Assembly: GCA_947495685.1 (NCBI GenBank)
Contig: CANLZY010000012.1
Span: forward strand, 62,001 to 126,000
Length of the DNA stretch: 64,000 nt
Reading direction: 5' to 3'
Source: an uncultured Tropicimonas sp.
GTDB taxonomy: Bacteria; Pseudomonadota; Alphaproteobacteria; Rhodobacterales; Rhodobacteraceae
Below, piece after piece: positions 1 through 64,000 of this stretch. How positions within the stretch are numbered: position 1 is the stretch's first letter; every line of letters begins with the position of its first letter. The position numbers and the translations under genes were made by a program. The notes under the pieces are model-generated. The model saw only the letters and a list, made by a program, of their open reading frames with translations. It made no database searches and was not told the DNA's origin.

Positions 1-412
1 ATTCCCATTCATTGCGGCCATTTCTTTGAAGCTCGGGTACTGGATTCTTGCACTCGAGGTTGACCCCGACGTGAGGCGGCAGTTGCACGAGGGCGGTGCC
101 GAGCAGATGAGCAGCAACCTGATGACCAAGTTCTCAGGTGCCTTTGCGGACCTCTGGTCGAACTTCTGGTCGATGTTCACCAGCGATGTGGCGCATTGGT
201 CACGGCTGGAGATCTTCTATGATCAGGTGTTCCTGCCATTTCTGGTGGGCGGAATCGTGCCGGGCATCATCGCGGGACTGGTCGCGTATTACGTGACGAT
301 GCCGTTCATCACGGCCTATCAGAACCGCCGCCAGGTGAAGCTCAAGAAGAAGCTGGAACAGATCCGCGCCGCCGCCGCAAGCCAGGCCAGGCCGTCGAAG
401 CTTGGGCAATAG
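1..412 (+). CDS. DUF2062 domain-containing membrane protein, C-terminal part
   Basis: The reading frame is open from base 2 at the left edge, so the N-terminus lies outside the window; a TTG at 26 is internal. The visible 136 residues start with FPFIAAISLKLGYWI, which fits the end of the first DUF2062 membrane hairpin. A variable linker follows, then a second hydrophobic stretch (FLVGGIVPGIIAGLVAYYV) and a basic, lysine-rich cytoplasmic tail. The molecular function of DUF2062 proteins is not established. The next gene is convergent and ends at 466. The family call rests on the hydrophobic pattern and general resemblance. Confidence 0.75.
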   Translation, partial: FPFIAAISLKLGYWILALEVDPDVRRQLHEGGAEQMSSNLMTKFSGAFADLWSNFWSMFTSDVAHWSRLEIFYDQVFLPFLVGGIVPGIIAGLVAYYVTMPFITAYQNRRQVKLKKKLEQIRAAAASQARPSKLGQ

Positions 413-465
413 CGCCCGGCCAGGGAAGGCCGGAGCGCGTAGTTGATGGCCCCTCCCGGCGGGCC

Positions 466-3400
466 TCAGGTTCGGAACACCCGATAGATCGCCGGGATTA
501 CCAGGACCGTCAGCAAGGTCGAACTGAGCAACCCGAACAGCAACGACAGCGCCAAACCCTGAAAGATCGGGTCGGCGAGGATGACCACGGCCCCGATCAT
601 CGCGGCGATGGCCGTCAACAGGATCGGTTTGAAGCGGATCGCCCCAGCTTCGATCAGCGTCTCGATCTTGTCGACTGTCGGGTCGGCGTGCCGGATGAAA
701 TCCACAAGCAGGATGGAGTTTCGCACGATAATACCGGCCAGCGCGATGAATCCGATCATTGAGGGCGCCGAGAACGGTGCGCTGAACAGCCAGTGCCCGG
801 CCATGATCCCAAGGAAGGTCAGCGGGATCGGGGTCAGGATCACCAGCGGCAGCTTGAACGAGCCGAACTGGGCGACGACGAGGATGTAGATCCCCAACAG
901 CGCCACGGCAAAGGCCGCGCCCATGTCGCGGAACGTCACCCAGGTGACCTCCCATTCGCCGTCCCACAGCAGCGAGACTGTGGATTCGTCCTCTGGCTGG
1001 CCGTTCATGCGGATCTCGGGCTTGGTGCCCTCGGGCCACTCCATCGCGTCCAGCGCGTCAGCGACAGCCAGCATGCCGTACAGCGGGGCCTCGAAGTCGC
1101 CTGCGAGTTCTGCCATGACCATCTCGGCCGCGCGCCCGTTGTGCCGAAAGATCGGGAAGCTTGCACGCTCTTCCTGCACGGTCACCACGTCGCCCAGTTC
1201 GACCACGCCCCGGGCCCCCGGCAGCACGTTCGCCGGGATCGGGGTCGACAGGAAGCGCTCGTCGATGACGCGGTCAGACTTGTCGCGCTCGATGGTGATC
1301 GGGATCGGATAGCGTCCGGCGCCGCGATGCGAATACCCGACGGTCGAACCGGCGTTCAGCAGCCCGAGCGTCGTGAACACGTCCTGCTCCTGTACGCCAA
1401 AGAACTCCAGCGAGTCGGACGAGATCACGGCACGCATCCGGCGTGGCTGCACGCCAAAGCTGTCGTCTACATCCACGATGAAGGGAACGCTTTCGAACGC
1501 TTCGCGGATCCGGGTCGCGGCAAGTCGGCGGGCCTCGCCATCGGGCCCATAAACCTCGGCCAGAAGCGTGGCGATGACCGGCGGCCCAGGGGGCGGTTCG
1601 ACGGTCTTCAGGCTGGTGCCCGGCGGGACATCGATCCCGGCGATCCGTTCGCGGATTTCCAGCGCGATGTCGTGGCTGGTGCGGTCGCGGTCACCCTTGT
1701 GCGCAAGGTTGATCTGCACGTCGCCCAGTTGTGGTTCTGCGCGCAGGTAATAGTGGCGGACCAGCCCGTTGAAGTTGAACGGAGCGGCCGCCCCGGCGTG
1801 GGTCTGGGTCGACAGGACTTCGGGGAGTTGCAGAACCTCCCGGGCGATGGCCTGCGCCACGGCGTCGGTGTCCTCGACCGAGGCGCCTTCGGGCAGGTCG
1901 ATCACCACCGACAGCTCCGACTTGTTGTCGAACGGCAGCAGCTTGACCGTCACGTCCCTGGTGTACAACAGCGCCAACGAGCCGAAGGACAGGACCGCCG
2001 CAACCAGCAGGAACAGCAGGCTGCGCCCCTTGGTTTTCAGCAGGGGGCGCGCCACGGCGGAATAGATCCGCCCCAGCGTGCCGCCGGAATGGCCCGCGTC
2101 GCCATGGTCATGCACCGGGGCGTTGCCCGCGATCTTGACCATCAGCCAGGGCGTGATGATCACCGCGACGAAGAAGGAAAAGATCATCGCGGCGCTGGCA
2201 TTGGCCGGGATCGGGCTCATGTAGGGGCCCATCAGCCCCGAAACGAACAACATCGGCAACAGGGCCGCCACCACGGTCAGCGTGGCAACGATGGTCGGGT
2301 TGCCGACCTCGGCGACCGCGCGGATCGCCTTGGTGACGCGATCTTCCTTGTCGGGCATGGCCCAGTGGCGGGCGATGTTCTCGATCACCACGATCGCGTC
2401 GTCCACCAGAATGCCGATGGAAAAGATCAGCGCGAACAGCGACACCCGGTTGAGCGTGTAGCCCATGATCCACGCCGCGAACAGCGTCAGCAGGATGGTG
2501 ACGGGGATCACCACCGCCACCACGATGCTTTCGCGCCAACCGATGGCAAAGAACACCAGCGCCACGATGGACACCGTCGCAAGGCCAAGGTGGAACAACA
2601 GCTCGTTGGCCTTTTCGTCGGCGGTTTCACCATAGTCGCGGGTGATGTCGACCTGGATCTGATCGGGGATCAGATCGTGTTCGAGGCTGTGGACCTTGTG
2701 CAGGACCTGCTCGGCCACGACCACGGCATTTGCTCCGGCGCGCTTGGCAATGGCCAGCGTGACAGCGGGGGTGCGAATGATCTCGCCGTCTTCGCTGCGG
2801 GTGACATTTGCGACGATCTTGTCCGAGGTGTCGGGCACAAAACTGACATCGGCAACATCGCGCACATAGACCGGGCGGTTGTCGCGGGTCGTCAGCAACA
2901 GGTTGGCGATCTCGGCGGGCGCCTTGAGCGTTTCGCCTGCGACGAGCGCGATCTGGCCGCCGTCGTCGCGCACCATGCCGGTGGAGAACGCCCGGTTGGC
3001 GCCTTCGACCTTGCCGGCCAACTGTTGCAGGGTGACGCCGTACAACGCCAGCCGTTCCGGATCGGGGGCGATGCGGATGGCTTCGGGGGATTCTCCGACC
3101 AGGTAGGTCAAGCCGACGTCCTGGATCTTGGCAACCTCAACCTGCAATTCGCGGGCGATGCGGGTCAGGTCGTTGGCCGAGGTGTCGCTGGTGGGGTCCG
3201 ACGGCGTCAGTGTCAGCGCCACGATGGCAACGTCATCGATGCCGCGCCCGACGATCAGCGGCTCCGCGATGCCGACGGGGATACGGTCCATGTTGGCGCG
3301 GACCTTGTCATGCACGCGCAGGATCGCCGTATCGGCCGAAGTCCCGACCAGGAACCGCGCAGTGACCATCGCATAGTCATCGCGGGTCGAGGAATAGACA

Positions 3401-3672
3401 TGCTCGACTTCGTTGATGCCCTTGACGATGGTTTCCATCGGTTCGGTCACCAGCTTTACCGCGTCTTCGGCCTTCAGGCCGGGGGCCTGGATGTGGATGT
3501 CGACCAGCGGCACCGAGATCTGGGGTTCTTCTTCGCGCGGCAGGCTGATCAGAGCGACGAGGCCGACGGCCAGTGCCGCGAGGATCATCAGCGGTGTCAA
3601 CGCCGACTGGATGAAGGTGCGCGTCAGGCCACCGGCAATGCCGCGCGACGGTTCGGAGGGCTGTTCACTCAT
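466..3672 (-). CDS. RND-family efflux transporter permease subunit
   Basis: Inner-membrane proton-driven pump of the AcrB/CusA type, working with the periplasmic adaptor encoded just upstream. At 1068 residues it has full RND length. It shows the usual layout of one N-terminal membrane helix (about residues 24-44), a large periplasmic domain, a helix bundle, a second periplasmic domain and a C-terminal bundle. The TM4 motif GILVDDAIVVIENIAR is near residue 424 and carries the paired aspartates of the proton relay. The ATG overlaps the adaptor stop by 8 bases, indicating translational coupling. No outer-membrane TolC gene is in the window. Substrate cannot be deduced; heavy-metal versus drug specificity is open. 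Confidence 0.93.
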   Translation of the reverse strand: MSEQPSEPSRGIAGGLTRTFIQSALTPLMILAALAVGLVALISLPREEEPQISVPLVDIHIQAPGLKAEDAVKLVTEPMETIVKGINEVEHVYSSTRDDYAMVTARFLVGTSADTAILRVHDKVRANMDRIPVGIAEPLIVGRGIDDVAIVALTLTPSDPTSDTSANDLTRIARELQVEVAKIQDVGLTYLVGESPEAIRIAPDPERLALYGVTLQQLAGKVEGANRAFSTGMVRDDGGQIALVAGETLKAPAEIANLLLTTRDNRPVYVRDVADVSFVPDTSDKIVANVTRSEDGEIIRTPAVTLAIAKRAGANAVVVAEQVLHKVHSLEHDLIPDQIQVDITRDYGETADEKANELLFHLGLATVSIVALVFFAIGWRESIVVAVVIPVTILLTLFAAWIMGYTLNRVSLFALIFSIGILVDDAIVVIENIARHWAMPDKEDRVTKAIRAVAEVGNPTIVATLTVVAALLPMLFVSGLMGPYMSPIPANASAAMIFSFFVAVIITPWLMVKIAGNAPVHDHGDAGHSGGTLGRIYSAVARPLLKTKGRSLLFLLVAAVLSFGSLALLYTRDVTVKLLPFDNKSELSVVIDLPEGASVEDTDAVAQAIAREVLQLPEVLSTQTHAGAAAPFNFNGLVRHYYLRAEPQLGDVQINLAHKGDRDRTSHDIALEIRERIAGIDVPPGTSLKTVEPPPGPPVIATLLAEVYGPDGEARRLAATRIREAFESVPFIVDVDDSFGVQPRRMRAVISSDSLEFFGVQEQDVFTTLGLLNAGSTVGYSHRGAGRYPIPITIERDKSDRVIDERFLSTPIPANVLPGARGVVELGDVVTVQEERASFPIFRHNGRAAEMVMAELAGDFEAPLYGMLAVADALDAMEWPEGTKPEIRMNGQPEDESTVSLLWDGEWEVTWVTFRDMGAAFAVALLGIYILVVAQFGSFKLPLVILTPIPLTFLGIMAGHWLFSAPFSAPSMIGFIALAGIIVRNSILLVDFIRHADPTVDKIETLIEAGAIRFKPILLTAIAAMIGAVVILADPIFQGLALSLLFGLLSSTLLTVLVIPAIYRVFRT

Positions 3673-4645
3673 GACTGGCCACCAGGGATTCTCCCGCCTG
3701 CAACCCAGACAGGATTTCGACCATGTCAGTGCCGTTCAGAAGATGGGTTTGCCCCAGCACCACGGTGCGTTGCTGGGCTGTGCCATCCGGGCCGGCCACG
3801 GTCACGAAATCCAGCCCCATGCGGCTGGAGATGGCCGTGGCGGGCACCACGATCGCGGTGGATGTGCCGATGGGCAGGCGGACCAGAACGCGGGCATCGA
3901 CAAAATCGTTGCTCAGGTTGTCCACCTCGACATCGGCAATGACCCGACCGTTTTCGATCTGGGGATAGATCTTTGCAAGGGTGCCTGTCTGTTCGGCGCC
4001 CTCGCCGCCAATGCGGATCTCGGCCCCTTGTGTCAGGACGCCTGCATGGCGTTCTGGCACCGCGAGCCGCAAGAAGAAGCCGCCGCCGCCAATCTCGGCG
4101 ATGGCCTCGCCGGACAGGACCACCGACCCGGCCGTCACCGGAACGCTCAGCACGGTGCCGGAAATCGGTGCCAGCACGGCCCCTTCGGCCTCGCGCTGCG
4201 TCAGCACGTTCCGCTCTGCCTGTGCGGTGCCGATCCGTCCCCTGATCACGTCCACCTCGGTTCGCAGCTGGTCCAGCCGTTGCGCCGTGGTGACGCCCCG
4301 TTGCAGCAGGCTCTCACCGCGCTTCAATTCGGCCTCGGCATTGCCGAGCTGCGAGGTGAGGGACTGGAGCGTGGCATCGATGGCGCCCAGCTGGAGCGCC
4401 AGCTTTTCGTCTGTCACATTGGCGATCACCTGACCCTGTTCGACCCGCGTTCCCTCGGACACATCGACCGACACCAGCGTGCCGCCCAGCCGACTGCGGG
4501 CGGGGATGCGATCACGTGTCTCGATCCGACCGAAAACGGCCTTCCACTGGGTGATATCGGCACGTTCTGCGGTGGTCTCGGCCTGGACCTGCATGGCCAT
4601 GGGCAGAAAGAACAAGAGCAGAAGGCTCAACAACGGGCGGGGCAT
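3665..4645 (-). CDS. RND efflux periplasmic adaptor subunit (HlyD/AcrA type)
   Basis: Membrane-fusion protein that links the RND pump to an outer-membrane channel. The 326-residue protein starts with a signal peptide (MPRPLLSLLLLFFLPMAMQVQA). It continues with a biotinyl-lipoyl-like half motif (GTLVSVDVSEGTRVEQGQVI), a coiled-coil hairpin around residues 85-145, the second lipoyl half (VLAPISGTVLSVPVTAG) and beta-barrel domains. I chose ATG 4645 because AGGAG lies 7 bases upstream and a signal peptide follows; an open frame continues upstream to 4867 but looks non-coding. The palindrome-bearing promoter region lies just upstream. It is first gene of a two-gene operon with the pump. Confidence 0.92.
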   Translation of the reverse strand: MPRPLLSLLLLFFLPMAMQVQAETTAERADITQWKAVFGRIETRDRIPARSRLGGTLVSVDVSEGTRVEQGQVIANVTDEKLALQLGAIDATLQSLTSQLGNAEAELKRGESLLQRGVTTAQRLDQLRTEVDVIRGRIGTAQAERNVLTQREAEGAVLAPISGTVLSVPVTAGSVVLSGEAIAEIGGGGFFLRLAVPERHAGVLTQGAEIRIGGEGAEQTGTLAKIYPQIENGRVIADVEVDNLSNDFVDARVLVRLPIGTSTAIVVPATAISSRMGLDFVTVAGPDGTAQQRTVVLGQTHLLNGTDMVEILSGLQAGESLVASHE

Positions 4646-4678
4646 GGTGGATCTCCTGTGGGCGAGGGCCGACTGCAC

Positions 4679-4708
4679 AACATATGCAATTAAATGCATG
4701 TAATGCAA
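4679..4708 (-). promoter_or_regulatory. Candidate promoter with palindromic operator upstream of the RND operon
   Basis: A 16-base near-perfect palindrome (ATGCAATTAAATGCAT, 4684-4699, one mismatched pair) lies 39-54 bases upstream of the adaptor ATG. Read on the minus strand it falls in and beside the 18-base spacer between TTGCAT (-35-like) and TATGTT (-10-like). That is a typical place for a repressor such as a TetR- or MarR-type regulator to bind. The boxes are weak matches and no regulator gene is adjacent, so this is an inference from layout. The locally AT-rich sequence stands out from the GC-rich surroundings. Confidence 0.4.
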
Positions 4709-4897
4709 CCCTTTCGGTCGGCATCGACCGCATCCGTGTGACGCAATCATGCACCGTGCAGATGGCAAGCCGATACCGATCAGCCGGGGTGGGGCCGACA
4801 TGGATGAAATCGTTGACCTGTTTCGACAAGATGTCGATGTGCCATGGCGTCCGGGACGGCGATTCACCCCGACGCGGAAATCAGCGGCGCGGGTGGA

Positions 4898-5875
4898 TCA
4901 GGGGCGCGGCGCGGCGGCCCGGGTCAGGCGGTCGTTGATTGCCCGGCCAAGGCCTGTCTCGGGAATGGGCGATACTGCAATGCGGCCCCGGGCCAACAGG
5001 TCCGCGCGGCGCAGGTAGTCGAACAGGTTGGCGGCGGCTTCGACCAGATCACCAGACACGGAAAGGTTGAGCGCTGCACCGGTTGCGTCTGGTCCGAAGC
5101 CGAGCAGGAATTCATCGGGCGCCACAACCTCTGCATTTAGCCTGACCGACGCGTCGGGCGCATAGTGCGAGGCAAGTTGGCCCGGTGCGTTCGGCGTTTC
5201 GCCGACCGGCGCATGGGCCAGCGGGCGACCGAGAGCGGCCTCGATGGCCTCCGTCGGCAACCCACCGGGGCGCAGCAGGCGGGGGTGATCGAAGCAACCG
5301 ATGATGGTGGATTCCAGTCCGACCTCGGCGGCTCCGCCTGCAAGGACGGCGGCGATCCGGCCATCGAGGCCCTCCAGCACATGCTCGGCCTGCGTCGGGC
5401 TGATCTTGCCGGACGGGTTGGCCGACGGGGCCGCGATGGGTCCGTCAAAGCGGTGCAGAAGCGCCTGGGCCACGTCGCCCCGCGGCACCCGCAGCCCAAC
5501 GGTCTCCAGTCCGGCGGAGACCAGCGGCGACAGGCCGGCATCAGGCCGCAGCGGCACGACCAGCGTCAGCGGCCCGGGCCAGAAGGCATCGGCAAGCGCC
5601 AGCGCGTCGGTGTCGAACCGACCATAGCGCAGGGCGGTATCAAGGTCGGCAACATGCACGATCAACGGGTTGAACCGGGGTCGCCCCTTGGCCTCGAAGA
5701 TCCGCGCGACGGCGGCGCCCTGTCGGGCATCTGCCCCCAACCCATAGACAGTTTCCGTGGGAAAGGCGACCAGCCGCCCCTGTTGCAGCAGGTCTGCGGC
5801 GCGGTCCAAACCGTCGGAAAAGGGGTCGAGACGTTCGGTTACACTGCCCATGGGATTTCGTGACGCTGCGTCCAT
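4898..5875 (-). CDS. L-threonylcarbamoyladenylate synthase (Sua5/YwlC/YrdC family)
   Basis: Makes threonylcarbamoyl-AMP from threonine, bicarbonate and ATP for the t6A37 modification of ANN-decoding tRNAs. The N-terminal YrdC domain shows GRLVAFPTETVYGLGADA, PLIVHVADLD, FWPGPLTLVV and a DGPIAAPSANPSGK motif. The extra C-terminal part (about residues 225-325) corresponds to the Sua5 domain, so this is the long Sua5-type form rather than the short YrdC form. I take the first ATG (5875) as start; a TTG at 5896 and another ATG at 5851 are possible. No clear Shine-Dalgarno decides between them. It lies upstream of, and on the same strand as, the RND operon but with a 250-base gap. Confidence 0.9.
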   Translation of the reverse strand: MDAASRNPMGSVTERLDPFSDGLDRAADLLQQGRLVAFPTETVYGLGADARQGAAVARIFEAKGRPRFNPLIVHVADLDTALRYGRFDTDALALADAFWPGPLTLVVPLRPDAGLSPLVSAGLETVGLRVPRGDVAQALLHRFDGPIAAPSANPSGKISPTQAEHVLEGLDGRIAAVLAGGAAEVGLESTIIGCFDHPRLLRPGGLPTEAIEAALGRPLAHAPVGETPNAPGQLASHYAPDASVRLNAEVVAPDEFLLGFGPDATGAALNLSVSGDLVEAAANLFDYLRRADLLARGRIAVSPIPETGLGRAINDRLTRAAAPRP

Positions 5876-5976
5876 CTTTGTGCCGGAATGCGGCAACCGT
5901 TAGGTTACGTTTTGACTCAGGGGTGATACGCTCAGTCTCTGACCCTGCCAAGACCGCTTGTTCAAGGTGAAGCCAC

Positions 5977-7682
<1,706 letters not shown>

Positions 7683-7686
<4 letters not shown>

Positions 7687-8744
7687 GCGTGGACGGCGCA
7701 GGCTTCGCTCCGCTCCGGTATCCGCACACGGAACCACCGGCCGAAGGCGCGGCCATCGAGGTCGCCGAAGGCGTCCTGTGGATGCGCATCCCGCTGCCGA
7801 TGGCGCTGAACCACGTCAATATCTATGCGCTGGACGATGGCGATGGCTGGACGATCGTCGACACCGGCTTCTCCAGCAAGGCCATCCGCGCCATCTGGGA
7901 AGCCCTGATGCAGACCGGACCGCTGGCCGGAAAACCCGTCACGCGGATCATCGTCACCCATCATCACCCGGACCACGTGGGCCTTGCTGGCTGGTTCCAG
8001 TCTGAACATGGCGCCGAGCTGGTCACCACGCGCACCGCCTGGCTGTATGCGCGGATGCTGACGCTTGACGTGCAAGACACCTGGCCGGCTGAAACGTTGG
8101 CATTCTATCGGGGCGCGGGCATGGACCCTCAGGTCTATGACAAACGCGCCGCCGAGCGTCCGTTCAACTTCTCCGACGTGGTCTGGCCGATGCCTTTGGG
8201 GTTCTCCCGGATAGAGGAGGGCGACAGGATTCGCATTGGCGGGCGAGACTGGGATGTTCGCATGGGCAACGGCCACGCGGCCGAGCACGCGACCTTCTGG
8301 AGCCGGGATGACGGGTTGGTGCTGGGCGGTGACCAGCTTCTGCCGTCGATCTCACCCAATCTCGGCGTCTATCCGACCGAACCCGAGGCTGACCCGGTTG
8401 GCGACTGGCTGGAAAGCTGCGAGCGGCTGTCGGCCTTTGCCCGCGACGATCAACTGGTTCTGCCGGGCCACAAGCTGCCGTTCACCGGCTTGCCGACACG
8501 GATACGGCAGCTGATAGACAATCATCACCACGCGCTGGACCGGTTGCTGAAATTCCTGTCGGAGCCGCGCACCGCGCACGATTGCTTTGCGCCGCTCTAC
8601 AAACGAGAGATTCGGGCAGGGGAATATGGATTGGCCCTTGTGGAATCCGTTGGACACCTCAATCATTTGTTCCACTCCGGACAGGTCACCCGCGAGCGCC
8701 GCGCAGACGGTGCCTGGATGTGGCAGCGGGTCGGGGCAGGTTGA
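7683..8744 (+). CDS. MBL-fold metallo-hydrolase
   Basis: Metallo-beta-lactamase-fold hydrolase of 353 residues. The metal-binding motif THHHPDH contains the HxHxDH signature (H93, H95, D97, H98), with a later GNGHAAEH and GGDQLLPSISP supplying the remaining ligands. A C-terminal helical region (GLPTRIRQLIDNHHHALDRLL) resembles that of the lactamase/glyoxalase-like and thioesterase-like subgroup. The GTG start at 7683 overlaps the acyl-CoA dehydrogenase stop in a GTGA tetranucleotide, so the two are translationally coupled. That suggests the hydrolase acts on an acyl-CoA or a related product, but this is inference from context. Confidence 0.88.
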
Positions 8745-8758
8745 TCGCGGGGGAACGC

Positions 8759-9208
8759 ATGACAGAGACCGACAATCCGGACCCGGCCCTGCCACGCGCC
8801 CATGCCGTGCATGCCGACCCCGAGGCCCGTCGCGGTTTTGAATGCAAACCCCTGCCAGAAGCGGCGCGCAAATCGCCGGCGACCAAAAGCCCGGCAATGT
8901 GGGCTTACGAGCGTCTGATCCTGTATATCAAGAACTTCGAAGACCTTCTGGACGCAGATCACGAGGTTGCGATGGGGTTCACCGGGGCCAGCGCCGGTGT
9001 GTTGCGGATCGAGGGCATCGGGTATTTTGATCCTGATATCGTGACGTTCTACGGATCGGATGCCGATGGAACCCGCACCCAGTTGATCCAGCATATCAGC
9101 CAGTTGAACGTCATCCTGCGCGCTTTGCCCAAGCGCCCCGAAATGGTCGAGGCGCGCCGCATCGGGTTTCGGCTGGCGCAGGAGCTGAACGAACAGGACA
9201 CGGCCTGA
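8759..9208 (+). CDS. DUF6173-like conserved protein
   Basis: Protein of 149 residues, unknown function. After a polar, proline- and alanine-rich N-terminal 45 residues comes a compact domain with MWAYERLILYIKNFEDLLD, EVAMGFTGASAGVLRIEG, IGYFDPDIVTFYGSD and TQLIQHISQLNVILRALPK. I recognise this as the family I recall as DUF6173, found widely in Rhodobacteraceae; the number is from memory. The ATG at 8759 lies 14 bases after the MBL gene, so the gene may belong to the same transcript. No signal peptide or membrane segment is seen. Confidence 0.8.
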   Translation: MTETDNPDPALPRAHAVHADPEARRGFECKPLPEAARKSPATKSPAMWAYERLILYIKNFEDLLDADHEVAMGFTGASAGVLRIEGIGYFDPDIVTFYGSDADGTRTQLIQHISQLNVILRALPKRPEMVEARRIGFRLAQELNEQDTA

Positions 9209-9304
9209 GGCCCGGTACTCACAATCGCGACGGACGGACTTAACACGGCTGTGTAGTTGGGTTAAGCAGTTCGAGCGACAGGACAGCGAAGAGGAGACAC
9301 GCAT

Positions 9305-9445
9305 ATGGCCAACGAGAAATTTGTGCCCGGTGAAATGGACATTTCCGTTCAGGAAAAGACCTTTGACGGCTTCATGAAGGCTTCCACCTACGGGGCAATC
9401 TTTTGCATTCTGGTTCTGGTCTTCATCGGTCTGGTTAACGGCTGA
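9305..9445 (+). CDS. aa3-type cytochrome c oxidase subunit IV
   Basis: A 46-residue protein: a short polar N-terminus (MANEKFVPGEMDISVQEKTF) followed by one hydrophobic helix (about residues 26-45, ASTYGAIFCILVLVFIGLVN) and a stop directly after it. This is the exact plan of the small bacterial aa3 oxidase subunit IV (COX4_pro_2 type) known from Paracoccus and Rhodobacter. AGAGGAGA lies upstream. Its role in the complex is accessory; the enzyme still works without it in Paracoccus. None of the catalytic cox genes is in the window, which is usual for this gene in the group. Confidence 0.9.
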   Translation: MANEKFVPGEMDISVQEKTFDGFMKASTYGAIFCILVLVFIGLVNG

Positions 9446-9476
9446 CCGAACGTTTCCCAATGTTTGAGGTGTGCCC

Positions 9477-10115
9477 ATGAGAGGCCTTCTTCTGGCAGTT
9501 TTCCTGCCATTTCTCTTGGGTGCCTGCGCGGGATCCGGCCCGTGGGCGACGGACGAGGCCGTTCAGGCCGCCCGCTACCGTGCCCCGGGACCATCGACCA
9601 TCACGTTGTTCACCATGATCAACAACCGCTCGAACGAAGGCGCGCACAGCGCCCTGATGGTGAACGGCTCGCAGCGGGTGATCTTCAATCCTGCGGGAAC
9701 CTTCCATCATCCCCGCTCGCCGCAGCGGGCCGATGTGCACTATGGCATCACCGAGCCAATGCTGGACTTTTTCATCGACTATCACGCCCGTGAAACCTAC
9801 CGGGTAGTCCGACAGGACATCGTGGTGACGCCAGAACAGGCCGAACTGGCGCTGGCGCGGATCGAGACCTATGGTGCGGTGCCAAATGCGCTCTGCACGA
9901 CGTCGATCGGTCGGATCTTGCGCGATGTTCCGGGGTTCGAGACAATGCCAAGCTCGCCCTTCCCCAAGCGGGCCATGCGCGGCTTTGATCGAACTCCCGG
10001 GGTCGAAGTTCGACGCTATTTCGACACCAGCCCCGATGATCGCTCCGATCTGGTGGTGGATTCGCCCGAAGCGCGCAAGGGCATCGTGATCGAGTACGGC
10101 CCCGAGCCGCGCTGA
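9477..10115 (+). CDS. Conserved lipoprotein of unknown function
   Basis: Protein of 212 residues with a lipoprotein signal peptide ending in a lipobox (LLGACAG, Cys about residue 17), so it should be lipidated and membrane-anchored facing the periplasm. The mature part contains GPSTITLFTMINNRSNEGAHSA, a HYGITEPMLDFFIDYHAR stretch and a pair of cysteine/histidine-containing segments. I do not recognise a characterised domain. ATG 9477 is preferred over a GTG six bases upstream because GAGG sits 8 bases before it. It follows the oxidase subunit gene by 31 bases on the same strand. Confidence 0.8.
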   Translation: MRGLLLAVFLPFLLGACAGSGPWATDEAVQAARYRAPGPSTITLFTMINNRSNEGAHSALMVNGSQRVIFNPAGTFHHPRSPQRADVHYGITEPMLDFFIDYHARETYRVVRQDIVVTPEQAELALARIETYGAVPNALCTTSIGRILRDVPGFETMPSSPFPKRAMRGFDRTPGVEVRRYFDTSPDDRSDLVVDSPEARKGIVIEYGPEPR

Positions 10116-10122
10116 CCCGACC

Positions 10123-10452
10123 CTACCCCAACAGCGCCATCATCGCGTAGAGTGTCCCCAGACCGCCGATAATCGCATAGAGCGCACTGCGGGTGCGGTA
10201 GCCGATCAGCAAGGTCACGCCTGCCGCAAGAATGCGCGCCGGGTCCGGCTGGCCGCCGGTTGCGGCGGGCCACATCACCAACGGCGCGACCAGCGCGGGA
10301 AAGACCGCGACCGGCGTATAGCGCAGGTGTCGCAGCAACCAGTCCGGCAGCTTGCGGTCGCCAACCAGGCCAAGGAACGAGAATCGGATCAGGAAAGTGC
10401 CGATTGCCATCGCGCCGATCAGGAACCAGATCTGATTGTCGGAGTAGGTCAC
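10123..10452 (-). CDS. azlD: AzlD family protein (branched-chain amino acid export)
   Basis: Small partner of the AzlC exporter: 109 residues with about four hydrophobic helices (IWFLIGAMAIGTFLIRFSFL, YTPVAVFPALVAPLVMW, ILAAGVTLLIGYRTRSALYAI, GLGTLYAMMALL). GDRKLPDWLLRHLRYTPVAVFPAL is the usual AzlD signature region. The gene starts with GTG inside the azlC stop (GTGA overlap), so the two subunits are made together. By homology to Bacillus AzlCD and Corynebacterium BrnFE the pair exports branched-chain amino acids. Confidence 0.88.
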   Translation of the reverse strand: MTYSDNQIWFLIGAMAIGTFLIRFSFLGLVGDRKLPDWLLRHLRYTPVAVFPALVAPLVMWPAATGGQPDPARILAAGVTLLIGYRTRSALYAIIGGLGTLYAMMALLG

Positions 10453-11159
10453 GCCAGCCCCCGCGTCATGCGCCGTTCGATCTCGGCCCCGGTCAGGATG
10501 GCGGCGGAGGCTGCGATCAGAAGGCCGAGATTGTAGGGCACTCCGGCCAGCAACAGCCCGAACACCACCGACACCAGCGCCGCGCCCAGGTGGGCGACCG
10601 TTCGCAAGGCCGGCGCGATCAATGCCAGAAAAGTCACCGGGACCGCGAAATCGAGCGCGAACTGCTCCGGAATGCGTTGGCCGACAACCGCGCCCGCATA
10701 GGTCAGGACATACCAGAGCGGCGCAACCAGTGACACGGCGCCAAAGTAGTAGGCCACCCGTTGCGGCACTGTCAGCTCGTGGTCGGTCTCGAAACGAGTG
10801 ATGCTGAGGGCGTAGTTCTGATCGAACATCAGGTAGGACATCAGCACCCGTTGCCACATCGGTGCCGAGCCGACAAATGGCACCAACGAGGCCGAATACA
10901 TCGCCATCCGCAGGTTCACCGCGAGCGCCGAGACAAGGATGATGACCGTCGGGGCCTGTTCGCTCATCAGCTGCAAGGCGGTGAATTGCGCCGCTCCCGC
11001 AATGACCAACACCGAGAATCCCATCACCTCGGCAACGTTCAGCCCGGCCTCTGTTGCCAGAACGCCAAACAAGAGTGCAAATGGCGCAACGACGATGACG
11101 AACGGCGCGCCGTTTTTCAGGCCCTCGAGGAAGGCTGCGCGGGGTGTGGGAAAGGGCAT
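10449..11159 (-). CDS. azlC: AzlC family ABC-independent amino acid permease
   Basis: Large subunit of an AzlCD/BrnFE-type exporter, 236 residues with six to eight hydrophobic segments. Typical motifs are FALLFGVLATEAGLNVAEVMGFS, VIAGAAQFTALQLM and LMFDQNYALSITRFE. I chose ATG 11159 (MPFPTPRAAFLEGLKNG), which matches the usual family N-terminus; an upstream ATG at 11213 would add 18 unlikely residues. It forms a two-gene operon with azlD and is divergent from the GNAT gene. Branched-chain amino acid export is the family function; substrate here is inferred. Confidence 0.9.
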   Translation of the reverse strand: MPFPTPRAAFLEGLKNGAPFVIVVAPFALLFGVLATEAGLNVAEVMGFSVLVIAGAAQFTALQLMSEQAPTVIILVSALAVNLRMAMYSASLVPFVGSAPMWQRVLMSYLMFDQNYALSITRFETDHELTVPQRVAYYFGAVSLVAPLWYVLTYAGAVVGQRIPEQFALDFAVPVTFLALIAPALRTVAHLGAALVSVVFGLLLAGVPYNLGLLIAASAAILTGAEIERRMTRGLA

Positions 11160-11314
11160 GAAGGCGTCCCGGTTGTTTGGATTTCCAGTATGGGATGACC
11201 GTGACGGATGCAATCATCCTGCACCGGTGACTTGCCCGCCCGGCGATCTTGCGGCAGCAAGGGGGAAGTGCAGGTACTGTTGGGTGGGTCTTTCAGGTGG
11301 TGCAAAGGCGAGGC

Positions 11315-11947
11315 ATGAAGATCGAACGGGGCTTTCCTGAGCATCAGAGGGCCCAGGTTGCCGGGCTGTTCTGGGATGCGTTTTCGGGAAAACTTGGCAG
11401 GATCATGCGTCCCGAACCACGGGCGCTGACGTTCATCGCGACCGCCCTGTCGCCGCGTCATGCCTTTTCTGCGCAATCGGACAGCGGCGAATTGATGGGG
11501 GCCGTGGGGATCAAGACCGCCGGCGGTGGGCTTCTGACCGCCGGTTTCAGTGACCTTGCTGGCAGCTATGGAACGCTGGGCGCCCTGTGGCGCGGCCCGC
11601 TGCTGGACATCATGGAACGCCCGCTGACGGAGGGGCAGATCCTGATGGACGGGTTGTTCGTCGATGCCCGGTACCGAGGGCTGGGTGTGGGGTCGGCGCT
11701 GATCGACGCGGTCGTGGAGGAGGCAAGGTCGATCGGGATGGACGAGGTTCGGCTGGACGTGATCGACACCAACCTGCGGGCCCGCGCGCTCTATGAACGG
11801 CTTGGTTTCGTGCCGACGGGGCGCGTCAACCTGGGTGTCTTCTCGCGGATATTCGGGTTTCATCACAGCACGACGATGTGCCTGCCTGTCACTGCGCGCC
11901 GGGACGATGTCAGTCGAACGTCCCCGATACCCGACCAATCAACATAA
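11315..11947 (+). CDS. GNAT family N-acetyltransferase
   Basis: Acetyl-CoA-dependent N-acetyltransferase of 210 residues. The acetyl-CoA binding motif A is LFVDARYRGLGVGSALIDA (R/Q-x-x-G-x-G/A form), followed by RLDVIDTNLRARALYERLGF (motif B). The start ATG 11315 has AGGCGAGG just upstream. Its last 38 bases overlap, convergently, the 3' end of the next gene. Substrate unknown. The C-terminal 25 residues after the domain are polar and lie in the overlap. Confidence 0.85.
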   Translation: MKIERGFPEHQRAQVAGLFWDAFSGKLGRIMRPEPRALTFIATALSPRHAFSAQSDSGELMGAVGIKTAGGGLLTAGFSDLAGSYGTLGALWRGPLLDIMERPLTEGQILMDGLFVDARYRGLGVGSALIDAVVEEARSIGMDEVRLDVIDTNLRARALYERLGFVPTGRVNLGVFSRIFGFHHSTTMCLPVTARRDDVSRTSPIPDQST

Positions 11948-12950
11948 AGGCCCTGGCGCTGCGGGTTTCCGCAAAGCTCGCGATCTCGGAATCACTTGCG
12001 CCCTTTTCGAAGGTGGCAAAGGTGGTGTCGAACTTGCGCAGGAAATGGTGTGCGCAGTCGCGAAACACGGGATCCTGGCGCATCCGGCCTGCCGTCAGCG
12101 CCAGGCTGGAGCGATCCCGGACACCGCCAAGGCCGGCGATTGTCCGTCCCCGCTCGCCCTCGGCAAATCGACGCCAGATTTCGGGGCGCGCGCGGTCAGG
12201 GCTCAGGTCATCCATGTAGATGCCGTCCTCGGCCAGCAGCGTCAGGATATCTTGCGCAGACCGGACCAGGGGCGATGCCGTGTGGTCCCTCAGAGCCAGT
12301 CGCAGCGCGCGAAATCCGTCGCGGTCGCGTTCATCCTCGGGGAAGTTCAGCGCCTTGATCAGGTCCTCGGTCGAGATCGGCGCCGCCATCGTGTCCGCAG
12401 GCGTCCCAAGCGCAAGGGTCGTCTGGTTTGCATCCGTGCTGGTCTCTGCCCGTTTTGGGCTGGTCAGGGCGGCGCGGTCGGGCGAACGCGTGACAGCCGT
12501 CGCCCGCGCATTGACAGATGTCAGATGCGCCAGGGCCGCTTCGGTCTTTTTCTGCGCCCGCGCGATCTCGTCCAGTTTCTGTTCCAGCGGCGCGCGGACC
12601 CCGTTGGCCGATTGAGACCCCTGCGAGGTATAGGCATAGCGCATCGCGTCGATGGCAGCTTGCAGGCGGTTGCTTTCCTCGCGCATTTGGCGGGCACTTC
12701 GGGCCGCGGCAGCCCCGATCCAGATCAACGCGACCGGCATGAAGATCGCCAGCAGGGTCATCACGAACCGTGCCGGATCAGCCCCGGACTCGGTGGGTGA
12801 CGGGGGCAGAAACAGGAAGAACACTGCCGCGCCGGTCAACCACAGCGCGCTCAACACCAGACCGATCCCGTCGGCGGCTGTCAGCCCGGCCCGGCGAGGT
12901 TCCGGGCGCGTCGTTGCGCCCAGGTTGCGTGGTGTTTTCTCGGTGGTCAT
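11910..12950 (-). CDS. Conserved membrane protein with coiled-coil linker, unknown function
   Basis: Protein of 346 residues. Two hydrophobic helices lie near the N-terminus (about residues 28-48 and 62-82, forming a hairpin). They are followed by a charged, probably coiled-coil region (QMREESNRLQAAIDAMRYAY, LEQKLDEIARAQKKTEAALAHL), a Ser/Thr/Ala-rich linker, and a C-terminal soluble domain of about 150 residues starting near STEDLIKALNFPEDERDRDG. I do not recognise the C-terminal domain; similar proteins next to greA occur in Rhodobacteraceae as far as I recall. It lies 18 bases downstream of greA on the same strand and overlaps the GNAT gene tail convergently. Confidence 0.8.
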   Translation of the reverse strand: MTTEKTPRNLGATTRPEPRRAGLTAADGIGLVLSALWLTGAAVFFLFLPPSPTESGADPARFVMTLLAIFMPVALIWIGAAAARSARQMREESNRLQAAIDAMRYAYTSQGSQSANGVRAPLEQKLDEIARAQKKTEAALAHLTSVNARATAVTRSPDRAALTSPKRAETSTDANQTTLALGTPADTMAAPISTEDLIKALNFPEDERDRDGFRALRLALRDHTASPLVRSAQDILTLLAEDGIYMDDLSPDRARPEIWRRFAEGERGRTIAGLGGVRDRSSLALTAGRMRQDPVFRDCAHHFLRKFDTTFATFEKGASDSEIASFAETRSARAFMLIGRVSGTFD

Positions 12951-12968
12951 GGATGCCGCCGTCTCGAC

Positions 12969-13439
12969 TCAGACATACTTGATGCTGAGCACCTCATAAC
13001 TCTTTTGGCCACCCGGCGTCCGCACTTCTATGCTGTCACCCTCATCCTTGCCGATAAGAGCCCGCGCAATGGGCGATTTTATGTTCAGAAGGCCTTTTTC
13101 CAGGTCTGCTTCGGGCTCCCCGACGATCTGGTAGGTCTTTTCCTCATCAGTGTTCTCGTCAACGATCGTGACCGTTGCGCCGAACTTGATGGATCCGGAA
13201 AACTTGGACGGGTCAATGACGTTGGCGAGCGAAATCACGGCCTCCAACTCCTTGATCCGGCCTTCGATGAAGCTCTGCTTTTCGCGCGCCGAATGGTATT
13301 CGGCGTTCTCCGACAGGTCGCCGTGCTCGCGTGCCTCCGCGATCGCCCGGATAATAGCCGGTCGCTCGATGGATTTCAGCGTACGCAGTTCCTGGTCGAG
13401 TGCAGTGTGACCCGCACGGGTCATCGGTATCTTTTCCAT
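12969..13439 (-). CDS. greA: Transcription elongation factor GreA
   Basis: Rescues backtracked RNA polymerase by stimulating cleavage of the nascent RNA 3' end. The 156-residue length is standard. The N-terminal coiled coil carries the acidic tip [14 protein letters not shown] with the key D41 and E44. The C-terminal FKBP-like domain ends with ITVRTPGGxKxYEVLxI-type sequence ([19 protein letters not shown]). The downstream membrane-protein gene follows after 18 bases, so they may be co-transcribed. Confidence 0.97.
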
Positions 13440-13670
13440 TCGTTCCCTGCACGGTTGAAAGTTGGCATTGGATTGAAGGCCCTTAACCCAAGCGGGCTGG
13501 CAATTGTCAAGTGTCGAAGGCGTCTGGCCCTCTTCCCGGGGAAACGACAGTTTTTTTGCTGCGCTGCGTCAATGTGATGCCGCGTCGCGATTGACGGCGC
13601 TGTTTTCTGTCCGCTACGCATGTTCGACGCCAGATTTTCATGCAGCCAGGCCACAGACGGGAACCAGACC

Positions 13671-15323
13671 ATGAGCGAGATTGAACGCGAAGCGATGGAC
13701 TATGATGTTGTCATCGTGGGGGCCGGGCCGTCGGGTCTGTCCGCCGCCATCCGGTTGAAACAACTGGACCCGGACCTGAATGTGGTCGTGCTGGAAAAGG
13801 GCTCGGAAGTTGGTGCTCATATCGTCTCGGGCGCGGTCATGGATCCGGGTGGGCTCGATGCGTTGATGCCCGACTGGCGGGACAGGGGCGCGCCGATCAA
13901 GACCCGGGTCAAGAAGGACGAGTTTTTTGTGCTGGGCGAGAGCGGCGAACTGCGCCTGCCCAACATGATGATGCCGCCGCTGATGAACAACCATCACTGC
14001 TATATCGTCAGCCTTGCCAATGTGTGCCGCTGGATGGCCGAGCAGGCCGAGGAAATGGGGGTCGAGATCTTCCCCGGCATGTCCTGTTCCGAGCTGGTCT
14101 ATGGCGACAACGGCGAAGTGACCGGTGTTGTCGCGGGTGAATTCGGCAAGAATGCCGATGGCACCCCTGGCCCGTCCTATGAACCGGGCATGATTCTGAA
14201 CGGCAAGTACGTGTTCATCTCCGAAGGTGTGCGCGGCTCGCTGGCCAAGGAGCTCATTGCCAAATACGCGCTTGACGCGGAATGTGACGTGGCCAAGTTC
14301 GGCCTCGGCATGAAGGAGGTCTGGGAGGTTGATTCTGCCAAGCACCGTGAGGGCACGGTCACCCACACGATGGGTTGGCCGCTGGGGTCGAACGCGGGTG
14401 GTGGGTCGTTCATCTACCACATGGAAAACAACCAGGTCTGCATCGGCTTCGTGGTGCACCTGAACTATGCCAACCCGTACCTGTTCCCCTACATGGAATT
14501 CCAGCGGTTCAAGCATCATCCGATGGTCGCGGACCTGCTGGAGGGCGGCAAGCGCGTTGCTTATGGCGCGCGGGCAATTTCCGAAGGCGGCTACCAGTCG
14601 TTGCCAAAATCGGTCTTTCCGGGGGGCGCCTTGCTGGGTTGTTCCGCCGGCCTGATCAACGTTCCGCGCATCAAGGGCATCCACAATGCCATGCATTCCG
14701 GCAAGGCCGCGGCCGAGGCGGCGCAGGCGGCCATCGCGGCCGACCGGGCTGGTGATGAACTGACGGATTACGACAGCGAACTGCGGACAGGAGCTGTCGG
14801 CAAAGACTTGAAGCCCGTGCGCAACGTCAAGCCGCTCTGGTCAAAGCTCGGGCTGGTCGGTGGGCTTGCCTTCGGTGGGATAGACATGTGGCTCGGCTCC
14901 ACCGTTGGCTGGAACCCGTTCGGCACCATGAAGCACGGCAAGACCGACGCGCAGGCCACCGGCGAGGCAGCGAAATTCAAGCCGATCGACTATCCCAAGC
15001 CGGATGGAAAACTGTCCTTCGACCGTTTGACGAACGTCAGTTTTGCGATGACGAACCACGAGGAAAGCCAGCCCTGCCACCTGAAACTGGCCGACGACAG
15101 CGTCCCGGTGACCGTAGATCTGGCCAAATACGCCGGCCCATCGGCGCGGTATTGCCCGGCGGGGGTTTACGAGTTTGTAGAGGAAGCCGGGGCGGAACCG
15201 CGTTTCGTGATCAATTTCCAGAACTGCGTGCACTGCAAGACCTGCGATATCAAGGACCCGGCCCAGAACATCACCTGGACGGTCCCGCAGGGCGGAGACG
15301 GGCCAAACTATCCCAATATGTAG
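13671..15323 (+). CDS. Electron transfer flavoprotein-ubiquinone oxidoreductase
   Basis: Inner-membrane FAD/4Fe-4S enzyme that passes electrons from acyl-CoA dehydrogenases, via ETF, to ubiquinone. The 550-residue protein starts with an FAD-binding motif (VVIVGAGPSGLSAAI, residues about 14-28). It has the ETF-QO middle domain (GMKEVWEVDSAKHREGTVTHT; GGSFIYHM) and a C-terminal iron-sulphur motif NCVHCKTCDIKDPAQNI with three cysteines near 519-525 and a fourth near 495 (YCPAG). The start ATG 13671 was chosen for the typical N-terminus; an open frame begins at 13620. It fits functionally with the acyl-CoA dehydrogenase at 6 kb although not in the same operon. Confidence 0.96.
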   Translation: MSEIEREAMDYDVVIVGAGPSGLSAAIRLKQLDPDLNVVVLEKGSEVGAHIVSGAVMDPGGLDALMPDWRDRGAPIKTRVKKDEFFVLGESGELRLPNMMMPPLMNNHHCYIVSLANVCRWMAEQAEEMGVEIFPGMSCSELVYGDNGEVTGVVAGEFGKNADGTPGPSYEPGMILNGKYVFISEGVRGSLAKELIAKYALDAECDVAKFGLGMKEVWEVDSAKHREGTVTHTMGWPLGSNAGGGSFIYHMENNQVCIGFVVHLNYANPYLFPYMEFQRFKHHPMVADLLEGGKRVAYGARAISEGGYQSLPKSVFPGGALLGCSAGLINVPRIKGIHNAMHSGKAAAEAAQAAIAADRAGDELTDYDSELRTGAVGKDLKPVRNVKPLWSKLGLVGGLAFGGIDMWLGSTVGWNPFGTMKHGKTDAQATGEAAKFKPIDYPKPDGKLSFDRLTNVSFAMTNHEESQPCHLKLADDSVPVTVDLAKYAGPSARYCPAGVYEFVEEAGAEPRFVINFQNCVHCKTCDIKDPAQNITWTVPQGGDGPNYPNM

Positions 15324-15442
15324 GCCGATGGAGTCGACATATCTGGCCGGTTTCTGACCGCTGCGGTGCCTTTGACCTTGGCGCTGCGGCTCCGCACGAT
15401 GTCATTCAGGCTCTCACGAAAGCGTCCGAACCGGTATCTCGG

Positions 15443-15461
15443 GGGTGGCTGTGCCACCCCT
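15443..15461 (+). other. GC-rich hairpin downstream of the ETF-QO gene
   Basis: GGGGTGGC-TGT-GCCACCCC forms a perfect 8-base stem about 120 bases past the ETF-QO stop. It is followed by TGTATTGTC, which is only weakly T-rich, so it is at best a poor intrinsic terminator. The rest of 15324-15524 shows no gene. Confidence 0.4.
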
Positions 15462-15524
15462 GTATTGTCTCAGTGCCATTGCAGGACTAGGTTCAACCCC
15501 AGTAGTTGAAAGCGAGGCCACCCT

Positions 15525-17234
15525 TTGCCGAATTTCCGTTCCCTCTCCGTGACGCTGGCCCTAGGCCTGAGCCTGACCTTTCCGGCCTTGGCCGAGGAAC
15601 CCAGTCGCGGCTTTTCCGGGTCGTACCTGGCGGCACGTCACGCGAGCTATCACAGCGATTACCGCGCGGCGGCGGAATACTATGCCCGCGCGCTGGCACG
15701 GGATCGACGCAATCCGGCCCTGCAGGAAAACGCCATCCAGGCCTTTGCAGGGCTTGGCAACATCGATCTGGCCGTCCCGATCGCCCGGCAGATGCAGAGC
15801 ATCGGGTTGAACAGCCAGATTGCGAACATGATCCTCATGGCCCACGACCTGAAGGCCGAAGACTTTGATGCTGTCCTTTCCGGGTTGAAGGACACGCTGT
15901 CGGTCGGGCCGTTGGTCGACAGCCTGATCACGGCGTGGAGCCTGTTGGGCAAGGGGGAAACCGAAGCGGCCATGGCGGCGTTCGATGGCTCTGCCGAAAG
16001 CACGGGTCTGGCAGCCTTCGGGTTGTATCACAAGGCGCTCGCCTTCGCACTGGCCGGTGATTTCGAAGCCGCCGACACGGTGTTTTCGGGCGAATCCGGC
16101 TCTCCTCTGCGCCTGACGCGTCGCGGCGCAATCGCCCACGCACAGGTTCTCAGCCAGTTGGGGCGCAACGAAGATGCCATTGCGTTGATCGAGATGGGTT
16201 GGACGACTGACCTGGACCCCGGGTTGCAGGCCCTGATGGACCAGTTGCAGGCCGGCGAGCAGGTGCAGTTCAACCAGGTCCGCAATGTGCAGGACGGGTT
16301 GGCCGAGGTATTCTATACCGTCGCCGGTGCGCTCGATGGCGAAGCCGCCGACAGCTATACGCTGCTCTATTCGCGGATTGCCGAATACCTTCGGCCCGAT
16401 CATGTGGATGCGATTCTACTCAGTGCCAACCTGCTGGAAGCGCAGGAGCAATACGATCTGGCGACCGAGGCCTACAACCAGGTTCCGCGCGACGACGCCG
16501 GGTTCCATGTTGCCGAGATGGGCCGCGCTGCGGCGCTGCAGGCGGCGGGCCGGACGGAGGCCGCGATCGAGGTCCTGGAACAGCTCGCCGAAACCCACGG
16601 CGAGATGCCGATCGTACAGATCAACCTTGGCGACAGCCTGCGCCGCGAGGGGCGGTACGGCGACGCGACCAAGGCCTATGATGCGGCCATCAAGCTGTTC
16701 GACGAAGACGGCGCGGGGCAGTGGATCGTCTACTATGCCCGTGGAATCACGCATGAGCGCGAACAGCAGTGGGACCAGGCAGAGGCCGATTTCCGCAAGG
16801 CGCTGGAGCTGAACCCGGGCCAGCCCCAGGTGTTGAACTATCTCGGTTATTCCTACCTCGAACTGGGGATCAATCTGGACGAGGCGCTGGAGCTGATCGA
16901 ACAGGCCGTCGCGGCCGAACCGGGCAGCGGTTACATCATCGACTCGCTTGGTTGGGGCCTCTACCAGGCTGGCAAGTACGGCGAGGCCGTGGAACATCTG
17001 GAACGCGCGGCTGAATTGATGGCCGTTGATCCGATCGTCAACGATCACCTCGGGGATGGTTACTGGGCGGTTGGTCGCAAGATCGAGGCCGAGTTCCAAT
17101 GGCACCGGGCGCTGTCCTTTGACCCCGAGCCTGAGGAAGCCGAACGCATCCGCCGCAAGCTGGAGGTCGGTCTGGACGCCGTTCTGGAAGAAGAAGGTGC
17201 CGCACCGCTTTCGGTGGCGAATGACGACGGTTGA
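15525..17234 (+). CDS. Exported tetratricopeptide-repeat protein
   Basis: A 569-residue protein with a signal peptide (about residues 1-23, ending PALAEE) and many TPR units. Clear examples are [22 protein letters not shown] near residue 45 and [27 protein letters not shown] near 420, then [22 protein letters not shown] near 475. The domain pattern resembles BamD/PEP-type periplasmic scaffold proteins; no enzyme motif is seen. The start is TTG at 15525, supported by GAGG about 8 bases upstream and by the signal peptide. The 3' end overlaps ispE by 14 bases, so they form one operon, an arrangement common in Rhodobacteraceae. Confidence 0.88.
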
Positions 17235-18057
17235 GGAATTTGCCCCGGCCAAGGTCAACCTGACGCTGCATGTCACCGGCCAACGGGCGGATGGCTACCA
17301 CTTGCTCGACAGTCTTGTCGTCTTTGCCGATGTCGGTGACAGGATAACGGCGGTGTCAGCCTCCGACATGGCCCTTTCGGTGACGGGTCCACGGTCGGCC
17401 GGGGTCCCGACCGATGGCCGCAACCTCGTTCTGAAGGCCGCGTCGTTGATGGGCGGGGCGGGGGCTCGGCTGACGCTCCACAAGGTGCTGCCTGCAGCCT
17501 CGGGGATCGGTGGCGGGTCGTCTGATGCGGCGGCCACTTTGCGCGCGCTGGCGCGACTCTGGTCGGTTGATCTGCCCACCGACGCGGCGGTGCTTGCTCT
17601 CGGCGCGGATGTCCCTGTGTGCCTTGTGCCGCGTTCTCTGCGTATGACGGGAATTGGCGAAGTCCTCGCGCCGGTACCCGCGCTGCCGCTGCTTCCGGCG
17701 GTGCTGGTGAACCCGGGTATCGAAGTGCCAACGCCGGCCGTGTTCGGGGCGCTCGCACGACGTGACAATCCGGCCATGTCGCTGGTTCCGGCATCCCTCA
17801 CATCAGTAACGGACGTCGCCGCCTGGCTGCGCGGCCAACGCAACGACCTGCAAGATGCCGCGTGCCAGATCGCCCCACTGGTATCGGCAACACTGGACAC
17901 GCTTCAGGGGCTGCCGGAATGCCTTTTGGCGCGCATGTCCGGGTCCGGGGCGACATGTTTCGGCCTGTTCCCAACGCCGGCACACGCCAGCGCCGCTGGC
18001 GACAGAATTCGGCAGGCACATCCGGATTGGTGGGTCGCAGAGACCCGTCTGGGATAG
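17221..18057 (+). CDS. ispE: 4-(cytidine 5'-diphospho)-2-C-methyl-D-erythritol kinase
   Basis: GHMP kinase of the MEP isoprenoid pathway, phosphorylating CDP-ME at the 2-hydroxyl. The 278-residue protein starts [21 protein letters not shown], the family signature with the catalytic-site lysine (K11). It has the ATP loop [18 protein letters not shown] (residues 90-107), GADVPVCL and the C-terminal [12 protein letters not shown]. The start overlaps the TPR gene end by 14 bases. It faces the polyprenyl diphosphate synthase gene convergently, both being isoprenoid enzymes. Confidence 0.96.
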
Positions 18058-18076
18058 GTCGCGGTCAGAGGGCCGC

Positions 18077-19096
18077 CTAGCGGACCCGCGCGACCACGTA
18101 ATCCGCCAGATCCATGAGCATCGTGCGAATCTCGGTATCCGGCAGGGCAGACAGCGCATCCTTGGCACGATCAGCCCAGGCGACGGCTTCCATGCGGGTG
18201 GCTTCCATTGTTTCGTGGCGGGCCAGAAGGCTCAGCGCGTGTTCAAGGTCTCCGTCGTCCTGTTGGCCCTTCTCGATGACCCGCACCCAAAAGGCGCGCT
18301 CGACGTCATCACTCTTTGCGACGGCCTTGATCACCGGCAAGGTCAGCTTGCGCTCGCGGAAATCGTCACCGACGTTCTTTCCGGTGGCGGTGGTGTCGCC
18401 GCCGTAGTCCAGCAGGTCGTCCACGATCTGGAAGCTGATCCCGAGGGCATCGCCATAGGACCGCAGCGCATCCACCTGCGTTTCGTCGGCACCGGCCACG
18501 ACGCCACCAACCTCGCAGGCAGCGGCGAACAGGGCGGCGGTCTTTCCACGAACCACCTGCAGATAGATTTCTTCGTCCGTTGCAAGGTTCTGCGCCGCGG
18601 TCAGCTGCAACACTTCGCCCTCGGCTATGGTGGCCGAGGCATTGGCCAGGATGTCCAGAACCCGGATATTGCCGGTTTCGGTCATCAACTGGAAGGATCG
18701 CGCGAACAGGTAATCGCCAACCAGAACCGAAGACTTGTTGTCCCACAACAAGTTTGCCGTCGGGCGTCCGCGTCGTTGGGCGCTTTCGTCGACGACGTCA
18801 TCATGCAGCAGGGTGGCGGTGTGGATGAATTCTACAGTCGCCGCCAGCTTGACGTGATTCTCGCCGTCGTAGCCGCACATTCGGGCCGTCGCGAGGGTCA
18901 GCATCGGTCGCAACCGCTTGCCGCCGGCCTCGACCAGATGGGCCGTCACCTCGGGGATGCGCGGCGCATGCCGAGAGGCCATCCGGTTGCGGATCAGGTC
19001 ATTGACCTGCTCCAGATCGGAGGTCAGCAACCGCGCAAGGCGGTCATGCGGTTTCTGTACTGCTTCGTCCAGGCTCATCACGGTCTCGTCACCCAT
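18077..19096 (-). CDS. Long-chain polyprenyl diphosphate synthase (probably decaprenyl)
   Basis: Trans-prenyltransferase that makes the ubiquinone side chain. Motifs are GGKRLRPML (residues 58-66), the first Asp-rich motif LLHDDVVDESAQRRG (D99-D103), GDYLFARSFQ and the second Asp-rich motif FQIVDDLLDYGGD. At 339 residues it matches IspB/DdsA-type enzymes. The product length is inferred: Rhodobacteraceae use Q-10, so decaprenyl is likely. The first ATG at 19096 or the one at 19078 (MSLDEAV) may be the start. It is divergent from the DUF2007 gene, with only 37 bases between. Confidence 0.93.
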   Translation of the reverse strand: MGDETVMSLDEAVQKPHDRLARLLTSDLEQVNDLIRNRMASRHAPRIPEVTAHLVEAGGKRLRPMLTLATARMCGYDGENHVKLAATVEFIHTATLLHDDVVDESAQRRGRPTANLLWDNKSSVLVGDYLFARSFQLMTETGNIRVLDILANASATIAEGEVLQLTAAQNLATDEEIYLQVVRGKTAALFAAACEVGGVVAGADETQVDALRSYGDALGISFQIVDDLLDYGGDTTATGKNVGDDFRERKLTLPVIKAVAKSDDVERAFWVRVIEKGQQDDGDLEHALSLLARHETMEATRMEAVAWADRAKDALSALPDTEIRTMLMDLADYVVARVR

Positions 19097-19133
19097 CTCG
19101 ACAATGCGGCAGGGATTTCCTTAAGTCTACGCC

Positions 19134-19355
19134 ATGAAAGAAGTTTTGCGCACAAACGACATAACGGTCATCGCCTTTGCAAAATCCCTTCTCGCAGGCG
19201 AGGATATAGACTGCTTCGAAATGGACGTCCATATGAGCATCCTAGAAGGATCCGTTGGTGTTCTGCCGCGGCGACTGATGGTTCGCGATACGGACCTGTT
19301 TCTGGCCCGTGCGGCGCTCAGGGACAATGAGATCGACGTGACCGAGGATGGCTGA
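19134..19355 (+). CDS. DUF2007 domain-containing small protein
   Basis: A 73-residue protein with the DUF2007 pattern: MKEVLRTNDITVIAFAKSLL, an acidic middle (GEDIDCFEMDVHMSILEGS), and the closing PRRLMVRDTDLFLARAALRD. DUF2007 proteins are thought to be small ligand- or signal-sensing modules, but no biochemical function is established. It overlaps the next gene, the methyltransferase, by 8 bases, and the pair is conserved next to the polyprenyl synthase in related bacteria as far as I recall. Confidence 0.88.
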   Translation: MKEVLRTNDITVIAFAKSLLAGEDIDCFEMDVHMSILEGSVGVLPRRLMVRDTDLFLARAALRDNEIDVTEDG

Positions 19356-20121
19356 GGTGACCGATGGCCTGACCCGCGATTCCTATCTCGGGGGAAGGCT
19401 GAGTATCTTGCAGCCCGCCACGGGATATCGGGCCGGTGTGGATCCGGTCTTGCTGGCCGCTGCCTGTCCGGCCCGGCCCAGCGACAGCGTTCTGGAATTG
19501 GGGTGCGGGGTTGGAACGGCGTCGCTGTGCCTTGCCACGCGGGTGCCCGGCGTCCAGATCACGGCAGTGGAGCGCCAGCCCGAAATGGCAGAGCTTGCCC
19601 GTCGGAATGCAACCGAGTCGGGCGTGCCGATGTGTGTTGTGACAGCAGACCTTTCCAAGTTGCCGTCAGATCTGCGCCAGCAGAGCTTTGCGCATGTCAT
19701 TGCAAACCCGCCCTATTTCCTGCGCGAAAGCTCGTCTCCATCGTCCCACGCCGCCCGCGAGATGGCGATGGGCGAACAGACACCGTTGGCGGACTGGCTG
19801 TCCGTGGCAACGCGGCGGTTGGCCTCCAAGGGCTGGTTGACGCTCATCCACCGCCCGGATCGGCTGGCGGATATCCTGGGGGGGCTCGGTGGGTTGGGCT
19901 CGATACAGGTCCAGCCGCTAGTGGCGCGAGTCGGGCGGGATGCGAATCTTGTCGTGGTGCGAGCGCGAAAGGGTGGGCGCGCGGCGCTCCGCCTGCACGC
20001 CCCGATCGTGTTGCATGAGGGGGTGCGGCATGTGGTCGACGGCGACGACTACGCGCCGGACATCTCTGCCGTCTTGCGGGCTGCTGCTGCGCTCCCCGGC
20101 TTTGGTGAATCGCCCAAGTAA
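19348..20121 (+). CDS. tRNA1(Val) A37 N6-methyltransferase-like (TrmN6/YfiC family)
   Basis: SAM-dependent methyltransferase of 257 residues. It shows LELGCGVGTASLCLA (motif I, SAM loop, about residues 49-63), AVERQPEMAELARRNA (motif II), and the adenine-N6 signature VIANPPYFL (NPPY, about residues 117-125). The N-terminal DSYLGGRLSILQPATGYRAGVDPVLLAA is typical of TrmN6/YfiC homologues, so tRNA modification is the likely role. It overlaps the DUF2007 gene by 8 bases. Confidence 0.88.
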   Translation: MAEVTDGLTRDSYLGGRLSILQPATGYRAGVDPVLLAAACPARPSDSVLELGCGVGTASLCLATRVPGVQITAVERQPEMAELARRNATESGVPMCVVTADLSKLPSDLRQQSFAHVIANPPYFLRESSSPSSHAAREMAMGEQTPLADWLSVATRRLASKGWLTLIHRPDRLADILGGLGGLGSIQVQPLVARVGRDANLVVVRARKGGRAALRLHAPIVLHEGVRHVVDGDDYAPDISAVLRAAAALPGFGESPK

Positions 20122-20246
20122 GTATTGTCTGCAAAGTTTTACAGAGGTGACGTAAAATATTCACCTAGGATGCGGGTTCGACGTGACAACACCTGAAAAT
20201 CGTGCTGCACTTCTACTACGACAATCATTCAGAGGAGAGTTAGGCT

Positions 20247-20414
20247 ATGTCCGAGTCCGCCCGCGTTGAGGAACTCCGCAAGAAGCACGCAGTTCTTTCG
20301 GATAAAGTGGAACAGATTCAACAAGCACCCGGCTCTGACGACCTTCAAATCGTAGAACTCAAGAAACAGAAGCTCAGGATCAAGGAAGAAATCACCCGTC
20401 TGACGACGGTGTAG
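20247..20414 (+). CDS. DUF465 (YdcH-like) small coiled-coil protein
   Basis: A 55-residue protein too short for many gene finders: MSESARVEELRKKHAVLSDK and onward through IVELKKQKLRIKEEITRL. This is the DUF465/YdcH pattern, two amphipathic, lysine- and glutamate-rich helices separated by a short Pro-Gly turn. AGAGGAGAG lies upstream. Its 3' end overlaps the convergent EamA-type gene by 23 bases. Function of the family is unknown; abundant small proteins of this type are common in alphaproteobacteria. Confidence 0.87.
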   Translation: MSESARVEELRKKHAVLSDKVEQIQQAPGSDDLQIVELKKQKLRIKEEITRLTTV

Positions 20415-21285
20415 AACCTTTCCCGGAGCGTGTGCTGGCCCAGGCGGCCAGTGCCGCTCCTCCCGTGATCAGAGCGGCCGCCAGCAGCAATCTTGGTGTC
20501 GGCGTGGCAAGTCCGGCCAAGACGAGGGCAAGTGTGGACAACAGCGGTGCAGCATAGCTCGCCACGCCCAGAAGCTGAATGTCGCCCTTCTTGACCCCGA
20601 TATCCCACACATAGAATGCCAAACCTACTGGGCCCAGTCCTAGCGCAAGAACGCTCGCCCAGCCCAGTGCCGTGGCGGGCAGGACCGTTTCTTCGACCAA
20701 CAGGTGCGAAATGCCGGCCAGCACCGCAGTGGCCAGGCAGAAGACCGCGACTGTTTCCGTAGGGGCCTGTCCGATCCGGCGGGACAGAATGGAATATCCA
20801 GACCAGAAAAAGGCGCAGATCAGCGCCATGACGTACCCCGGCAAGGCGGCGCCACCGAAGCTTTCGCCGTCGCCAAGTATGATCAGCGCAGCGCCGGCAA
20901 ATCCAAGCGCCCCGCCGATCAGGTGGCCCGCCCGGAGCGATTCTCCGGGAAGCAACCCAGACATGAGCACGATCAGCAACGGCCAGAGGTAGGCGATCAG
21001 TCCTGCCTGCGCTGGCGGGGCAAGCCGAAGCGCGCTGAAATAGAACAGGTGATAGCCGAACAGTCCAACGGTGCCGAAGGCGTAGACCTTCCAGCTGACA
21101 CTTCGCAACAGGCTCGCCCTGCCGCTGATCAGGGTCCAGACCACCCCAATGGCACCGCCAATGGCAAAGCTCATCGCGGTCAGTTGCAACGGCGGCACAG
21201 GCGCGCTGCCGACGGTGAACAGGGCCAGCAGGGCCCACAGAAGGACGGCGATGAAGCCGATGGCGGTGGCGTTTGTGCGTGTCAT
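20392..21285 (-). CDS. DMT-family (EamA) transporter
   Basis: A 297-residue inner-membrane transporter with about ten hydrophobic helices and two EamA repeats. Motifs include GFIAVLLWALLALFT, YLFYFSALRLAPP-like sequence (GYHLFYFSALRLAPPAQAGL), IAYLWPLLIVLMSGLLPGE, and the second-repeat AFYVWDIGVKKGDIQLLGVA. The last resembles the aromatic-amino-acid exporter YddG subgroup. I chose ATG 21285 (MTRTNATAIGF). It lies 31 bases downstream of the LysR gene on the same strand, so the regulator might control it. Substrate is inferred at best. Confidence 0.9.
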   Translation of the reverse strand: MTRTNATAIGFIAVLLWALLALFTVGSAPVPPLQLTAMSFAIGGAIGVVWTLISGRASLLRSVSWKVYAFGTVGLFGYHLFYFSALRLAPPAQAGLIAYLWPLLIVLMSGLLPGESLRAGHLIGGALGFAGAALIILGDGESFGGAALPGYVMALICAFFWSGYSILSRRIGQAPTETVAVFCLATAVLAGISHLLVEETVLPATALGWASVLALGLGPVGLAFYVWDIGVKKGDIQLLGVASYAAPLLSTLALVLAGLATPTPRLLLAAALITGGAALAAWASTRSGKGSTPSSDG

Positions 21286-21316
21286 CGCATGGGAGTGCGG
21301 GGTGGCGGCGGGTGTG

Positions 21317-22264
21317 TCAAGCGGTTGGAATGTCGGTTGCGTCGATAAAGTGCCGCTCGCTGGTTCCTGCATCCGCCTTTTCGGTTTCGTTCGAAATCCA
21401 GGCCAAGAAGGCGGCGACCTGGGGTCGGCTCTCGGCCCCTTCGGAGCAGAGAAACCTGTAGGTCGCCGTGGTTCGCAGGCACAGTGGGAAGGGCGCGACC
21501 AAACGACCGGTGTCCAGATCCCGGCTGGCCAGGGAGCCTCGGCCCAGCACCACCCCGAGCCCCGACAGGGCTGCGTCGATGGCGTGATCGGCCTGACTGA
21601 ACCGTGGGCCGGACAGTGGTGCCTCGCCGATACCTGCCGCTCGGAACCAGGCTGGCCAATCGACGGGATGGCGCATGAAGCGGGTGTCGTCCTGATGAAG
21701 CAATGGCAGGTCATGCAGATCGTTGGGCGTCGAGACGCGTCGAGCCAACTCCGGCGACAACATTGGCGTGACCCATTCTTCCAACAGATTGCGAGAGAAC
21801 AGGCCAGTGTCCGGCGTTTCGCTGAACCGGATCGCCACATCGACCGAATCCCGGTCAAAATCCACCAACCTGAGAGAGGCGGAGAAGCGGAGCTCGATCT
21901 CGGGGTGGGCGGTGGCAAAGTCGAACAGGCGCGGCGCCAGCCACTTGGATGTGAACGCCGGGCCGGCGGTGACGGTCAGGGTGCTGACGTCGGCCAACCG
22001 CCGCGTGGCCTGCCAGGCCTGACCCATGGCATAGAAACCGTCGCTGATGCCGGGGGCAAGCGTGCGTCCGGCCTCGGTCAGTTCGACGGCCCGGTTCAGG
22101 CGTCGAAAGACCTGCTGGCCCAAATGTTCTTCAAGCGATTTTATCTGGAACGACAAGGCGGCCGGCGTGACGTTCAACTCGTTTGCAGCCTTGGCAAACG
22201 ACATATGGCGCGCAGCCGCTTCGAAGGCGCGCAGGGCGGTCAGTGGGGGGAGGCGGTCAGTCAT
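21317..22264 (-). CDS. LysR-family transcriptional regulator (GcvA-like)
   Basis: A 315-residue regulator. The N-terminal winged helix-turn-helix (LPPLTALRAFEAAARHMSFAKAANELNVTPAALSFQIKSLEEHLG) contains the canonical A-A-x-x-L-x-V-T-P-A-A-L/V recognition helix. The C-terminal effector domain spans about residues 90-300. The sequence (QVFRRLNRAVELTEAG, LFDFATAHPEIELR) is closest in feel to the GcvA branch. The ATG at 22264 is preferred over a TTG nine bases upstream. It is followed by the EamA exporter and is divergent from the 55-residue gene at 22383. Confidence 0.9.
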   Translation of the reverse strand: MTDRLPPLTALRAFEAAARHMSFAKAANELNVTPAALSFQIKSLEEHLGQQVFRRLNRAVELTEAGRTLAPGISDGFYAMGQAWQATRRLADVSTLTVTAGPAFTSKWLAPRLFDFATAHPEIELRFSASLRLVDFDRDSVDVAIRFSETPDTGLFSRNLLEEWVTPMLSPELARRVSTPNDLHDLPLLHQDDTRFMRHPVDWPAWFRAAGIGEAPLSGPRFSQADHAIDAALSGLGVVLGRGSLASRDLDTGRLVAPFPLCLRTTATYRFLCSEGAESRPQVAAFLAWISNETEKADAGTSERHFIDATDIPTA

Positions 22265-22382
22265 GATAGGCAAGTAATACTAAACTGAAGGGGTGGGAAG
22301 TCTCGTTTGTGAACTTCTTTTCAACGCTGCATGAAGACATCAGTCAAGCACGGCTGATCCGTCGCATACCTGGAGATCGCAG

Positions 22383-22550
22383 ATGTTCGAAACCCCGACA
22401 AACGAACGCACCCGCCAAGCCATCCGCTCCGCACATGAGCAGCGCACGTTGGCCTTCGCGGTCATGCTCACCTACCTTTTGCATCCGGTTCGCTTGCTGA
22501 GGCAACCCTGGGCCGCGCTGCCACGCATTCGGCGGTTCGTGCACGACTGA
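22383..22550 (+). CDS. Small basic protein, unknown
   Basis: A 55-residue reading frame (MFETPTNERTRQAIRSAHEQ, then a hydrophobic patch AFAVMLTYLLHPVRLL and a basic end RIRRFVHD). GGAG lies 8 bases before the ATG, and a strong intrinsic terminator at 22585-22620 follows 34 bases after the stop. Both support a real transcription unit. It could be a YjiS-like small Arg-rich protein, but I do not recognise it with confidence. It is divergent from the LysR gene. Confidence 0.6.
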   Translation: MFETPTNERTRQAIRSAHEQRTLAFAVMLTYLLHPVRLLRQPWAALPRIRRFVHD

Positions 22551-22584
22551 CGCCGCCGTGTTGCGTGTGGCGCCGAAACGCAAG

Positions 22585-22620
22585 GCGGGCGGCGAATGGC
22601 TCGCCGCCCGCTCTTTTGTT
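22585..22620 (+). terminator. Intrinsic terminator
   Basis: GCGGGCGGCGA-ATGGC-TCGCCGCCCGC forms a perfect 11-base stem (22585-22595 with 22601-22611), followed by TCTTTTGTT. The T-tract is on the plus side, so it should end the transcript of the small gene at 22383-22550. It may also block phaB readthrough from the other strand, which ends at 22651. Confidence 0.8.
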
Positions 22621-22650
22621 GTCTGCGCCCCGGTCTTGGGGAGGGGCAGA

Positions 22651-23376
22651 TCAGACGAAGAATTGACCGCCGTTCGCGGAGATCGTCGAGCCGGTGATGA
22701 AACCGGCGTCATCGGAGGCCAGGAAGGCCACGCAGCGCGCAATCTCTTCCGGCTCGCCCAGACGACCAACCGGGATCTGCGGGATGATCTTGTCGTTCAG
22801 AACCTTTTCGTCGATGGCGCGCACCATCTCGGTGCCGATGTAGCCCGGACACACCGCGTTCACGGTCACGCCAAAACGTGCCCCTTCTTGCGCCAGCGCC
22901 TTGGTGAAGCCCAGGTCGCCGGATTTGGAGGCTGAATAGTTGGTCTGACCCGCCTGACCCTTTTGGCCGTTGATCGACGAGATGTTGATGATCCGGCCCC
23001 ACTTGCGCTCGCGCATGCCCGGATAGACCGGATGAGTCATGTTGAAAACGCCGTGCAGGTTGGTGTCGATCACGTCGTTCCATTGCTGAACGGTCATGCG
23101 GTGGAACATGGCGTCGCGCGTGATGCCAGCGTTGTTGACGAGGATTTCGACCGGGCCGAGATCGGCTTCGACCAGTTTGATGCCGGCTTCGCAGCCCTCA
23201 TAGTCGGCCACGGACCACTTGTACGCCTTGATCCCGGTCGCTTCGGAGAACTTGGCGGCAGCCTCCTCGTTGCCACCGAAGTTGGCGGCGACCTGGTAGC
23301 CGGCTTCTTTCAGACCGATAGAAATGGCGGCCCCGATGCCCCGGGTACCCCCGGTAACGACTGCAACTCTTGCCAT
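22651..23376 (-). CDS. phaB: Acetoacetyl-CoA reductase
   Basis: NADPH-dependent short-chain dehydrogenase that makes (R)-3-hydroxybutyryl-CoA for polyhydroxybutyrate. The 241-residue protein has the cofactor motif VVTGGTRGIGAAI (residues 7-19), NNAGITRDAMFHRM, NISSINGQKGQAGQTNYSAS with Ser134, Tyr147 and Lys151 as the catalytic triad, and the PhaB ending ITGSTISANGGQFFV. The ATG at 23376 has GGAGG 6 bases upstream. It lies downstream of phaA with a terminator between them. No PHA synthase is in the window. Confidence 0.95.
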   Translation of the reverse strand: MARVAVVTGGTRGIGAAISIGLKEAGYQVAANFGGNEEAAAKFSEATGIKAYKWSVADYEGCEAGIKLVEADLGPVEILVNNAGITRDAMFHRMTVQQWNDVIDTNLHGVFNMTHPVYPGMRERKWGRIINISSINGQKGQAGQTNYSASKSGDLGFTKALAQEGARFGVTVNAVCPGYIGTEMVRAIDEKVLNDKIIPQIPVGRLGEPEEIARCVAFLASDDAGFITGSTISANGGQFFV

Positions 23377-23492
23377 GATTTCCCTCCAGTTGGCGTCATT
23401 CGATGGCAACTCTGTTAATTCAGGTGCCGGTGGTAGCGCAACAATCTTGCGCGGTTAGGGGGGCGCATCAAGTCCCATTGTGCGCCTTTCTT

Positions 23493-23524
23493 AAAAAAAC
23501 AGGGGCGCCAGCTGTGGCGCCCCT
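23493..23524 (-). terminator. Intrinsic terminator between phaA and phaB
   Basis: AGGGGCGCCA-loop-TGGCGCCCCT forms a perfect 10-base stem (23501-23510 with 23515-23524). On the minus strand it is followed by a run of seven T (bases 23493-23499 read as A). It sits 28 bases after the phaA stop, so phaA transcripts should largely end here and phaB must have its own promoter or rely on readthrough. Confidence 0.88.
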
Positions 23525-23551
23525 GAGTGTATCTGCAGATGGGGCGGTATG

Positions 23552-24727
23552 TTACGGGCGTTCCACGCAGAGCGCGACGCCCATTCCGCCACCGATGCAG
23601 AGCGTGGCGAGACCCTTCTTGGCGTCGCGGCGCTTCATTTCGAACAACAGCGTGTTGAGCACGCGGCAACCCGAGGCGCCGATCGGGTGACCGATGGCAA
23701 TTGCGCCGCCGTTGACGTTCACGATCGACGGATCCCAGCCCATGTCCTTGTTCACGGCGCACGCCTGTGCCGCGAAGGCCTCGTTGGCTTCGACCAGATC
23801 CAGATCCGCGACCGACCAACCGGCCTTGTCCAGCGCCTTGCGCGACGCATAGATCGGGCCAACGCCCATGATCGACGGGTCAAGTCCGGCGGTGGCGTAG
23901 GACGCAATCCGGGCGAGCGGCTCGATGCCGCGCTTCTCGGCCTCGTCAGCGCTCATGCAGAGCACGGCGGCGGCGCCGTCGTTGATACCGCTGGCGTTTG
24001 CCGCGGTCACCGAGCCGTCCTTGACGAAGGCAGGGCGCAGCTTTTGCATGGCTTCCATGGTGGCGCCATGGCGGATGTATTCGTCTGCATCGACGATGGT
24101 CTCGCCCTTGCGGGTCTTGACGACGAAGGGGATGATCTCGTCTGTGAATTTGCCGGCCTTCTGGGCGGCCTCGGCCTTGTTTTGCGAGCCAACGGCGAAT
24201 TCGTCCTGCATCTCGCGCGAGATCTGCCACTGGTTGGCGACGTTTTCAGCGGTCTGACCCATGTGGTAGCCGTTAAAGGCGTCCCACAGGCCGTCCCGGA
24301 TCATCGTGTCGATGAACTTCATGTCGCCCATCTTCTGACCGGCGCGCAGCATGGCGGCGTGGGGGCTGAGGGACATGCTCTCCTGACCACCGGCAGCGAC
24401 GATCGATGCATCGCCGAGTTGGATGTGCTGGGCGGCGAGCGCGACGGCGCGCAGTCCGGACCCGCAGACCTGGTTGAGGCTCCAGGCGGCGCTTTCCTGC
24501 GGCAGGCCTGCGTTGATGTGGGCCTGGCGGGCGGGGTTCTGGCCTTGCGCAGCAGTCAGCACCTGGCCAAGGATGGTCTCGGAGACCTCAGACGGATCGA
24601 TGCCGGCGCGCTCAACGATGGCTCTGAGCACTGTGGCGCCAAGGTCGTGGGCTGGGGTGTTGGCAAATGATCCCAGGAAAGATCCGACGGCTGTGCGGCC
24701 AGCCGAGGCGATGACGACGTTGGTCAT
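23552..24727 (-). CDS. phaA: Acetyl-CoA C-acetyltransferase (beta-ketothiolase)
   Basis: Condenses two acetyl-CoA to acetoacetyl-CoA, the entry step to PHB and to the ethylmalonyl-CoA pathway. The 391-residue enzyme has the acyl-enzyme cysteine in [10 protein letters not shown] (C88), the base in GHPIGASG (H347) and the second cysteine in CIGGGMG (C377). Length and motifs are standard for biosynthetic thiolases. Downstream are the terminator and phaB. With mcl1 and accA in the same window this points to acetyl-CoA assimilation and storage. Confidence 0.96.
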
Positions 24728-24996
24728 GATGGCTCCTCTTCAAGTCATCTTGGGAAGGGCGCTGCCACAGGTCTGTGGCCCTCCTAAACGCCCCTCGGGT
24801 TCCTGACTTGGTTAGGGGGCCGTTTCCTCAGAGGCAACGGACAGGGTGTCCCACCCCTGAAAAATTGCTTGATGTTCGGGTAATTGGCCCCCGGTGAGGA
24901 GCCGCCCGCCAGCGGTGAAGGGAAGGACAGCGGCCTGATCGAGGCCAGTCGGGCGACGCGTTTCGGCCGATTGGCCGCTGCGAATCCGCGATAGGG

Positions 24997-25842
24997 TCAG
25001 ACGGCGTCCCGAAACGTCTGTGGAAACTGCGACCAGCTCGGCCGGGTTGTCGGGACCCCGAAAAAGTATCCCTGCAAGCAATCCACACCCATCTGGATCA
25101 ACAGCGCGGCATCCTTTTCACATTCGACCGATTCCGCGACCGTCAGCATGTCGAACTGTTGTGCAATCGATACAAGTGCCTGCGTCAGGACCCGATTGTC
25201 AGGTTGCTTGTGGATGTCGCGAACAAACTCGCCGGCGATCTTGATGATGTCGAAGTCGAAATCCCGGAGATATCGGAACGCTGTGAACCCGGCGCCGAAA
25301 TCATCGAGCGCGAAACTGGCACCGCGTTCCTGCATCTCTTCCATGAAGCTCATCGTCGTTTCTGGCATGACGATGGCGGAGGATTCCGTGATCTCGATGA
25401 TCAATCTTTCCGCGATGCTCGCATCCGCGCGGAGCCCGTTTTTCATGGTGTTGTTCCAGCGGGAATACCCGATGGACCGCGCAGACATGTTGATCGCCAA
25501 TCGCAACTGTGGAGCCCTTGCGAGCGCCTTGAGCCCCATTTCGAGCGCCAGGCAGTCAATGATTCGTCCGATTTCGTTTGTTTCGCAGGCCTCGATGAAC
25601 TCGCTAGCCGGAATGATTCGGCCGGTGTCGTCGATCACCCGAATGAGCCCCTCGAAGAAGGCGATTGTACCGGGCGCATGTGCGGATACGACCGGCTGAA
25701 AGGCAAGCAGTACATCCTTGCGTTCAAGCGAGCGGCGCACCATCGACAGGATATCGCAGTCGCGCACTTCCAACGCCGCTGCAAGCGGATTGGCTGCGCC
25801 GACAAGGCTGATGGCGCTACGTTTGTTTTTTCCAGGCAGCAT
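24997..25842 (-). CDS. EAL-domain protein (probable c-di-GMP phosphodiesterase)
   Basis: A 281-residue stand-alone EAL domain with no GGDEF, PAS or membrane segment. The signature motif is EGL (FFEGLIRV, E64) instead of EAL. The metal- and substrate-binding residues appear intact: N118 (NMSARS), E150/E153 (EITESS), D180-D181 (LDDFGAGF), K201 (IKI) and E237/E240 (VAESVE), ending with LQGYFFG. So hydrolysis of c-di-GMP to pGpG is plausible. ATG 25842 has GGAG 6 bases upstream. An upstream in-frame TTG at 25920 would overlap the region before tag. It is divergent from tag. Confidence 0.85.
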   Translation of the reverse strand: MLPGKNKRSAISLVGAANPLAAALEVRDCDILSMVRRSLERKDVLLAFQPVVSAHAPGTIAFFEGLIRVIDDTGRIIPASEFIEACETNEIGRIIDCLALEMGLKALARAPQLRLAINMSARSIGYSRWNNTMKNGLRADASIAERLIIEITESSAIVMPETTMSFMEEMQERGASFALDDFGAGFTAFRYLRDFDFDIIKIAGEFVRDIHKQPDNRVLTQALVSIAQQFDMLTVAESVECEKDAALLIQMGVDCLQGYFFGVPTTRPSWSQFPQTFRDAV

Positions 25843-25948
25843 GACAGACTCCGAAATACCGTCTGCCCCATTTGTGTTCCGAGCCCTGAACAACTGGTAA
25901 ATGCTCCAATTCTGCGCCAATTTGAGGAAACTGGAACAGGAGGTGGCA

Positions 25949-26518
25949 TTGGGCGAGCGTTGCGGCTGGGCTGGATCGGACCCGATCTATGTCGCCTATC
26001 ACGATACGGAGTGGGGCGTGCCCGACCGGGATGGGCGCGCCCTGTGGGAGAAACTGGTGCTGGATGGATTTCAGGCCGGGCTGTCGTGGATCACGATTCT
26101 TAAGAAACGGGACAACTTTCGGGAAGCCTTTGACGGGTTCGACCCGGAAAAGATTGCAGCCTGGGGCGCCCCCGAGGTCGATCGGTTGCTCGCCGATCCC
26201 GGGATTGTCCGGCACCGTGGCAAGATCGAAGCGACCATCGGCAACGCCCGGGCTTTTCTGGATATCGAGGAACGCGAGGGATTTTCGGCATTCCTGTGGA
26301 ACAGAATCGATAATTGCCCGATACAGAACACGTGGTTGAACCTTGATGAGGTTCCGACACAAACGTCTCTGTCCCGCCAGGTTTCGAGGGATCTCAAGGC
26401 GGCTGGTTTTCGGTTTTGCGGACCGACAATCGTTTATGCCTTCATGGAGGCGGTCGGGATGGTCAATGACCATCTGGTAACATGCCCGCGTCACTGTGAC
26501 GTTGCGCGCATGCGGTGA
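25949..26518 (+). CDS. tag: DNA-3-methyladenine glycosylase I
   Basis: Excises 3-methyladenine from alkylated DNA. The 189-residue protein aligns end to end with E. coli Tag: ERCGWAGSDPIYVAYHDTEW near the start, GLSWITILKKRDNFREAF, RHRGKIEATIGNARAFLDI, and VNDHLVTCPRHC near the end. The zinc-snap residues are visible (Cys5, the His in YHDTEW, and the C-terminal His/Cys pair). I chose TTG 25949: AGGAGG lies 5 bases before it and the protein then starts like other Tags. ATG 25901 is further upstream. It is divergent from the EAL gene. Confidence 0.93.
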   Translation: MGERCGWAGSDPIYVAYHDTEWGVPDRDGRALWEKLVLDGFQAGLSWITILKKRDNFREAFDGFDPEKIAAWGAPEVDRLLADPGIVRHRGKIEATIGNARAFLDIEEREGFSAFLWNRIDNCPIQNTWLNLDEVPTQTSLSRQVSRDLKAAGFRFCGPTIVYAFMEAVGMVNDHLVTCPRHCDVARMR

Positions 26519-26681
26519 TACAGGGCGGTCAAATGCCGAAGCGTCTTGATTTTTCGGACAATTTTCGGGCATATGTGCTTTTTTAAGTGGCGCTTGCGTG
26601 TGCCGTGGTGTTGTTTTTTTAACCTTTTGTTAAAACGATATGGCGCACTAGCCGAGGCATCTGCGCGCGAGGGAAACACAC

Positions 26682-26876
26682 ATGAAACGGTCGATCTCGG
26701 ATATCGTCAGGAACTCTGGTCTTGCTGGAATGTTGCTCAAGACTGGAGACACAGAGTGGATCGGTATCTGGTTGCCGTTGCGGGTCAGACCGCAACAGCA
26801 GGTGCCCCGCAAGTCAACCCTTGGCGATGCACTGGCCCGGGCGGCCGCCGCCAACGCCCGTGTCGGGCGCCGCTGA
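26682..26876 (+). CDS. Small conserved-looking protein, unknown
   Basis: A 64-residue frame (MKRSISDIVRNSGLAGMLLK, later GIWLPLRVRPQQQVPRK and ALARAAAANARVGRR). The ATG is preceded by CGAGGG 8 bases away and by an unusually AT-rich stretch (26595-26650) that could hold the promoter. The protein is basic with no signal peptide or membrane segment. Function unknown; moderate confidence that it is translated. Bases 26519-26681 and 26877-27071 hold no other gene that I can support. Confidence 0.5.
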   Translation: MKRSISDIVRNSGLAGMLLKTGDTEWIGIWLPLRVRPQQQVPRKSTLGDALARAAAANARVGRR

Positions 26877-27071
26877 CCTGACGATCCTGTCGATATCGAT
26901 TCAAGCTGAACATCTGGTAAATGTGGCGAGGCCCGTGGGTAAGCGTGCCCATTGGCCGATGGCTGTCTGGCCCGTCATGCTGATGGGAACGCACGGCCGA
27001 ACCGGTGGCCATCAGCGGGTTTGAATCGCCACCATGGCGAAGCAGGTCTTCACGAATGCCCCTCGGCAGGA

Positions 27072-27497
27072 TCACATGGCGTCGGCAAGCCCCAGGTGCG
27101 TGGCAACGTCAGTGTCGGAAAGGCCGAGGAAGTCCAACGCGTCCGGCAGGTCGCGGAAGACTTCGACTTTCAATGCGGTGATATCGCTCATCAACGACTC
27201 GAACATCCGTGCCATCCCGTAGGTCGTATCGCTGGGCGCGAAATGGGCCCACAAGATTGGCCCGGGCAGATCGGTGTACCGGGATTCCAGCCTGTCCCGC
27301 AGCGCCATGAAAATGGTTGCATCGATATCGCTTCCGGTCACTGACGACGCATCCGAGAGCTTTGGCATATCATAGCGATGATCGGGGTTTGCGGTCACGT
27401 CTGCAACCAATTGGCGTTGATCGTTCAACGTGACGTGGCCACTGTAACGCAGGAAAACCAGGTTGAACTCCGGGAGAATGAGGTGGTTTTGCGGCAT
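27072..27497 (-). CDS. SpoIIAA/STAS-like small protein (paralogue 1)
   Basis: A 141-residue protein paralogous to the one at 27755-28177. Shared features are an N-terminal LVFLRYSGHVTLNDQ segment, a DP/DH-rich loop before LSDAS, the motif HFAPSDTTYGMARMFESLMSD, and the ending VFRDLPDALDFLGL. The pattern of a short beta strand, a loop with conserved Asp, a strand followed by an APSD-xx-YGMAR helix, and FRDLxxALxxLGL resembles SpoIIAA/STAS-like small domains found in many proteobacteria. Function is unknown. AAGGGATAAGGG directly before the ATG serves as a ribosome site and overlaps the stop of the preceding gene, so translation looks coupled. Confidence 0.75.
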   Translation of the reverse strand: MPQNHLILPEFNLVFLRYSGHVTLNDQRQLVADVTANPDHRYDMPKLSDASSVTGSDIDATIFMALRDRLESRYTDLPGPILWAHFAPSDTTYGMARMFESLMSDITALKVEVFRDLPDALDFLGLSDTDVATHLGLADAM

Positions 27498-27500
27498 CCC

Positions 27501-27749
27501 TTATCCCTTTTCCGGTGTGGTCACGGGCGCGGGCGGAACCGGAATTTCGGCCAGTGTTGTTTTGTTGTATTCTGGAACTGCGAACGCCACGCCGACCTTG
27601 GAGTGGCGTGCGGAAACCGTTCGACCGGTGTCCGGCACTCGGAACGCGGCATCGCCGGTTGCGAACATGGCTACGTCGTCCGAAGGTCGGCTTCCGTGCC
27701 GGGCCGGAGCGATCATGAAGTTCACAAGCATGCCGGGTTTCGTCTCCAC
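27501..27749 (-). CDS. Small unknown protein between the two SpoIIAA-like paralogues
   Basis: An 82-residue frame from GTG 27749 (or ATG 27731). It contains MLVNFMIAPARHGSRPSDDV, VPDTGRTVSARHSKVGVAFA and a proline-rich end (IPVPPAPVTTPEKG). It fits tightly between its neighbours: 5 bases after the upstream stop and 3 bases before the next ATG, on the same strand. I recognise no domain, and there is no good Shine-Dalgarno. It could be real or a fortuitous frame; the tight spacing is the main support. Confidence 0.45.
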   Translation of the reverse strand: METKPGMLVNFMIAPARHGSRPSDDVAMFATGDAAFRVPDTGRTVSARHSKVGVAFAVPEYNKTTLAEIPVPPAPVTTPEKG

Positions 27750-27754
27750 ACGGG

Positions 27755-28177
27755 TCAGGAAGCCGCTTTGAGTTGAAAGGAAGGATGCGCGTTCAGTCCG
27801 AGGTGCCCAAGGGCCTCGGGCAGAGTCCGGAACAAGCCAAGATCGAGCATCTGGGCGTCAGACGTCAGCGCCTCGTACATCCTGGCCATCCCATACGCCA
27901 GGTCGCTTGGAGCATAGTGCGCCACCCGTACCCGATTGGGCGCAGCGGCGTAGATCTCTCGAAACTGCCGCGACAGCATCAGCATGCCCGCAAAGCCGAA
28001 GTTGACCTCGGTGATATCGGACATATCGGAGAATGACTTCAGGCCGGGGCGATACCGCGGGTCATCGCGAACCCGTTCGTGAACCTCGCCGATATCCGAT
28101 ACCCCCACGATTCCGCCGTAACGGATCAAGAGCAAACCGTGGTCTGCGTGTATTTCATAGGAAGACGGCATCGGCAC
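27755..28177 (-). CDS. SpoIIAA/STAS-like small protein (paralogue 2)
   Basis: A 140-residue protein with the same plan as the one at 27072-27497: GLLLIRYGGIVGVSDIGEVH, DDPRYRPGLKSFSDMSDITE, RVAHYAPSDLAYGMARMYEALTSD, and LFRTLPEALGHLGL. The shared motif H-Y/F-A-P-S-D-x-x-Y-G-M-A-R-M identifies them as paralogues. The domain type is inferred from the pattern (SpoIIAA/STAS-like), and no partner kinase or anti-sigma factor is adjacent. It is the first gene of the three-gene run. Bases 28178-28447 upstream contain no gene and probably the promoter. Confidence 0.75.
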   Translation of the reverse strand: MPMPSSYEIHADHGLLLIRYGGIVGVSDIGEVHERVRDDPRYRPGLKSFSDMSDITEVNFGFAGMLMLSRQFREIYAAAPNRVRVAHYAPSDLAYGMARMYEALTSDAQMLDLGLFRTLPEALGHLGLNAHPSFQLKAAS

Positions 28178-28447
28178 CCGGATCAGTTGGCGATTTCCTG
28201 CCGATTACAGCTTATTCCGAGCCGCGAGTAATCCATTCTCGTTCAGGTTGTAGAAAGGTGTTGCTCGAAAGACGCCCCAAAGGTTAACGGAACCGACTGT
28301 ATTTCTTAATTTTTTGAATTCACGGCGTGATGCGTGGGGATGGATCGGGGCCGCAAGTCCTGTTTTGCACACGTTTAAGAAGAGCTTGCGTTGGCCCCGC
28401 CGCCGTTGGAGAGTTCCGCCGGCGCCGGCCCATTCTGTCAGGACGGA

Positions 28448-29005
28448 TCAGCTCTCGGCGGCAAGCGCCTCGAGGATAGCGATCGCGCTGTCGCTGTCCC
28501 ACTCTGCGTCGCCCATCAGCCGACCGACTTCACGGCCCTCAGGGTCCAGAATTACCGTGATCGGCAGGCCCATCACGCCCAGTTCGCGGGCCAGCTTCTG
28601 CTTGGGATCGCGAAATTCCGGCAGGTTGGTTACCTCGATTTCGGCAAAGAATTTCGATATTCCGGTGACGGAGTTGCGCCCCGTCGCGATCGTCACGACC
28701 TCGACCGGCTTGCCGTCGAAATGGGTTTGCAGGTTGGCAAGGGTGGGCATCTCCTTTCGGCATGGAGCGCACCACGTGGCCCAGAAATTGACCACCACCC
28801 AGGTGCCGCGGTGATCCGACAGCCGATGTTCGCCCTCGCCAGCATCGACAAACGCGATGTCGGGGATCTCCTTGGGCGTCTCATGAAACGACAGCTTCTT
28901 CATGTCGCCGTCCCGCAAGGCGGCGATGGCCGTCATGTCGGCGGCAACCGGATTTGCCAAGAGCGCAAGGCCCGTATAGACCAACGCGGCCAACAATTGC
29001 TTCAT
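28448..29005 (-). CDS. TlpA-like periplasmic thiol-disulphide oxidoreductase
   Basis: Thioredoxin-fold protein of 185 residues with a signal peptide (about 1-21, ending VAADM) and the redox motif [14 protein letters not shown] (C79 and C82). It has the cis-proline region [20 protein letters not shown]. It should act in the periplasm, for example keeping cytochrome c or oxidase copper-site cysteines reduced, as TlpA and ResA do. The ATG at 29005 has GGAGG 7 bases upstream. It is divergent from argH with only 24 bases between starts. The thioredoxin-argH arrangement is familiar from related genera. Confidence 0.92.
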
Positions 29006-29012
29006 ATTCCTA

Positions 29013-29021
29013 CCTCCGAGG
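29013..29021. promoter_or_regulatory. Facing, self-complementary Shine-Dalgarno sequences of tlpA-like gene and argH
   Basis: The 24 bases between the two divergent start codons (29006-29029) contain CCTCCGAGG. CCTCC is the minus-strand SD (GGAGG, 7 bases before 29005) and GAGG is the plus-strand SD (8 bases before 29030). The two directly abut. There is no room for promoters here, so each gene must be transcribed from within the other. Confidence 0.7.
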
Positions 29022-29029
29022 TCCCATTC

Positions 29030-30430
29030 ATGTCCGACGCCTCCAACCCTGCCGCCAACAAGATGTGGGGCGGTCGCTTCTCTTCCGGAGTCGACTCGAT
29101 CATGGAGGCGATCAACGCCTCGATCGGGTTCGACCGCCGGCTTGCCCCGCAGGATATCGAAGGCTCCCGCGCCCATGCGGCCATGCTGGCGGCCCAAGGC
29201 ATCATCACGGATAACGATGCCGAGGCGATCCGGGAAGGGCTCCTCACGGTGTTGTCAGAAATCGAGGGCGGAAGCTTCGAGTTCTCGACAGCGCTGGAGG
29301 ACATCCACATGAACGTGGAGGCGCGCCTGACCCAGTTGATCGGCACCCCGGCCGGCCGCCTGCACACCGCGCGCAGCCGCAACGACCAGGTGGCCGTGGA
29401 CTTCCGCCTTTGGGCGCGCGACCAGTACGATGCAGCCATCTCCGGGTTGCAAGCGCTGCAGGAGGCACTGTTGGCACAGGCCGACGCCGGGGCGGGTTGG
29501 GTGATGCCCGGCTTCACGCATCTTCAGACCGCACAGCCGGTGACCTGGGGCCACCACATGCTGGCGTACGTGGAGATGGCCGGGCGGGACCTGAGCCGCT
29601 TCCGCGACGGGCGGGCGCGCATGAACGAATGTCCGCTTGGCGCGGCAGCGCTGGCCGGAACGTCGTTTCCCATCGATCGCCACGCCACGGCGACAGCGCT
29701 TGGATTTGACCGCCCGATGGCCAATTCGCTGGATGCCGTCAGCGACCGTGATTTTGCGCTGGAATTCCTCGCCTCTGCCAGCATCTGCGCAATGCACCTG
29801 AGCCGGCTGGCCGAAGAACTGGTCATCTGGTCATCGGCGCAGTTCCGGTTTGTGACGCTGTCAGACCGTTTTTCGACCGGCTCCTCGATCATGCCGCAGA
29901 AAAAGAACCCCGATGCCGCCGAGTTGATCCGGGCCAAGATCGGCCGGATCGTCGGGGCCAACGTCGCGCTCCTGACGGTGATGAAGGGGCTGCCTCTGGC
30001 CTATTCCAAGGACATGCAGGAAGACAAGGAACAGGTCTTCGACGCCGCCGACACGCTGATTCTGGCGCTGGCGGCCATGACCGGCATGATCGCGGACATG
30101 ACGGCGAACCGCGAACAGCTGGAGGCCGCTGCCGCCAGTGGGTTCTCGACCGCGACCGACCTGGCGGACTGGCTGGTGCGGGAACTGGGACTGCCGTTCC
30201 GCGACGCGCACCACGTCACCGGCAGCCTCGTCGCGATGGCCGAGGCGCAGGGCTGCGACCTGCCCGACCTGACGCTGGAGCAGATGCAGGGCGTTCATGC
30301 CGGAATCACCGCAGGCGTTTTTGAAGTGCTCGGGGTTTACAACTCGGTCGCGAGCCGCACCTCCTACGGTGGAACGGCACCGGAGCGCGTTCGCGAGCAG
30401 GTGGCTCTTTGGGGGGACCGGATCGGATGA
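29030..30430 (+). CDS. argH: Argininosuccinate lyase
   Basis: Last step of arginine synthesis, splitting argininosuccinate into arginine and fumarate. The 466-residue protein begins [20 protein letters not shown], the usual N-terminus. The fumarase/aspartase-superfamily signature [15 protein letters not shown] (mobile loop with the catalytic serine, about residue 284) and [16 protein letters not shown] are present. GAGG lies 8 bases before the ATG. Its stop overlaps the next ATG (ATGA), starting an argH-lipoprotein-lipoprotein run towards lysA. Confidence 0.97.
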
Positions 30431-30687
30431 AGCAGATTGTGACAGGACTGGCCGCCATATCGGTGCTGGGGGCCTGCGCCGATCCTCAGCCCCGGGCCGG
30501 CGTGGGGGTGAGCACCAACGGGAATGTCAGCGGTGGCGTTGGGGTAAACTCGACCTCGCCGCGCAATAACAATGTCAACACGACCGTGGCCGTCGGAACA
30601 GGCGGCGCAGGTGTCGCGGTTGGCACTGGAAATGTTTCGGTGGGCGTCGGGACCGGCGGGCGCCGGGGATTTGGGATGTGGTTCTGA
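30427..30687 (+). CDS. Small Gly/Val-rich lipoprotein
   Basis: An 86-residue protein whose ATG overlaps the argH stop (ATGA). The signal peptide has a lipobox VLGAC, so it should be lipidated. The mature part is a low-complexity repeat of alternating glycine and valine or threonine ([42 protein letters not shown]) with Asn/Ser. Such sequence suggests a beta-strand-rich or disordered surface lipoprotein. Function is unknown. It continues directly into the next lipoprotein gene. Confidence 0.75.
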
Positions 30688-30866
30688 TGCGCTGGTTTCT
30701 TGCTGTTTGTGTGGCCGCGCTGGTTGCCGGGTGTGGAGTCGACGGAGCGCCCATTCCGCCGGACACCCGGGAGCGGACGTCGACGGGCATCAACATTTCA
30801 GGGTCGGTCAAGGCGGGGGTTGCGGGCGGATCTGGCCAACCGACGCGAACAGTCGTCGGTTTCTGA
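30687..30866 (+). CDS. LptM-like small lipoprotein
   Basis: A 59-residue protein whose ATG overlaps the previous stop (TGATG). After a signal peptide with lipobox, VAGCGVDGAPIPPD, the short motif CG-xx-G-xxx-PP resembles the core of LptM/YifL. In E. coli that is CGLKGPLYFPP, from the LPS-translocon maturation factor encoded next to lysA/dapF. Its position between argH and lysA fits the same conserved neighbourhood. The mature tail is Gly/Ser/Thr-rich. Role in LptD/E assembly is inference from motif and synteny. Confidence 0.65.
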   Translation: MRWFLAVCVAALVAGCGVDGAPIPPDTRERTSTGINISGSVKAGVAGGSGQPTRTVVGF

Positions 30867-30875
30867 AGCCAGAGG

Positions 30876-31595
30876 TCAGTTGATCGGGGTATCGTGACCC
30901 ATCATCATGTCGGCTTCGCTTGAAAGAGCATCGAGGTCGGTTTCGAGTTTGCGGCGGAGCGCCTCCCGCGTGCCGTTATCCATGCGCTTGGGGATCTTTG
31001 CGTCCCAACGACGATACAGCATGCAGCCACGCCCGCCGGGTTTTGGCACCGCCAGACGATCCCATGCGTTGAGGGTTCGATACCGCTCGACCGAATTGGT
31101 GTAGAGCCAGATCGGAGCGCCGGTCAGCCGGGCCCAATCTATCGCTACCGTATTTGCCGTATGTGCCGGTCCGACCGGCCCGTCGATGGCAAATCCCATC
31201 GAAACACCTTGCCGGTACATTCGGGCGACTTGAAGCGAGGCGCCCGTGTTCGATTTGCGATCCCGCATTGGCAGCGTTTCCAGGCCAAACTTCTGCATGA
31301 TGCGCCCGACCATCCGTCCGGGGCGGGCCGCCGATGTGACCACGCAGAACGGCCCCCAGGACGGATCCCAGCCCTTGGGCGCCATCGTCAACCGACCGTG
31401 CCAAAGCACGACAATGACCGGTTGGCCTTGCGTCACCTCGGCCTGCATCTCGTCGCGCCCGTGAAAGGTCCATTCGGTGCGGTCGTACAGGCGTCGGATG
31501 TGGCGGGCGATCATACGGGTGGCCGCGCCGGTAACCTGCTTGCTGTCCGCGATCGCCTCCAGCCGTTTGCGAACGCGTTTCGAAATGGATGCCAT
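30876..31595 (-). CDS. Lysophospholipid acyltransferase-family protein (DUF374)
   Basis: A 239-residue protein of the DUF374/LPLAT group. Features are WTFHGRDEMQAEVTQGQPVIVVLWHGRLTMAP with a histidine in place of the HX4D histidine pair, SAARPGRMVGRIMQKFGLETLPMRDRKS, and YRQGVSMGFAIDGPVGPAHTAN (DGPxGP). Related DUF374 enzymes act in lipid A or phospholipid acylation, but substrate is unknown. ATG 31595 is preferred, with AGGGG upstream. It lies on the opposite strand, interrupting the lipoprotein-lysA run. Bases 31596-31874 hold no gene I can support. Confidence 0.85.
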   Translation of the reverse strand: MASISKRVRKRLEAIADSKQVTGAATRMIARHIRRLYDRTEWTFHGRDEMQAEVTQGQPVIVVLWHGRLTMAPKGWDPSWGPFCVVTSAARPGRMVGRIMQKFGLETLPMRDRKSNTGASLQVARMYRQGVSMGFAIDGPVGPAHTANTVAIDWARLTGAPIWLYTNSVERYRTLNAWDRLAVPKPGGRGCMLYRRWDAKIPKRMDNGTREALRRKLETDLDALSSEADMMMGHDTPIN

Positions 31596-31874
31596 GTCCC
31601 CTGTCCCCCCTGCGGCCGGCACTCAGGGCATTGTGGCAACCGCCCTCAAGTCCCTTAGCTGTCTTACCCCGCGCCGGTTCTTCTACAAGCCCCGTGGCCA
31701 ACGCGTGGCGCAGAGCCTGTCCGATGTGATCGACCGGGCACGGTGGACCACCGCCTGCGATCACACGGATCTGGTGTTCTGGCCGCGACGACACTCGGGC
31801 AACGGGCGGAATTGCGTTGACGCACCGGTCTGATATGACGCGGTTTCCGACCCAAGCGACGAAGGACGCGCCCC

Positions 31875-33140
31875 ATGGATCATTTCCTCTACCGCAATGG
31901 CACGCTCTACGCCGAGGATGTCGCGGTTTCCGAGATCGCCGCCGCGGTCGGCACGCCGTTCTACTGCTATTCCACGGCCACGCTGGAACGTCATTTCCGG
32001 CTGTTCGATTCGGCACTGGACCCGCTGCCGCACCTTGTGTGCTTTGCCATGAAGTCGAACTCCAATCAGGCGATCCTGAAAACCCTGGCGCGGCTGGGTG
32101 CGGGTATGGATGTGGTCTCGGGCGGGGAATATGCGCGCGCCAAGGCGGCGGGTGTGCCGGGGGACCGGATCGTGTTTTCCGGCGTGGGCAAGACGGCCGT
32201 AGAAATGCGGACGGCGCTGGAGGGGGGCATCCGCCAGTTCAACTTGGAGAGCGAACCCGAGATGGAGCTGCTGAGCGCCATCGCGGTATCGATGGGCGTG
32301 GTGGCCCCGGTCACGCTGAGGGTCAATCCGGATGTCGATGCGCGCACCCATGCAAAGATCGCCACGGGAAAATCAGAGAACAAGTTCGGCATCCCGATCG
32401 CACGGGCGCGCGATGTCTATGCCCGCGCCGCCGGCCTGCCGGGGTTGGAGGTGATCGGGATCGACGTTCACATCGGCTCGCAACTGACCGACCTGGAGCC
32501 GTTCGAGCAGGCCTATCTCAAGGTGGCCGACCTGACGGCGGTTCTGCGGGCGGATGGCCACGACATCCGGCGGCTCGACCTTGGTGGAGGTCTTGGCATT
32601 CCCTACACTCGCAGCAACATCGCGCCGCCGTTGCCGAGCGACTATGGCGACCTGATCAAGCGGACGGTTGGGGACCTGGGCTGCGAAGTGGAGATCGAGC
32701 CCGGACGGCTGATTTCCGGCAACGCCGGGATAATGGTCAGCGCAGTGATCTATGTGAAGAATGGCGAGGGCCGGGATTTCCTGATCCTGGATGGCGCGAT
32801 GAACGACTTGATTCGCCCGTCCATGTACGACGCCCATCACGATATCGTGCCCGTGCAGGAGCCTGCCGCCGGTGCCGAACAGGCCCCCGTCGACATCGTC
32901 GGCCCTGTTTGTGAAAGTGGCGATACCTTTGCAAAACAACGCAATATGCCGCCGCTGGCTTCGGGCGACCTGGTGGCGTTTCGCTCGGCCGGGGCCTATG
33001 GCGCGGTGATGTCCTCGGAATACAACACGCGTCCGCTGATTCCGGAGGTTCTGGTCAACGGGGATCAATTCGCCGTCATCCGGTCACGTCCGACCTTTGA
33101 CGAAATGATCGCGCGCGATAACATTCCCGAGTGGCTTTAG
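31875..33140 (+). CDS. lysA: Diaminopimelate decarboxylase
   Basis: PLP enzyme converting meso-diaminopimelate to lysine. The 421-residue protein has the PLP lysine in FAMKSNSN (K60) in the N-terminal TIM barrel, GIDVHIGSQL, LDLGGGLGIPY, and the second-domain GPVCESGDTF with the catalytic cysteine (about residue 345) and MPPLASGDLVAF. The protein starts with MDHFLYRNGTLYAEDV, typical for the Rhodobacteraceae form. It is downstream of argH and the lipoproteins but separated by the opposite-strand acyltransferase. Confidence 0.97.
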   Translation: MDHFLYRNGTLYAEDVAVSEIAAAVGTPFYCYSTATLERHFRLFDSALDPLPHLVCFAMKSNSNQAILKTLARLGAGMDVVSGGEYARAKAAGVPGDRIVFSGVGKTAVEMRTALEGGIRQFNLESEPEMELLSAIAVSMGVVAPVTLRVNPDVDARTHAKIATGKSENKFGIPIARARDVYARAAGLPGLEVIGIDVHIGSQLTDLEPFEQAYLKVADLTAVLRADGHDIRRLDLGGGLGIPYTRSNIAPPLPSDYGDLIKRTVGDLGCEVEIEPGRLISGNAGIMVSAVIYVKNGEGRDFLILDGAMNDLIRPSMYDAHHDIVPVQEPAAGAEQAPVDIVGPVCESGDTFAKQRNMPPLASGDLVAFRSAGAYGAVMSSEYNTRPLIPEVLVNGDQFAVIRSRPTFDEMIARDNIPEWL

Positions 33141-33189
33141 TAACATCGCCACCCGCGGCTCGGGTGTTCGGGCTGTCGAAAGGAGCGAG

Positions 33190-35790
33190 ATGACCCCAGA
33201 GGCAGCCTCCGCGCATGCCATGAGTCGGCTGCGTCGCCCGTTGCGCCTGACCCGCCTGGGAATGGTGGCGGAACGTCTGACCCGTTGTTTCTGGCCTGTT
33301 TGGTCGATCCTGTTTGCCGTCATTTCCGGTCTGTTCCTTGGCCTTCACGAGACCGCGCCGGTCGAGGTCGTCTGGATTGGTGGTGTGATCGCCGCCACCG
33401 CTCTGGTCTGGTTTGCTGTTGCGGGGGTGCGTCGGTTCCACTGGCCCACACGGTCCGAGGCTTTGGAGCGGTTGGATTCGACCCTGCCGGGGCGACCGAT
33501 CCAGGCGTTGAACGACCAGCAGGCGATCGGCGCGGGCGATGCCGCTTCGGCTGCGGTGTGGGCGGCCCATTTGGACCGAATGGCGCAACGCGCCGCACAG
33601 GCGCGTCGCGTTGCGCCGGATCTGTCGCTGACCCGGCGCGATCCCTATGCCCTGCGCTATGTCGCGGCGACTGCCCTTGGCGTGGCGTTGCTGTTCGGGT
33701 CGATCTGGCAGGCGGCAACAGTGGTACAGACTGTTGCGCCCGGCGACGACGCGCTGGCGGTTTCAGGCGTGTCCTGGGAGGGGTGGGTGGAGCCGCCGGC
33801 CTATACTGGCAAGCCGAGTCTCTATCTGAACGACATACCGGCAGGTGCGCTGCTGGCGCCCAAGGGCAGCCGCGTGACGCTGCGCCTGTACGGCGAGGTT
33901 GGCGCGCTGAGTGTCGACGAGACCGTTTCAGGGCGTCTGGGAGAGACCATCGAACCCGCGTCCGCAGCCAATCAGGGTTTCGAGATCGTTCAGGACGGCC
34001 GGTTGGCCATTATGGGCCCCGGCGGGCGGGAATGGGCCGTGTCGGTGAGTGCCGACCTGCCGCCTCAGGTCAGTCTTGAGGGAAATGTCGAACGCGAGGC
34101 AAGCGGCCGGATGAGCCAGGCCTTTCGGGCGCAGGACGATTTTGGGGTTGTCGGCGGCAGTGCTGTGATCGCGCTGGACCTGCAGGCATTGGAACGGCGC
34201 CATGGGTTGGCCGCCGACCCGGATCCGCGCCCGTCGATCGAGGCTGACCTGCCAATGACAATCAGTGGCGACCGGGCGGACTTTGTTGAAACACTGGTCG
34301 AGGACTTTTCCAAGCATCCCTGGGTGGGATTGCCGGTCACCCTGACGCTGTCGGTCGCGGATGCGTCGGGGCAGGCGGGCTCATCCGTGCCGATGGAGAT
34401 GGCGTTGCCGGGCCGGCGATTCTTTGACCCGCTGGCCGCTGCGTTGATCGAGCAGCGCCGGGACCTGCTCTGGGCGCGGGGCAACGGCACCCGCGTGGCG
34501 AAAATCATTCGGGCGGTCACCCACCGGCCCGACGAAATCATTCGCGACGGCGCGACCTTCCTGCCATTGCGTGTGGCGCTGCGGCGGCTGGAGGCGGACA
34601 TCGCCTCGTCGGCGGGGTTGTCCGCAGCCGTGCAGGAAGAGGTCGCCGAGGCGCTGTGGACGATTGCCGTCAAGATCGAAGAGGGCGATCTGTCGAATGC
34701 GATGGAACGATTGCGGCGTGCGCAGGACCGCCTGTCGGAGGCGATCCGCAATGGAGCGACGGACGAAGAGATCGCCCAGTTGATGGACGAACTGCGTGAG
34801 GCGATGCAGGACTACATGCGCCAACTGGCCCAGCAGCAGGACCCCAACCAGCAGCAACAGCAGGCGGAAAACACACAGACGATCACCGGCGACCAGTTGC
34901 AACAGCTTCTGGACCGGTTGCAGCAATTGATGGAAGAGGGCCGGACCGCCGAGGCCCAGCAGTTGCTGGAGCAATTGCGTCAGATGATGGAGAACATGCA
35001 GGTTGCGCAGGGCCAGCAGGGTCAGGGTCAACAGAGCCCCGGCGAGCAAGCCATGCAGGACCTGGCAGAGACCCTGCGGGATCAGCAGGGGTTGTCTGAC
35101 GAGGCCTTCCGCGACCTGCAGGAACAGTTCAACCCTGACAGCGGCTCGCAGCAAGGTCAGAGCAGCCAGAGCCAAGGCAACGAAGATGGCGACGGGCAGG
35201 GGCAAAACAACGAGGGACAGGGCGAGCAAGGCTCCGAGGGTCAGGACGGCCAGGGCCAGGACGGCCAGCGGCCGGGGCAACAGGGACAACCGAGCGCGAG
35301 CGATCTGGCGGATCGTCAAGAGGCCCTGCGCCGACGGCTGGACGGATTGCGCCAGAACCTTCCGGGCGCCGGCAGCGAAGCCGGCGATGCCGCACGCGAG
35401 GCCCTGCGCGAAGGTGGTACGGCGATGGGACGGGCCGAAGACGCACTGGAGGGTGACAACCTTGCAGAGGCCATCGATCAGCAATCGCGGGCCATGGAGG
35501 CGATCCGAGAGGGGATGCGAAACCTCGGAGAGGCGCTGGCGGAACAGCAACAGCAGCAGGGCGGGCAAGGCCAGCAGATGGGTCAGGCCGAAAGGAACGG
35601 ACAACGGGACCCGCTGGGACGCGAGGCCGGAAACTCTGGCAGTTTCGGCAGCGAGGACAACCTGTTGCAGGGCGACGACATCTATCGCCGGGCCCGGGAC
35701 CTGCTCGATGAAATTCGCCGCCGCTCAAGTGATCGCGAACGCCCCGAAGTGGAACTGGACTATCTGCGGCGATTGCTGGACCGGTTCTGA
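33190..35790 (+). CDS. TIGR02302-family protein (DUF4175-type), Gln-rich
   Basis: An 866-residue protein of the TIGR02302/DUF4175 family of alphaproteobacteria. Two hydrophobic helices near the N-terminus (about residues 35-55 and 63-80) and one near 150-170 anchor it. A periplasmic-like beta domain follows, then a helical domain (RLEADIASSAGLSAAVQEEVAEALW) and a very long Gln-rich region (about residues 530-820) with many QQQ runs, coiled-coil heptads and GQGQ/GEQG low complexity. The C-terminus (YLRRLLDRF) is conserved. Function is unknown; the architecture suggests an envelope scaffold. It lies 49 bases after lysA. Confidence 0.85.
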   Translation: MTPEAASAHAMSRLRRPLRLTRLGMVAERLTRCFWPVWSILFAVISGLFLGLHETAPVEVVWIGGVIAATALVWFAVAGVRRFHWPTRSEALERLDSTLPGRPIQALNDQQAIGAGDAASAAVWAAHLDRMAQRAAQARRVAPDLSLTRRDPYALRYVAATALGVALLFGSIWQAATVVQTVAPGDDALAVSGVSWEGWVEPPAYTGKPSLYLNDIPAGALLAPKGSRVTLRLYGEVGALSVDETVSGRLGETIEPASAANQGFEIVQDGRLAIMGPGGREWAVSVSADLPPQVSLEGNVEREASGRMSQAFRAQDDFGVVGGSAVIALDLQALERRHGLAADPDPRPSIEADLPMTISGDRADFVETLVEDFSKHPWVGLPVTLTLSVADASGQAGSSVPMEMALPGRRFFDPLAAALIEQRRDLLWARGNGTRVAKIIRAVTHRPDEIIRDGATFLPLRVALRRLEADIASSAGLSAAVQEEVAEALWTIAVKIEEGDLSNAMERLRRAQDRLSEAIRNGATDEEIAQLMDELREAMQDYMRQLAQQQDPNQQQQQAENTQTITGDQLQQLLDRLQQLMEEGRTAEAQQLLEQLRQMMENMQVAQGQQGQGQQSPGEQAMQDLAETLRDQQGLSDEAFRDLQEQFNPDSGSQQGQSSQSQGNEDGDGQGQNNEGQGEQGSEGQDGQGQDGQRPGQQGQPSASDLADRQEALRRRLDGLRQNLPGAGSEAGDAAREALREGGTAMGRAEDALEGDNLAEAIDQQSRAMEAIREGMRNLGEALAEQQQQQGGQGQQMGQAERNGQRDPLGREAGNSGSFGSEDNLLQGDDIYRRARDLLDEIRRRSSDRERPEVELDYLRRLLDRF

Positions 35791-35794
35791 GGCG

Positions 35795-35869
35795 CTCCCG
35801 CCCGTCGCAGCCCCATACCGGATGGGACCGCTCCCGTTGGGCCGGGCACCTGCGGTGCGCCGGTGCCCG
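35795..35869 (+). repeat. Dispersed intergenic hairpin element, copy 1
   Basis: Two boxes, CTCCCGCCCGTCGC (35795-35808) and GCTCCCGTTGGGCCG (35830-35844), are identical to boxes at 41814 and 41849, with exactly the same 35-base register. Between them is a hairpin (CCCAT-ACCGG-ATGGG), and after them another (CGGGCACC ... GGTGCCCG, 8-base stem, 35843-35869). In the second copy the arms differ in sequence but still pair. It begins 4 bases after the TIGR02302 stop. The rest of the gap to 35962 shows no gene. Confidence 0.75.
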
Positions 35870-35962
35870 ATAAGCGGGGTTGCCCAGGCTGTGTGACCTC
35901 TTTCGGGGAAATTGTCGGTCCTCAGTGCATGGACCCCGCTGGTATCGCCCATGCTCATTGGG

Positions 35963-36691
35963 TCATGGCGTCGGCGGCACAAACCCTGCGTCGGTCATCA
36001 GACGGTTGGAGACTGTTTCGATCTGTACTTCCAGCTCGGCCATAAAGGGCCGCGCATCCTGACCGGGCGCAATGGTCGGCAAAAATTCCACCACGGCCAG
36101 CCCGGGCTTTCGCAGCACGCCGAACCTCGGCCAGAACACCCCGACATTCGTGGCCGCCGGAACACAGCCTTGCCCCAGTTGCTGGTACAGGACGCCGGTT
36201 CCGATCTTGTAGGGGCGGATTGCTTCCGGTGCGACGCGGGTTCCCTGCGGATAGATGATCAGCTGCCCGGGAACAGACCGCCCGGCTTCGACCCGCGATT
36301 TCATGCTTTCGATTGCTTGGGCGCGCTTGCCCCGGTCCACCGGAACGCAGCCGATCCAATGCGCATACCATCCGACGATCGGCACCCACTTGAGCTCGGC
36401 TTTCATGATGAACTTTGGCCGGGGCACCACCGACACGATCATGATGATGTCAAAGAACGACTGGTGCTTGGACGCAATCAGGCATTCGTCGGTCGGGATC
36501 TGGCCGCGGATCTCGGATTTCAGGCCGACCATCCAACTGGCGGTCCAGCGGACCCACCGGCAATAGGTTCGGCAGGCCGTATAGGCGGTGGGGCGGTGAA
36601 ACAGGACGATGGGCGTGAAGAACGCCGCCATCAGCGCCATCATGACGTACATCTGGATGTTGAACAGCAGCGAACGCAGGTATTGCAGCAT
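35963..36691 (-). CDS. 1-acyl-sn-glycerol-3-phosphate acyltransferase (PlsC type)
   Basis: Makes phosphatidic acid from lysophosphatidic acid. The 242-residue membrane-associated enzyme has two N-terminal hydrophobic helices and the HX4D motif in SKHQSFFD (H76, D81). The glycerophosphate-binding motif is IYPQGTRV, with Gln replacing the usual Glu of EGTR. The next conserved block is IKPYK-like (IRPYKIGTGVLY). The ATG lies a base after the ftsX stop, so it is co-transcribed with ftsEX. The FtsEX-PlsC linkage ties division and envelope growth, which is common in related bacteria. Confidence 0.88.
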   Translation of the reverse strand: MLQYLRSLLFNIQMYVMMALMAAFFTPIVLFHRPTAYTACRTYCRWVRWTASWMVGLKSEIRGQIPTDECLIASKHQSFFDIIMIVSVVPRPKFIMKAELKWVPIVGWYAHWIGCVPVDRGKRAQAIESMKSRVEAGRSVPGQLIIYPQGTRVAPEAIRPYKIGTGVLYQQLGQGCVPAATNVGVFWPRFGVLRKPGLAVVEFLPTIAPGQDARPFMAELEVQIETVSNRLMTDAGFVPPTP

Positions 36692-36692
36692 G

Positions 36693-37595
36693 TCAGGTCG
36701 TCTCTCGCAATTGCCGGAAGGCGGCGAAACGGGTGGCGGCAAAGGCAACGATGCTTGCGACCGGCGGAATGATCAACGGGAGCAGCCAGCCGACGCCTGA
36801 GAACCCGAGCCCGGTGAGGAAGCCGCCAGCAGCGTCTGCCCGGGGCAGAAGCGCAATCGCCAACACGCCCAGGGCCGTGCCGACCAGCGCCCCGGTGAAG
36901 GCGCGCAGGGTGTAGCGGCGGACGAACGCCCGGGCGATATAGGTGTCGAGTGCCCCGATCAGTCGCAAGGCGGCGATGACCTTGGCGTTGGCCGCAAGGG
37001 AGGCCTGGGCGGAGAGGGTGATCATGGCCGCCGTCGCCGCCGAGATCAGCGCCAGCGAGATCAGCCCGAGGGTCCGCAACCGCTCCGCCGCCCGGACCAA
37101 TGGCCGCCGCCAGCGGGTGTGATCGTCGTACAGGGCACCGGGGGCTTCGCCGGCCAGCCGCGCGCGCAAACCGTCGGCATCGACGCCGTCTACGGTCTCG
37201 ATCACTTCGATCAGTTCGGGGATCTGGAGCCGGTCCAGCGGCAGGTCGGGCCCGAACCAGGGCTCCAGCAGGTCCAGGCGTTCCTCGCGGGTCAGTGGGC
37301 GAGCGGTAGCGATGCCGGGGGTGGTCTGCAAGACAGCCATGGCGTTGTCGAGCTGTTGCTGCATCTGGCCAGCCGGAGCTGAAATTCGCACCGTGGCCGT
37401 GCGCGCGAGGGCCTCGGACCAACGGGTCGCCAACCGGTCGGTCGCCAACGATAGCGCCAGCGCAAAGACCGCCAGGAAAGCCATCGCCGCCGCGGTGAAA
37501 ACTGTCAGCCGTGCCGTGTATCCGGTGGGTGGGACCACGCGGTCAGCACCGGAGTTGCCGGTCATCGCCGCGCCCAGGCGCGCTAGCCAGGTCAC
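36693..37595 (-). CDS. ftsX: Cell division protein FtsX
   Basis: Membrane partner of FtsE in the divisome, controlling periplasmic peptidoglycan hydrolases. The 300-residue protein has one N-terminal helix (TVFTAAAMAFLAVFALALSL), a periplasmic domain of about 120 residues, then three helices at the C-terminus (LISLALISAATAAMITLS, FTGALVGTALGVLAIALL, LPLIIPPVASIVAFAATRF) with the MacB/FtsX signature RLIGALDTYIARAFVRRYTL. It starts with GTG inside the ftsE stop (GTGA), indicating coupled translation. Confidence 0.92.
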   Translation of the reverse strand: MTWLARLGAAMTGNSGADRVVPPTGYTARLTVFTAAAMAFLAVFALALSLATDRLATRWSEALARTATVRISAPAGQMQQQLDNAMAVLQTTPGIATARPLTREERLDLLEPWFGPDLPLDRLQIPELIEVIETVDGVDADGLRARLAGEAPGALYDDHTRWRRPLVRAAERLRTLGLISLALISAATAAMITLSAQASLAANAKVIAALRLIGALDTYIARAFVRRYTLRAFTGALVGTALGVLAIALLPRADAAGGFLTGLGFSGVGWLLPLIIPPVASIVAFAATRFAAFRQLRETT

Positions 37596-38269
37596 AGGTC
37601 GGCTCCGGCATGGATCAGCGTTCGGTTGGCGATTCGCAGAACGCGGGTCTGAACCTGGGATTTGGCGGCGCGGATAAGGTTCAGGTCGTGGGTCGCCACA
37701 AGAATCGTCTTGCCCATGCGGTTCAGTTCAACAAGCAGCTGGAGCAGCCGCAGGGACATTTCCCAATCAACGTTTCCGGTCGGCTCGTCGGCCAGCAGGA
37801 TTTCCGGATCCATTATGACCGCCCGCGCCAGTGCGGCGCGTTGCCGCTCGCCACCTGACAATTGCGGCGGCAGGGCCGTGGCCCGTTTGCTCAGGCCGAC
37901 CCAAGTCATCAACTCGTGCAGGTTGCTGGCCTCGGCAGTTTCGTCACGCCCCGAGACCGTCAGTGGCAAGGCGAGGTTTTCTTCCAGCGGCAGGTGGTCC
38001 AGAAACTGGCAGTCCTGGTGCACGACCCCGATGCGGCGTCGGGTGCGGGCAATGTCGTCGCGCCCGAGGCCGGTGACATCCCGACCAAAGATCGACATCT
38101 GGCCCGCGGTCGGCAACAGCTCCATGTAGCACAATTTGAGCAACGTCGATTTTCCGGCGCCCGAGGGCCCGGTTAGAAAGTGGAACGATCCCGGTGCAAG
38201 GTGCAGCGAGATATCCGAAAGTAGTGCGTCATTGCCGTAAGAATAGGCAACCTGGCTCAAATCGATCAC
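37592..38269 (-). CDS. ftsE: Cell division ATP-binding protein FtsE
   Basis: ABC ATPase of the FtsEX complex. From GTG 38269 the 225-residue protein reads MIDLSQVAYSYGNDALLSDI. It carries Walker A GPSGAGKST (34-42), Q-loop VVHQDCQFLDHLP, signature LSGGERQRAALARA and Walker B ILLADEPTGNVD, then the switch histidine in VATHDLNLIR. I chose the GTG because AGGGA lies about 10 bases upstream and it gives the normal FtsE length; a TTG at 38326 is the alternative. It is divergent from the zinc-ribbon gene. Confidence 0.94.
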   Translation of the reverse strand: MIDLSQVAYSYGNDALLSDISLHLAPGSFHFLTGPSGAGKSTLLKLCYMELLPTAGQMSIFGRDVTGLGRDDIARTRRRIGVVHQDCQFLDHLPLEENLALPLTVSGRDETAEASNLHELMTWVGLSKRATALPPQLSGGERQRAALARAVIMDPEILLADEPTGNVDWEMSLRLLQLLVELNRMGKTILVATHDLNLIRAAKSQVQTRVLRIANRTLIHAGADL

Positions 38270-38439
38270 GTGCGTGGTTTCCCTGCCATTCGAATCTGTT
38301 CTGCCCGAGGCCGGGGCAGGTTTCAACGGTCCCTTACGTCGGGGAGGTGCGCATTTCCTTTGAGTTCTCGTGAAGCACTGCTACACAAAGAAAAAACAGT
38401 GGAGCAGTCGGTCCGAAGAGGCCGGTGTCGAGAGGGGAC

Positions 38440-39444
38440 ATGAGGCTCATCTGTCCAAATTGTGGGGCGCAATACGCGGTGGACGATCGGGTGATCCCCG
38501 AGTCCGGCCGTGATGTCCAATGTTCCAGTTGTGGAAACACCTGGTTTCAACACCACCCTGATCATGACCCGGAACTCGCTGAAGAACTCGGGTTCGGCGC
38601 GCAGGAGCGTTCCGTTGAACCGCCGCGCAGCGTTGAGCCGCCACAAGCTCCCGCGCCGTCGCCATCTGATGAGGACGACGAAGACTGGAACGCGCCACCG
38701 CTGCCCAAACCGCCAATGCGGGATGTCCCCGAGCCGTCGGGCGGGCAGGACGTGGTTGTACAACAGGTTGCTGAGGCAGATCTGACCGAAGCCGAAGCCG
38801 AAGCCGAAGCCGAAGGTCCGACTGCGGCAGACGTCACCACGACCGAAGCCGAGGCGACGACCTTGCCCGAGCGCACGCGCCGCCCTGTCGACGAAGATGC
38901 CATGTCTGTCCTTCGCGAAGAAGCTCAGCGCGAGCAGGCCGCGCGTCGAGCGGAAATTGGCGGCATCGAAATGCAGGCCGATCTTGACCTTCAAACTCCG
39001 GAGGGCACGAAACACGCCGATCACAGGGCTTTTGTCGTTGCCCCGGTTCCCCGCAGTCCGGCTCACGTGACCGCTGCCGATTCGAGCCCCGGTGATGACG
39101 CCGAGCCCGCCCATCACGGGAATCGTCGCGAGTTGCTGCCGGATGTCGAGGAAATCAACTCGACCCTTTCGCCCAACGAGGTCAACGCAGGCTCGGACGG
39201 GATGTCGCGCTCGATGCTGAGCCGAGAGGAGCGCAATCGCGGCAGTCGTGCGGGCCTCGGGCTGGCGTTTCTGGTCTTCGGGTGTCTGACGATCCTCTAT
39301 ACCCAATCGGCGCGTGTGTCGGAGGCGGTTCCGAAAGCGGCACCGACAATCGAGCGCTATGTGGTGGCAGTGAATGCCGGTCGGCTCTGGCTGGACGAGA
39401 CCTTGCGCAGTGCGGTTGGCACCCCTGACGACGCGGACCAATAG
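38440..39444 (+). CDS. Zinc-ribbon (MJ0042-type) single-pass membrane protein
   Basis: A 334-residue protein. The N-terminal zinc ribbon MRLICPNCGAQYAVDDRVIP ... CSSCGNTWF uses C5, C8, C28 and C31, matching the MJ0042 family. A long acidic, proline-rich disordered region follows, including an EAEAEAEAE tract encoded by GAAGCC repeats (near 38790-38815). One membrane helix (AGLGLAFLVFGCLTILYTQS, about residue 270) lies before a short C-terminal part. Such proteins sit next to ftsEX in many Rhodobacteraceae; function is unknown, possibly in envelope-cytoplasm signalling. GAGGGGAC precedes the ATG. Confidence 0.85.
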   Translation: MRLICPNCGAQYAVDDRVIPESGRDVQCSSCGNTWFQHHPDHDPELAEELGFGAQERSVEPPRSVEPPQAPAPSPSDEDDEDWNAPPLPKPPMRDVPEPSGGQDVVVQQVAEADLTEAEAEAEAEGPTAADVTTTEAEATTLPERTRRPVDEDAMSVLREEAQREQAARRAEIGGIEMQADLDLQTPEGTKHADHRAFVVAPVPRSPAHVTAADSSPGDDAEPAHHGNRRELLPDVEEINSTLSPNEVNAGSDGMSRSMLSREERNRGSRAGLGLAFLVFGCLTILYTQSARVSEAVPKAAPTIERYVVAVNAGRLWLDETLRSAVGTPDDADQ

Positions 39445-39588
39445 TCGTTCGGGAAAGGTCCTTTCAAACGCCTTGGTGCTGCGGTGCCGCGTCGGAATGC
39501 TGCCGTCGCGAAATGCTTCTTGTCAGCCGTCGCGCAATAATCTACTCCGTTTTCGATCAGAATCGAAATATCATTGCCGGAGAGAGTC

Positions 39589-40545
39589 ATGAGCTTCCGC
39601 ATCCAACCTACCGCCCCCGCCCGCCCCAACCGCTGTCAGCTGTTCGGGCCGGGGTCTCGCCCGGCGATCTTCGAAAAGATGGCCAGCAGCGCGGCAGATG
39701 TAATCAACCTCGACCTGGAGGACAGCGTCGCCCCCGATGACAAGCCCGAGGCGCGCAAGAACATCATTCAGGCGATTGGCGATGTGGACTGGGGCAGCAA
39801 GACCCTGAGTGTGCGCATCAATGGGTTGGACACGCCGTTCTGGTACCGTGACGTTGTGGATCTGCTGGAGCAGGCGAGCGACCGGCTGGACCAGATCATG
39901 ATCCCCAAGGTCGGCTGTGCGGCGGATATATATGCCGTGGATGCATTGGTCACTGCCATCGAGACAGCCAAGGGGCGGAGCCGCCCAATCAGCTTCGAGG
40001 TCATCATCGAGAGCGCAGCCGGCATTGCCCATGTTGAAGAAATCGCGGCCGCCTCGCCGCGGTTGCAGGCAATGAGCCTTGGTGCGGCCGATTTTGCTGC
40101 CTCGATGGGGATGCAGACCACCGGGATCGGCGGGACGCAGGAAAACTACTACATGATCCGCGACGGGCAGAAGCACTGGTCGGATCCGTGGCATTGGGCG
40201 CAGGCGGCGATTGTCGCGGCCTGCCGGACCCACGGTGTGCTGCCGGTTGACGGCCCGTTCGGGGATTTCTCCGATGACGACGGCTATGTCGCGCAGGCGC
40301 GGCGCTCCGCGACGCTTGGAATGGTCGGAAAATGGGCGATTCACCCCAAGCAAATCGCGCTTGCCAACGAGGTTTTCACACCGTCCGCCGAAGCGGTTGC
40401 CGAGGCTCGGGAGATCTTGGCCGCGATGGAAACGGCCAAGGCAGAGGGCGCGGGCGCGACCGTCTACAAGGGACGTCTGGTCGACATCGCCTCGATCAAG
40501 CAGGCCGAAGTCATTGTGCGTCAGTACGAGATGATCACCGGCTAA
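39589..40545 (+). CDS. mcl1: L-malyl-CoA/beta-methylmalyl-CoA lyase
   Basis: Cleaves (3S)-malyl-CoA to acetyl-CoA and glyoxylate and (2R,3S)-beta-methylmalyl-CoA to propionyl-CoA and glyoxylate, in the ethylmalonyl-CoA pathway. The 318-residue HpcH/HpaI-type enzyme starts MSFRIQPTAPARPNRCQLFG and reads NLDLEDSVAPDDK, VRINGLDTPFWYRDV, SFEVIIESAAGI and LGMVGKWAIHPKQIALAN, as in Rhodobacter sphaeroides Mcl1. The ATG has GGAGAGAG upstream. With PhaA in the window this fits acetate assimilation without isocitrate lyase. Confidence 0.93.
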   Translation: MSFRIQPTAPARPNRCQLFGPGSRPAIFEKMASSAADVINLDLEDSVAPDDKPEARKNIIQAIGDVDWGSKTLSVRINGLDTPFWYRDVVDLLEQASDRLDQIMIPKVGCAADIYAVDALVTAIETAKGRSRPISFEVIIESAAGIAHVEEIAAASPRLQAMSLGAADFAASMGMQTTGIGGTQENYYMIRDGQKHWSDPWHWAQAAIVAACRTHGVLPVDGPFGDFSDDDGYVAQARRSATLGMVGKWAIHPKQIALANEVFTPSAEAVAEAREILAAMETAKAEGAGATVYKGRLVDIASIKQAEVIVRQYEMITG

Positions 40546-40837
40546 GGGGTTTGGGACGCCATCGTAGGGATGGGCGCGCTGGGTGGCCGTCTGTCTCTCG
40601 CGGCGTTTGGCTGCCGCTCTTCGACGCTTTTCTGGCAGGTGTCCTTCCGGCGGCGGCCTCGCACCGTGTGCCGCGCGTGCCTAAACGCGGGATCATGTCC
40701 AACATTTGGGCATGGGTCGCGCAGGACCATGAGGCGGAACCGGATGGGCCTGGATTCTTCGTGCGCCGGTGTGCCGAAGGATGTTGCAAATCGATCCCTG
40801 CAACCTCATATGGGGCCAACCGGAAAGGAGCCGCCGC

Positions 40838-41797
40838 ATGAACTATCTCGAGTTCGAGAAGCCCCTCGCCGAAATCGAAGGCAAGGCAGAAGAATTGAGA
40901 GCCCTGGCGCGGGCGAACGAGGCGATGGATGTGCAATCCGAAGCCGAGGCGTTGGATCGGAAAGCGTCGACGCTTTTGAACGATCTCTATGGCAAGCTCT
41001 CGCGTTGGCAGAAATGCCAGGTGGCGCGGCATCCCGACCGCCCGCATTGCAAGGATTACGTGAAGGCGCTTTTCACCGAGTTCACGCCCTTGGCCGGTGA
41101 CCGGAACTTTGCCGATGACCACGCTGTCATCGGTGGCATGGCGCGTTTCGATGACCGTCCCGTGGTGGTGATCGGTCACGAGAAGGGCAACGACACCTCC
41201 AGCCGCATCGACCATAATTTCGGCATGGCGCGTCCGGAAGGGTATCGCAAGGCCATCCGGTTGATGGACCTGGCGGACCGGTTCAACTTGCCGGTGATAA
41301 CGCTGGTCGACACGCCCGGTGCCTATCCGGGCAAGGGTGCGGAAGAGCGTGGCCAGTCCGAGGCGATTGCGCGCTCGACCCAGAAGTGTCTGACCATCGG
41401 GGTTCCTCTGGTGTCGGTCATCATCGGCGAGGGCGGCTCCGGCGGGGCCGTGGCCTTTGCCACCGGCAATCGGCTGGTGATGCTGGAGCACGCGATCTAT
41501 TCGGTCATTTCGCCCGAAGGCTGCGCGTCGATCTTGTGGAAGGATGCCGAGAAAATGCGCGAGGCCGCTGAGGCCTTGCGGCTGACCGCGCAGGACCTTC
41601 TGGAGTTGGGCGTCACCGACGCCGTGGTGCCCGAGCCGGTCGGGGGGGCGCATCGCAGCAAGGACGAGGTGGTTGCCTCGGTCGGGAAATCCATATCCGC
41701 CATGCTGAAGGATCTGGACGGGCTGGACCGTGTCGAGCTGGTGGCGGCGCGGCGCAAGAAATACCTCGACCTCGGTAAGAAGGGTCTGACAGCCTGA
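40838..41797 (+). CDS. accA: Acetyl-CoA carboxylase carboxyltransferase subunit alpha
   Basis: Alpha subunit of the carboxyltransferase that transfers carboxyl from biotin to acetyl-CoA, giving malonyl-CoA for fatty acid synthesis. The 319-residue protein has the AccA N-terminus ([20 protein letters not shown]), the crotonase-like core [38 protein letters not shown] and [25 protein letters not shown] precedes the ATG. The 292 bases between mcl1 and accA hold no gene that I can support, probably the accA promoter. Confidence 0.96.
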
Positions 41798-41813
41798 CCT
41801 GATCGCGGGAGAA

Positions 41814-41878
41814 CTCCCGCCCGTCGCCGACACAGAATGTCTGTTCTAGCTCCCGTTGGGCCGCGCAGGCTTCGCCTG
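41814..41878 (+). repeat. Dispersed intergenic hairpin element, copy 2
   Basis: Second copy of the element at 35795: boxes CTCCCGCCCGTCGC (41814-41827) and GCTCCCGTTGGGCCG (41849-41863) in the same 35-base register. The arms pair but differ in sequence: ACAGA-ATG-TCTGT between the boxes and CAGGC-TTC-GCCTG after them. It lies 16 bases after the accA stop. An extra hairpin, GCGGGAG-AA-CTCCCGC, overlaps the first box. A C9/A7 homopolymer pair follows at 41941-41956, and no gene is seen up to 42032. Confidence 0.75.
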
Positions 41879-42032
41879 AGGCGAGCCAATTCGGCCGTGG
41901 CTCGGAGCTGTTTGGTGGACGGGCCGTGCGAGTGGCCCCGCCCCCCCCCAAAAAAGACCTCCACTGAACGGCACTGGGAAGAGCATTATCAGAGAGCGTG
42001 CGACGAGCGGGGCTGATTGTTTGTAGCCTGGC

Positions 42033-42733
42033 TCATTCAGGAAGGATTTCTCCGGTTGGGCGTGGCGAGGCGGCGGTCTCGCCCGGCGGGACCGGGTAGA
42101 CCACCTGGGGCATCTCACCCGTGAGGGACCCGAGGAATGCGTCGAAGGGAGTGGCGCGCGAGTGTGACATCGCAGACCTCGATGGCTTGGCGAAGTAGTC
42201 GAAAGCCACCGGGTCGGTCTCGCCCGGGAAGGCCACCTTGAACCATGTCACGTACCGGGGCATCGAATGGAGCGATGCGACAGCATTTTCAGGAGTGTTG
42301 ACCGCCTCTACGCCGGCCTGCGCGGGGTCCTTGACCTGTGCCTTGAGGTCATCGGCGCGACTGTCCCAGAGTTGCGCGATGTTGCACACCGCATTGAGCT
42401 TCAGGAAGGCGTTGCACGGACCATTCTGCCAACCGCACCGGTTGGACGTTTCAAGGTTGTCGTCGCCGTCGGTGGCGAGGGTGTGGCAAGAGTTGCAGGA
42501 AAACCCGACAGAGGCAGACCTGCGCGGGTCGAAGAAGAAGGCCTTGCCGCGGTCGACCTTTGCCGGGGTGATCGTGGTGTCGGCAGGCGTCATCACCATC
42601 GAAGGAAGAGTTTCGGAATGGCCGAGGGAGTCGGTCCGCGGGTCGCTGGCGTTAGCCGGGGGGCGAGTGCCAGTGTGAAGGCCGCGGCCGTCAAGAGAGG
42701 ATGTATGCCATGGGGGACTTCCTTTGGAATCAT
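42033..42733 (-). pseudogene. Di-haem cytochrome c peroxidase remnant (frameshifted, truncated)
   Basis: From ATG 42733, with AAAGGGG just upstream, a signal peptide reads LLTAAAFTLALA and then runs out of frame to a stop at 42593. One base inserted in the G6 run at 42658-42663 restores a continuous frame through SLGHSETLPSMVMTPADT, VDRGKAFFFDPRRSAS, the haem motif CNSCH, CNIAQLWDSRADDL, and YVTWFKVAFPGETDP. This is the N-terminal domain of the MauG/CcpA peroxidase family. It ends after PFDAFLGS without the second CxxCH domain. The usual block GPRNAPTVLNAVFNIAQFWDG-like is degraded here to GPCNAFLKLNAVCNIAQLW. So it looks decayed, or a sequencing error plus truncation. Confidence 0.65.
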
Positions 42734-42963
42734 TTCCCCTTTCAAAAACGTAGATTCAGATCGCTGGTCCTGGGGCCTGATGCGAATCATTTTCGGAACA
42801 AGCGGGTTTCAATTCTGCCCAATTCCACGGCAGTGGGATGCTGTCCCGTATCGTGGCCCTGATGTGGGATAAATTACAGCTTTGCTCCGTGTGGGTCAGT
42901 AACTCTGACAGTTTTTTGCGACCAAACGCGTGCTAACTTTGACGGAACAAGGAGATGCCCGAC

Positions 42964-43968
42964 ATGATCACAACACCCTATCTGATGTTTCTCGGAGACG
43001 CGCCGGATCCGCTTGCTGCCAAGGTCGCCCAGGGAATCAAGGACTGGCGGCCCGACTATGCCATCGGGCAGTATCGGATGGAGGGCTGCAAGGCCGATAT
43101 GAAATTGCCGGACATGACGCTTGATGCGGCCTATGAGGCCGGCGCTCGGACACTGGTCATCGGCGTCGCCAATCGCGGTGGCGTGATTTCTCCGGCGTGG
43201 CGGCACGTTCTGGCCGAAGCCCTGTTGAAAGGGTTCGATCTGGCCTCCGGGTTGCACAACCTGCTGTCGGACGAGCCGGAACTGGTGGAAATCGCCAAGG
43301 CCGAGGGGCGGATACTGCATGACGTGCGCGTGCCGACCGTGGAGTACCCGATCGCAAATGGCAAGAAGCGGCGTGGCAAGCGGTGCCTTGCGGTCGGGAC
43401 GGATTGCTCCGTGGGCAAGATGTACACCGCACTGGCGATGGATGCTGTCATGCAGGAGCGCGGTCTGAAGGCGACGTTCCGTGCGACGGGGCAGACCGGT
43501 ATCCTGATCACTGGCGATGGTGTGCCGCTGGATGCCGTGATCGCCGATTTCATGGCAGGGTCCGTGGAGTGGCTGACGCCGGACAATGACGACGATCACT
43601 GGGATCTGATCGAGGGGCAGGGCAGCCTGTTTCATGCCTCGTATTCCGGCGTGACGATGGCGTTGATCCACGGCGGTCAGCCGGATGCGCTGATCCTGTG
43701 CCACGAGCCGACGCGCGAGCACATGCGTGGGCTGCCGGATTACGCGCTGCCGTCGTTGGAGGAGTTGCAGGCGCTATCCTTGACGATTGCGTCGCGGGTG
43801 AATCCGGATGTGACGGTTGTTGGCATTTCGGTCAACACACAGCATTTGTCGGAAGACGAGGCTACCGGCTATCTTGCCGAGGTCGAAGCACGCATGGGGT
43901 TGCCGGCGATTGATCCCTTCCGGCATGGTGCTGGTCGCCTTGTGGATGCGCTGGTCGCTCTGGGCTGA
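42964..43968 (+). CDS. dgcN: DgcN, DUF1611 D-glutamate N-acetyltransferase
   Basis: Acetylates D-glutamate to N-acetyl-D-glutamate, first step of the DgcN-DgcA route that lets marine bacteria use D-glutamate. The 334-residue DUF1611 protein has an N-terminal domain (VIGVANRGGVISPAW) and a P-loop-like VGTDCSVGKMYTALA (about residues 144-158). ATRATGQTGILITG-like sequence and ILCHEPTREHMRGLPDYALP follow. Of two in-frame ATGs I prefer 42964, because AAGGAG is immediately before ATG 42955 and 9 bases before 42964. It is followed by dgcA. Confidence 0.88.
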   Translation: MITTPYLMFLGDAPDPLAAKVAQGIKDWRPDYAIGQYRMEGCKADMKLPDMTLDAAYEAGARTLVIGVANRGGVISPAWRHVLAEALLKGFDLASGLHNLLSDEPELVEIAKAEGRILHDVRVPTVEYPIANGKKRRGKRCLAVGTDCSVGKMYTALAMDAVMQERGLKATFRATGQTGILITGDGVPLDAVIADFMAGSVEWLTPDNDDDHWDLIEGQGSLFHASYSGVTMALIHGGQPDALILCHEPTREHMRGLPDYALPSLEELQALSLTIASRVNPDVTVVGISVNTQHLSEDEATGYLAEVEARMGLPAIDPFRHGAGRLVDALVALG

Positions 43969-43972
43969 CTTT

Positions 43973-44002
43973 CTGAGGCTGAGGCTGAGGCTGAGGCTGA
44001 GG
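43973..44002 (+). repeat. Hexanucleotide tandem repeat (CTGAGG)5 between dgcN and dgcA
   Basis: Five perfect copies of CTGAGG begin 4 bases after the dgcN stop and are followed by CGAGGG. A repeat of this kind can expand or contract by replication slippage. It lies in the 113-base gap upstream of dgcA and may alter leader length. Confidence 0.85.
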
Positions 44003-44081
44003 CGAGGGAGTTCTCTCGTACCTGCGGCGGGGATTTTTGCAAACAGAAGACGGGGTGTCGGCCCGGTCAGGAGTGTTGGGT

Positions 44082-45053
44082 ATGACGGTGGAATTGACGG
44101 TCGCGGCGGATGTGTTTCGCCTTGCCCAAGCGTTCACAATCTCGCGCGGGTCGCGGACCGAGGCGCGGGTTCTGACCGTGACGGCGCGCGACGGGGACCG
44201 GTCGGGATGGGGAGAATGCGTGCCCTATGCCCGGTATGGCGAGACGCTGGAAAGCGTCACGGCCCAGATCAAGAGCCTTCCGAGTGGGATTGACCGGCAG
44301 GCCCTGCAGGACCTTTTGCCCCCCGGTGCCGCACGGAACGCCGTGGATGGCGCCTTGTGGGACCTGGAAGCGAAAACCACCGGAGTGCCGGTGTGGACGC
44401 TGGCTGGAATGACGCGGCCCGGCCCGCTGATCACGGCCTATACCTTGTCTCTTGATACGCCAGAAGCCATGCGGGCCAGCGCCGCGAAGAACGCACATCG
44501 GCCATTGCTGAAGATCAAGCTGGGCACGCCGGACGACATGCCCCGCCTGGAAGCTGTCCGGGCCGGGGCGCCGCGGTCACGCATTATTCTGGACGCCAAC
44601 GAGGGCTGGAGCGCCGAGGTCTATTCGGATCTGGCGCCGCACCTGCTGCGTTTGGGCGTGTCGATGGTGGAGCAGCCCCTGCCAGCGGGGAAGGATGACG
44701 ACCTTATGGGGTTGGACCGACCGGTGCCGCTGTGTGCCGACGAATCCGTGCATGACCGGGCGTCGCTCGACGTTTTGCGTGGAAAATACGACCTGATCAA
44801 TATCAAGCTGGACAAGACGGGCGGGCTGACCGAGGCGCTGGCGCTGCGGGCGGCGGCCGAGGCGGCCGGGTTCGGCATCATGGTGGGCTGCATGGTGGGC
44901 AGTTCGCTGGCGATGGCGCCTGCCGTGCTTCTTGCCCAGGGTGCGGCTGTCGTTGATCTTGACGGGCCGTTGCTGTTGGCGGAAGACCGTGCGACGCCGT
45001 TGCACTACGACGCCGAGGGTGTGCATCCGCCGGCAGCGGCACTTTGGGGCTAG
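44082..45053 (+). CDS. dgcA: DgcA, N-acetyl-D-glutamate racemase (enolase superfamily)
   Basis: Racemises N-acetyl-D-glutamate to the L form, after which deacetylation gives L-glutamate. The 323-residue protein of the dipeptide-epimerase/mandelate racemase type shows the catalytic lysine region LLKIKLG. Metal ligands are in ILDANEGW and MVEQPLP, with CADESVHD and the second lysine region INIKLDKTGGLTEAL. AGGAG lies 10 bases before ATG 44082. It is followed by the transaminase gene after 10 bases. A similar enzyme could be an Ala-Glu epimerase, but adjacency to dgcN favours DgcA. Confidence 0.88.
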   Translation: MTVELTVAADVFRLAQAFTISRGSRTEARVLTVTARDGDRSGWGECVPYARYGETLESVTAQIKSLPSGIDRQALQDLLPPGAARNAVDGALWDLEAKTTGVPVWTLAGMTRPGPLITAYTLSLDTPEAMRASAAKNAHRPLLKIKLGTPDDMPRLEAVRAGAPRSRIILDANEGWSAEVYSDLAPHLLRLGVSMVEQPLPAGKDDDLMGLDRPVPLCADESVHDRASLDVLRGKYDLINIKLDKTGGLTEALALRAAAEAAGFGIMVGCMVGSSLAMAPAVLLAQGAAVVDLDGPLLLAEDRATPLHYDAEGVHPPAAALWG

Positions 45054-45063
45054 GAGAGACGAC

Positions 45064-45924
45064 ATGAGCCGTATCGTTTACGTCAACGGGGAGTATGTTC
45101 CCGAAGAAGAAGCCAGGGTCTCGGTATTTGACCGTGGGTTCCTGTTTGCCGACGGTGTCTACGAGGTGACGTCGGTGCTCGGCGGCAAGCTGATCGATTT
45201 CGAAGGCCATCGGCGCCGGCTGCAACGGTCACTGGACGAACTGGACATGCCCGCGCCGGAGGCGATGGCGGACCTGCTGGAGATTCACCGTGAACTGGTT
45301 GCCCGCAACGAGATTGTCGATGGGCTTGTCTATCTTCAGGTGACACGCGGCGCGCCGGCCGATCGCGACTTTACCTTCCCGGGCGAGGACACCAAACCGA
45401 CGTTGGTCTTGTTCACGCAGTCCAAGCCCGGCTTGGCCGAGAGCCCCGTGGCAAAGGTCGGGATCAAGGTGATCTCGGTTGAAGATATGCGTTGGGGACG
45501 GCGCGACATCAAGACGGTGCAATTGCTCTACCCGTCGATGGGCAAGATGATGGCCAAGAAGGCTGGCGCGGACGACGCCTGGATGGTCGAGGATGGGGTC
45601 GTGACGGAGGGCACGTCGAACAACGCCTATATCGTCAAGGGTGGCAAGATCATCACGCGTCATCTGGGCAATGAAATCCTGCACGGGATCACCCGCGCCG
45701 CCGTGTTGCGGTTCGCACGCGAGGCCCAAATGGAGGTCGAGGAGCGTTCGTTCTCGATCGAGGAAGCGCAGGCAGCCGAAGAGGCCTTCATCACATCGGC
45801 CTCGACCTTTGTCATGCCGGTCGTAGAGGTTGATGGCGTGGCGCTGGGCGATGGCACGCCGGGGCCGATTGCGGCACGACTGCGTGAAATCTATCTGGAC
45901 GAGAGCCGCAAGGCCGCGATCTGA
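45064..45924 (+). CDS. dat: D-amino-acid transaminase
   Basis: PLP fold-type IV aminotransferase of 286 residues. The PLP lysine is in RRDIKTVQLLYPSMGK (K150), as in Bacillus D-amino-acid transaminase (DIKSLNLL). The start YVNGEYVPEEEARVSVFDRG and the end EEAFITSASTFVMPVV are family signatures. Adjacency to dgcN and dgcA suggests the three enzymes channel D-amino acids into central metabolism: D-Ala or D-Asp amino groups go to D-glutamate, then N-acetylation and racemisation. A branched-chain aminotransferase is the alternative. It ends at a strong terminator. Confidence 0.85.
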   Translation: MSRIVYVNGEYVPEEEARVSVFDRGFLFADGVYEVTSVLGGKLIDFEGHRRRLQRSLDELDMPAPEAMADLLEIHRELVARNEIVDGLVYLQVTRGAPADRDFTFPGEDTKPTLVLFTQSKPGLAESPVAKVGIKVISVEDMRWGRRDIKTVQLLYPSMGKMMAKKAGADDAWMVEDGVVTEGTSNNAYIVKGGKIITRHLGNEILHGITRAAVLRFAREAQMEVEERSFSIEEAQAAEEAFITSASTFVMPVVEVDGVALGDGTPGPIAARLREIYLDESRKAAI

Positions 45925-45979
45925 CATAGTGGGGCAGGCCCCAGTTCGACAACCGTGCAACATGCCATAGAGGCTTTCT

Positions 45980-46014
45980 GGGTCGGGTGCGCGTCAGGCG
46001 TGCCCGGCCCTTTT
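45980..46014 (+). terminator. Intrinsic terminator of the dgcN-dgcA-dat operon
   Basis: GGGTCGGGTGCGC-GTCAG-GCGTGCCCGGCCC forms a 13-base stem (45980-45992 with 45998-46010) that closes with three G-U wobble pairs, followed by TTTT. It lies 55 bases after the transaminase stop and close to the 3' end of the convergent gene at 46030. Confidence 0.85.
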
Positions 46015-46029
46015 CATTATCGGAACAGG

Positions 46030-46416
46030 TCAGCCACCGACGGTTTCGACATGAAGGTCAAAGCGGCTGTCGGTCGCGATATCCGGCAAATGCAGAAAGA
46101 CCTTGCCGCGGAACATGACATCCTGCCCCCTCCCGCCCGTGCGTGGCCGGGTCGAAAAGTCGGAGTAGCTGAGATCGTCAGCCTGATCGGCGGGAACCCG
46201 TATCAGCAGCGCCTCACGGGCCGGGTCGAACCCCTGTACCGACGCCGGCGATCCGGTATCGAGGCCGACGATGTATTCGTACGTATCCGGAGCAGGTGCC
46301 GGCCTGCCAATCAACCGTAGAGCGGGAAACTGCCGACCGGCCTGTCGAAAAGCCAGATCAACGGCAGCCAGCATGATCGACATACCAATGATCGCCAGAG
46401 CAATGAAATTCAGCAT
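46030..46416 (-). CDS. Membrane-anchored small protein, unknown
   Basis: A 128-residue protein with one N-terminal hydrophobic helix (MLNFIALAIIGMSIMLAAVDLA) acting as an anchor, followed by a periplasmic domain. That domain contains YEYIVGLDTGSPASVQGFDP, ALLIRVPADQADDLSYSDFS and FLHLPDIATDSRFDLHVETV. The repeated Asp-rich beta-strand pattern recalls small bacterial haemolysin-type or RTX-like strands, but I make no family call. It faces the terminator of the D-amino-acid operon. Confidence 0.65.
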   Translation of the reverse strand: MLNFIALAIIGMSIMLAAVDLAFRQAGRQFPALRLIGRPAPAPDTYEYIVGLDTGSPASVQGFDPAREALLIRVPADQADDLSYSDFSTRPRTGGRGQDVMFRGKVFLHLPDIATDSRFDLHVETVGG

Positions 46417-46587
46417 GATTTTTCCCTTGCCCCCGGAACCACGTTACCGGGGCTGCCGCAGAGCGGTCAAATTCTGGACTGAATTCAATTGCCCGCCGGA
46501 TACAATCGGCGACCGGATGGCCTGTTGTTTCGACTCGGCGTGCCAATTGCGGCGCTCTGGACAGGTCCGCGGCTTTGGGCGGTGGAA

Positions 46588-46908
46588 TCAGGGCTTGTCT
46601 GGCTCGCCAACGTTTTCGCGAAACGCTTGTTCGAACGCGGCCTGCTTGTCCGGTCCGGCTTCGGTCTGGTGGCCTGCTATCCACTCGGAATAGGGCATCC
46701 CGTAGAAGGCTTCGCGGCCCTCGGCCTTGGTCATCTCGATGCCGCGTTCGTTGGCGGCCTCCTGATACCAGCGGGACAGGCAGTTCCGGCAGAAGCCCGC
46801 AAGGTTCATCATGTCGATGTTCTGCACATCCGGCCGGTCATCCATCAGGTGTTTCTGCAATCGGCGAAATGCAGCGGCTTCGAGTTCGAGGCGGGTCTGG
46901 TCGTCCAT
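46588..46908 (-). CDS. DUF1244 domain-containing protein
   Basis: A 106-residue protein with the DUF1244 signature NIDMMNLAGFCRNCLSRWYQEAA (two cysteines in CRNC, typical of the family) followed by GREAFYGMPYSEWIAGHQT. DUF1244 proteins are found almost only in proteobacteria and have no assigned function; the cysteine pair suggests metal or redox use. It is 27 bases downstream of the N-formylglutamate amidohydrolase-like gene on the same strand. Confidence 0.9.
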   Translation of the reverse strand: MDDQTRLELEAAAFRRLQKHLMDDRPDVQNIDMMNLAGFCRNCLSRWYQEAANERGIEMTKAEGREAFYGMPYSEWIAGHQTEAGPDKQAAFEQAFRENVGEPDKP

Positions 46909-46935
46909 CAGTGGTCTCCCTGTCGTCGGCGGCGC

Positions 46936-47679
46936 TCAGATGCCGATGGCCCGAGCGGCGAATTCGAAGATCGGGGCAAGGCGACGCCCCCAGGCCTGTT
47001 GCTGTTCGACGGTCACGATCAGGTCCTGTCGCAATTCGATCAGGACATGATGACGGTTGTTCTGCAAGGCATGACGGTGGATCGAATCACCGGGCTGGTG
47101 TCCGGCATACGGTTCGTTGTCACCAACGCACACATCTTCCTGAAGTTTGAGCCGGTCGATCATGGCGACAGACAAGGCATTTTGGGGCGGCGAGTGCAGA
47201 ATGCCGACGTGCCATGGGCGCGGTGGGCGGCCGCGCAGTTGCGGTGTAAAACTGTGCACGGCAATCAGGATCGTGTCCGCGCGAGAAGCCGCCATCCGTC
47301 CAAGCTCTGCGTGGTAGGGCCGATAGCAAAGCTCCTTGCGGCGCTCCAACTCGGCACCGTCGGCGTGTCGATTTCCGGGGATGATCGTCCCGTCATACAG
47401 CTTCATCAGCAGGGTGGGGTCGTCTTCGCCGCGATTCGGATCGATGACCAGCCGGGAGAAGTTCGACGTGATCAGCGGCGCGCTCAGTTCATCGGCCAAC
47501 GCGTGGGCCAGCCCGGCGGCCCCGGGATCATAGGCGATGTGACGTGACATGTCGGCTTGCGGCAAACCAAGTGTACCACCGCCGATCTGGGGGGGCACGG
47601 TGTTGGTTGCGTGGTCGCACGTGACCAGCCAGCGGCTGTTCCGGGATTCCCCGGCGGTATGAAAGGGATGATATGTCAT
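46936..47679 (-). CDS. N-formylglutamate amidohydrolase-like protein
   Basis: A 247-residue member of the N-formylglutamate amidohydrolase family. Features are SRWLVTCDHATNTVPPQ, IAYDPGAAGLAHALADEL, VIDPNRGEDDPTLL, and AVHSFTPQLRGRPRP-like sequence with the metal-binding His/Asp residues of the family, ending ILIAVHSF and HHVLIELRQDLI. Family members hydrolyse N-formylglutamate in histidine degradation. No hut genes are nearby, so substrate is uncertain. I use ATG 47679; ATG 47703 is an alternative. It is divergent from pyruvate kinase. Confidence 0.85.
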   Translation of the reverse strand: MTYHPFHTAGESRNSRWLVTCDHATNTVPPQIGGGTLGLPQADMSRHIAYDPGAAGLAHALADELSAPLITSNFSRLVIDPNRGEDDPTLLMKLYDGTIIPGNRHADGAELERRKELCYRPYHAELGRMAASRADTILIAVHSFTPQLRGRPPRPWHVGILHSPPQNALSVAMIDRLKLQEDVCVGDNEPYAGHQPGDSIHRHALQNNRHHVLIELRQDLIVTVEQQQAWGRRLAPIFEFAARAIGI

Positions 47680-47812
47680 TGGGGCGTGATGTTCTTCGCG
47701 CATGGGTGTAAGCCGTCTGGTAGGAAAGAACCAGAGCCAACCGGGCTGGTACTTGATGCTGTTTACCGCTAACAGTCCGCCCGGATCCCGCACCATACGG
47801 AAAGGTTGCACC

Positions 47813-49261
47813 ATGAGACGGATGCGCAATGTAAAGATCGTGGCCACACTGGGCCCGGCATCGGATGATTATGACACGATCCGGCGTCTGTTCGAGATCG
47901 GCGCAGACGTATTCCGGCTGAACATGAGCCACGGAAGTCACGAAGAAATCCGCGAACGTCACCAGATCATCCGTCAGATCGAACAGGAACTTGGGCGCCC
48001 GATCGCGATTCTCGCGGACCTGCAGGGGCCGAAGTTGCGTGTGGGTGTTTTTGCCGGTGATTCCGAAGAACTGGTCGATGGCGCGGCCTTCCGGATGGAT
48101 CTCGACCCGACCGAGGGCGATTCCAGCCGGGTCTGTTTGCCGCACAAGGAAATCTTTGCGGCGCTGAGGCCCGGAGCCTCGCTGCTGGTCAACGATGGCA
48201 AGATCCGGCTGCGGGTCGAAACCTGTGGTGACGATTTCGCCGATTGTATCGTGGTAACGGGCGGCACCATCTCGAATCGCAAGGGCGTGAACGTACCCGA
48301 CGTGGTGCTTCCGGTGGCGGCGCTGAGCGAAAAGGACAAGGCAGACCTCGATTTCGTGTGCGAACTGGGAATCGACTGGTTGGCGCTCTCGTTTGTACAG
48401 CGTCCGGAGGACGTCCTGGAAGCCAAGGAAAGGGCGTCCGGACGGGCGGCCATTCTGGCAAAGATCGAGAAGCCGGCAGCCGTGGAAGCCTATGAGGCGA
48501 TCCTGGCCGTGTCGGACGGAATCATGGTGGCGCGTGGCGATCTTGGGGTCGAACTGCCGGTGCAGGCGGTTCCGCCAATCCAGAAGCGTCTGATCCGTGG
48601 CGCGCGTGCAGCCGCCAAACCCGTTATCGTGGCGACGCAGATGCTGGAGTCGATGATCGAAAGCCCGGTGCCGACCCGTGCCGAGGTGTCGGACGTGGCC
48701 AACGCGATCTATGAAGGCGCAGACGCCGTGATGCTCAGTGCCGAATCTGCCGCCGGCGACTATCCGCTGGAGGCCGTGCGCACGATGAACGCGGTGGCCG
48801 AGGAGGTCGAGGCCGACGAGATCTATCGTGGTATCATCGAGGCCGCCCGCGTTGTCGACCGGACCTCGACCGCCGACTCTATCGTCGCAGCCGCACGTGA
48901 GATCGCGGAAAATACCGGGGTCAAGGCGATCTGCTGCTTCACGCACTCAGGGACCACCGCACTGAAGACCGCGCGCGAGCGGCCGCGTGTGCCGATTCTG
49001 GCCCTGACCCCGTTTGTTGGCACTGCTCGACGGTTGTGCCTGTCCTGGGGCGTGAACTGTTTCATGACCAATGGCGACGTCAGCCGGTTCAAGATGGCCG
49101 TGGTCTCCGCGGCCCGCGCCGCCCGCACTGGCCAGTTCGCAAACCCCGAGGACAATGTCGTGGTCGTGGCCGGCGTTCCGTTCAACATTCCGGGGTCCAC
49201 CAACATCCTGCGGGTGGCACCCTGCGACGAAAGATTGATTTTTAATACAGATCCCGAATAA
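47813..49261 (+). CDS. pyk: Pyruvate kinase
   Basis: Glycolytic enzyme converting phosphoenolpyruvate and ADP to pyruvate and ATP. The 482-residue protein starts MRRMRNVKIVATLGPASDD and contains the catalytic motifs VFRLNMSHGSHEEI, ADLQGPKLRVG, LNDGKIRL, LAKIEKPAAVEAYEAIL, VARGDLGVELPVQAVPP and ATQMLESMIESPVPTRAEVSDVANA. The allosteric C-domain is present (CFTHSGTTALKTARERP). AAAGG is upstream. It is divergent from the N-formylglutamate amidohydrolase-like gene. Confidence 0.97.
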   Translation: MRRMRNVKIVATLGPASDDYDTIRRLFEIGADVFRLNMSHGSHEEIRERHQIIRQIEQELGRPIAILADLQGPKLRVGVFAGDSEELVDGAAFRMDLDPTEGDSSRVCLPHKEIFAALRPGASLLVNDGKIRLRVETCGDDFADCIVVTGGTISNRKGVNVPDVVLPVAALSEKDKADLDFVCELGIDWLALSFVQRPEDVLEAKERASGRAAILAKIEKPAAVEAYEAILAVSDGIMVARGDLGVELPVQAVPPIQKRLIRGARAAAKPVIVATQMLESMIESPVPTRAEVSDVANAIYEGADAVMLSAESAAGDYPLEAVRTMNAVAEEVEADEIYRGIIEAARVVDRTSTADSIVAAAREIAENTGVKAICCFTHSGTTALKTARERPRVPILALTPFVGTARRLCLSWGVNCFMTNGDVSRFKMAVVSAARAARTGQFANPEDNVVVVAGVPFNIPGSTNILRVAPCDERLIFNTDPE

Positions 49262-49291
49262 TTCCCCATAGTTGTTCATGGAGGTATTGTT

Positions 49292-49525
49292 GTGGATCTG
49301 GATCCGGACCTGATCTTTGTTATCGGTATTGTTGTCGGTCTTCTGGCGATCCCGTCGTTGCTGGGAGCCTTTTCCGAAAGTCGTACGCCGCGTGCGGCCG
49401 CGATCATGGTAATGATCGCGGCAGGCTTGGTCGCGATCGCCGTCCTGCAAAAGCCACCGGGATCATACTCCATTGGTGACGCTCCGAAGATTTTCTTCGA
49501 GGTCGTTGGCGACCTTGTGAACTGA
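49292..49525 (+). CDS. Small two-helix membrane protein, unknown
   Basis: A 77-residue protein started by GTG 49292 with GGAGG 7 bases upstream. Two hydrophobic stretches (FVIGIVVGLLAIPSLLGAF and AAIMVMIAAGLVAIAVLQK) predict a small hairpin membrane protein. It lies 30 bases after pyruvate kinase and may be read from the same transcript. No known family is recognised. Confidence 0.65.
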   Translation: MDLDPDLIFVIGIVVGLLAIPSLLGAFSESRTPRAAAIMVMIAAGLVAIAVLQKPPGSYSIGDAPKIFFEVVGDLVN

Positions 49526-49699
49526 ACAAGGGTGGAGCGCAGGGTCTGACGCACGATGTCGCCAGAGTCGCGCGGGACGCATTTTTGCCCTTGCCAGCCT
49601 GAACGCGTGGCCGTATACGCGCGACTTCATACGCTCCGTCAGGCCAAAAGTGGCATGCCTGCCGAAGCGGAACCACCGATCCAACCAATGGAGTGGCAA

Positions 49700-49900
49700 A
49701 TGCCCAAGATGAAGACCAAGTCCGGCGCCAAGAAGCGATTCAAGGTGACCGCGACCGGCAAGATCAAATCCGCCCAGGCCGGAAAGCGGCACGGCATGAT
49801 CAAGCGCACCACAAAGTTCATTCGCGATGCTCGCGGTACCACGGTCCTTTCGGTCGCTGATACCAAGATCGTCAAGAAATACATGCCGTACGCGCGCTGA
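49700..49900 (+). CDS. rpmI: 50S ribosomal protein L35
   Basis: A 66-residue, lysine-rich protein with the L35 pattern: [38 protein letters not shown] and [13 protein letters not shown] is 6 bases before the ATG. It is 12 bases upstream of rplT. The 174-base gap after 49525 probably carries the promoter and may contain an autoregulatory leader; I see no infC next to it. Confidence 0.96.
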
Positions 49901-49912
49901 GGAGCCTGAGAT

Positions 49913-50275
49913 ATGTCCCGAGTTAAAGGCGGCGTGGTTACCCACGCCCGGCACAAGAAGATCATCAAGGCCGCGAAAGGCTACTATGGTCGCCGGTCCA
50001 CGAACTTCAAGACCGCAACCCAGGCCGTCGACAAGGCCAACCAGTACGCGACGCGCGACCGCAAGAATCGCAAGCGTCAGTTCCGCGCGCTGTGGATCCA
50101 GCGGATCAACGCCGCTGTGCGGTCCCACGATGAGTCGCTGACCTATTCGCGCTTCATCAACGGTCTGGCGAAAGCCGGCATTGAAGTGGACCGCAAGGTT
50201 CTGGCCGATCTGGCCGTGCATGAGCCCGAAGCGTTCGGCGGTATCGTCGACAAGGCGAAAGCAGCGCTGGCCTGA
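49913..50275 (+). CDS. rplT: 50S ribosomal protein L20
   Basis: A 120-residue protein with the L20 signature: [60 protein letters not shown], and the C-terminal [20 protein letters not shown]. It binds 23S rRNA during 50S assembly. It is followed by a strong intrinsic terminator. Confidence 0.97.
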
Positions 50276-50299
50276 TCAAGGCCGGTTCGACCGAATTGA

Positions 50300-50333
50300 A
50301 ACCCGCGACGGCTGAGGCTGTCGCGGGTTTTTT
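50300..50333 (+). terminator. Intrinsic terminator after rpmI-rplT
   Basis: AACCCGCGAC-loop-GTCGCGGGTT is a perfect 10-base stem (50300-50309 with 50320-50329) followed directly by TTTT, 25 bases after the L20 stop. It may work in both directions, since the minus-strand SulP gene ends at 50369 and reads into AAAACCCGCGAC with a modest T-run. Confidence 0.9.
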
Positions 50334-50368
50334 CGTATCCTGGTCGGGACGATCTGGGTGCGTACGGA

Positions 50369-51631
50369 TCAACGTTCCGGCGGTGACCAGTCGGCCTCGG
50401 GGACATCCCGCCGGCGCAAACGCACCGCAAGCCCCAGAGCGGTACCGACGCCGATGGCGACGGTCAGGTCCGCCAGCACCGTCAGGACCAACGTCAGTAC
50501 CAGAAGCACCTTGTCGGTCGGTCTGAGGGTAAGGTATTTGCGCCACTTGTGGGGCTCGCTCATGTTCCAGGCGGTCAGCATCAACAGCCCGGCGAGCGCC
50601 GGCATTGCGAGATACCCCGCAAGCGGGGCCGCGACCATCATGACGCCGAGAATCGTCAGGGCATGGACGATCCCGGCCACCGGTGTCCGGCCGCCTGCGC
50701 GTACATTGGTGGCGGTTCGGGCGATTGCGCCCGTGGCGGGCAGGCCACCGAACAGCGCCGATCCTATATTCGCGGCGCCCTGTGCCAGGACCTCGGCGTT
50801 GGGCCGGTGTTTGCCATCGACCATCCGGTCAGCCACCATCGCCGAGAGCAGGGATTCGACCCCTGCAAGAAAGGCGATGACGACAGCCGACGGCAGAAGT
50901 TCGACCACCCGGGCATAGGAGATTTCGGGCAAGCGGGGCATTGGCAGATGGTTGGGAAGTTGCCCGAACCGTCCGGCGATCGTATCGACCGGAAGTTCTC
51001 CGAGGGCAACGGCCAGGGAGGCAAATCCAACCGCAACGATCAGGCCCGGAAACCGGGGAAATGCCTGTCGCAGCGCCATGATCCCCACCATCGTGAACAG
51101 CCCGATGCCGAGGGACGGGCCGCTGAAGGTCTCGCGGGCCTCCCAGAGCGCCGACATCTTCTCGATGAAGTCTGGCGGGACCTCGGTCATGGTGAGGCCG
51201 AACAGATCCTTGATCTGGCTGGCCGCAATGATGATCGCGATGCCGATGGTAAAGCCGTCGATCACCGGTTCCGGGACATAGGCGACCAGGTTCCCGGCTC
51301 GAAGCAGCCCTGCGATCACCAGGAGGATGCCGGCCATGAAGGTTGCCAGAATCAACCCGTCATAGCCGTGGACCACGACCACGCCGTAGACAACAACGAT
51401 GAAGGCACCCGTGGGGCCGCCGACCTGAACGCGGCTGCCGCCAAGCAACGAGATGAGAAGCCCGCCCACGATGGCGGTGATCAGGCCGGCGCCCGGATCT
51501 GCACCCGAGGCTATGGCAATCGCGAGGCTGAGCGGTATCGCAACCATCGCAACGGTGATGCCGGCGAGCACGTCGGCTGCAAATGCAGGGCGTGTGTACG
51601 TCTGCAGCGTTGTCAGCAATTTTGGTTCCAT
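50369..51631 (-). CDS. SulP-family inorganic anion transporter
   Basis: A 420-residue transporter with 11-12 hydrophobic helices. SulP signatures are [57 protein letters not shown] and [21 protein letters not shown]. It lacks the C-terminal STAS domain of most SulP proteins; the sequence ends after the last helix with a short [12 protein letters not shown] tail. Family substrates include sulphate, bicarbonate and dicarboxylates; here unknown. The gene lies between rplT and pheS on the opposite strand. Confidence 0.9.
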
Positions 51632-51844
51632 GGGTTCGCTTTAGGAGCCTGCGAGGCGTCAGAAAATGCGGCATTGTTGCTGTCCTATCAAGAAGTGAAC
51701 AGATTTGCCGTTGGGCCGGGTGCCTTCTGGCGTTCGGGGTTGCCCGCCCTTGCCTTTGGAGCGCCATGTGATACCCACGCGCCGAAGAATTACGTCCCGC
51801 GGTCGAGCCAATCCCGCGGGTCTCAGGAAGGACGGGAGCCCGCC

Positions 51845-52915
51845 ATGGAAGAGCTGAGGCAGAAGTACATCGCCGCGATCGCGGCAGCCACCGACGAGGC
51901 GGCCTTGGAAGCGTTGCGGGTGCAGGCCGTCGGTAAAAAAGGCGAAGTCAGCCTGAAGATGCGCGAACTGGGCAAGATGACGCCCGAGGAACGACAGGTG
52001 GCCGGTCCGGCGCTCAATGCGCTGAAGGACGAGATCAATTTGGCGCTGACCGCCAAGAAGGTCGGGCTGGCCGACGTGGCGCTGGACGCCCGGTTGCGGG
52101 CCGAATGGCTGGACGTGACGCTGCCGTCCCGCCCGGTGCGGCGTGGGTCGATCCACCCGATCAGCCAGGTGACCGAAGAGGTCACGGCGATTTTTGCCGA
52201 CATGGGATTTGCCGTGGCCGAAGGGCCACAGGTCGAGGATGACTGGCACAATTTCGACTCGCTGAACATTCCCGGCCATCACCCGGCCCGCGCCGAGATG
52301 GACACGTTCTACATGTCCCGCAAGGAAGGCGACAACCGCCCGCCGCATGTGCTGCGCACACATACCTCGCCGGTCCAGATCCGCTCGATGTTGAAGCAGG
52401 GCGCGCCGATCCGGATCATTTGCCCGGGGCGCGTCTATCGTTGTGACTACGACCAGACCCACACGCCAATGTTCCACCAAGTGGAAGGCCTTGCCCTGGG
52501 CAAGGACATCTCGATGGCGAACCTGAAATGGGTGCTGGAGGAGTTCTTCAGCGCCTTCTTTGGCACCGAGGTTCAAACCAGGTTCCGCGCTTCGCACTTC
52601 CCGTTCACGGAGCCGTCGGCCGAGGTCGACATTCAGTGTTCGTGGGAGGGTGGCACGGTCAAGGTTGGTGAAGGCAACGATTGGCTCGAGGTTCTGGGCT
52701 CTGGCATGGTGCACCCCAAGGTCCTTGAGGCAGGCGGTATTGATCCGAACGAATGGCAGGGCTTTGCCTTCGGGATCGGCATCGACCGGCTGGCGATGCT
52801 GAAATACGGCATTCCGGATCTTCGGGCCTTCTTTGACAGCGACCTTCGCTGGCTGCGCCACTACGGATTTTCGCCGCTCGACATGCCGTCAATCCACGGT
52901 GGGATCAACCGCTGA
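51845..52915 (+). CDS. pheS: Phenylalanine-tRNA ligase subunit alpha
   Basis: Catalytic alpha subunit of the PheRS tetramer. The 356-residue protein has an N-terminal coiled coil ([20 protein letters not shown]), class II motif 1 ([20 protein letters not shown]), motif 2 ([20 protein letters not shown]), the residues [16 protein letters not shown] and motif 3 ([18 protein letters not shown]). A GGGAG precedes the ATG. The in-frame open sequence continues far upstream but reads antisense to SulP, so it is not part of the gene. pheT lies 1.05 kb downstream instead of adjacent. Confidence 0.97.
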
Positions 52916-52933
52916 CTGAGTGCGGTCTTTGGA

Positions 52934-53239
52934 TCATGGGCGCGAGGGCGGGCGCATGAACAGGCCGCCCCCTCGCTGTTCACTACGGGTGCCTTCGGAG
53001 CAACCGACCACCTGAAGGCCGGACTGGAAGCTGTGCAATTGGCATTGTGTTGCGGTCTGGCCCAAGGTCACGATCCGCCGGGGGAGGGTTTGTTCCTCCT
53101 CGACATGCCTGGCGGACGTGTAGGATTCCAGCGATGCCAAGGCTCCTGCGATCACGACCAAAATCAGCAAAAGTGCTGCCCCGGTGTTGTCGTTTGCTCC
53201 GAGCATTCGCCTGATCTTTCGGAAATCGTACTCCCGCAT
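52934..53239 (-). CDS. Small membrane protein between pheS and pheT, unknown
   Basis: A 101-residue frame from ATG 53239 (MREYDFRKIRRMLGANDNTG). The hydrophobic helix AALLLILVVIAGALASLESY is followed by a short polar part with three cysteines. The upstream part of the open frame runs across an A/T-rich stretch and is unlikely to be coding. No clear Shine-Dalgarno is seen. The 3' end is near a GC-rich hairpin (about 52943-52980). Unknown family; moderate confidence only. Confidence 0.5.
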   Translation of the reverse strand: MREYDFRKIRRMLGANDNTGAALLLILVVIAGALASLESYTSARHVEEEQTLPRRIVTLGQTATQCQLHSFQSGLQVVGCSEGTRSEQRGGGLFMRPPSRP

Positions 53240-53288
53240 GTTTATCGGGACAATTTGTCCAAATTCGGAGTAACGCAAGGTAAGGCTA

Positions 53289-53350
53289 TAATAAAAAAGA
53301 AAAAAAGCTTCCAAGCGCCGCGCTGAGCAGCGCCCGGTCGAGCTTTTGCT
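53289..53350 (-). terminator. Possible intrinsic terminator after the gene at 53449
   Basis: On the minus strand, AAGCT and AGCTT arms frame an inner GCGCTG-CT-CAGCGC hairpin, followed by a long T-rich run (read as AAAAAAGAAAAAAAG at 53292-53307). The inner loop is very small, so this is a weak prediction. It lies about 100 bases past the 53449 stop. Confidence 0.4.
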
Positions 53351-53448
53351 CTGGCTCACACCGAGATCGTATCGCCATCAAGGCAACGCTGAAGCTCCCG
53401 GCCAGATGGCTCTGGCTGGGATGCCTGTTTCCAACCGACGGAAATGGA

Positions 53449-53712
53449 TCAGTTGTTGGCTTGGCCGCTTGATGCCGGCGCCAGCCACGGAACCAGCTCG
53501 GTGATCGGCATGTTCCACAGCCTCGCCGGGCTGTATCTGCAGATCGCCCGATTCAGGTCCGGGTCATTGGTGAAACCGCGGCAGTCAAATCCGCTCGCGC
53601 CGAGATGTCCTGCCCTCGGATCTTCCGACAGCAACCCCAGCCCTACAAGCAATAAAATGCCAAGAATCAGAGGCTTACCCAGATTCCCGATGGCATTGGC
53701 GATCGCCCCCAT
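53449..53712 (-). CDS. Small membrane-associated protein, unknown
   Basis: An 87-residue protein with a hydrophobic helix near the start (LILGILLLVGLGLLSEDP) and a periplasmic-looking domain with two cysteines: FDCRGFTNDPDLNRAICRYS. It continues LWNMPITELVPWLAPASS. GGAGGGCGCT lies just before ATG 53712, a good ribosome site. The region 53713-53968 up to pheT contains no other gene that I can support. Unknown family. Confidence 0.7.
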   Translation of the reverse strand: MGAIANAIGNLGKPLILGILLLVGLGLLSEDPRAGHLGASGFDCRGFTNDPDLNRAICRYSPARLWNMPITELVPWLAPASSGQANN

Positions 53713-53968
53713 AGCGCGCCCTCCATATGTGTTGTGGCCCCCACCGACAACGTGTTCAGGCTAGGGCTGAAATGTGGCAAAAAGGGGGCAAACGCGTCGC
53801 AATTGCGGCAACAATCGGCACGATTTGTTCGCGCCCCGGCAACTGGTTTACCAAGGGTAAATCGCGATGCAGCAGCCATGACGAAGGATTTGGCCCCGGT
53901 GGCCCTTCACCCGCAGTCGCGATTGAGCTAAGCACACCCGACTTTAGGATGCTGCAAGGGGCCGCCCC

Positions 53969-56377
53969 ATGAAATTCACGCTTTCCTGGCTGAAGGATCA
54001 CCTGGACACCCAGGCGACGCTGGACGAAATCCTCGATGCCCTGACCGATCTGGGCCTTGAGGTTGAAGGGGTGGAAAACCCGATCGACCGGCTGTCGGCC
54101 TTTACCATCGGCAAGGTCAGGACGGCGGAAAAGCATCCGGATGCCGACAAGCTGCGGGTGTGCACCGTCGACACCGACGACGGCGCGCTGCAGATCATTT
54201 GTGGGGCGCCAAACGCGCGGGCCGGGATCACCGTGGTGGTGGCCAAGCCCGGCACCTATGTGCCCGGCATCGACACCACGATCAGCGTCGGCAAGATCCG
54301 CGGCATCGAGAGCCACGGCATGATGTGCTCCGAGCGCGAGATGGAGATGTCGGACGAACACGACGGCATCATCGAACTGCCCTCGGGCGACGTGGGGCAG
54401 AAGTTCACCGATTGGCTGGCCGAGAACCAGCCTGAGCGGGTTGACCCGGTGATCGAGATCGCCATCACACCCAACCGCCCGGATGCGCTTGGTGTGCGCG
54501 GCGTGGCACGGGATCTGGCGGCGCGTGGCCTTGGCGTGCTGAAGCCGCGCCCGGTGGTGCCGGTGCCGGCGAGTTTTGACTCACCGGTGACGGTCAGCAT
54601 CGACGACGATACGCGTGACGGTTGTCCGGTGTTCTATGGCCGCGTCATCCGCGGGGTTAAGAACGGCCCGTCGCCGAAATGGCTGCAGGACCTGCTGCGC
54701 GCCATCGGGCTGCGCCCGATCAGCTTCCTCGTCGATGTGACGAACTTCTTCACCTACGATCAGAACCGCCCGCTGCACGTCTTTGACGTGGACAAGATGA
54801 CAGGCGACCTGCGAGTGCACCGCGCGGTTGGAGGCGAGTCTCTCGTTGCGTTGGATGACAAGGAATACACGCTTCAGGCCGGGCAGATGGTGATTTCGGA
54901 CGCAAATGGCCCGGAAAGCATTGCCGGTGTGATGGGCGGGGCGGCAACGGGCTGCACCGACGACACGGTCAATGTCTTCGTCGAGAGCGCCTATTGGGAC
55001 CCGATCCAGATCGCCTACACGGGCCGCGCGCTGAAGATCAATTCCGACGCGCGATATCGTTTCGAACGCGGCGTTGATCCGGCCTTCACGCCCGAGGGGC
55101 TGGAGCACGCGGTTCGCATGATCGTGGACCACGCGGGTGGCGAGGCGTCCGAGGTTGTTGTCGCCGGGGCCGTTCCCGACGTGGATCGCGCCTATCGACT
55201 GGATACCAGGCGGATCGAAAGCCTTGTTGGCATGGAGATCCCGGACGAGGATCAACGTTCTATCCTGACGTCTCTGGGCTTTCGTCTGGATGGCGACATG
55301 GCCCATGTTCCCAGCTGGCGCCCTGACGTGCAGGGAGAGGCGGACCTGGTCGAGGAGGTCGCGCGGGTAACCTCCCTGACCCGGCTGGTGGGCAAGCCGA
55401 TGGCACGTGCCGATGTGGGCGTGCCGGTGGCCGTGCTGACTCCGATGCAGCGCCGCGAAGGCACCGCGCGCCGCACGGTGGCTTCGCAAGGCTACAACGA
55501 GTGTGTGACCTATTCCTTCGTGGATCAGGCCGCAGCGGCGCTGTTTGGCGGCGGTGATGATGCAACCAGGCTTGAGAACCCGATTTCCAGTGAAATGAGC
55601 CACATGCGGCCGGCGCTTTTGCCAGGGTTGTTGCAGGCCGCCGCGCGAAACCAGGCACGTGGGTTTGCCGATCTGGCCCTGTTCGAAGTTGGGCCGATCT
55701 TTTTCGGCGGCGAGCCCGACGAACAGCGACAGGTTGTGTCTGCGATCCTGATTGGTCACTCGGGACCAAAGGACGTGCACGGATCCCGTCGCCCGGTCGA
55801 CATCTTTGATGCCAAGGCCGATCTCGAAGGCGTTCTGGCAGCCATCGGCGCACCGGCCAGGGTGCAGATACGTCGCGATGCGCCGGAATGGTTCCACCCG
55901 GGGCGCTCTGGTGTCGTCTGTCTCGGTCCCAAGAACGTGCTTGGCGCCTTTGGTGAGTTGCACCCGAAGGTGCTGGATGCGCTGGACGTGAAGGGGCCGG
56001 CTGTCGGCTTCACGATCTATCTGGATGCGGTTCCCTTTGCCAAGGCGAAGGGTGCAAGCCGCGGTGCGCTGGCGATGGCAGACCTGCAGGCCGTCGAACG
56101 GGACTTTGCCTTTGTGCTGGACAGCTCGGTAGAGGCATTGACCGTGGTCAACGCTGCGGCAGGGGCCGACAAGGTTCTGATCGAGGAGGTCAGGGTCTTT
56201 GACGAGTTCCAGGGACCCAAGGCCGAAGCGCAGATGGGCGAGGGCAAAAAGTCTCTTGCCATCACCGTGCGGCTTCAGCCCAAGGCTCAGACGTTGAAGG
56301 AAGCCGACATCGAGGCGGTCAGCAAGAAGGTCATCGACAAGGTTGCCAAGGCAACCGGAGGTACGCTGCGCGGCTAA
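53969..56377 (+). CDS. pheT: Phenylalanine-tRNA ligase subunit beta
   Basis: Editing and tRNA-recognition subunit of PheRS, 802 residues. The N-terminal OB-fold tRNA-binding domain is present (LRVCTVDTDDGALQIICGAP). B3/B4 editing domains show KINSDARYRFERGVDPAFTPEG and GVMGGAATGCTDDT. The catalytic-like domain (YNECVTYSFVDQAAAALF, NPISSEMSHMRPALLPGLL) and the C-terminal FDX-ACB anticodon-binding domain ending DKVAKATGGTLRG follow. The stop overlaps the convergent NlpC/P60 gene stop by 4 bases. Genome separation from pheS by two small opposite-strand genes is unusual. Confidence 0.97.
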   Translation: MKFTLSWLKDHLDTQATLDEILDALTDLGLEVEGVENPIDRLSAFTIGKVRTAEKHPDADKLRVCTVDTDDGALQIICGAPNARAGITVVVAKPGTYVPGIDTTISVGKIRGIESHGMMCSEREMEMSDEHDGIIELPSGDVGQKFTDWLAENQPERVDPVIEIAITPNRPDALGVRGVARDLAARGLGVLKPRPVVPVPASFDSPVTVSIDDDTRDGCPVFYGRVIRGVKNGPSPKWLQDLLRAIGLRPISFLVDVTNFFTYDQNRPLHVFDVDKMTGDLRVHRAVGGESLVALDDKEYTLQAGQMVISDANGPESIAGVMGGAATGCTDDTVNVFVESAYWDPIQIAYTGRALKINSDARYRFERGVDPAFTPEGLEHAVRMIVDHAGGEASEVVVAGAVPDVDRAYRLDTRRIESLVGMEIPDEDQRSILTSLGFRLDGDMAHVPSWRPDVQGEADLVEEVARVTSLTRLVGKPMARADVGVPVAVLTPMQRREGTARRTVASQGYNECVTYSFVDQAAAALFGGGDDATRLENPISSEMSHMRPALLPGLLQAAARNQARGFADLALFEVGPIFFGGEPDEQRQVVSAILIGHSGPKDVHGSRRPVDIFDAKADLEGVLAAIGAPARVQIRRDAPEWFHPGRSGVVCLGPKNVLGAFGELHPKVLDALDVKGPAVGFTIYLDAVPFAKAKGASRGALAMADLQAVERDFAFVLDSSVEALTVVNAAAGADKVLIEEVRVFDEFQGPKAEAQMGEGKKSLAITVRLQPKAQTLKEADIEAVSKKVIDKVAKATGGTLRG

Positions 56378-56922
56378 GACAGGAACTGGGCAGGCATCAG
56401 ATGCTTGCTCAGATACCTCAGGATCATGAACCCCGAGGCGGAGCCGAGCGTGTAGAAGGCGTCGGCCTGGTCCGTTCGGGCATCCCAGTTCAACGACGAG
56501 ACGCCGTTGTTCCGTCCGCGCGTGGTCGATTCATAGGTGCTGCCGTTGATCACCAGCCAGACGTGTCCTGCCTTGGTTCGGACCCGCTCGCCTTCGTCGT
56601 TGCGCCCATGCTCGGCCGCCCGAAAGCCGATACGCACAACATCATCGTTGCGTGGCGCAAAGGTCGGGTAATCGACCTCTGCGTAGCCGTTGTCGCGAAA
56701 CCAGGACCATTGCCGCCGGCTTCCGGCCGGTATGTCGTGGCGATTGGTCGTGGTGTGATAGATGACATATTCGACGAAGCCCGAGCAATCGAGTTGCCCG
56801 ATGTCGGCTGGGTCCCGGGTGATCGGGCGGACCTTTCCGACCATCCCGCTCATCTCGTATCGAATGTTGGCCGCAAAAAGCTTGGCGAGGCGGCTGACCA
56901 GTTCCGTGGTGCTGAATTCCAT
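56374..56922 (-). CDS. NlpC/P60-like cysteine peptidase domain protein
   Basis: A 182-residue protein without signal peptide. The catalytic cysteine lies in DIGQLDCSGFVEYVIYHTTT (C46), the histidine in KAGHVWLVI (H120), and the polar residue probably at GSTYEST. This order matches NlpC/P60 amidases, which hydrolyse peptidoglycan stem peptides, but the fold call is by motif only. GGAG lies before ATG 56922; the open frame extends to 57285 but that part is antisense-like. It is convergent with pheT. Confidence 0.7.
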   Translation of the reverse strand: MEFSTTELVSRLAKLFAANIRYEMSGMVGKVRPITRDPADIGQLDCSGFVEYVIYHTTTNRHDIPAGSRRQWSWFRDNGYAEVDYPTFAPRNDDVVRIGFRAAEHGRNDEGERVRTKAGHVWLVINGSTYESTTRGRNNGVSSLNWDARTDQADAFYTLGSASGFMILRYLSKHLMPAQFLS

Positions 56923-57161
56923 GACTGTCTCCTGAAAGCTATGCCGTATCCAAAAAGGTCGTTTCGCGCTCCGGTCCTCGGGCGGATCGACCTTCGCGCC
57001 AATGATGCCACTGCGGCAGTATAGCGGTTTTGGTGGTAAAATGGCGGACAAAGCCTGCCTCGATCCTCGATCCTCGGTGCCCGTCTCGCGAAGGATTTTC
57101 GACGGATGCCAGGCGCGCATCCGTATAAGATCCAAAGCAAACTCCATGGAACGGAACGACG

Positions 57162-57764
57162 ATGATGCTGACACGCTTTTCTCCCTATCTTCTCTGGGCC
57201 CTGCTGGCCCTTCCGGCCGCAGGAATGGTCGGGGAACTCCTCTCCTCTGCCGACCCGCGGATTTTGAACAAGCTGCTGCATCCAACGGGTGAATTCGCCG
57301 CCCGCTTCATGATCATCGCGATGATGGCAACCCCGTTGACGCTGTTGCTGCCCGGATGGCGCGGTCCCCGGTGGATGCTCCGCAACCGGCGATACTTCGG
57401 CGTTGCGGCCTTTGGCTACGCAGCTGCTCACACGGTGTTCTACGTTATCAACCGCGGGACGCTGGATCGTATCGTCCAAGAGATCGGCCAGTTCGACATG
57501 TGGACCGGCTGGCTCGCTTTCGCGATCTTTGTTCCGCTGGCGGCGACGTCGTTCAATGGAGCGATTCGCAGGCTTGGACCCAAGATCTGGAAGGCGTTGC
57601 AGCGCTGGACCTATCCTGCGGCGGTGCTGACCCTGCTGCATTGGGCTGCGTTGCACAACTGGGAACACCCGGCAGGTGCCATTGTACACTTTACCCCCCT
57701 TGCCCTGTTGGAACTCTATCGTATCTGGTGGAATATGAATCGGTCGCGCGCTGTCCCGGCCTGA
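57162..57764 (+). CDS. MsrQ-like haem-binding membrane protein (ferric-reductase-type)
   Basis: A 200-residue protein with about five hydrophobic helices and the ferric-reductase-like fold. Haem-ligand histidines are in AAHTVFYVINRG and LTLLHWAALHNWEHP. Motifs GEFAARFMIIAMMATPLTL and NRRYFGVAAFGYAAAH are typical of MsrQ/YedZ. MsrQ supplies electrons to the periplasmic methionine-sulphoxide reductase MsrP; no msrP is next to it, so it may be an MsrQ paralogue with other partners. ATG 57162 or the next codon (57165) is the start. Confidence 0.8.
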   Translation: MMLTRFSPYLLWALLALPAAGMVGELLSSADPRILNKLLHPTGEFAARFMIIAMMATPLTLLLPGWRGPRWMLRNRRYFGVAAFGYAAAHTVFYVINRGTLDRIVQEIGQFDMWTGWLAFAIFVPLAATSFNGAIRRLGPKIWKALQRWTYPAAVLTLLHWAALHNWEHPAGAIVHFTPLALLELYRIWWNMNRSRAVPA

Positions 57765-57804
57765 TCGCGGGCTGTTCTGACGCCCGCCAAGCAAGGAGCT
57801 TCCC

Positions 57805-58254
57805 ATGACCCTCAATGTCTACCTTTCCGGCGAAATCCATTCGGATTGGCGTGAACGCATCATTGCAGGGGCCGAGGGATTGGATGTTCAGTTCAGCGCC
57901 CCTGTAACCGACCACGCCGCAAGTGACGATTGCGGCGTGGCGATACTGGGGGCGGAACCAGACCCGTTCTGGCACGACCACAAGGGAGCCAAGCTGAACG
58001 CGATCCGGACGCGTCGGGCAATCGAGGCAGCGGACGTCGTGGTTGTTCGCTTTGGTGAGAAGTACCGGCAGTGGAATGCGGCGTTTGACGCCGGGTATGC
58101 TGCGGCACTGGGCAAGTCGCTGATCGTGCAGCATGGTGCAGACCACCGACATGCCCTCAAGGAGGTCGACGCGGCCGCGCTTGCGGTGGCGGAGCAGCCT
58201 GAACAAGTGGTGCAGATCCTGCGGTATGTGCTGACGGGCGAGCTACCGTCCTGA
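57805..58254 (+). CDS. YtoQ-family protein
   Basis: A 149-residue protein recognised by MTLNVYLSGEIHSDWRERII, the central ADVVVVRFGEKYRQWNAAFDAGYAAALGKSLIVQH and the helical end. YtoQ proteins belong to the nucleoside 2-deoxyribosyltransferase-like fold but have no assigned reaction. The gene lies 40 bases after the MsrQ-like gene. Neighbouring bases 58255-58527 show no gene. Confidence 0.85.
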   Translation: MTLNVYLSGEIHSDWRERIIAGAEGLDVQFSAPVTDHAASDDCGVAILGAEPDPFWHDHKGAKLNAIRTRRAIEAADVVVVRFGEKYRQWNAAFDAGYAAALGKSLIVQHGADHRHALKEVDAAALAVAEQPEQVVQILRYVLTGELPS

Positions 58255-58527
58255 TACAGCAGCGCTGCCCGCCATCCGGGGGGCACAGGTCTGCACCGAT
58301 CGCCCAAGCTGGATCATCTCGAACTGTCTTCTGCCGTTGGGGGATGAATGAGCGTCCATGGGGCACTGACGTCTGCGAACGATGTGTGAGGCTTTCTTCG
58401 GCGGTGCCGCTGCTTCCCTGATTGCATCAAATCTTGTAGGGGAACGGGGTCGTCGGCTGAGTGCCTGGTCGAACCGGTCTGCTTCGGGGGTCGAGGGGCT
58501 CCACTACTGTCTTTGCGAGCGGCACAA
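58255..58527. other. Non-coding stretch, nothing identified
   Basis: No supported frame, hairpin or repeat box. The right part (about 58395-58525) is loosely similar to 59360-59490 and so probably belongs to the outer, more diverged edge of the tandem duplication. Confidence 0.5.
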
Positions 58528-58559
58528 AGAAAAACGCCCCGGGACAAGCCCGAGGCGTT
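58528..58559 (-). terminator. Intrinsic terminator of CTERM gene 1
   Basis: AACGCC-x-CGGG with CCCG-x-GGCGTT forms an 11-base stem with one mismatch (58533-58543 with 58549-58559), followed on the minus strand by TTTTTCTTTG. It ends the gene at 58584. A near-identical terminator lies at 59495-59524. Confidence 0.85.
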
Positions 58560-58583
58560 CGCAGAACTGATCGAAACGATTGG

Positions 58584-59282
58584 TTATTTGGATGACTTGC
58601 GCCGACGCAGGGCGAAACCACCCAGGAGCAGTGCGCCACCAAGTGCCGGAGCCATTGCCGGAACCGGCACGCTCGAGATCTCGATGATCGAGTCCACTGT
58701 GAAGTCCGTCAGACGGATGCCTTGATAGAATTCCGTGCGGCCGACTTCGTCGGACGAAGACGTGGTCCGGATGGCGAAGGACGTGATGGGCTGGATCACG
58801 GTCTCTGTGAACTTGGAGAACACATCAGTCGCGCCAAACGCGGTGGTGTTGAACGTCAACGTGGTGCCACCGGCCAAGGGCGGGTAGGTCGGGTCAAGGA
58901 TGACCTCGACGTTTTCGGTGCCAGCATAGTGACCGAAGCCGATGTCCAGCAACGTCACCGGAACGTTGAAGCTGACCGCAATGTACTCGGTCACGCCGAT
59001 ATCGCTGAGGCCCGGGCTACCGCCGATGCTGCCAGCGCCCCAACCCATCGGATCCGGGTTCGGCTTCACGTTCGTTCCGCCCACGTTGTATGGTGTGATG
59101 GTGGCAATGATATCCAGCAGGGGATCGTTGGCATCCTGCTCCGTCAGCACGGTCGTGTTGAGCCGCGGTTCGGAGTCATACTTGCCTTGAAGATCAAAGT
59201 TGACGCCGATCGCCATCGCGCTCGTGCCAACAAGTGTTGCGGACATAATCGCTGCAGCTGACAGTGTATTTTTAAGGAACAT
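58584..59282 (-). CDS. VPLPA-CTERM-like surface protein, duplicate 1
   Basis: A 232-residue exported protein: signal peptide (about 1-24, ending SAMA), a beta-rich jelly-roll-like domain (GVNFDLQGKYDSEPRLNT, ISFAIRTTSSS-like segments, YQGIRLTDFTVDS), and a C-terminal sorting signal SVPVPAMAPALGGALLLGGF followed by ALRRRKSSK. That VPxPA-hydrophobic-RRR tail is the PEP-CTERM/VPLPA-CTERM type, expected to be processed by an exosortase (XrtD-like). No exosortase is in the window. The neighbour at 59549 is a tandem duplicate, about 88% identical by hand. Confidence 0.88.
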   Translation of the reverse strand: MFLKNTLSAAAIMSATLVGTSAMAIGVNFDLQGKYDSEPRLNTTVLTEQDANDPLLDIIATITPYNVGGTNVKPNPDPMGWGAGSIGGSPGLSDIGVTEYIAVSFNVPVTLLDIGFGHYAGTENVEVILDPTYPPLAGGTTLTFNTTAFGATDVFSKFTETVIQPITSFAIRTTSSSDEVGRTEFYQGIRLTDFTVDSIIEISSVPVPAMAPALGGALLLGGFALRRRKSSK

Positions 59283-59494
59283 ATTTCACCTCCTTCAGTC
59301 AGTGTTAACGAATGCTTAACACTTTGACTCGCAGCAAACAACGGTCTTGCTATTTGTGGCGATTCCTTCGGGGGTGCGGCTGCTGACTTGATTGAATCAG
59401 ATCATGGGCGTACGGCGTCGTCGGCAGTTTTCCTGGCCGCAACGGTTCGTCTCGGGCGAAGGCTGGACCGCCGCCGTTGCAAAGGGGGCCAAAG

Positions 59495-59524
59495 CAAAAC
59501 GCCCCGGGACAAGCCCGAGGCGTT
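59495..59524 (-). terminator. Intrinsic terminator of CTERM gene 2
   Basis: The same imperfect 11-base stem as at 58528-58559 (58533 arm equals 59498 arm), followed by T-rich sequence on the minus strand. It ends the gene at 59549. Its conservation in both copies shows that terminator and gene were duplicated together. Confidence 0.82.
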
Positions 59525-59548
59525 CGCAGAACTGATCGAAACGATCGG

Positions 59549-60244
59549 TTACTTGGACGACTTGCGCCGACGCAGGGCGAAACCACCCAGGAGCAGTGCG
59601 CCACCAAGTGCCGGAGCCATTGCCGGAACCGGAACGCTCGGAACTTCGAGGATCGAGTCAACCGTGAAGTCCGTCAGACGGATGCCCTGATACTCTTCGG
59701 TACGGTCAAGGCCGTTGGACGAAGACGTGGTCCGGATGGCGAAGGACGTGATGGGCTGGATCACGGTCTCGGTGAACTTGGAGAACACATCAAGTGCGCC
59801 AAACGCGGTGCTGTTGAACGTCAGCGTGGTGCCACCGGCCAAAGGCGGGTAGGTCGGGTTCAGGATGACCTCGACGATTTCGGTACCAGCGAAGTGGCCA
59901 AAGCCGATGTCGAGCAGCGTCACAGGAACGTTGAAGCTGACGGCCATGTACTCGGTCACACCGATGTTGGCTGTGCCCGGGCTACCAACACTGCCGGCAC
60001 CCCAACCCATCGCATCCGGGTTCGGCTTCACGTTCGTTCCGCCCGAGTTGAACGGCTGGATGGTCGCAATGATATCCAGCAGGGGATCGTTGGCATCCTG
60101 CTCCGTCAGCACGGTCGTGTTGAGCCGCGGTTCGGAGGCATACTTGCCTTGAAGATCAAAGTTGACGCCGATCGCCATCGCGCTCGTGCCAACAAATGTT
60201 GCGGAGATAATCGCCGCAGCTGTCAATGTGTTTTTAAGGAACAT
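59549..60244 (-). CDS. VPLPA-CTERM-like surface protein, duplicate 2
   Basis: A 231-residue paralogue of the gene at 58584. I count about 26 substitutions and one residue gap, so roughly 88% identity. Most differences lie in the N-terminal signal, the TITPYNVGG/TIQPFNSGG loop and the SSSDEVGR/SSSNGLDR loop. The last 30 residues with the SVPVPAMAPALGG sorting signal and RRRKSSK tail are unchanged. Duplicates of this kind are often regulated or antigenic variants, but here simple recent duplication is the evidence. The start region TTAAGGAACAT is shared by both copies. Confidence 0.88.
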   Translation of the reverse strand: MFLKNTLTAAAIISATFVGTSAMAIGVNFDLQGKYASEPRLNTTVLTEQDANDPLLDIIATIQPFNSGGTNVKPNPDAMGWGAGSVGSPGTANIGVTEYMAVSFNVPVTLLDIGFGHFAGTEIVEVILNPTYPPLAGGTTLTFNSTAFGALDVFSKFTETVIQPITSFAIRTTSSSNGLDRTEEYQGIRLTDFTVDSILEVPSVPVPAMAPALGGALLLGGFALRRRKSSK

Positions 60245-60561
60245 ACTTCACCTCATTCAGTCAGTCCTAAGCAATGATTAACACTTCGGCCCGTATCAAA
60301 CAACGGTCTTGGCATCTTCTTGCTAAAATTTTCCATAATTTGGTTAATATGGTCATCTGAAGCATCCCGGGGCGGTCTTTTGGCCACAATGCGATGAATT
60401 CTTCATGATTGGCGCCGATTTCCGCACAATGCTTCGGCCTGCTTCGGCCTGCTTCGGGCGGTCCCGGCTCTCATTCTGAACGCGGAAGTTCACGTTAGGG
60501 AAATGCGGACGCGTCAGGAACAACCTATGCGGGAAGCAAACGGCATAGGAGGCAGAATCAG
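60245..60561. other. Non-coding stretch upstream of CTERM gene 2
   Basis: It probably holds the promoter of the gene ending at 59549; bases 60262-60350 are AT-rich (TTAACACTT, CTAAAATTTTCCATAATTTGG). A frame of 89 residues on the minus strand (60353-60622) has poor composition and I do not support it. It includes the tandem repeat at 60431. Confidence 0.5.
60431..60457 (+). repeat. Short tandem repeat (GCTTCGGCCT)2.7
   Basis: Two perfect copies of GCTTCGGCCT followed by GCTTCGG, upstream of CTERM gene 2 and within its probable regulatory region. Confidence 0.8.
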
Positions 60562-60583
60562 AAACCCCCGCACATGGCGGGGG
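60562..60583 (-). terminator. Intrinsic terminator of rpsU
   Basis: CCCCCGC-ACATG-GCGGGGG (60565-60571 with 60577-60583) is a perfect 7-base GC stem followed on the minus strand by TTTCTGATTC. It lies 88 bases after the S21 stop. Confidence 0.7.
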
Positions 60584-60670
60584 CATCAAACCTTGTGGCG
60601 CCACGGTCAGGCGCGTTCTCATTCCGACGCTGAAGATCAGATTCGACTGGGTCAGGTGACCCGGGTCGAA

Positions 60671-60877
60671 TTAGAGCATGCCTTCACGCTGGGCCTTCTT
60701 GCGAGCGAGCTTGCGGGCACGGCGGATGGCCTCGGCCTTCTCGCGCGCCTTCTTTTCGGAAGGTTTCTCGAAGGCTTGCTTGAGCTTCATCTCGCGAAAA
60801 ACGCCTTCGCGCTGAAGCTTCTTCTTGAGCGCACGGAGCGCCTGATCGACATTGTTGTCGCGAACACTGACCTGCAT
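60671..60877 (-). CDS. rpsU: 30S ribosomal protein S21
   Basis: A 68-residue basic protein with the S21 pattern [20 protein letters not shown] and the ending [20 protein letters not shown]-like arginine/lysine-rich helix ([20 protein letters not shown]). The ATG at 60877 is preceded by AAAGGTGG. It is divergent from the COQ9 gene. The arginine-rich end is the normal alphaproteobacterial form. Confidence 0.95.
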
Positions 60878-60993
60878 GTGGGTGTCACCACCTTTCTTGT
60901 TAGAGTTGCGGATGTTTGCAGGAGGTGGCCATATAGCAAGGCCCGTGGGCTGTGTCCATCTGCGGCGAGAAAAAACTGAACGAGAGAATCCCG

Positions 60994-61755
60994 ATGAGCG
61001 ATACGATCCGACCAGCCGCCGACGAGACAAATGCAGACCTGAAGTCCCGACTGCTGGATGCGGCGCTGTTCAGCGTGGCCTTCGACGGTTGGAGCGAGTC
61101 CACGTTCCGGTCTGCCTGCGTTGATTCCGGTATTGATCCGGCGGTGGCGCGCGTGCTGTTCCCGCGCGGTGGTGTCGATCTGGCCCTGGCCTATCATCAA
61201 CGTGGTGACGATCTGATGATGGAGCGGCTGGCACTGGAGGATCTGCCAACCTTGCGGCTGCGCGAACGGATTGCCCGGGCGATCCAGGTGCGGATCGAAG
61301 TGATCGAGGACAAGGAAGCGGTCCGGCGCGGGTCGGCGTTGTTTTCGCTGCCCCAGTATGCCGGCGACGGCGCCCGGGCGATCTGGGGCACGGCGGACCG
61401 GATCTGGATGGCGCTTGGGGATACGTCCGACGATATAAACTGGTATTCGAAGCGGGCGTCGCTGGCCGGAGTATACGGTGCGACGGTCCTGTTCTGGCTT
61501 GGCGATGACAGCGATGGCACGGAGCGCACCTGGGATTTCATGCATCGCCGGGTCGAGGACGTGCTAAACTTCGAGAAGGTGCGGGCCCGGGTGACGGGAA
61601 ACCCGGTGTTGAAGCTGGTGTTTGCCGGTCCGAACTGGCTGGTGCGAAAGGTGCGGGCGCCGTCGGGCAATCCGTTCCGCAAGACCGCTGGAATGCCGGG
61701 GAGCTGGGCCGAGGACGAGACCACCGTTTCTGGCACCACCCCCGGCCAGGGGTGA
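60994..61755 (+). CDS. COQ9-family protein (ubiquinone biosynthesis)
   Basis: A 253-residue protein of the COQ9 family, an N-terminal TetR-like helical bundle with a lipid-binding function in ubiquinone synthesis. Motifs are [45 protein letters not shown]-like region ([20 protein letters not shown]) and [29 protein letters not shown] precedes the ATG 60994. Ubiquinone involvement matches the polyprenyl synthase and ETF-QO elsewhere in the window. It is divergent from rpsU. Confidence 0.92.
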
Positions 61756-61809
61756 TTGAATCCGGCGCGCAGGCAGGCCACAAACGGGCAACCAAGAAGG
61801 ATGCCCGAC

Positions 61810-62799
61810 ATGACCCTGCCAGAGACGATGCGCGCCATGGAAATTTCCGAACCCGGTGGCCCGGATGTTCTGAAACTGACCGAACGACCGGTGCCGCAGC
61901 CCGGGCCTGGACAGGTCCTGATCCGGGTCGCCTGGGCCGGGGTGAACCGCCCTGATGCACTGCAACGGGCCGGCAGCTACAAGCCGCCCGCCGGTGCCAG
62001 CGACCTGCCGGGGCTGGAGGCATCCGGCGTCGTTGCGGCTGTCGGGGCTGGCGTGACGCAATGGGCGTCCGGCGACGAGGTGTGTGCCCTGCTGCCCGGT
62101 GGCGGCTATGCCGAGTATGTCGTGACCCCCGCCGCCCATGCCTTGCGTCTGCCGCAAGGCATGGCGTTGCGCGAGGCGGCCTGCCTGCCCGAAACCTTCT
62201 TCACGGTCTGGAGCAACGTCTTTCAGCGTGGCGGGTTGAAGGCCGGGGAGAGGTTCCTGGTGCATGGCGGCAGTTCCGGCATTGGCACGACGGCGATCCA
62301 GCTGGCTCGGCATTTCGGGGCGCGGGTCTTTGCAACCGCAGGGTCGGCGGAGAAATGCACTGCCTGTGCCCGTCTGGGTGCAGAGCGGGCGATCAATTAT
62401 CGTGACGAGGATTTCGTCGAAATCCTGCGGGTCGAAGGTGGCGCCGACCTGATCCTTGACATGGTGGGGGGCGAGTACCTGCCGCGCAACGTCAAGGCGC
62501 TGGCCGACGATGGGCGCTTGGTACAGATCGCGTTTTTGCAAGGGCCCAAGGTGGCCTTGAACTTCGCCCAGATCATGATGCGGCGGCTGACCATCACAGG
62601 GTCGACGCTGCGCCCACAATCAGACCTGGCCAAGGCGCGCATCGCCGACGCCCTCTCGGTGCAGGTCTGGCCATTGCTCGATGCGGGGGTGATTGCGCCG
62701 CAAATGGATTCCGAGTTTCCGCTGGAGCAGGCCGCCGCGGCCCATACCCGGATGGAGAGTTCGGGTCACGTCGGAAAGATCGTCCTACAGGTTGCCTAG
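61810..62799 (+). CDS. NAD(P)H-quinone oxidoreductase (QOR-type MDR)
   Basis: A 329-residue zinc-free medium-chain dehydrogenase/reductase. Motifs are VAWAGVNRPDALQRAGSY near the start, PGLEASGVVAAVGAGV, ETFFTVWSNVFQRG and the Rossmann motif VHGGSSGIGTTAIQLARHFG. It is close to the PIG3/QorB subgroup. I chose ATG 61810 because AAGG directly precedes ATG 61801 while the second ATG has a normal spacing of about 9 bases. The TAG stop is at the edge of the IS element (62797-62799). It follows the COQ9 gene by about 55 bases. Confidence 0.93.
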   Translation: MTLPETMRAMEISEPGGPDVLKLTERPVPQPGPGQVLIRVAWAGVNRPDALQRAGSYKPPAGASDLPGLEASGVVAAVGAGVTQWASGDEVCALLPGGGYAEYVVTPAAHALRLPQGMALREAACLPETFFTVWSNVFQRGGLKAGERFLVHGGSSGIGTTAIQLARHFGARVFATAGSAEKCTACARLGAERAINYRDEDFVEILRVEGGADLILDMVGGEYLPRNVKALADDGRLVQIAFLQGPKVALNFAQIMMRRLTITGSTLRPQSDLAKARIADALSVQVWPLLDAGVIAPQMDSEFPLEQAAAAHTRMESSGHVGKIVLQVA

Positions 62800-62808
62800 T
62801 GTCAGGAC

Positions 62809-63378
62809 TCATAGCCAGAAAATGACTGTTGCCGCGAGAGCGATGGCCGAGAGGAAGGCCTTTGGGTATCTGTCGTGGCGTGATGCCACTCGTCGCCAGT
62901 CCTTGAGGCGACCGAACGTGCACTCGATGCGATAGCGGCGCTTGTATCGCTGCTTGTTGTATTTGATCTTTGTCTTGCGGGACGTCCTGGGCGGGATGCA
63001 CGGGCGAATTCCTCTATCTGCCAGTGCGTTCCGGAACCAATCCGCATCGTGGCCCCTGTCGGCGAGCAGCCAGTCGGCATCCGGCAGGGAGCCAAACTTG
63101 GCCGCAGCGCCCGTGTCGTCGCTCGCCTGGCCGGCTGTGACGAAGAAGCGGATCGGACGCCTATTGTGATCGGTGACGGCATGAAGCTTGGTATTCATTC
63201 CCCCCTTCGTTCGACCGATCAGGCATCCACGCCCGCCTTTTTCACGCTCAGGCTCGATGCCGTGCGGTGTGCCTTCAAATATGTCGCGTCGATCATGATG
63301 GTCCGGGGATCGTGAGCTTCTTCTGCCAGGCCGGTCATGATCCGGGCAAAGACACCCATTCGGCTCCAGCGCACCCAA
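62809..63378 (-). CDS. IS5-type transposase, second frame (orfB)
   Basis: C-terminal half of the IS transposase, reached by a probable -1 frameshift from orfA. The open frame begins at 63378 but real decoding starts near GTGAAAAAGG (about 63237). It contains KGGMNTKLHAVTDHNRRPIRF, the second catalytic aspartate in LLADRGHDADWF and the glutamate in RIECTFGRLKDWRR, with RSEFALDWLG-free ending. The frame has no good start codon of its own. Confidence 0.85.
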   Translation of the reverse strand: MGALEPNGCLCPDHDRPGRRSSRSPDHHDRRDIFEGTPHGIEPEREKGGRGCLIGRTKGGMNTKLHAVTDHNRRPIRFFVTAGQASDDTGAAAKFGSLPDADWLLADRGHDADWFRNALADRGIRPCIPPRTSRKTKIKYNKQRYKRRYRIECTFGRLKDWRRVASRHDRYPKAFLSAIALAATVIFWL

Positions 63379-63566
63379 CGGATGTAAAGGGTCTTGTGAG
63401 GGCCGTATTCGACGGGAGCATCACGCCACCTCAACCCATTGCGGTTGATGCACATAATCCCACTCAACACCCGCCGATCATCGACACGGGGACGCCCGTG
63501 AGACTTGGGAAAGAGTGGGCGCAACCGCTCCATCTGTTCGTCGTCCAACCAGTATGGATCACCCAT
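63219..63566 (-). CDS. IS5-type transposase, first frame (orfA)
   Basis: N-terminal half of the transposase, 115 residues: MGDPYWLDDEQMERLRPLFP, VLSGIMCINRNGLRWRDAP, YIRWVRWSRMGVFARIM, and the first catalytic aspartate in RTIMIDATYLKAHRTAS. It ends SLSVKKAGVDA with a stop beyond the slippery A5G run, which is the expected frameshift site into orfB. Confidence 0.85.
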   Translation of the reverse strand: MGDPYWLDDEQMERLRPLFPKSHGRPRVDDRRVLSGIMCINRNGLRWRDAPVEYGPHKTLYIRWVRWSRMGVFARIMTGLAEEAHDPRTIMIDATYLKAHRTASSLSVKKAGVDA

Positions 63567-63784
63567 ACCACACCTCCAGGGAGGTGCCGGGAATCATGCC
63601 CCAAGATCCAAGTCAATGGGGCCTGACCCTGAGCACCATTCACGTACGGGGGGCGGGCTGCGTGCGTTCCCTCGAAGATAATACTTCGATTTTGAATGAT
63701 TCTGCGGCACGGTGCGCGCCGTTGACCGGGTCGGGCTGATCGGGTGGACGTGTAGGTTGGTGCAATTACAATGGGGACGCTTCC

Positions 63785-64000
63785 ATGCCCAAGAAACTTC
63801 TCGCCGAATTCATAGGTACGTTCTGGTTGGTGTTGGGGGGCTGTGGAGCAGCCGTTCTGGCGACCGGAAATCTCGATGTCGGTATCGGATGGGTCGGCGT
63901 CGCGCTGGCCTTTGGCCTGACAGTCATGACCATGGCCTATGCCGTTGGCGGCATCTCCGGGGGCCATTTCAACCCTGCGGTGTCGCTTGGCCTGATGATC
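63785..64000 (+). CDS. aqpZ: Aquaporin Z, N-terminal part
   Basis: Water channel, cut by the right edge after 72 residues. It reads [20 protein letters not shown], then [22 protein letters not shown] and the first NPA motif in [12 protein letters not shown], the signature of MIP-family channels; the second NPA lies outside. Helix 1 and helix 2 are visible. The ATG at 63785 follows GGGGA upstream. The 150 bases between the IS and this start hold no gene but presumably its promoter. Confidence 0.9.

Follow-up and report, generated by a model that had tools for sequence, protein, structure and literature searches.

A pair of paralogues with a predicted SpoIIAA-like fold, one resident and one extra, in a Tropicimonas genome

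Two neighbouring genes of the window, which is the whole 64,000-nucleotide stretch of marine bacterial DNA analysed here, encode the paralogous proteins p1 and p2. These proteins are single-domain members of an unnamed family with a predicted SpoIIAA-like fold, which is probably a distant relative of Pfam PF11964, and we are highly confident of this identity, taken as the fold, the family and the absence of a module. Comparison with related genomes revealed that p1 is the same-place counterpart of a single gene present there, and that p2 is an extra copy found at that place only here, so that the apparent module consists of one resident gene and an extra copy. Both are most likely small binding proteins of the STAS/CRAL-TRIO type, and we tentatively propose a putative mechanism in which they bind a nonpolar ligand. 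The best explanation as a whole, which joins the family identity, this binding-domain mechanism and the reading of p1 as the resident gene and p2 as an older paralogue, is one that we hold with moderate confidence. For this widespread but nameless family, the analysis supplies a fold prediction and the closest relative of solved structure, and it cautions against a prompt anti-anti-sigma reading. We regard the family as a branch, still without a name, of a fold group that is already known.

The locus and its place in the genus

The three frames that had been described as a unit in an earlier note on this DNA are present on the minus strand (Table 1) with the narrow gaps reported there, 3 bases between p1 and the 82-residue frame and 5 bases between that frame and p2. 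The EAL-domain protein, put at about 1.2 kb in the same note, is encoded 1.15 kb from p1, with the methyladenine glycosylase gene of the opposite strand in between.

Table 1. Features of the locus, in window coordinates
Feature	Coordinates	Strand	Description
EAL-domain gene	24997-25920	-	PF00563; syntenic, not tied to the family gene
3-methyladenine DNA glycosylase (Tag) gene	25901-26518	+	PF03352
64-aa frame	26682-26876	+	between the glycosylase gene and p1; codon score borderline (17/1000 shuffles as high); no match in Pfam/NCBIfam searches
p1	27072-27497	-	141 aa, ATG start; predicted SpoIIAA-like protein, same-place counterpart of the genus' single family gene
82-aa open frame	27501-27749	-	GTG start; between p2 and p1; putative coding frame
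p2	27755-28177	-	140 aa from GTG, 138 aa from ATG at 28171; paralogue between p1 and the TlpA-like gene
TlpA-like thioredoxin-fold gene	28448-29005	-	conserved upstream neighbour; Pfam run used the longer frame 28448-29197

Nine genomes of the genus, our own (G000) and G001 to G008, were compared over fetched stretches around the TlpA-like gene. This gene was found in all nine, and a family gene follows it in six (G000 to G005). A single copy stands there in five of the eight other genomes, and two copies stand there only in G000. No family gene follows the TlpA-like gene in G006, G007 and G008; G008 carries family members elsewhere in its genome. Neither a second copy nor the 82-residue frame was found at the same place in any of the other eight genomes (0/8 for each). 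The neighbourhood check suggested in the earlier note thus bore out one family gene and failed for the second copy and the small frame, and the three-gene signalling or sensing module that the note had put forward did not hold up.

Next in order come the Tag and EAL genes in five genomes (G001, G002, G005, G006 and G007), whether or not a family gene is present; the stretches fetched for G003, G004 and G008 contain neither of them. Because G006 and G007 keep the TlpA-Tag-EAL arrangement without a family gene, and the stretches of G003 and G004 hold a family gene without the EAL gene, the nearness of the EAL gene reflects synteny, that is, inherited order. For the same reasons, a SiaC-like partnership with the EAL protein in c-di-GMP control was rejected. 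In G006, a phytochelatin-synthase-like gene (L101:2113-2838; PF05023, E 4e-63) stands after TlpA where other genomes have the family gene, indicating that the spot varies.

From the tree and topology tests, p2 is probably not a fresh copy of p1 but a paralogue of greater age, or one that came in from elsewhere. One tree unites p1 with L006 and with its same-place counterparts in G001, G002, G004 and G005 (94/94, just under the program's star), to the exclusion of p2 and of L007, the gene at that place in G003; another tree, built on two fewer rows, resolved none of these placements. The trees leave out L085, a short piece, and alignment A5 leaves out L146, whose coordinates were wrong. In the AU test, p1 and p2 as one clade stood at the edge of rejection (p 0.0513), and p1, p2 and the four others together gave p 0.118. 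Furthermore, the spacer between p1 and p2 does not clearly resemble the DNA that precedes p2 or that follows p1. A recent tandem duplication is therefore not supported. Second copies also adjoin family genes in L078 (Tropicibacter alexandrii) and L213 (G036), which makes 2 of the 24 wide-flank family loci, the window aside; the two copies of L213 group locally with each other (100/99), and those of L078 may do so too (p 0.175).

Fold, family and spread of the paralogues

The paralogy of p1 and p2, as judged by pairwise alignment, is far above chance (35% identity, 44/126 residues, ungapped, E 6e-25). Both motifs by which the pair had been recognized in the earlier note were found in each protein, the first as HFAPSDTTYGMARM in one and HYAPSDLAYGMARM in the other, and the second, at the end, as FRDLPDALDFLGL and FRTLPEALGHLGL. 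Codon scores are coding-like for p1 (z 5.6) and p2 (z 5.1) against 1000 dinucleotide shuffles each. By these sequence measures, p1 and p2 are real, related genes.

To model p1 with AlphaFold2, we used alignment A1, which comprises 22 family members (22 of the 23 search matches, L015 being left out). The model reached a pLDDT of 95.2 and a pTM of 0.88, and its elements run E-E-H-E-H-E-H-E-H plus a short final helix, which is the strand-helix order given for the SpoIIAA-like fold in PMC2954212. The top solved match in Foldseek was 2q3l (E 9.3e-5). A second structural comparison also put 2q3l first (Z 10.0 over 112 residues, 3.2 A), followed by 2ook (Z 8.8), the anti-sigma factor antagonist 4qtp and SpoIIAA 1thn (Z 8.0 each), the Sec14-like 7wvt (Z 6.8) and SiaC 7e6g (Z 6.4). 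Ctp proteases likewise reach Z 7 to 8 against the p1 model, so only the top rows of this comparison stand out. The SpoIIAA/STAS-like fold proposed in the earlier note is thus right as far as prediction goes, for p1 by its modelled structure, with 2q3l and 2ook as best matches ahead of SpoIIAA, and for p2 by homology to p1.

Pfam and NCBIfam searches with p1 and p2 gave no match with an E value of 1 or below, and PHROGs yielded no match at E 0.01 for any of the 22 family members. When all 22 were searched against NCBIfam, two single weak matches appeared (best E 0.031). PF11964 is matched by 3/22 members at E up to 0.5 (best 5.7e-5), and p1 and p2 remain without a match to it at E 1. Aligned by hhalign to 16 PF11964 members, the family reached a probability of 82%, which is short of certain, with E 1e-5 over 103 columns. 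PF01740 (STAS) is matched by none of the 22 members at E 0.5, and hhalign against 12 STAS (PF01740) members gave 3.7% over 62 columns. However, the control alignment of PF11964 members to the same 12-member STAS set gave only 0.9%, so kinship with STAS may exist despite the missed profile match.

The motif G-[MLIFV]-[ASCM]-[RH]-[MLIVR] occurs in 22/22 family rows versus 1/16 PF11964 rows, and W-x-D in 8/16 PF11964 rows versus 1/22 family rows. As W-x-D is nearly absent from the family, features of 2q3l may not carry over. We take it that the family is to be placed beside PF11964, and not filed as a member of it. By their titles, none of the papers found on SpoIIAA-like/DUF3478 proteins deals with the p1/p2 family.

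With p1 as query, matches were found in 16 of 60 genomes, our own included, and the result was the same with p2. A pattern scan of named genomes returned 12 loci from 69 pattern matches. Seven of these loci, including the four of the relatives G001, G002, G004 and G005, belong to named Rhodobacteraceae-group bacteria. The other five, which extend the family to MAGs from other phyla, come from assemblies with the labels Myxococcales, Chromatiales, Calditrichota, Acidobacteriota and Eisenbacteria, the Eisenbacteria locus resting on a 42-residue piece. No viral or plasmid carriage was found for close relatives.

Proposed binding role, possible partners and the frame between the paralogues

The domain shared by p1 and p2 would be a small cytosolic binding domain, probably dimeric, in which alpha2 and alpha3 beside the sheet would form the binding face, with the conserved G-M-A-R-M in alpha3. 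Two observations point to this face. The most conserved stretch of the family, A-P-S-D-x-x-F/Y-G-M-A-R-M (G in 22/22 members, R in 21/22), runs into alpha3 of the p1 model. In 2q3l and 2ook, according to PMC2954212, a nonpolar cavity lies behind alpha2 and alpha3 and becomes accessible when these helices open; the two proteins are likened to CRAL-TRIO carriers, and the opening is proposed to admit a nonpolar ligand when the protein is at the membrane. In our proposal, p1 would be the resident protein of the place, and p2, an older paralogue that either was retained here while other genomes lost it or arrived from elsewhere, may pair with p1. Two adjoining PF11964 domains in one frame were found in the own genome (G000:C84:2593-3279; L115, L116) and in seven relatives, the two-domain SpoIIAA-like frames of the latter being those of G001, G004, G006, G007, G013, G014 and G032. 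If the ligand-carrier reading is true, the Sec14/CRAL-TRIO carriers would gain a counterpart in bacteria, one that is testable with two small proteins. We give little credence to the far-reaching version, in which an unnamed, phylum-crossing SpoIIAA-like family would dispense with the SpoIIAA phosphoserine and its members would work in pairs, as homodimers or heterodimers, to carry or sense a small nonpolar ligand at the membrane. In that version, heterodimers would arise from tandem copies, and the 82-residue product would be a third component that this lineage has made for itself.

Alternatively, p1 and p2 could be STAS-type docking proteins with two specificities, comparable to the RsbS/RsbR scaffolds, MlaB or SiaC, whose partner is coded elsewhere. 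We regard this as rather unlikely. The fold is the same as that of SpoIIAA, RsbS and SiaC, the motif is kept in every one of the 22 members, and signalling is favoured by one locus (L205:7983-10972, G020) at which a 648-aa PAS-HisKA-HATPase-receiver hybrid histidine kinase lies about 0.5 kb after a family gene on the same strand. However, in a scan that covered some neighbours of some family loci, such a kinase was found at this one locus and no partner gene recurred, and the nearness of the EAL gene is explained by synteny. The genome does encode a partner-switch set, on contig C34 (G000:C34:11607-12941; L105, L113, L149), with a receiver-SpoIIE protein (402 aa), a DSSG-type STAS protein (123 aa; PF01740, E 1.4e-18) and an HATPase_c_2 protein (146 aa) in a row. 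Because this set has a DSSG-type STAS of its own, partner switching has another STAS protein to rely on. The p1/p2 family also lacks a profile match to PF01740.

Conserved partner genes of another kind, the aldehyde dehydrogenase/GCS2 type, were considered and rejected. An aldehyde dehydrogenase gene lies near the family gene in 7 of the 24 wide-flank loci (L201, L202, L204, L207, L209, L079 and L080); among these seven, six have a GCS2-type carboxylate-amine ligase, three a group-1 glycosyltransferase and two a YkuD gene. LysR and acyl-CoA dehydrogenase genes are found around L079 and L080, and an enoyl-CoA hydratase gene around L080, a gene set that we take to resemble a valine-degradation (mms) cluster. 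The window copies do not share that place. The matching stretches in four genus genomes (L217-L220, 17 kb each) contain no family member, and none of 20 GCS2 loci of the genus has one within about 1.5 kb. With the window copies outside this setting and the genus stretches empty, we read it as a second home of the family and not as proof of a pathway.

A three-gene signalling module with the 82-residue protein as its third part is improbable. The tight packing of the three frames speaks for it, as does a ribosome-site-like AAAAGGGA before p1 that, by eye, overlaps the end of the 82-residue frame; furthermore, the codon score of this frame exceeds those of 1000/1000 shuffles (z 3.0) and of 106/108 shadow ORFs. 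Yet the set was found in none of the eight other genus genomes, and the score per codon is 0.010 for the 82-residue frame, below the 0.117 of p1 and the 0.085 of p2; 31 window genes, selected because they score at least 0.12, average 0.192. The frame also scores close to some non-coding frames, with -0.021 for an antisense frame of the spacer and -0.008 for a frame in the DNA that follows p1, which indicates that the codon measure is not sharp at the spacer.

Nor is the openness of the frame remarkable, since a same-strand ORF of at least 80 codons was found in 292 of 2000 shuffled spacers and in 711 of 3000 stretches of 257 bases drawn at random from the window, most of which are coding. Two antisense frames are also open across it. 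We found no convincing homologue of the 82-residue frame in the 8 genus genomes, in 393 other genomes of the bacterial family (best E 0.0019) or in a further 59 relatives (best E 3.3e-4), and none of 10 inspected loci with weak matches has a gene of the p1/p2 family alongside. The frame has no Pfam or NCBIfam match, and no clear ribosome site was seen by eye before its GTG. Structure prediction of the small protein, which the earlier note had also suggested, returned no confident model (pLDDT 44.9 from one sequence). From its sequence, we lean towards a young gene of the lineage or a chance frame.

The phosphoserine site and comparison with known systems

We infer that the domain is not a phosphorylated anti-anti-sigma switch of the SpoIIAA type. 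A weak profile alignment (E 0.75) places the SpoIIAA phosphoserine at p1 column 58; the 1tid chain is an S58A mutant. At columns 57 and 58, the site as placed by this weak alignment, 0/22 members have Ser or Thr. At columns 60 and 61, where hhalign would set the phosphoserine, 4/22 members have one at each, and p2 has none in residues 55 to 62. Ser or Thr is present in 15/22 members, p1 and p2 included, at column 54, which is 3-4 residues before the aligned site and lies within strand beta3 of the p1 model (46-56), not at the start of alpha2. Because the alignment to SpoIIAA is weak, doubt remains over this column.

A profile search of the genome gave matches above the cut-off on C13 and C34 for HATPase_c_2 and on C7 and C34 for SpoIIE. 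The contig of the window, C12, has 0 matches to either, in agreement with the earlier observation that no partner-switch gene is nearby. A STAS match stands directly alongside the second HATPase_c_2 match, on C13 (G000:C13:103359-104230; L104). That p1 and p2 are true phosphorylated anti-anti-sigma factors of the SpoIIAA/RsbV type, served by kinase-like and SpoIIE-type proteins coded elsewhere, is very improbable: the predicted fold of p1, the HATPase_c_2 and SpoIIE proteins encoded in the genome and the Thr or Ser of column 54, usable if the alignment is off, would suit it, but the lack of Ser/Thr at columns 57 and 58 and in the corresponding part of p2, the position of column 54 inside beta3, the failure of all 22 members to match PF01740 and the empty result on C12 argue against it.

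Compared with known systems, the STAS or anti-anti-sigma factors (PF01740; SpoIIAA, RsbV) share with p1 the SpoIIAA-like fold and a similar size. The p1/p2 family differs from them in having no profile match and, by a weak alignment, no Ser/Thr in the aligned phosphoserine column, and p1 and p2 differ further in that no kinase or phosphatase match is found on the window's contig. SiaC, the activator of the diguanylate cyclase SiaD, has a fold like that of the p1 model (Z 6.4), and an EAL gene lies near p1, but this second likeness is weakened because the EAL nearness is synteny. The CRAL-TRIO/Sec14 lipid carriers have a core arrangement like that of the p1 model, at Z 6.8 and less, whereas p1 and p2 are much smaller. 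The PF11964 SpoIIAA-like proteins (DUF3478; 2q3l and 2ook, from Shewanella) differ in that neither p1 nor p2 matches their profile and in that the G-M-A-R-M-type motif is carried by 22/22 rows here versus 1/16 there; they nonetheless provide the best structural match to p1, the same strand/helix order and the 103-column hhalign alignment.
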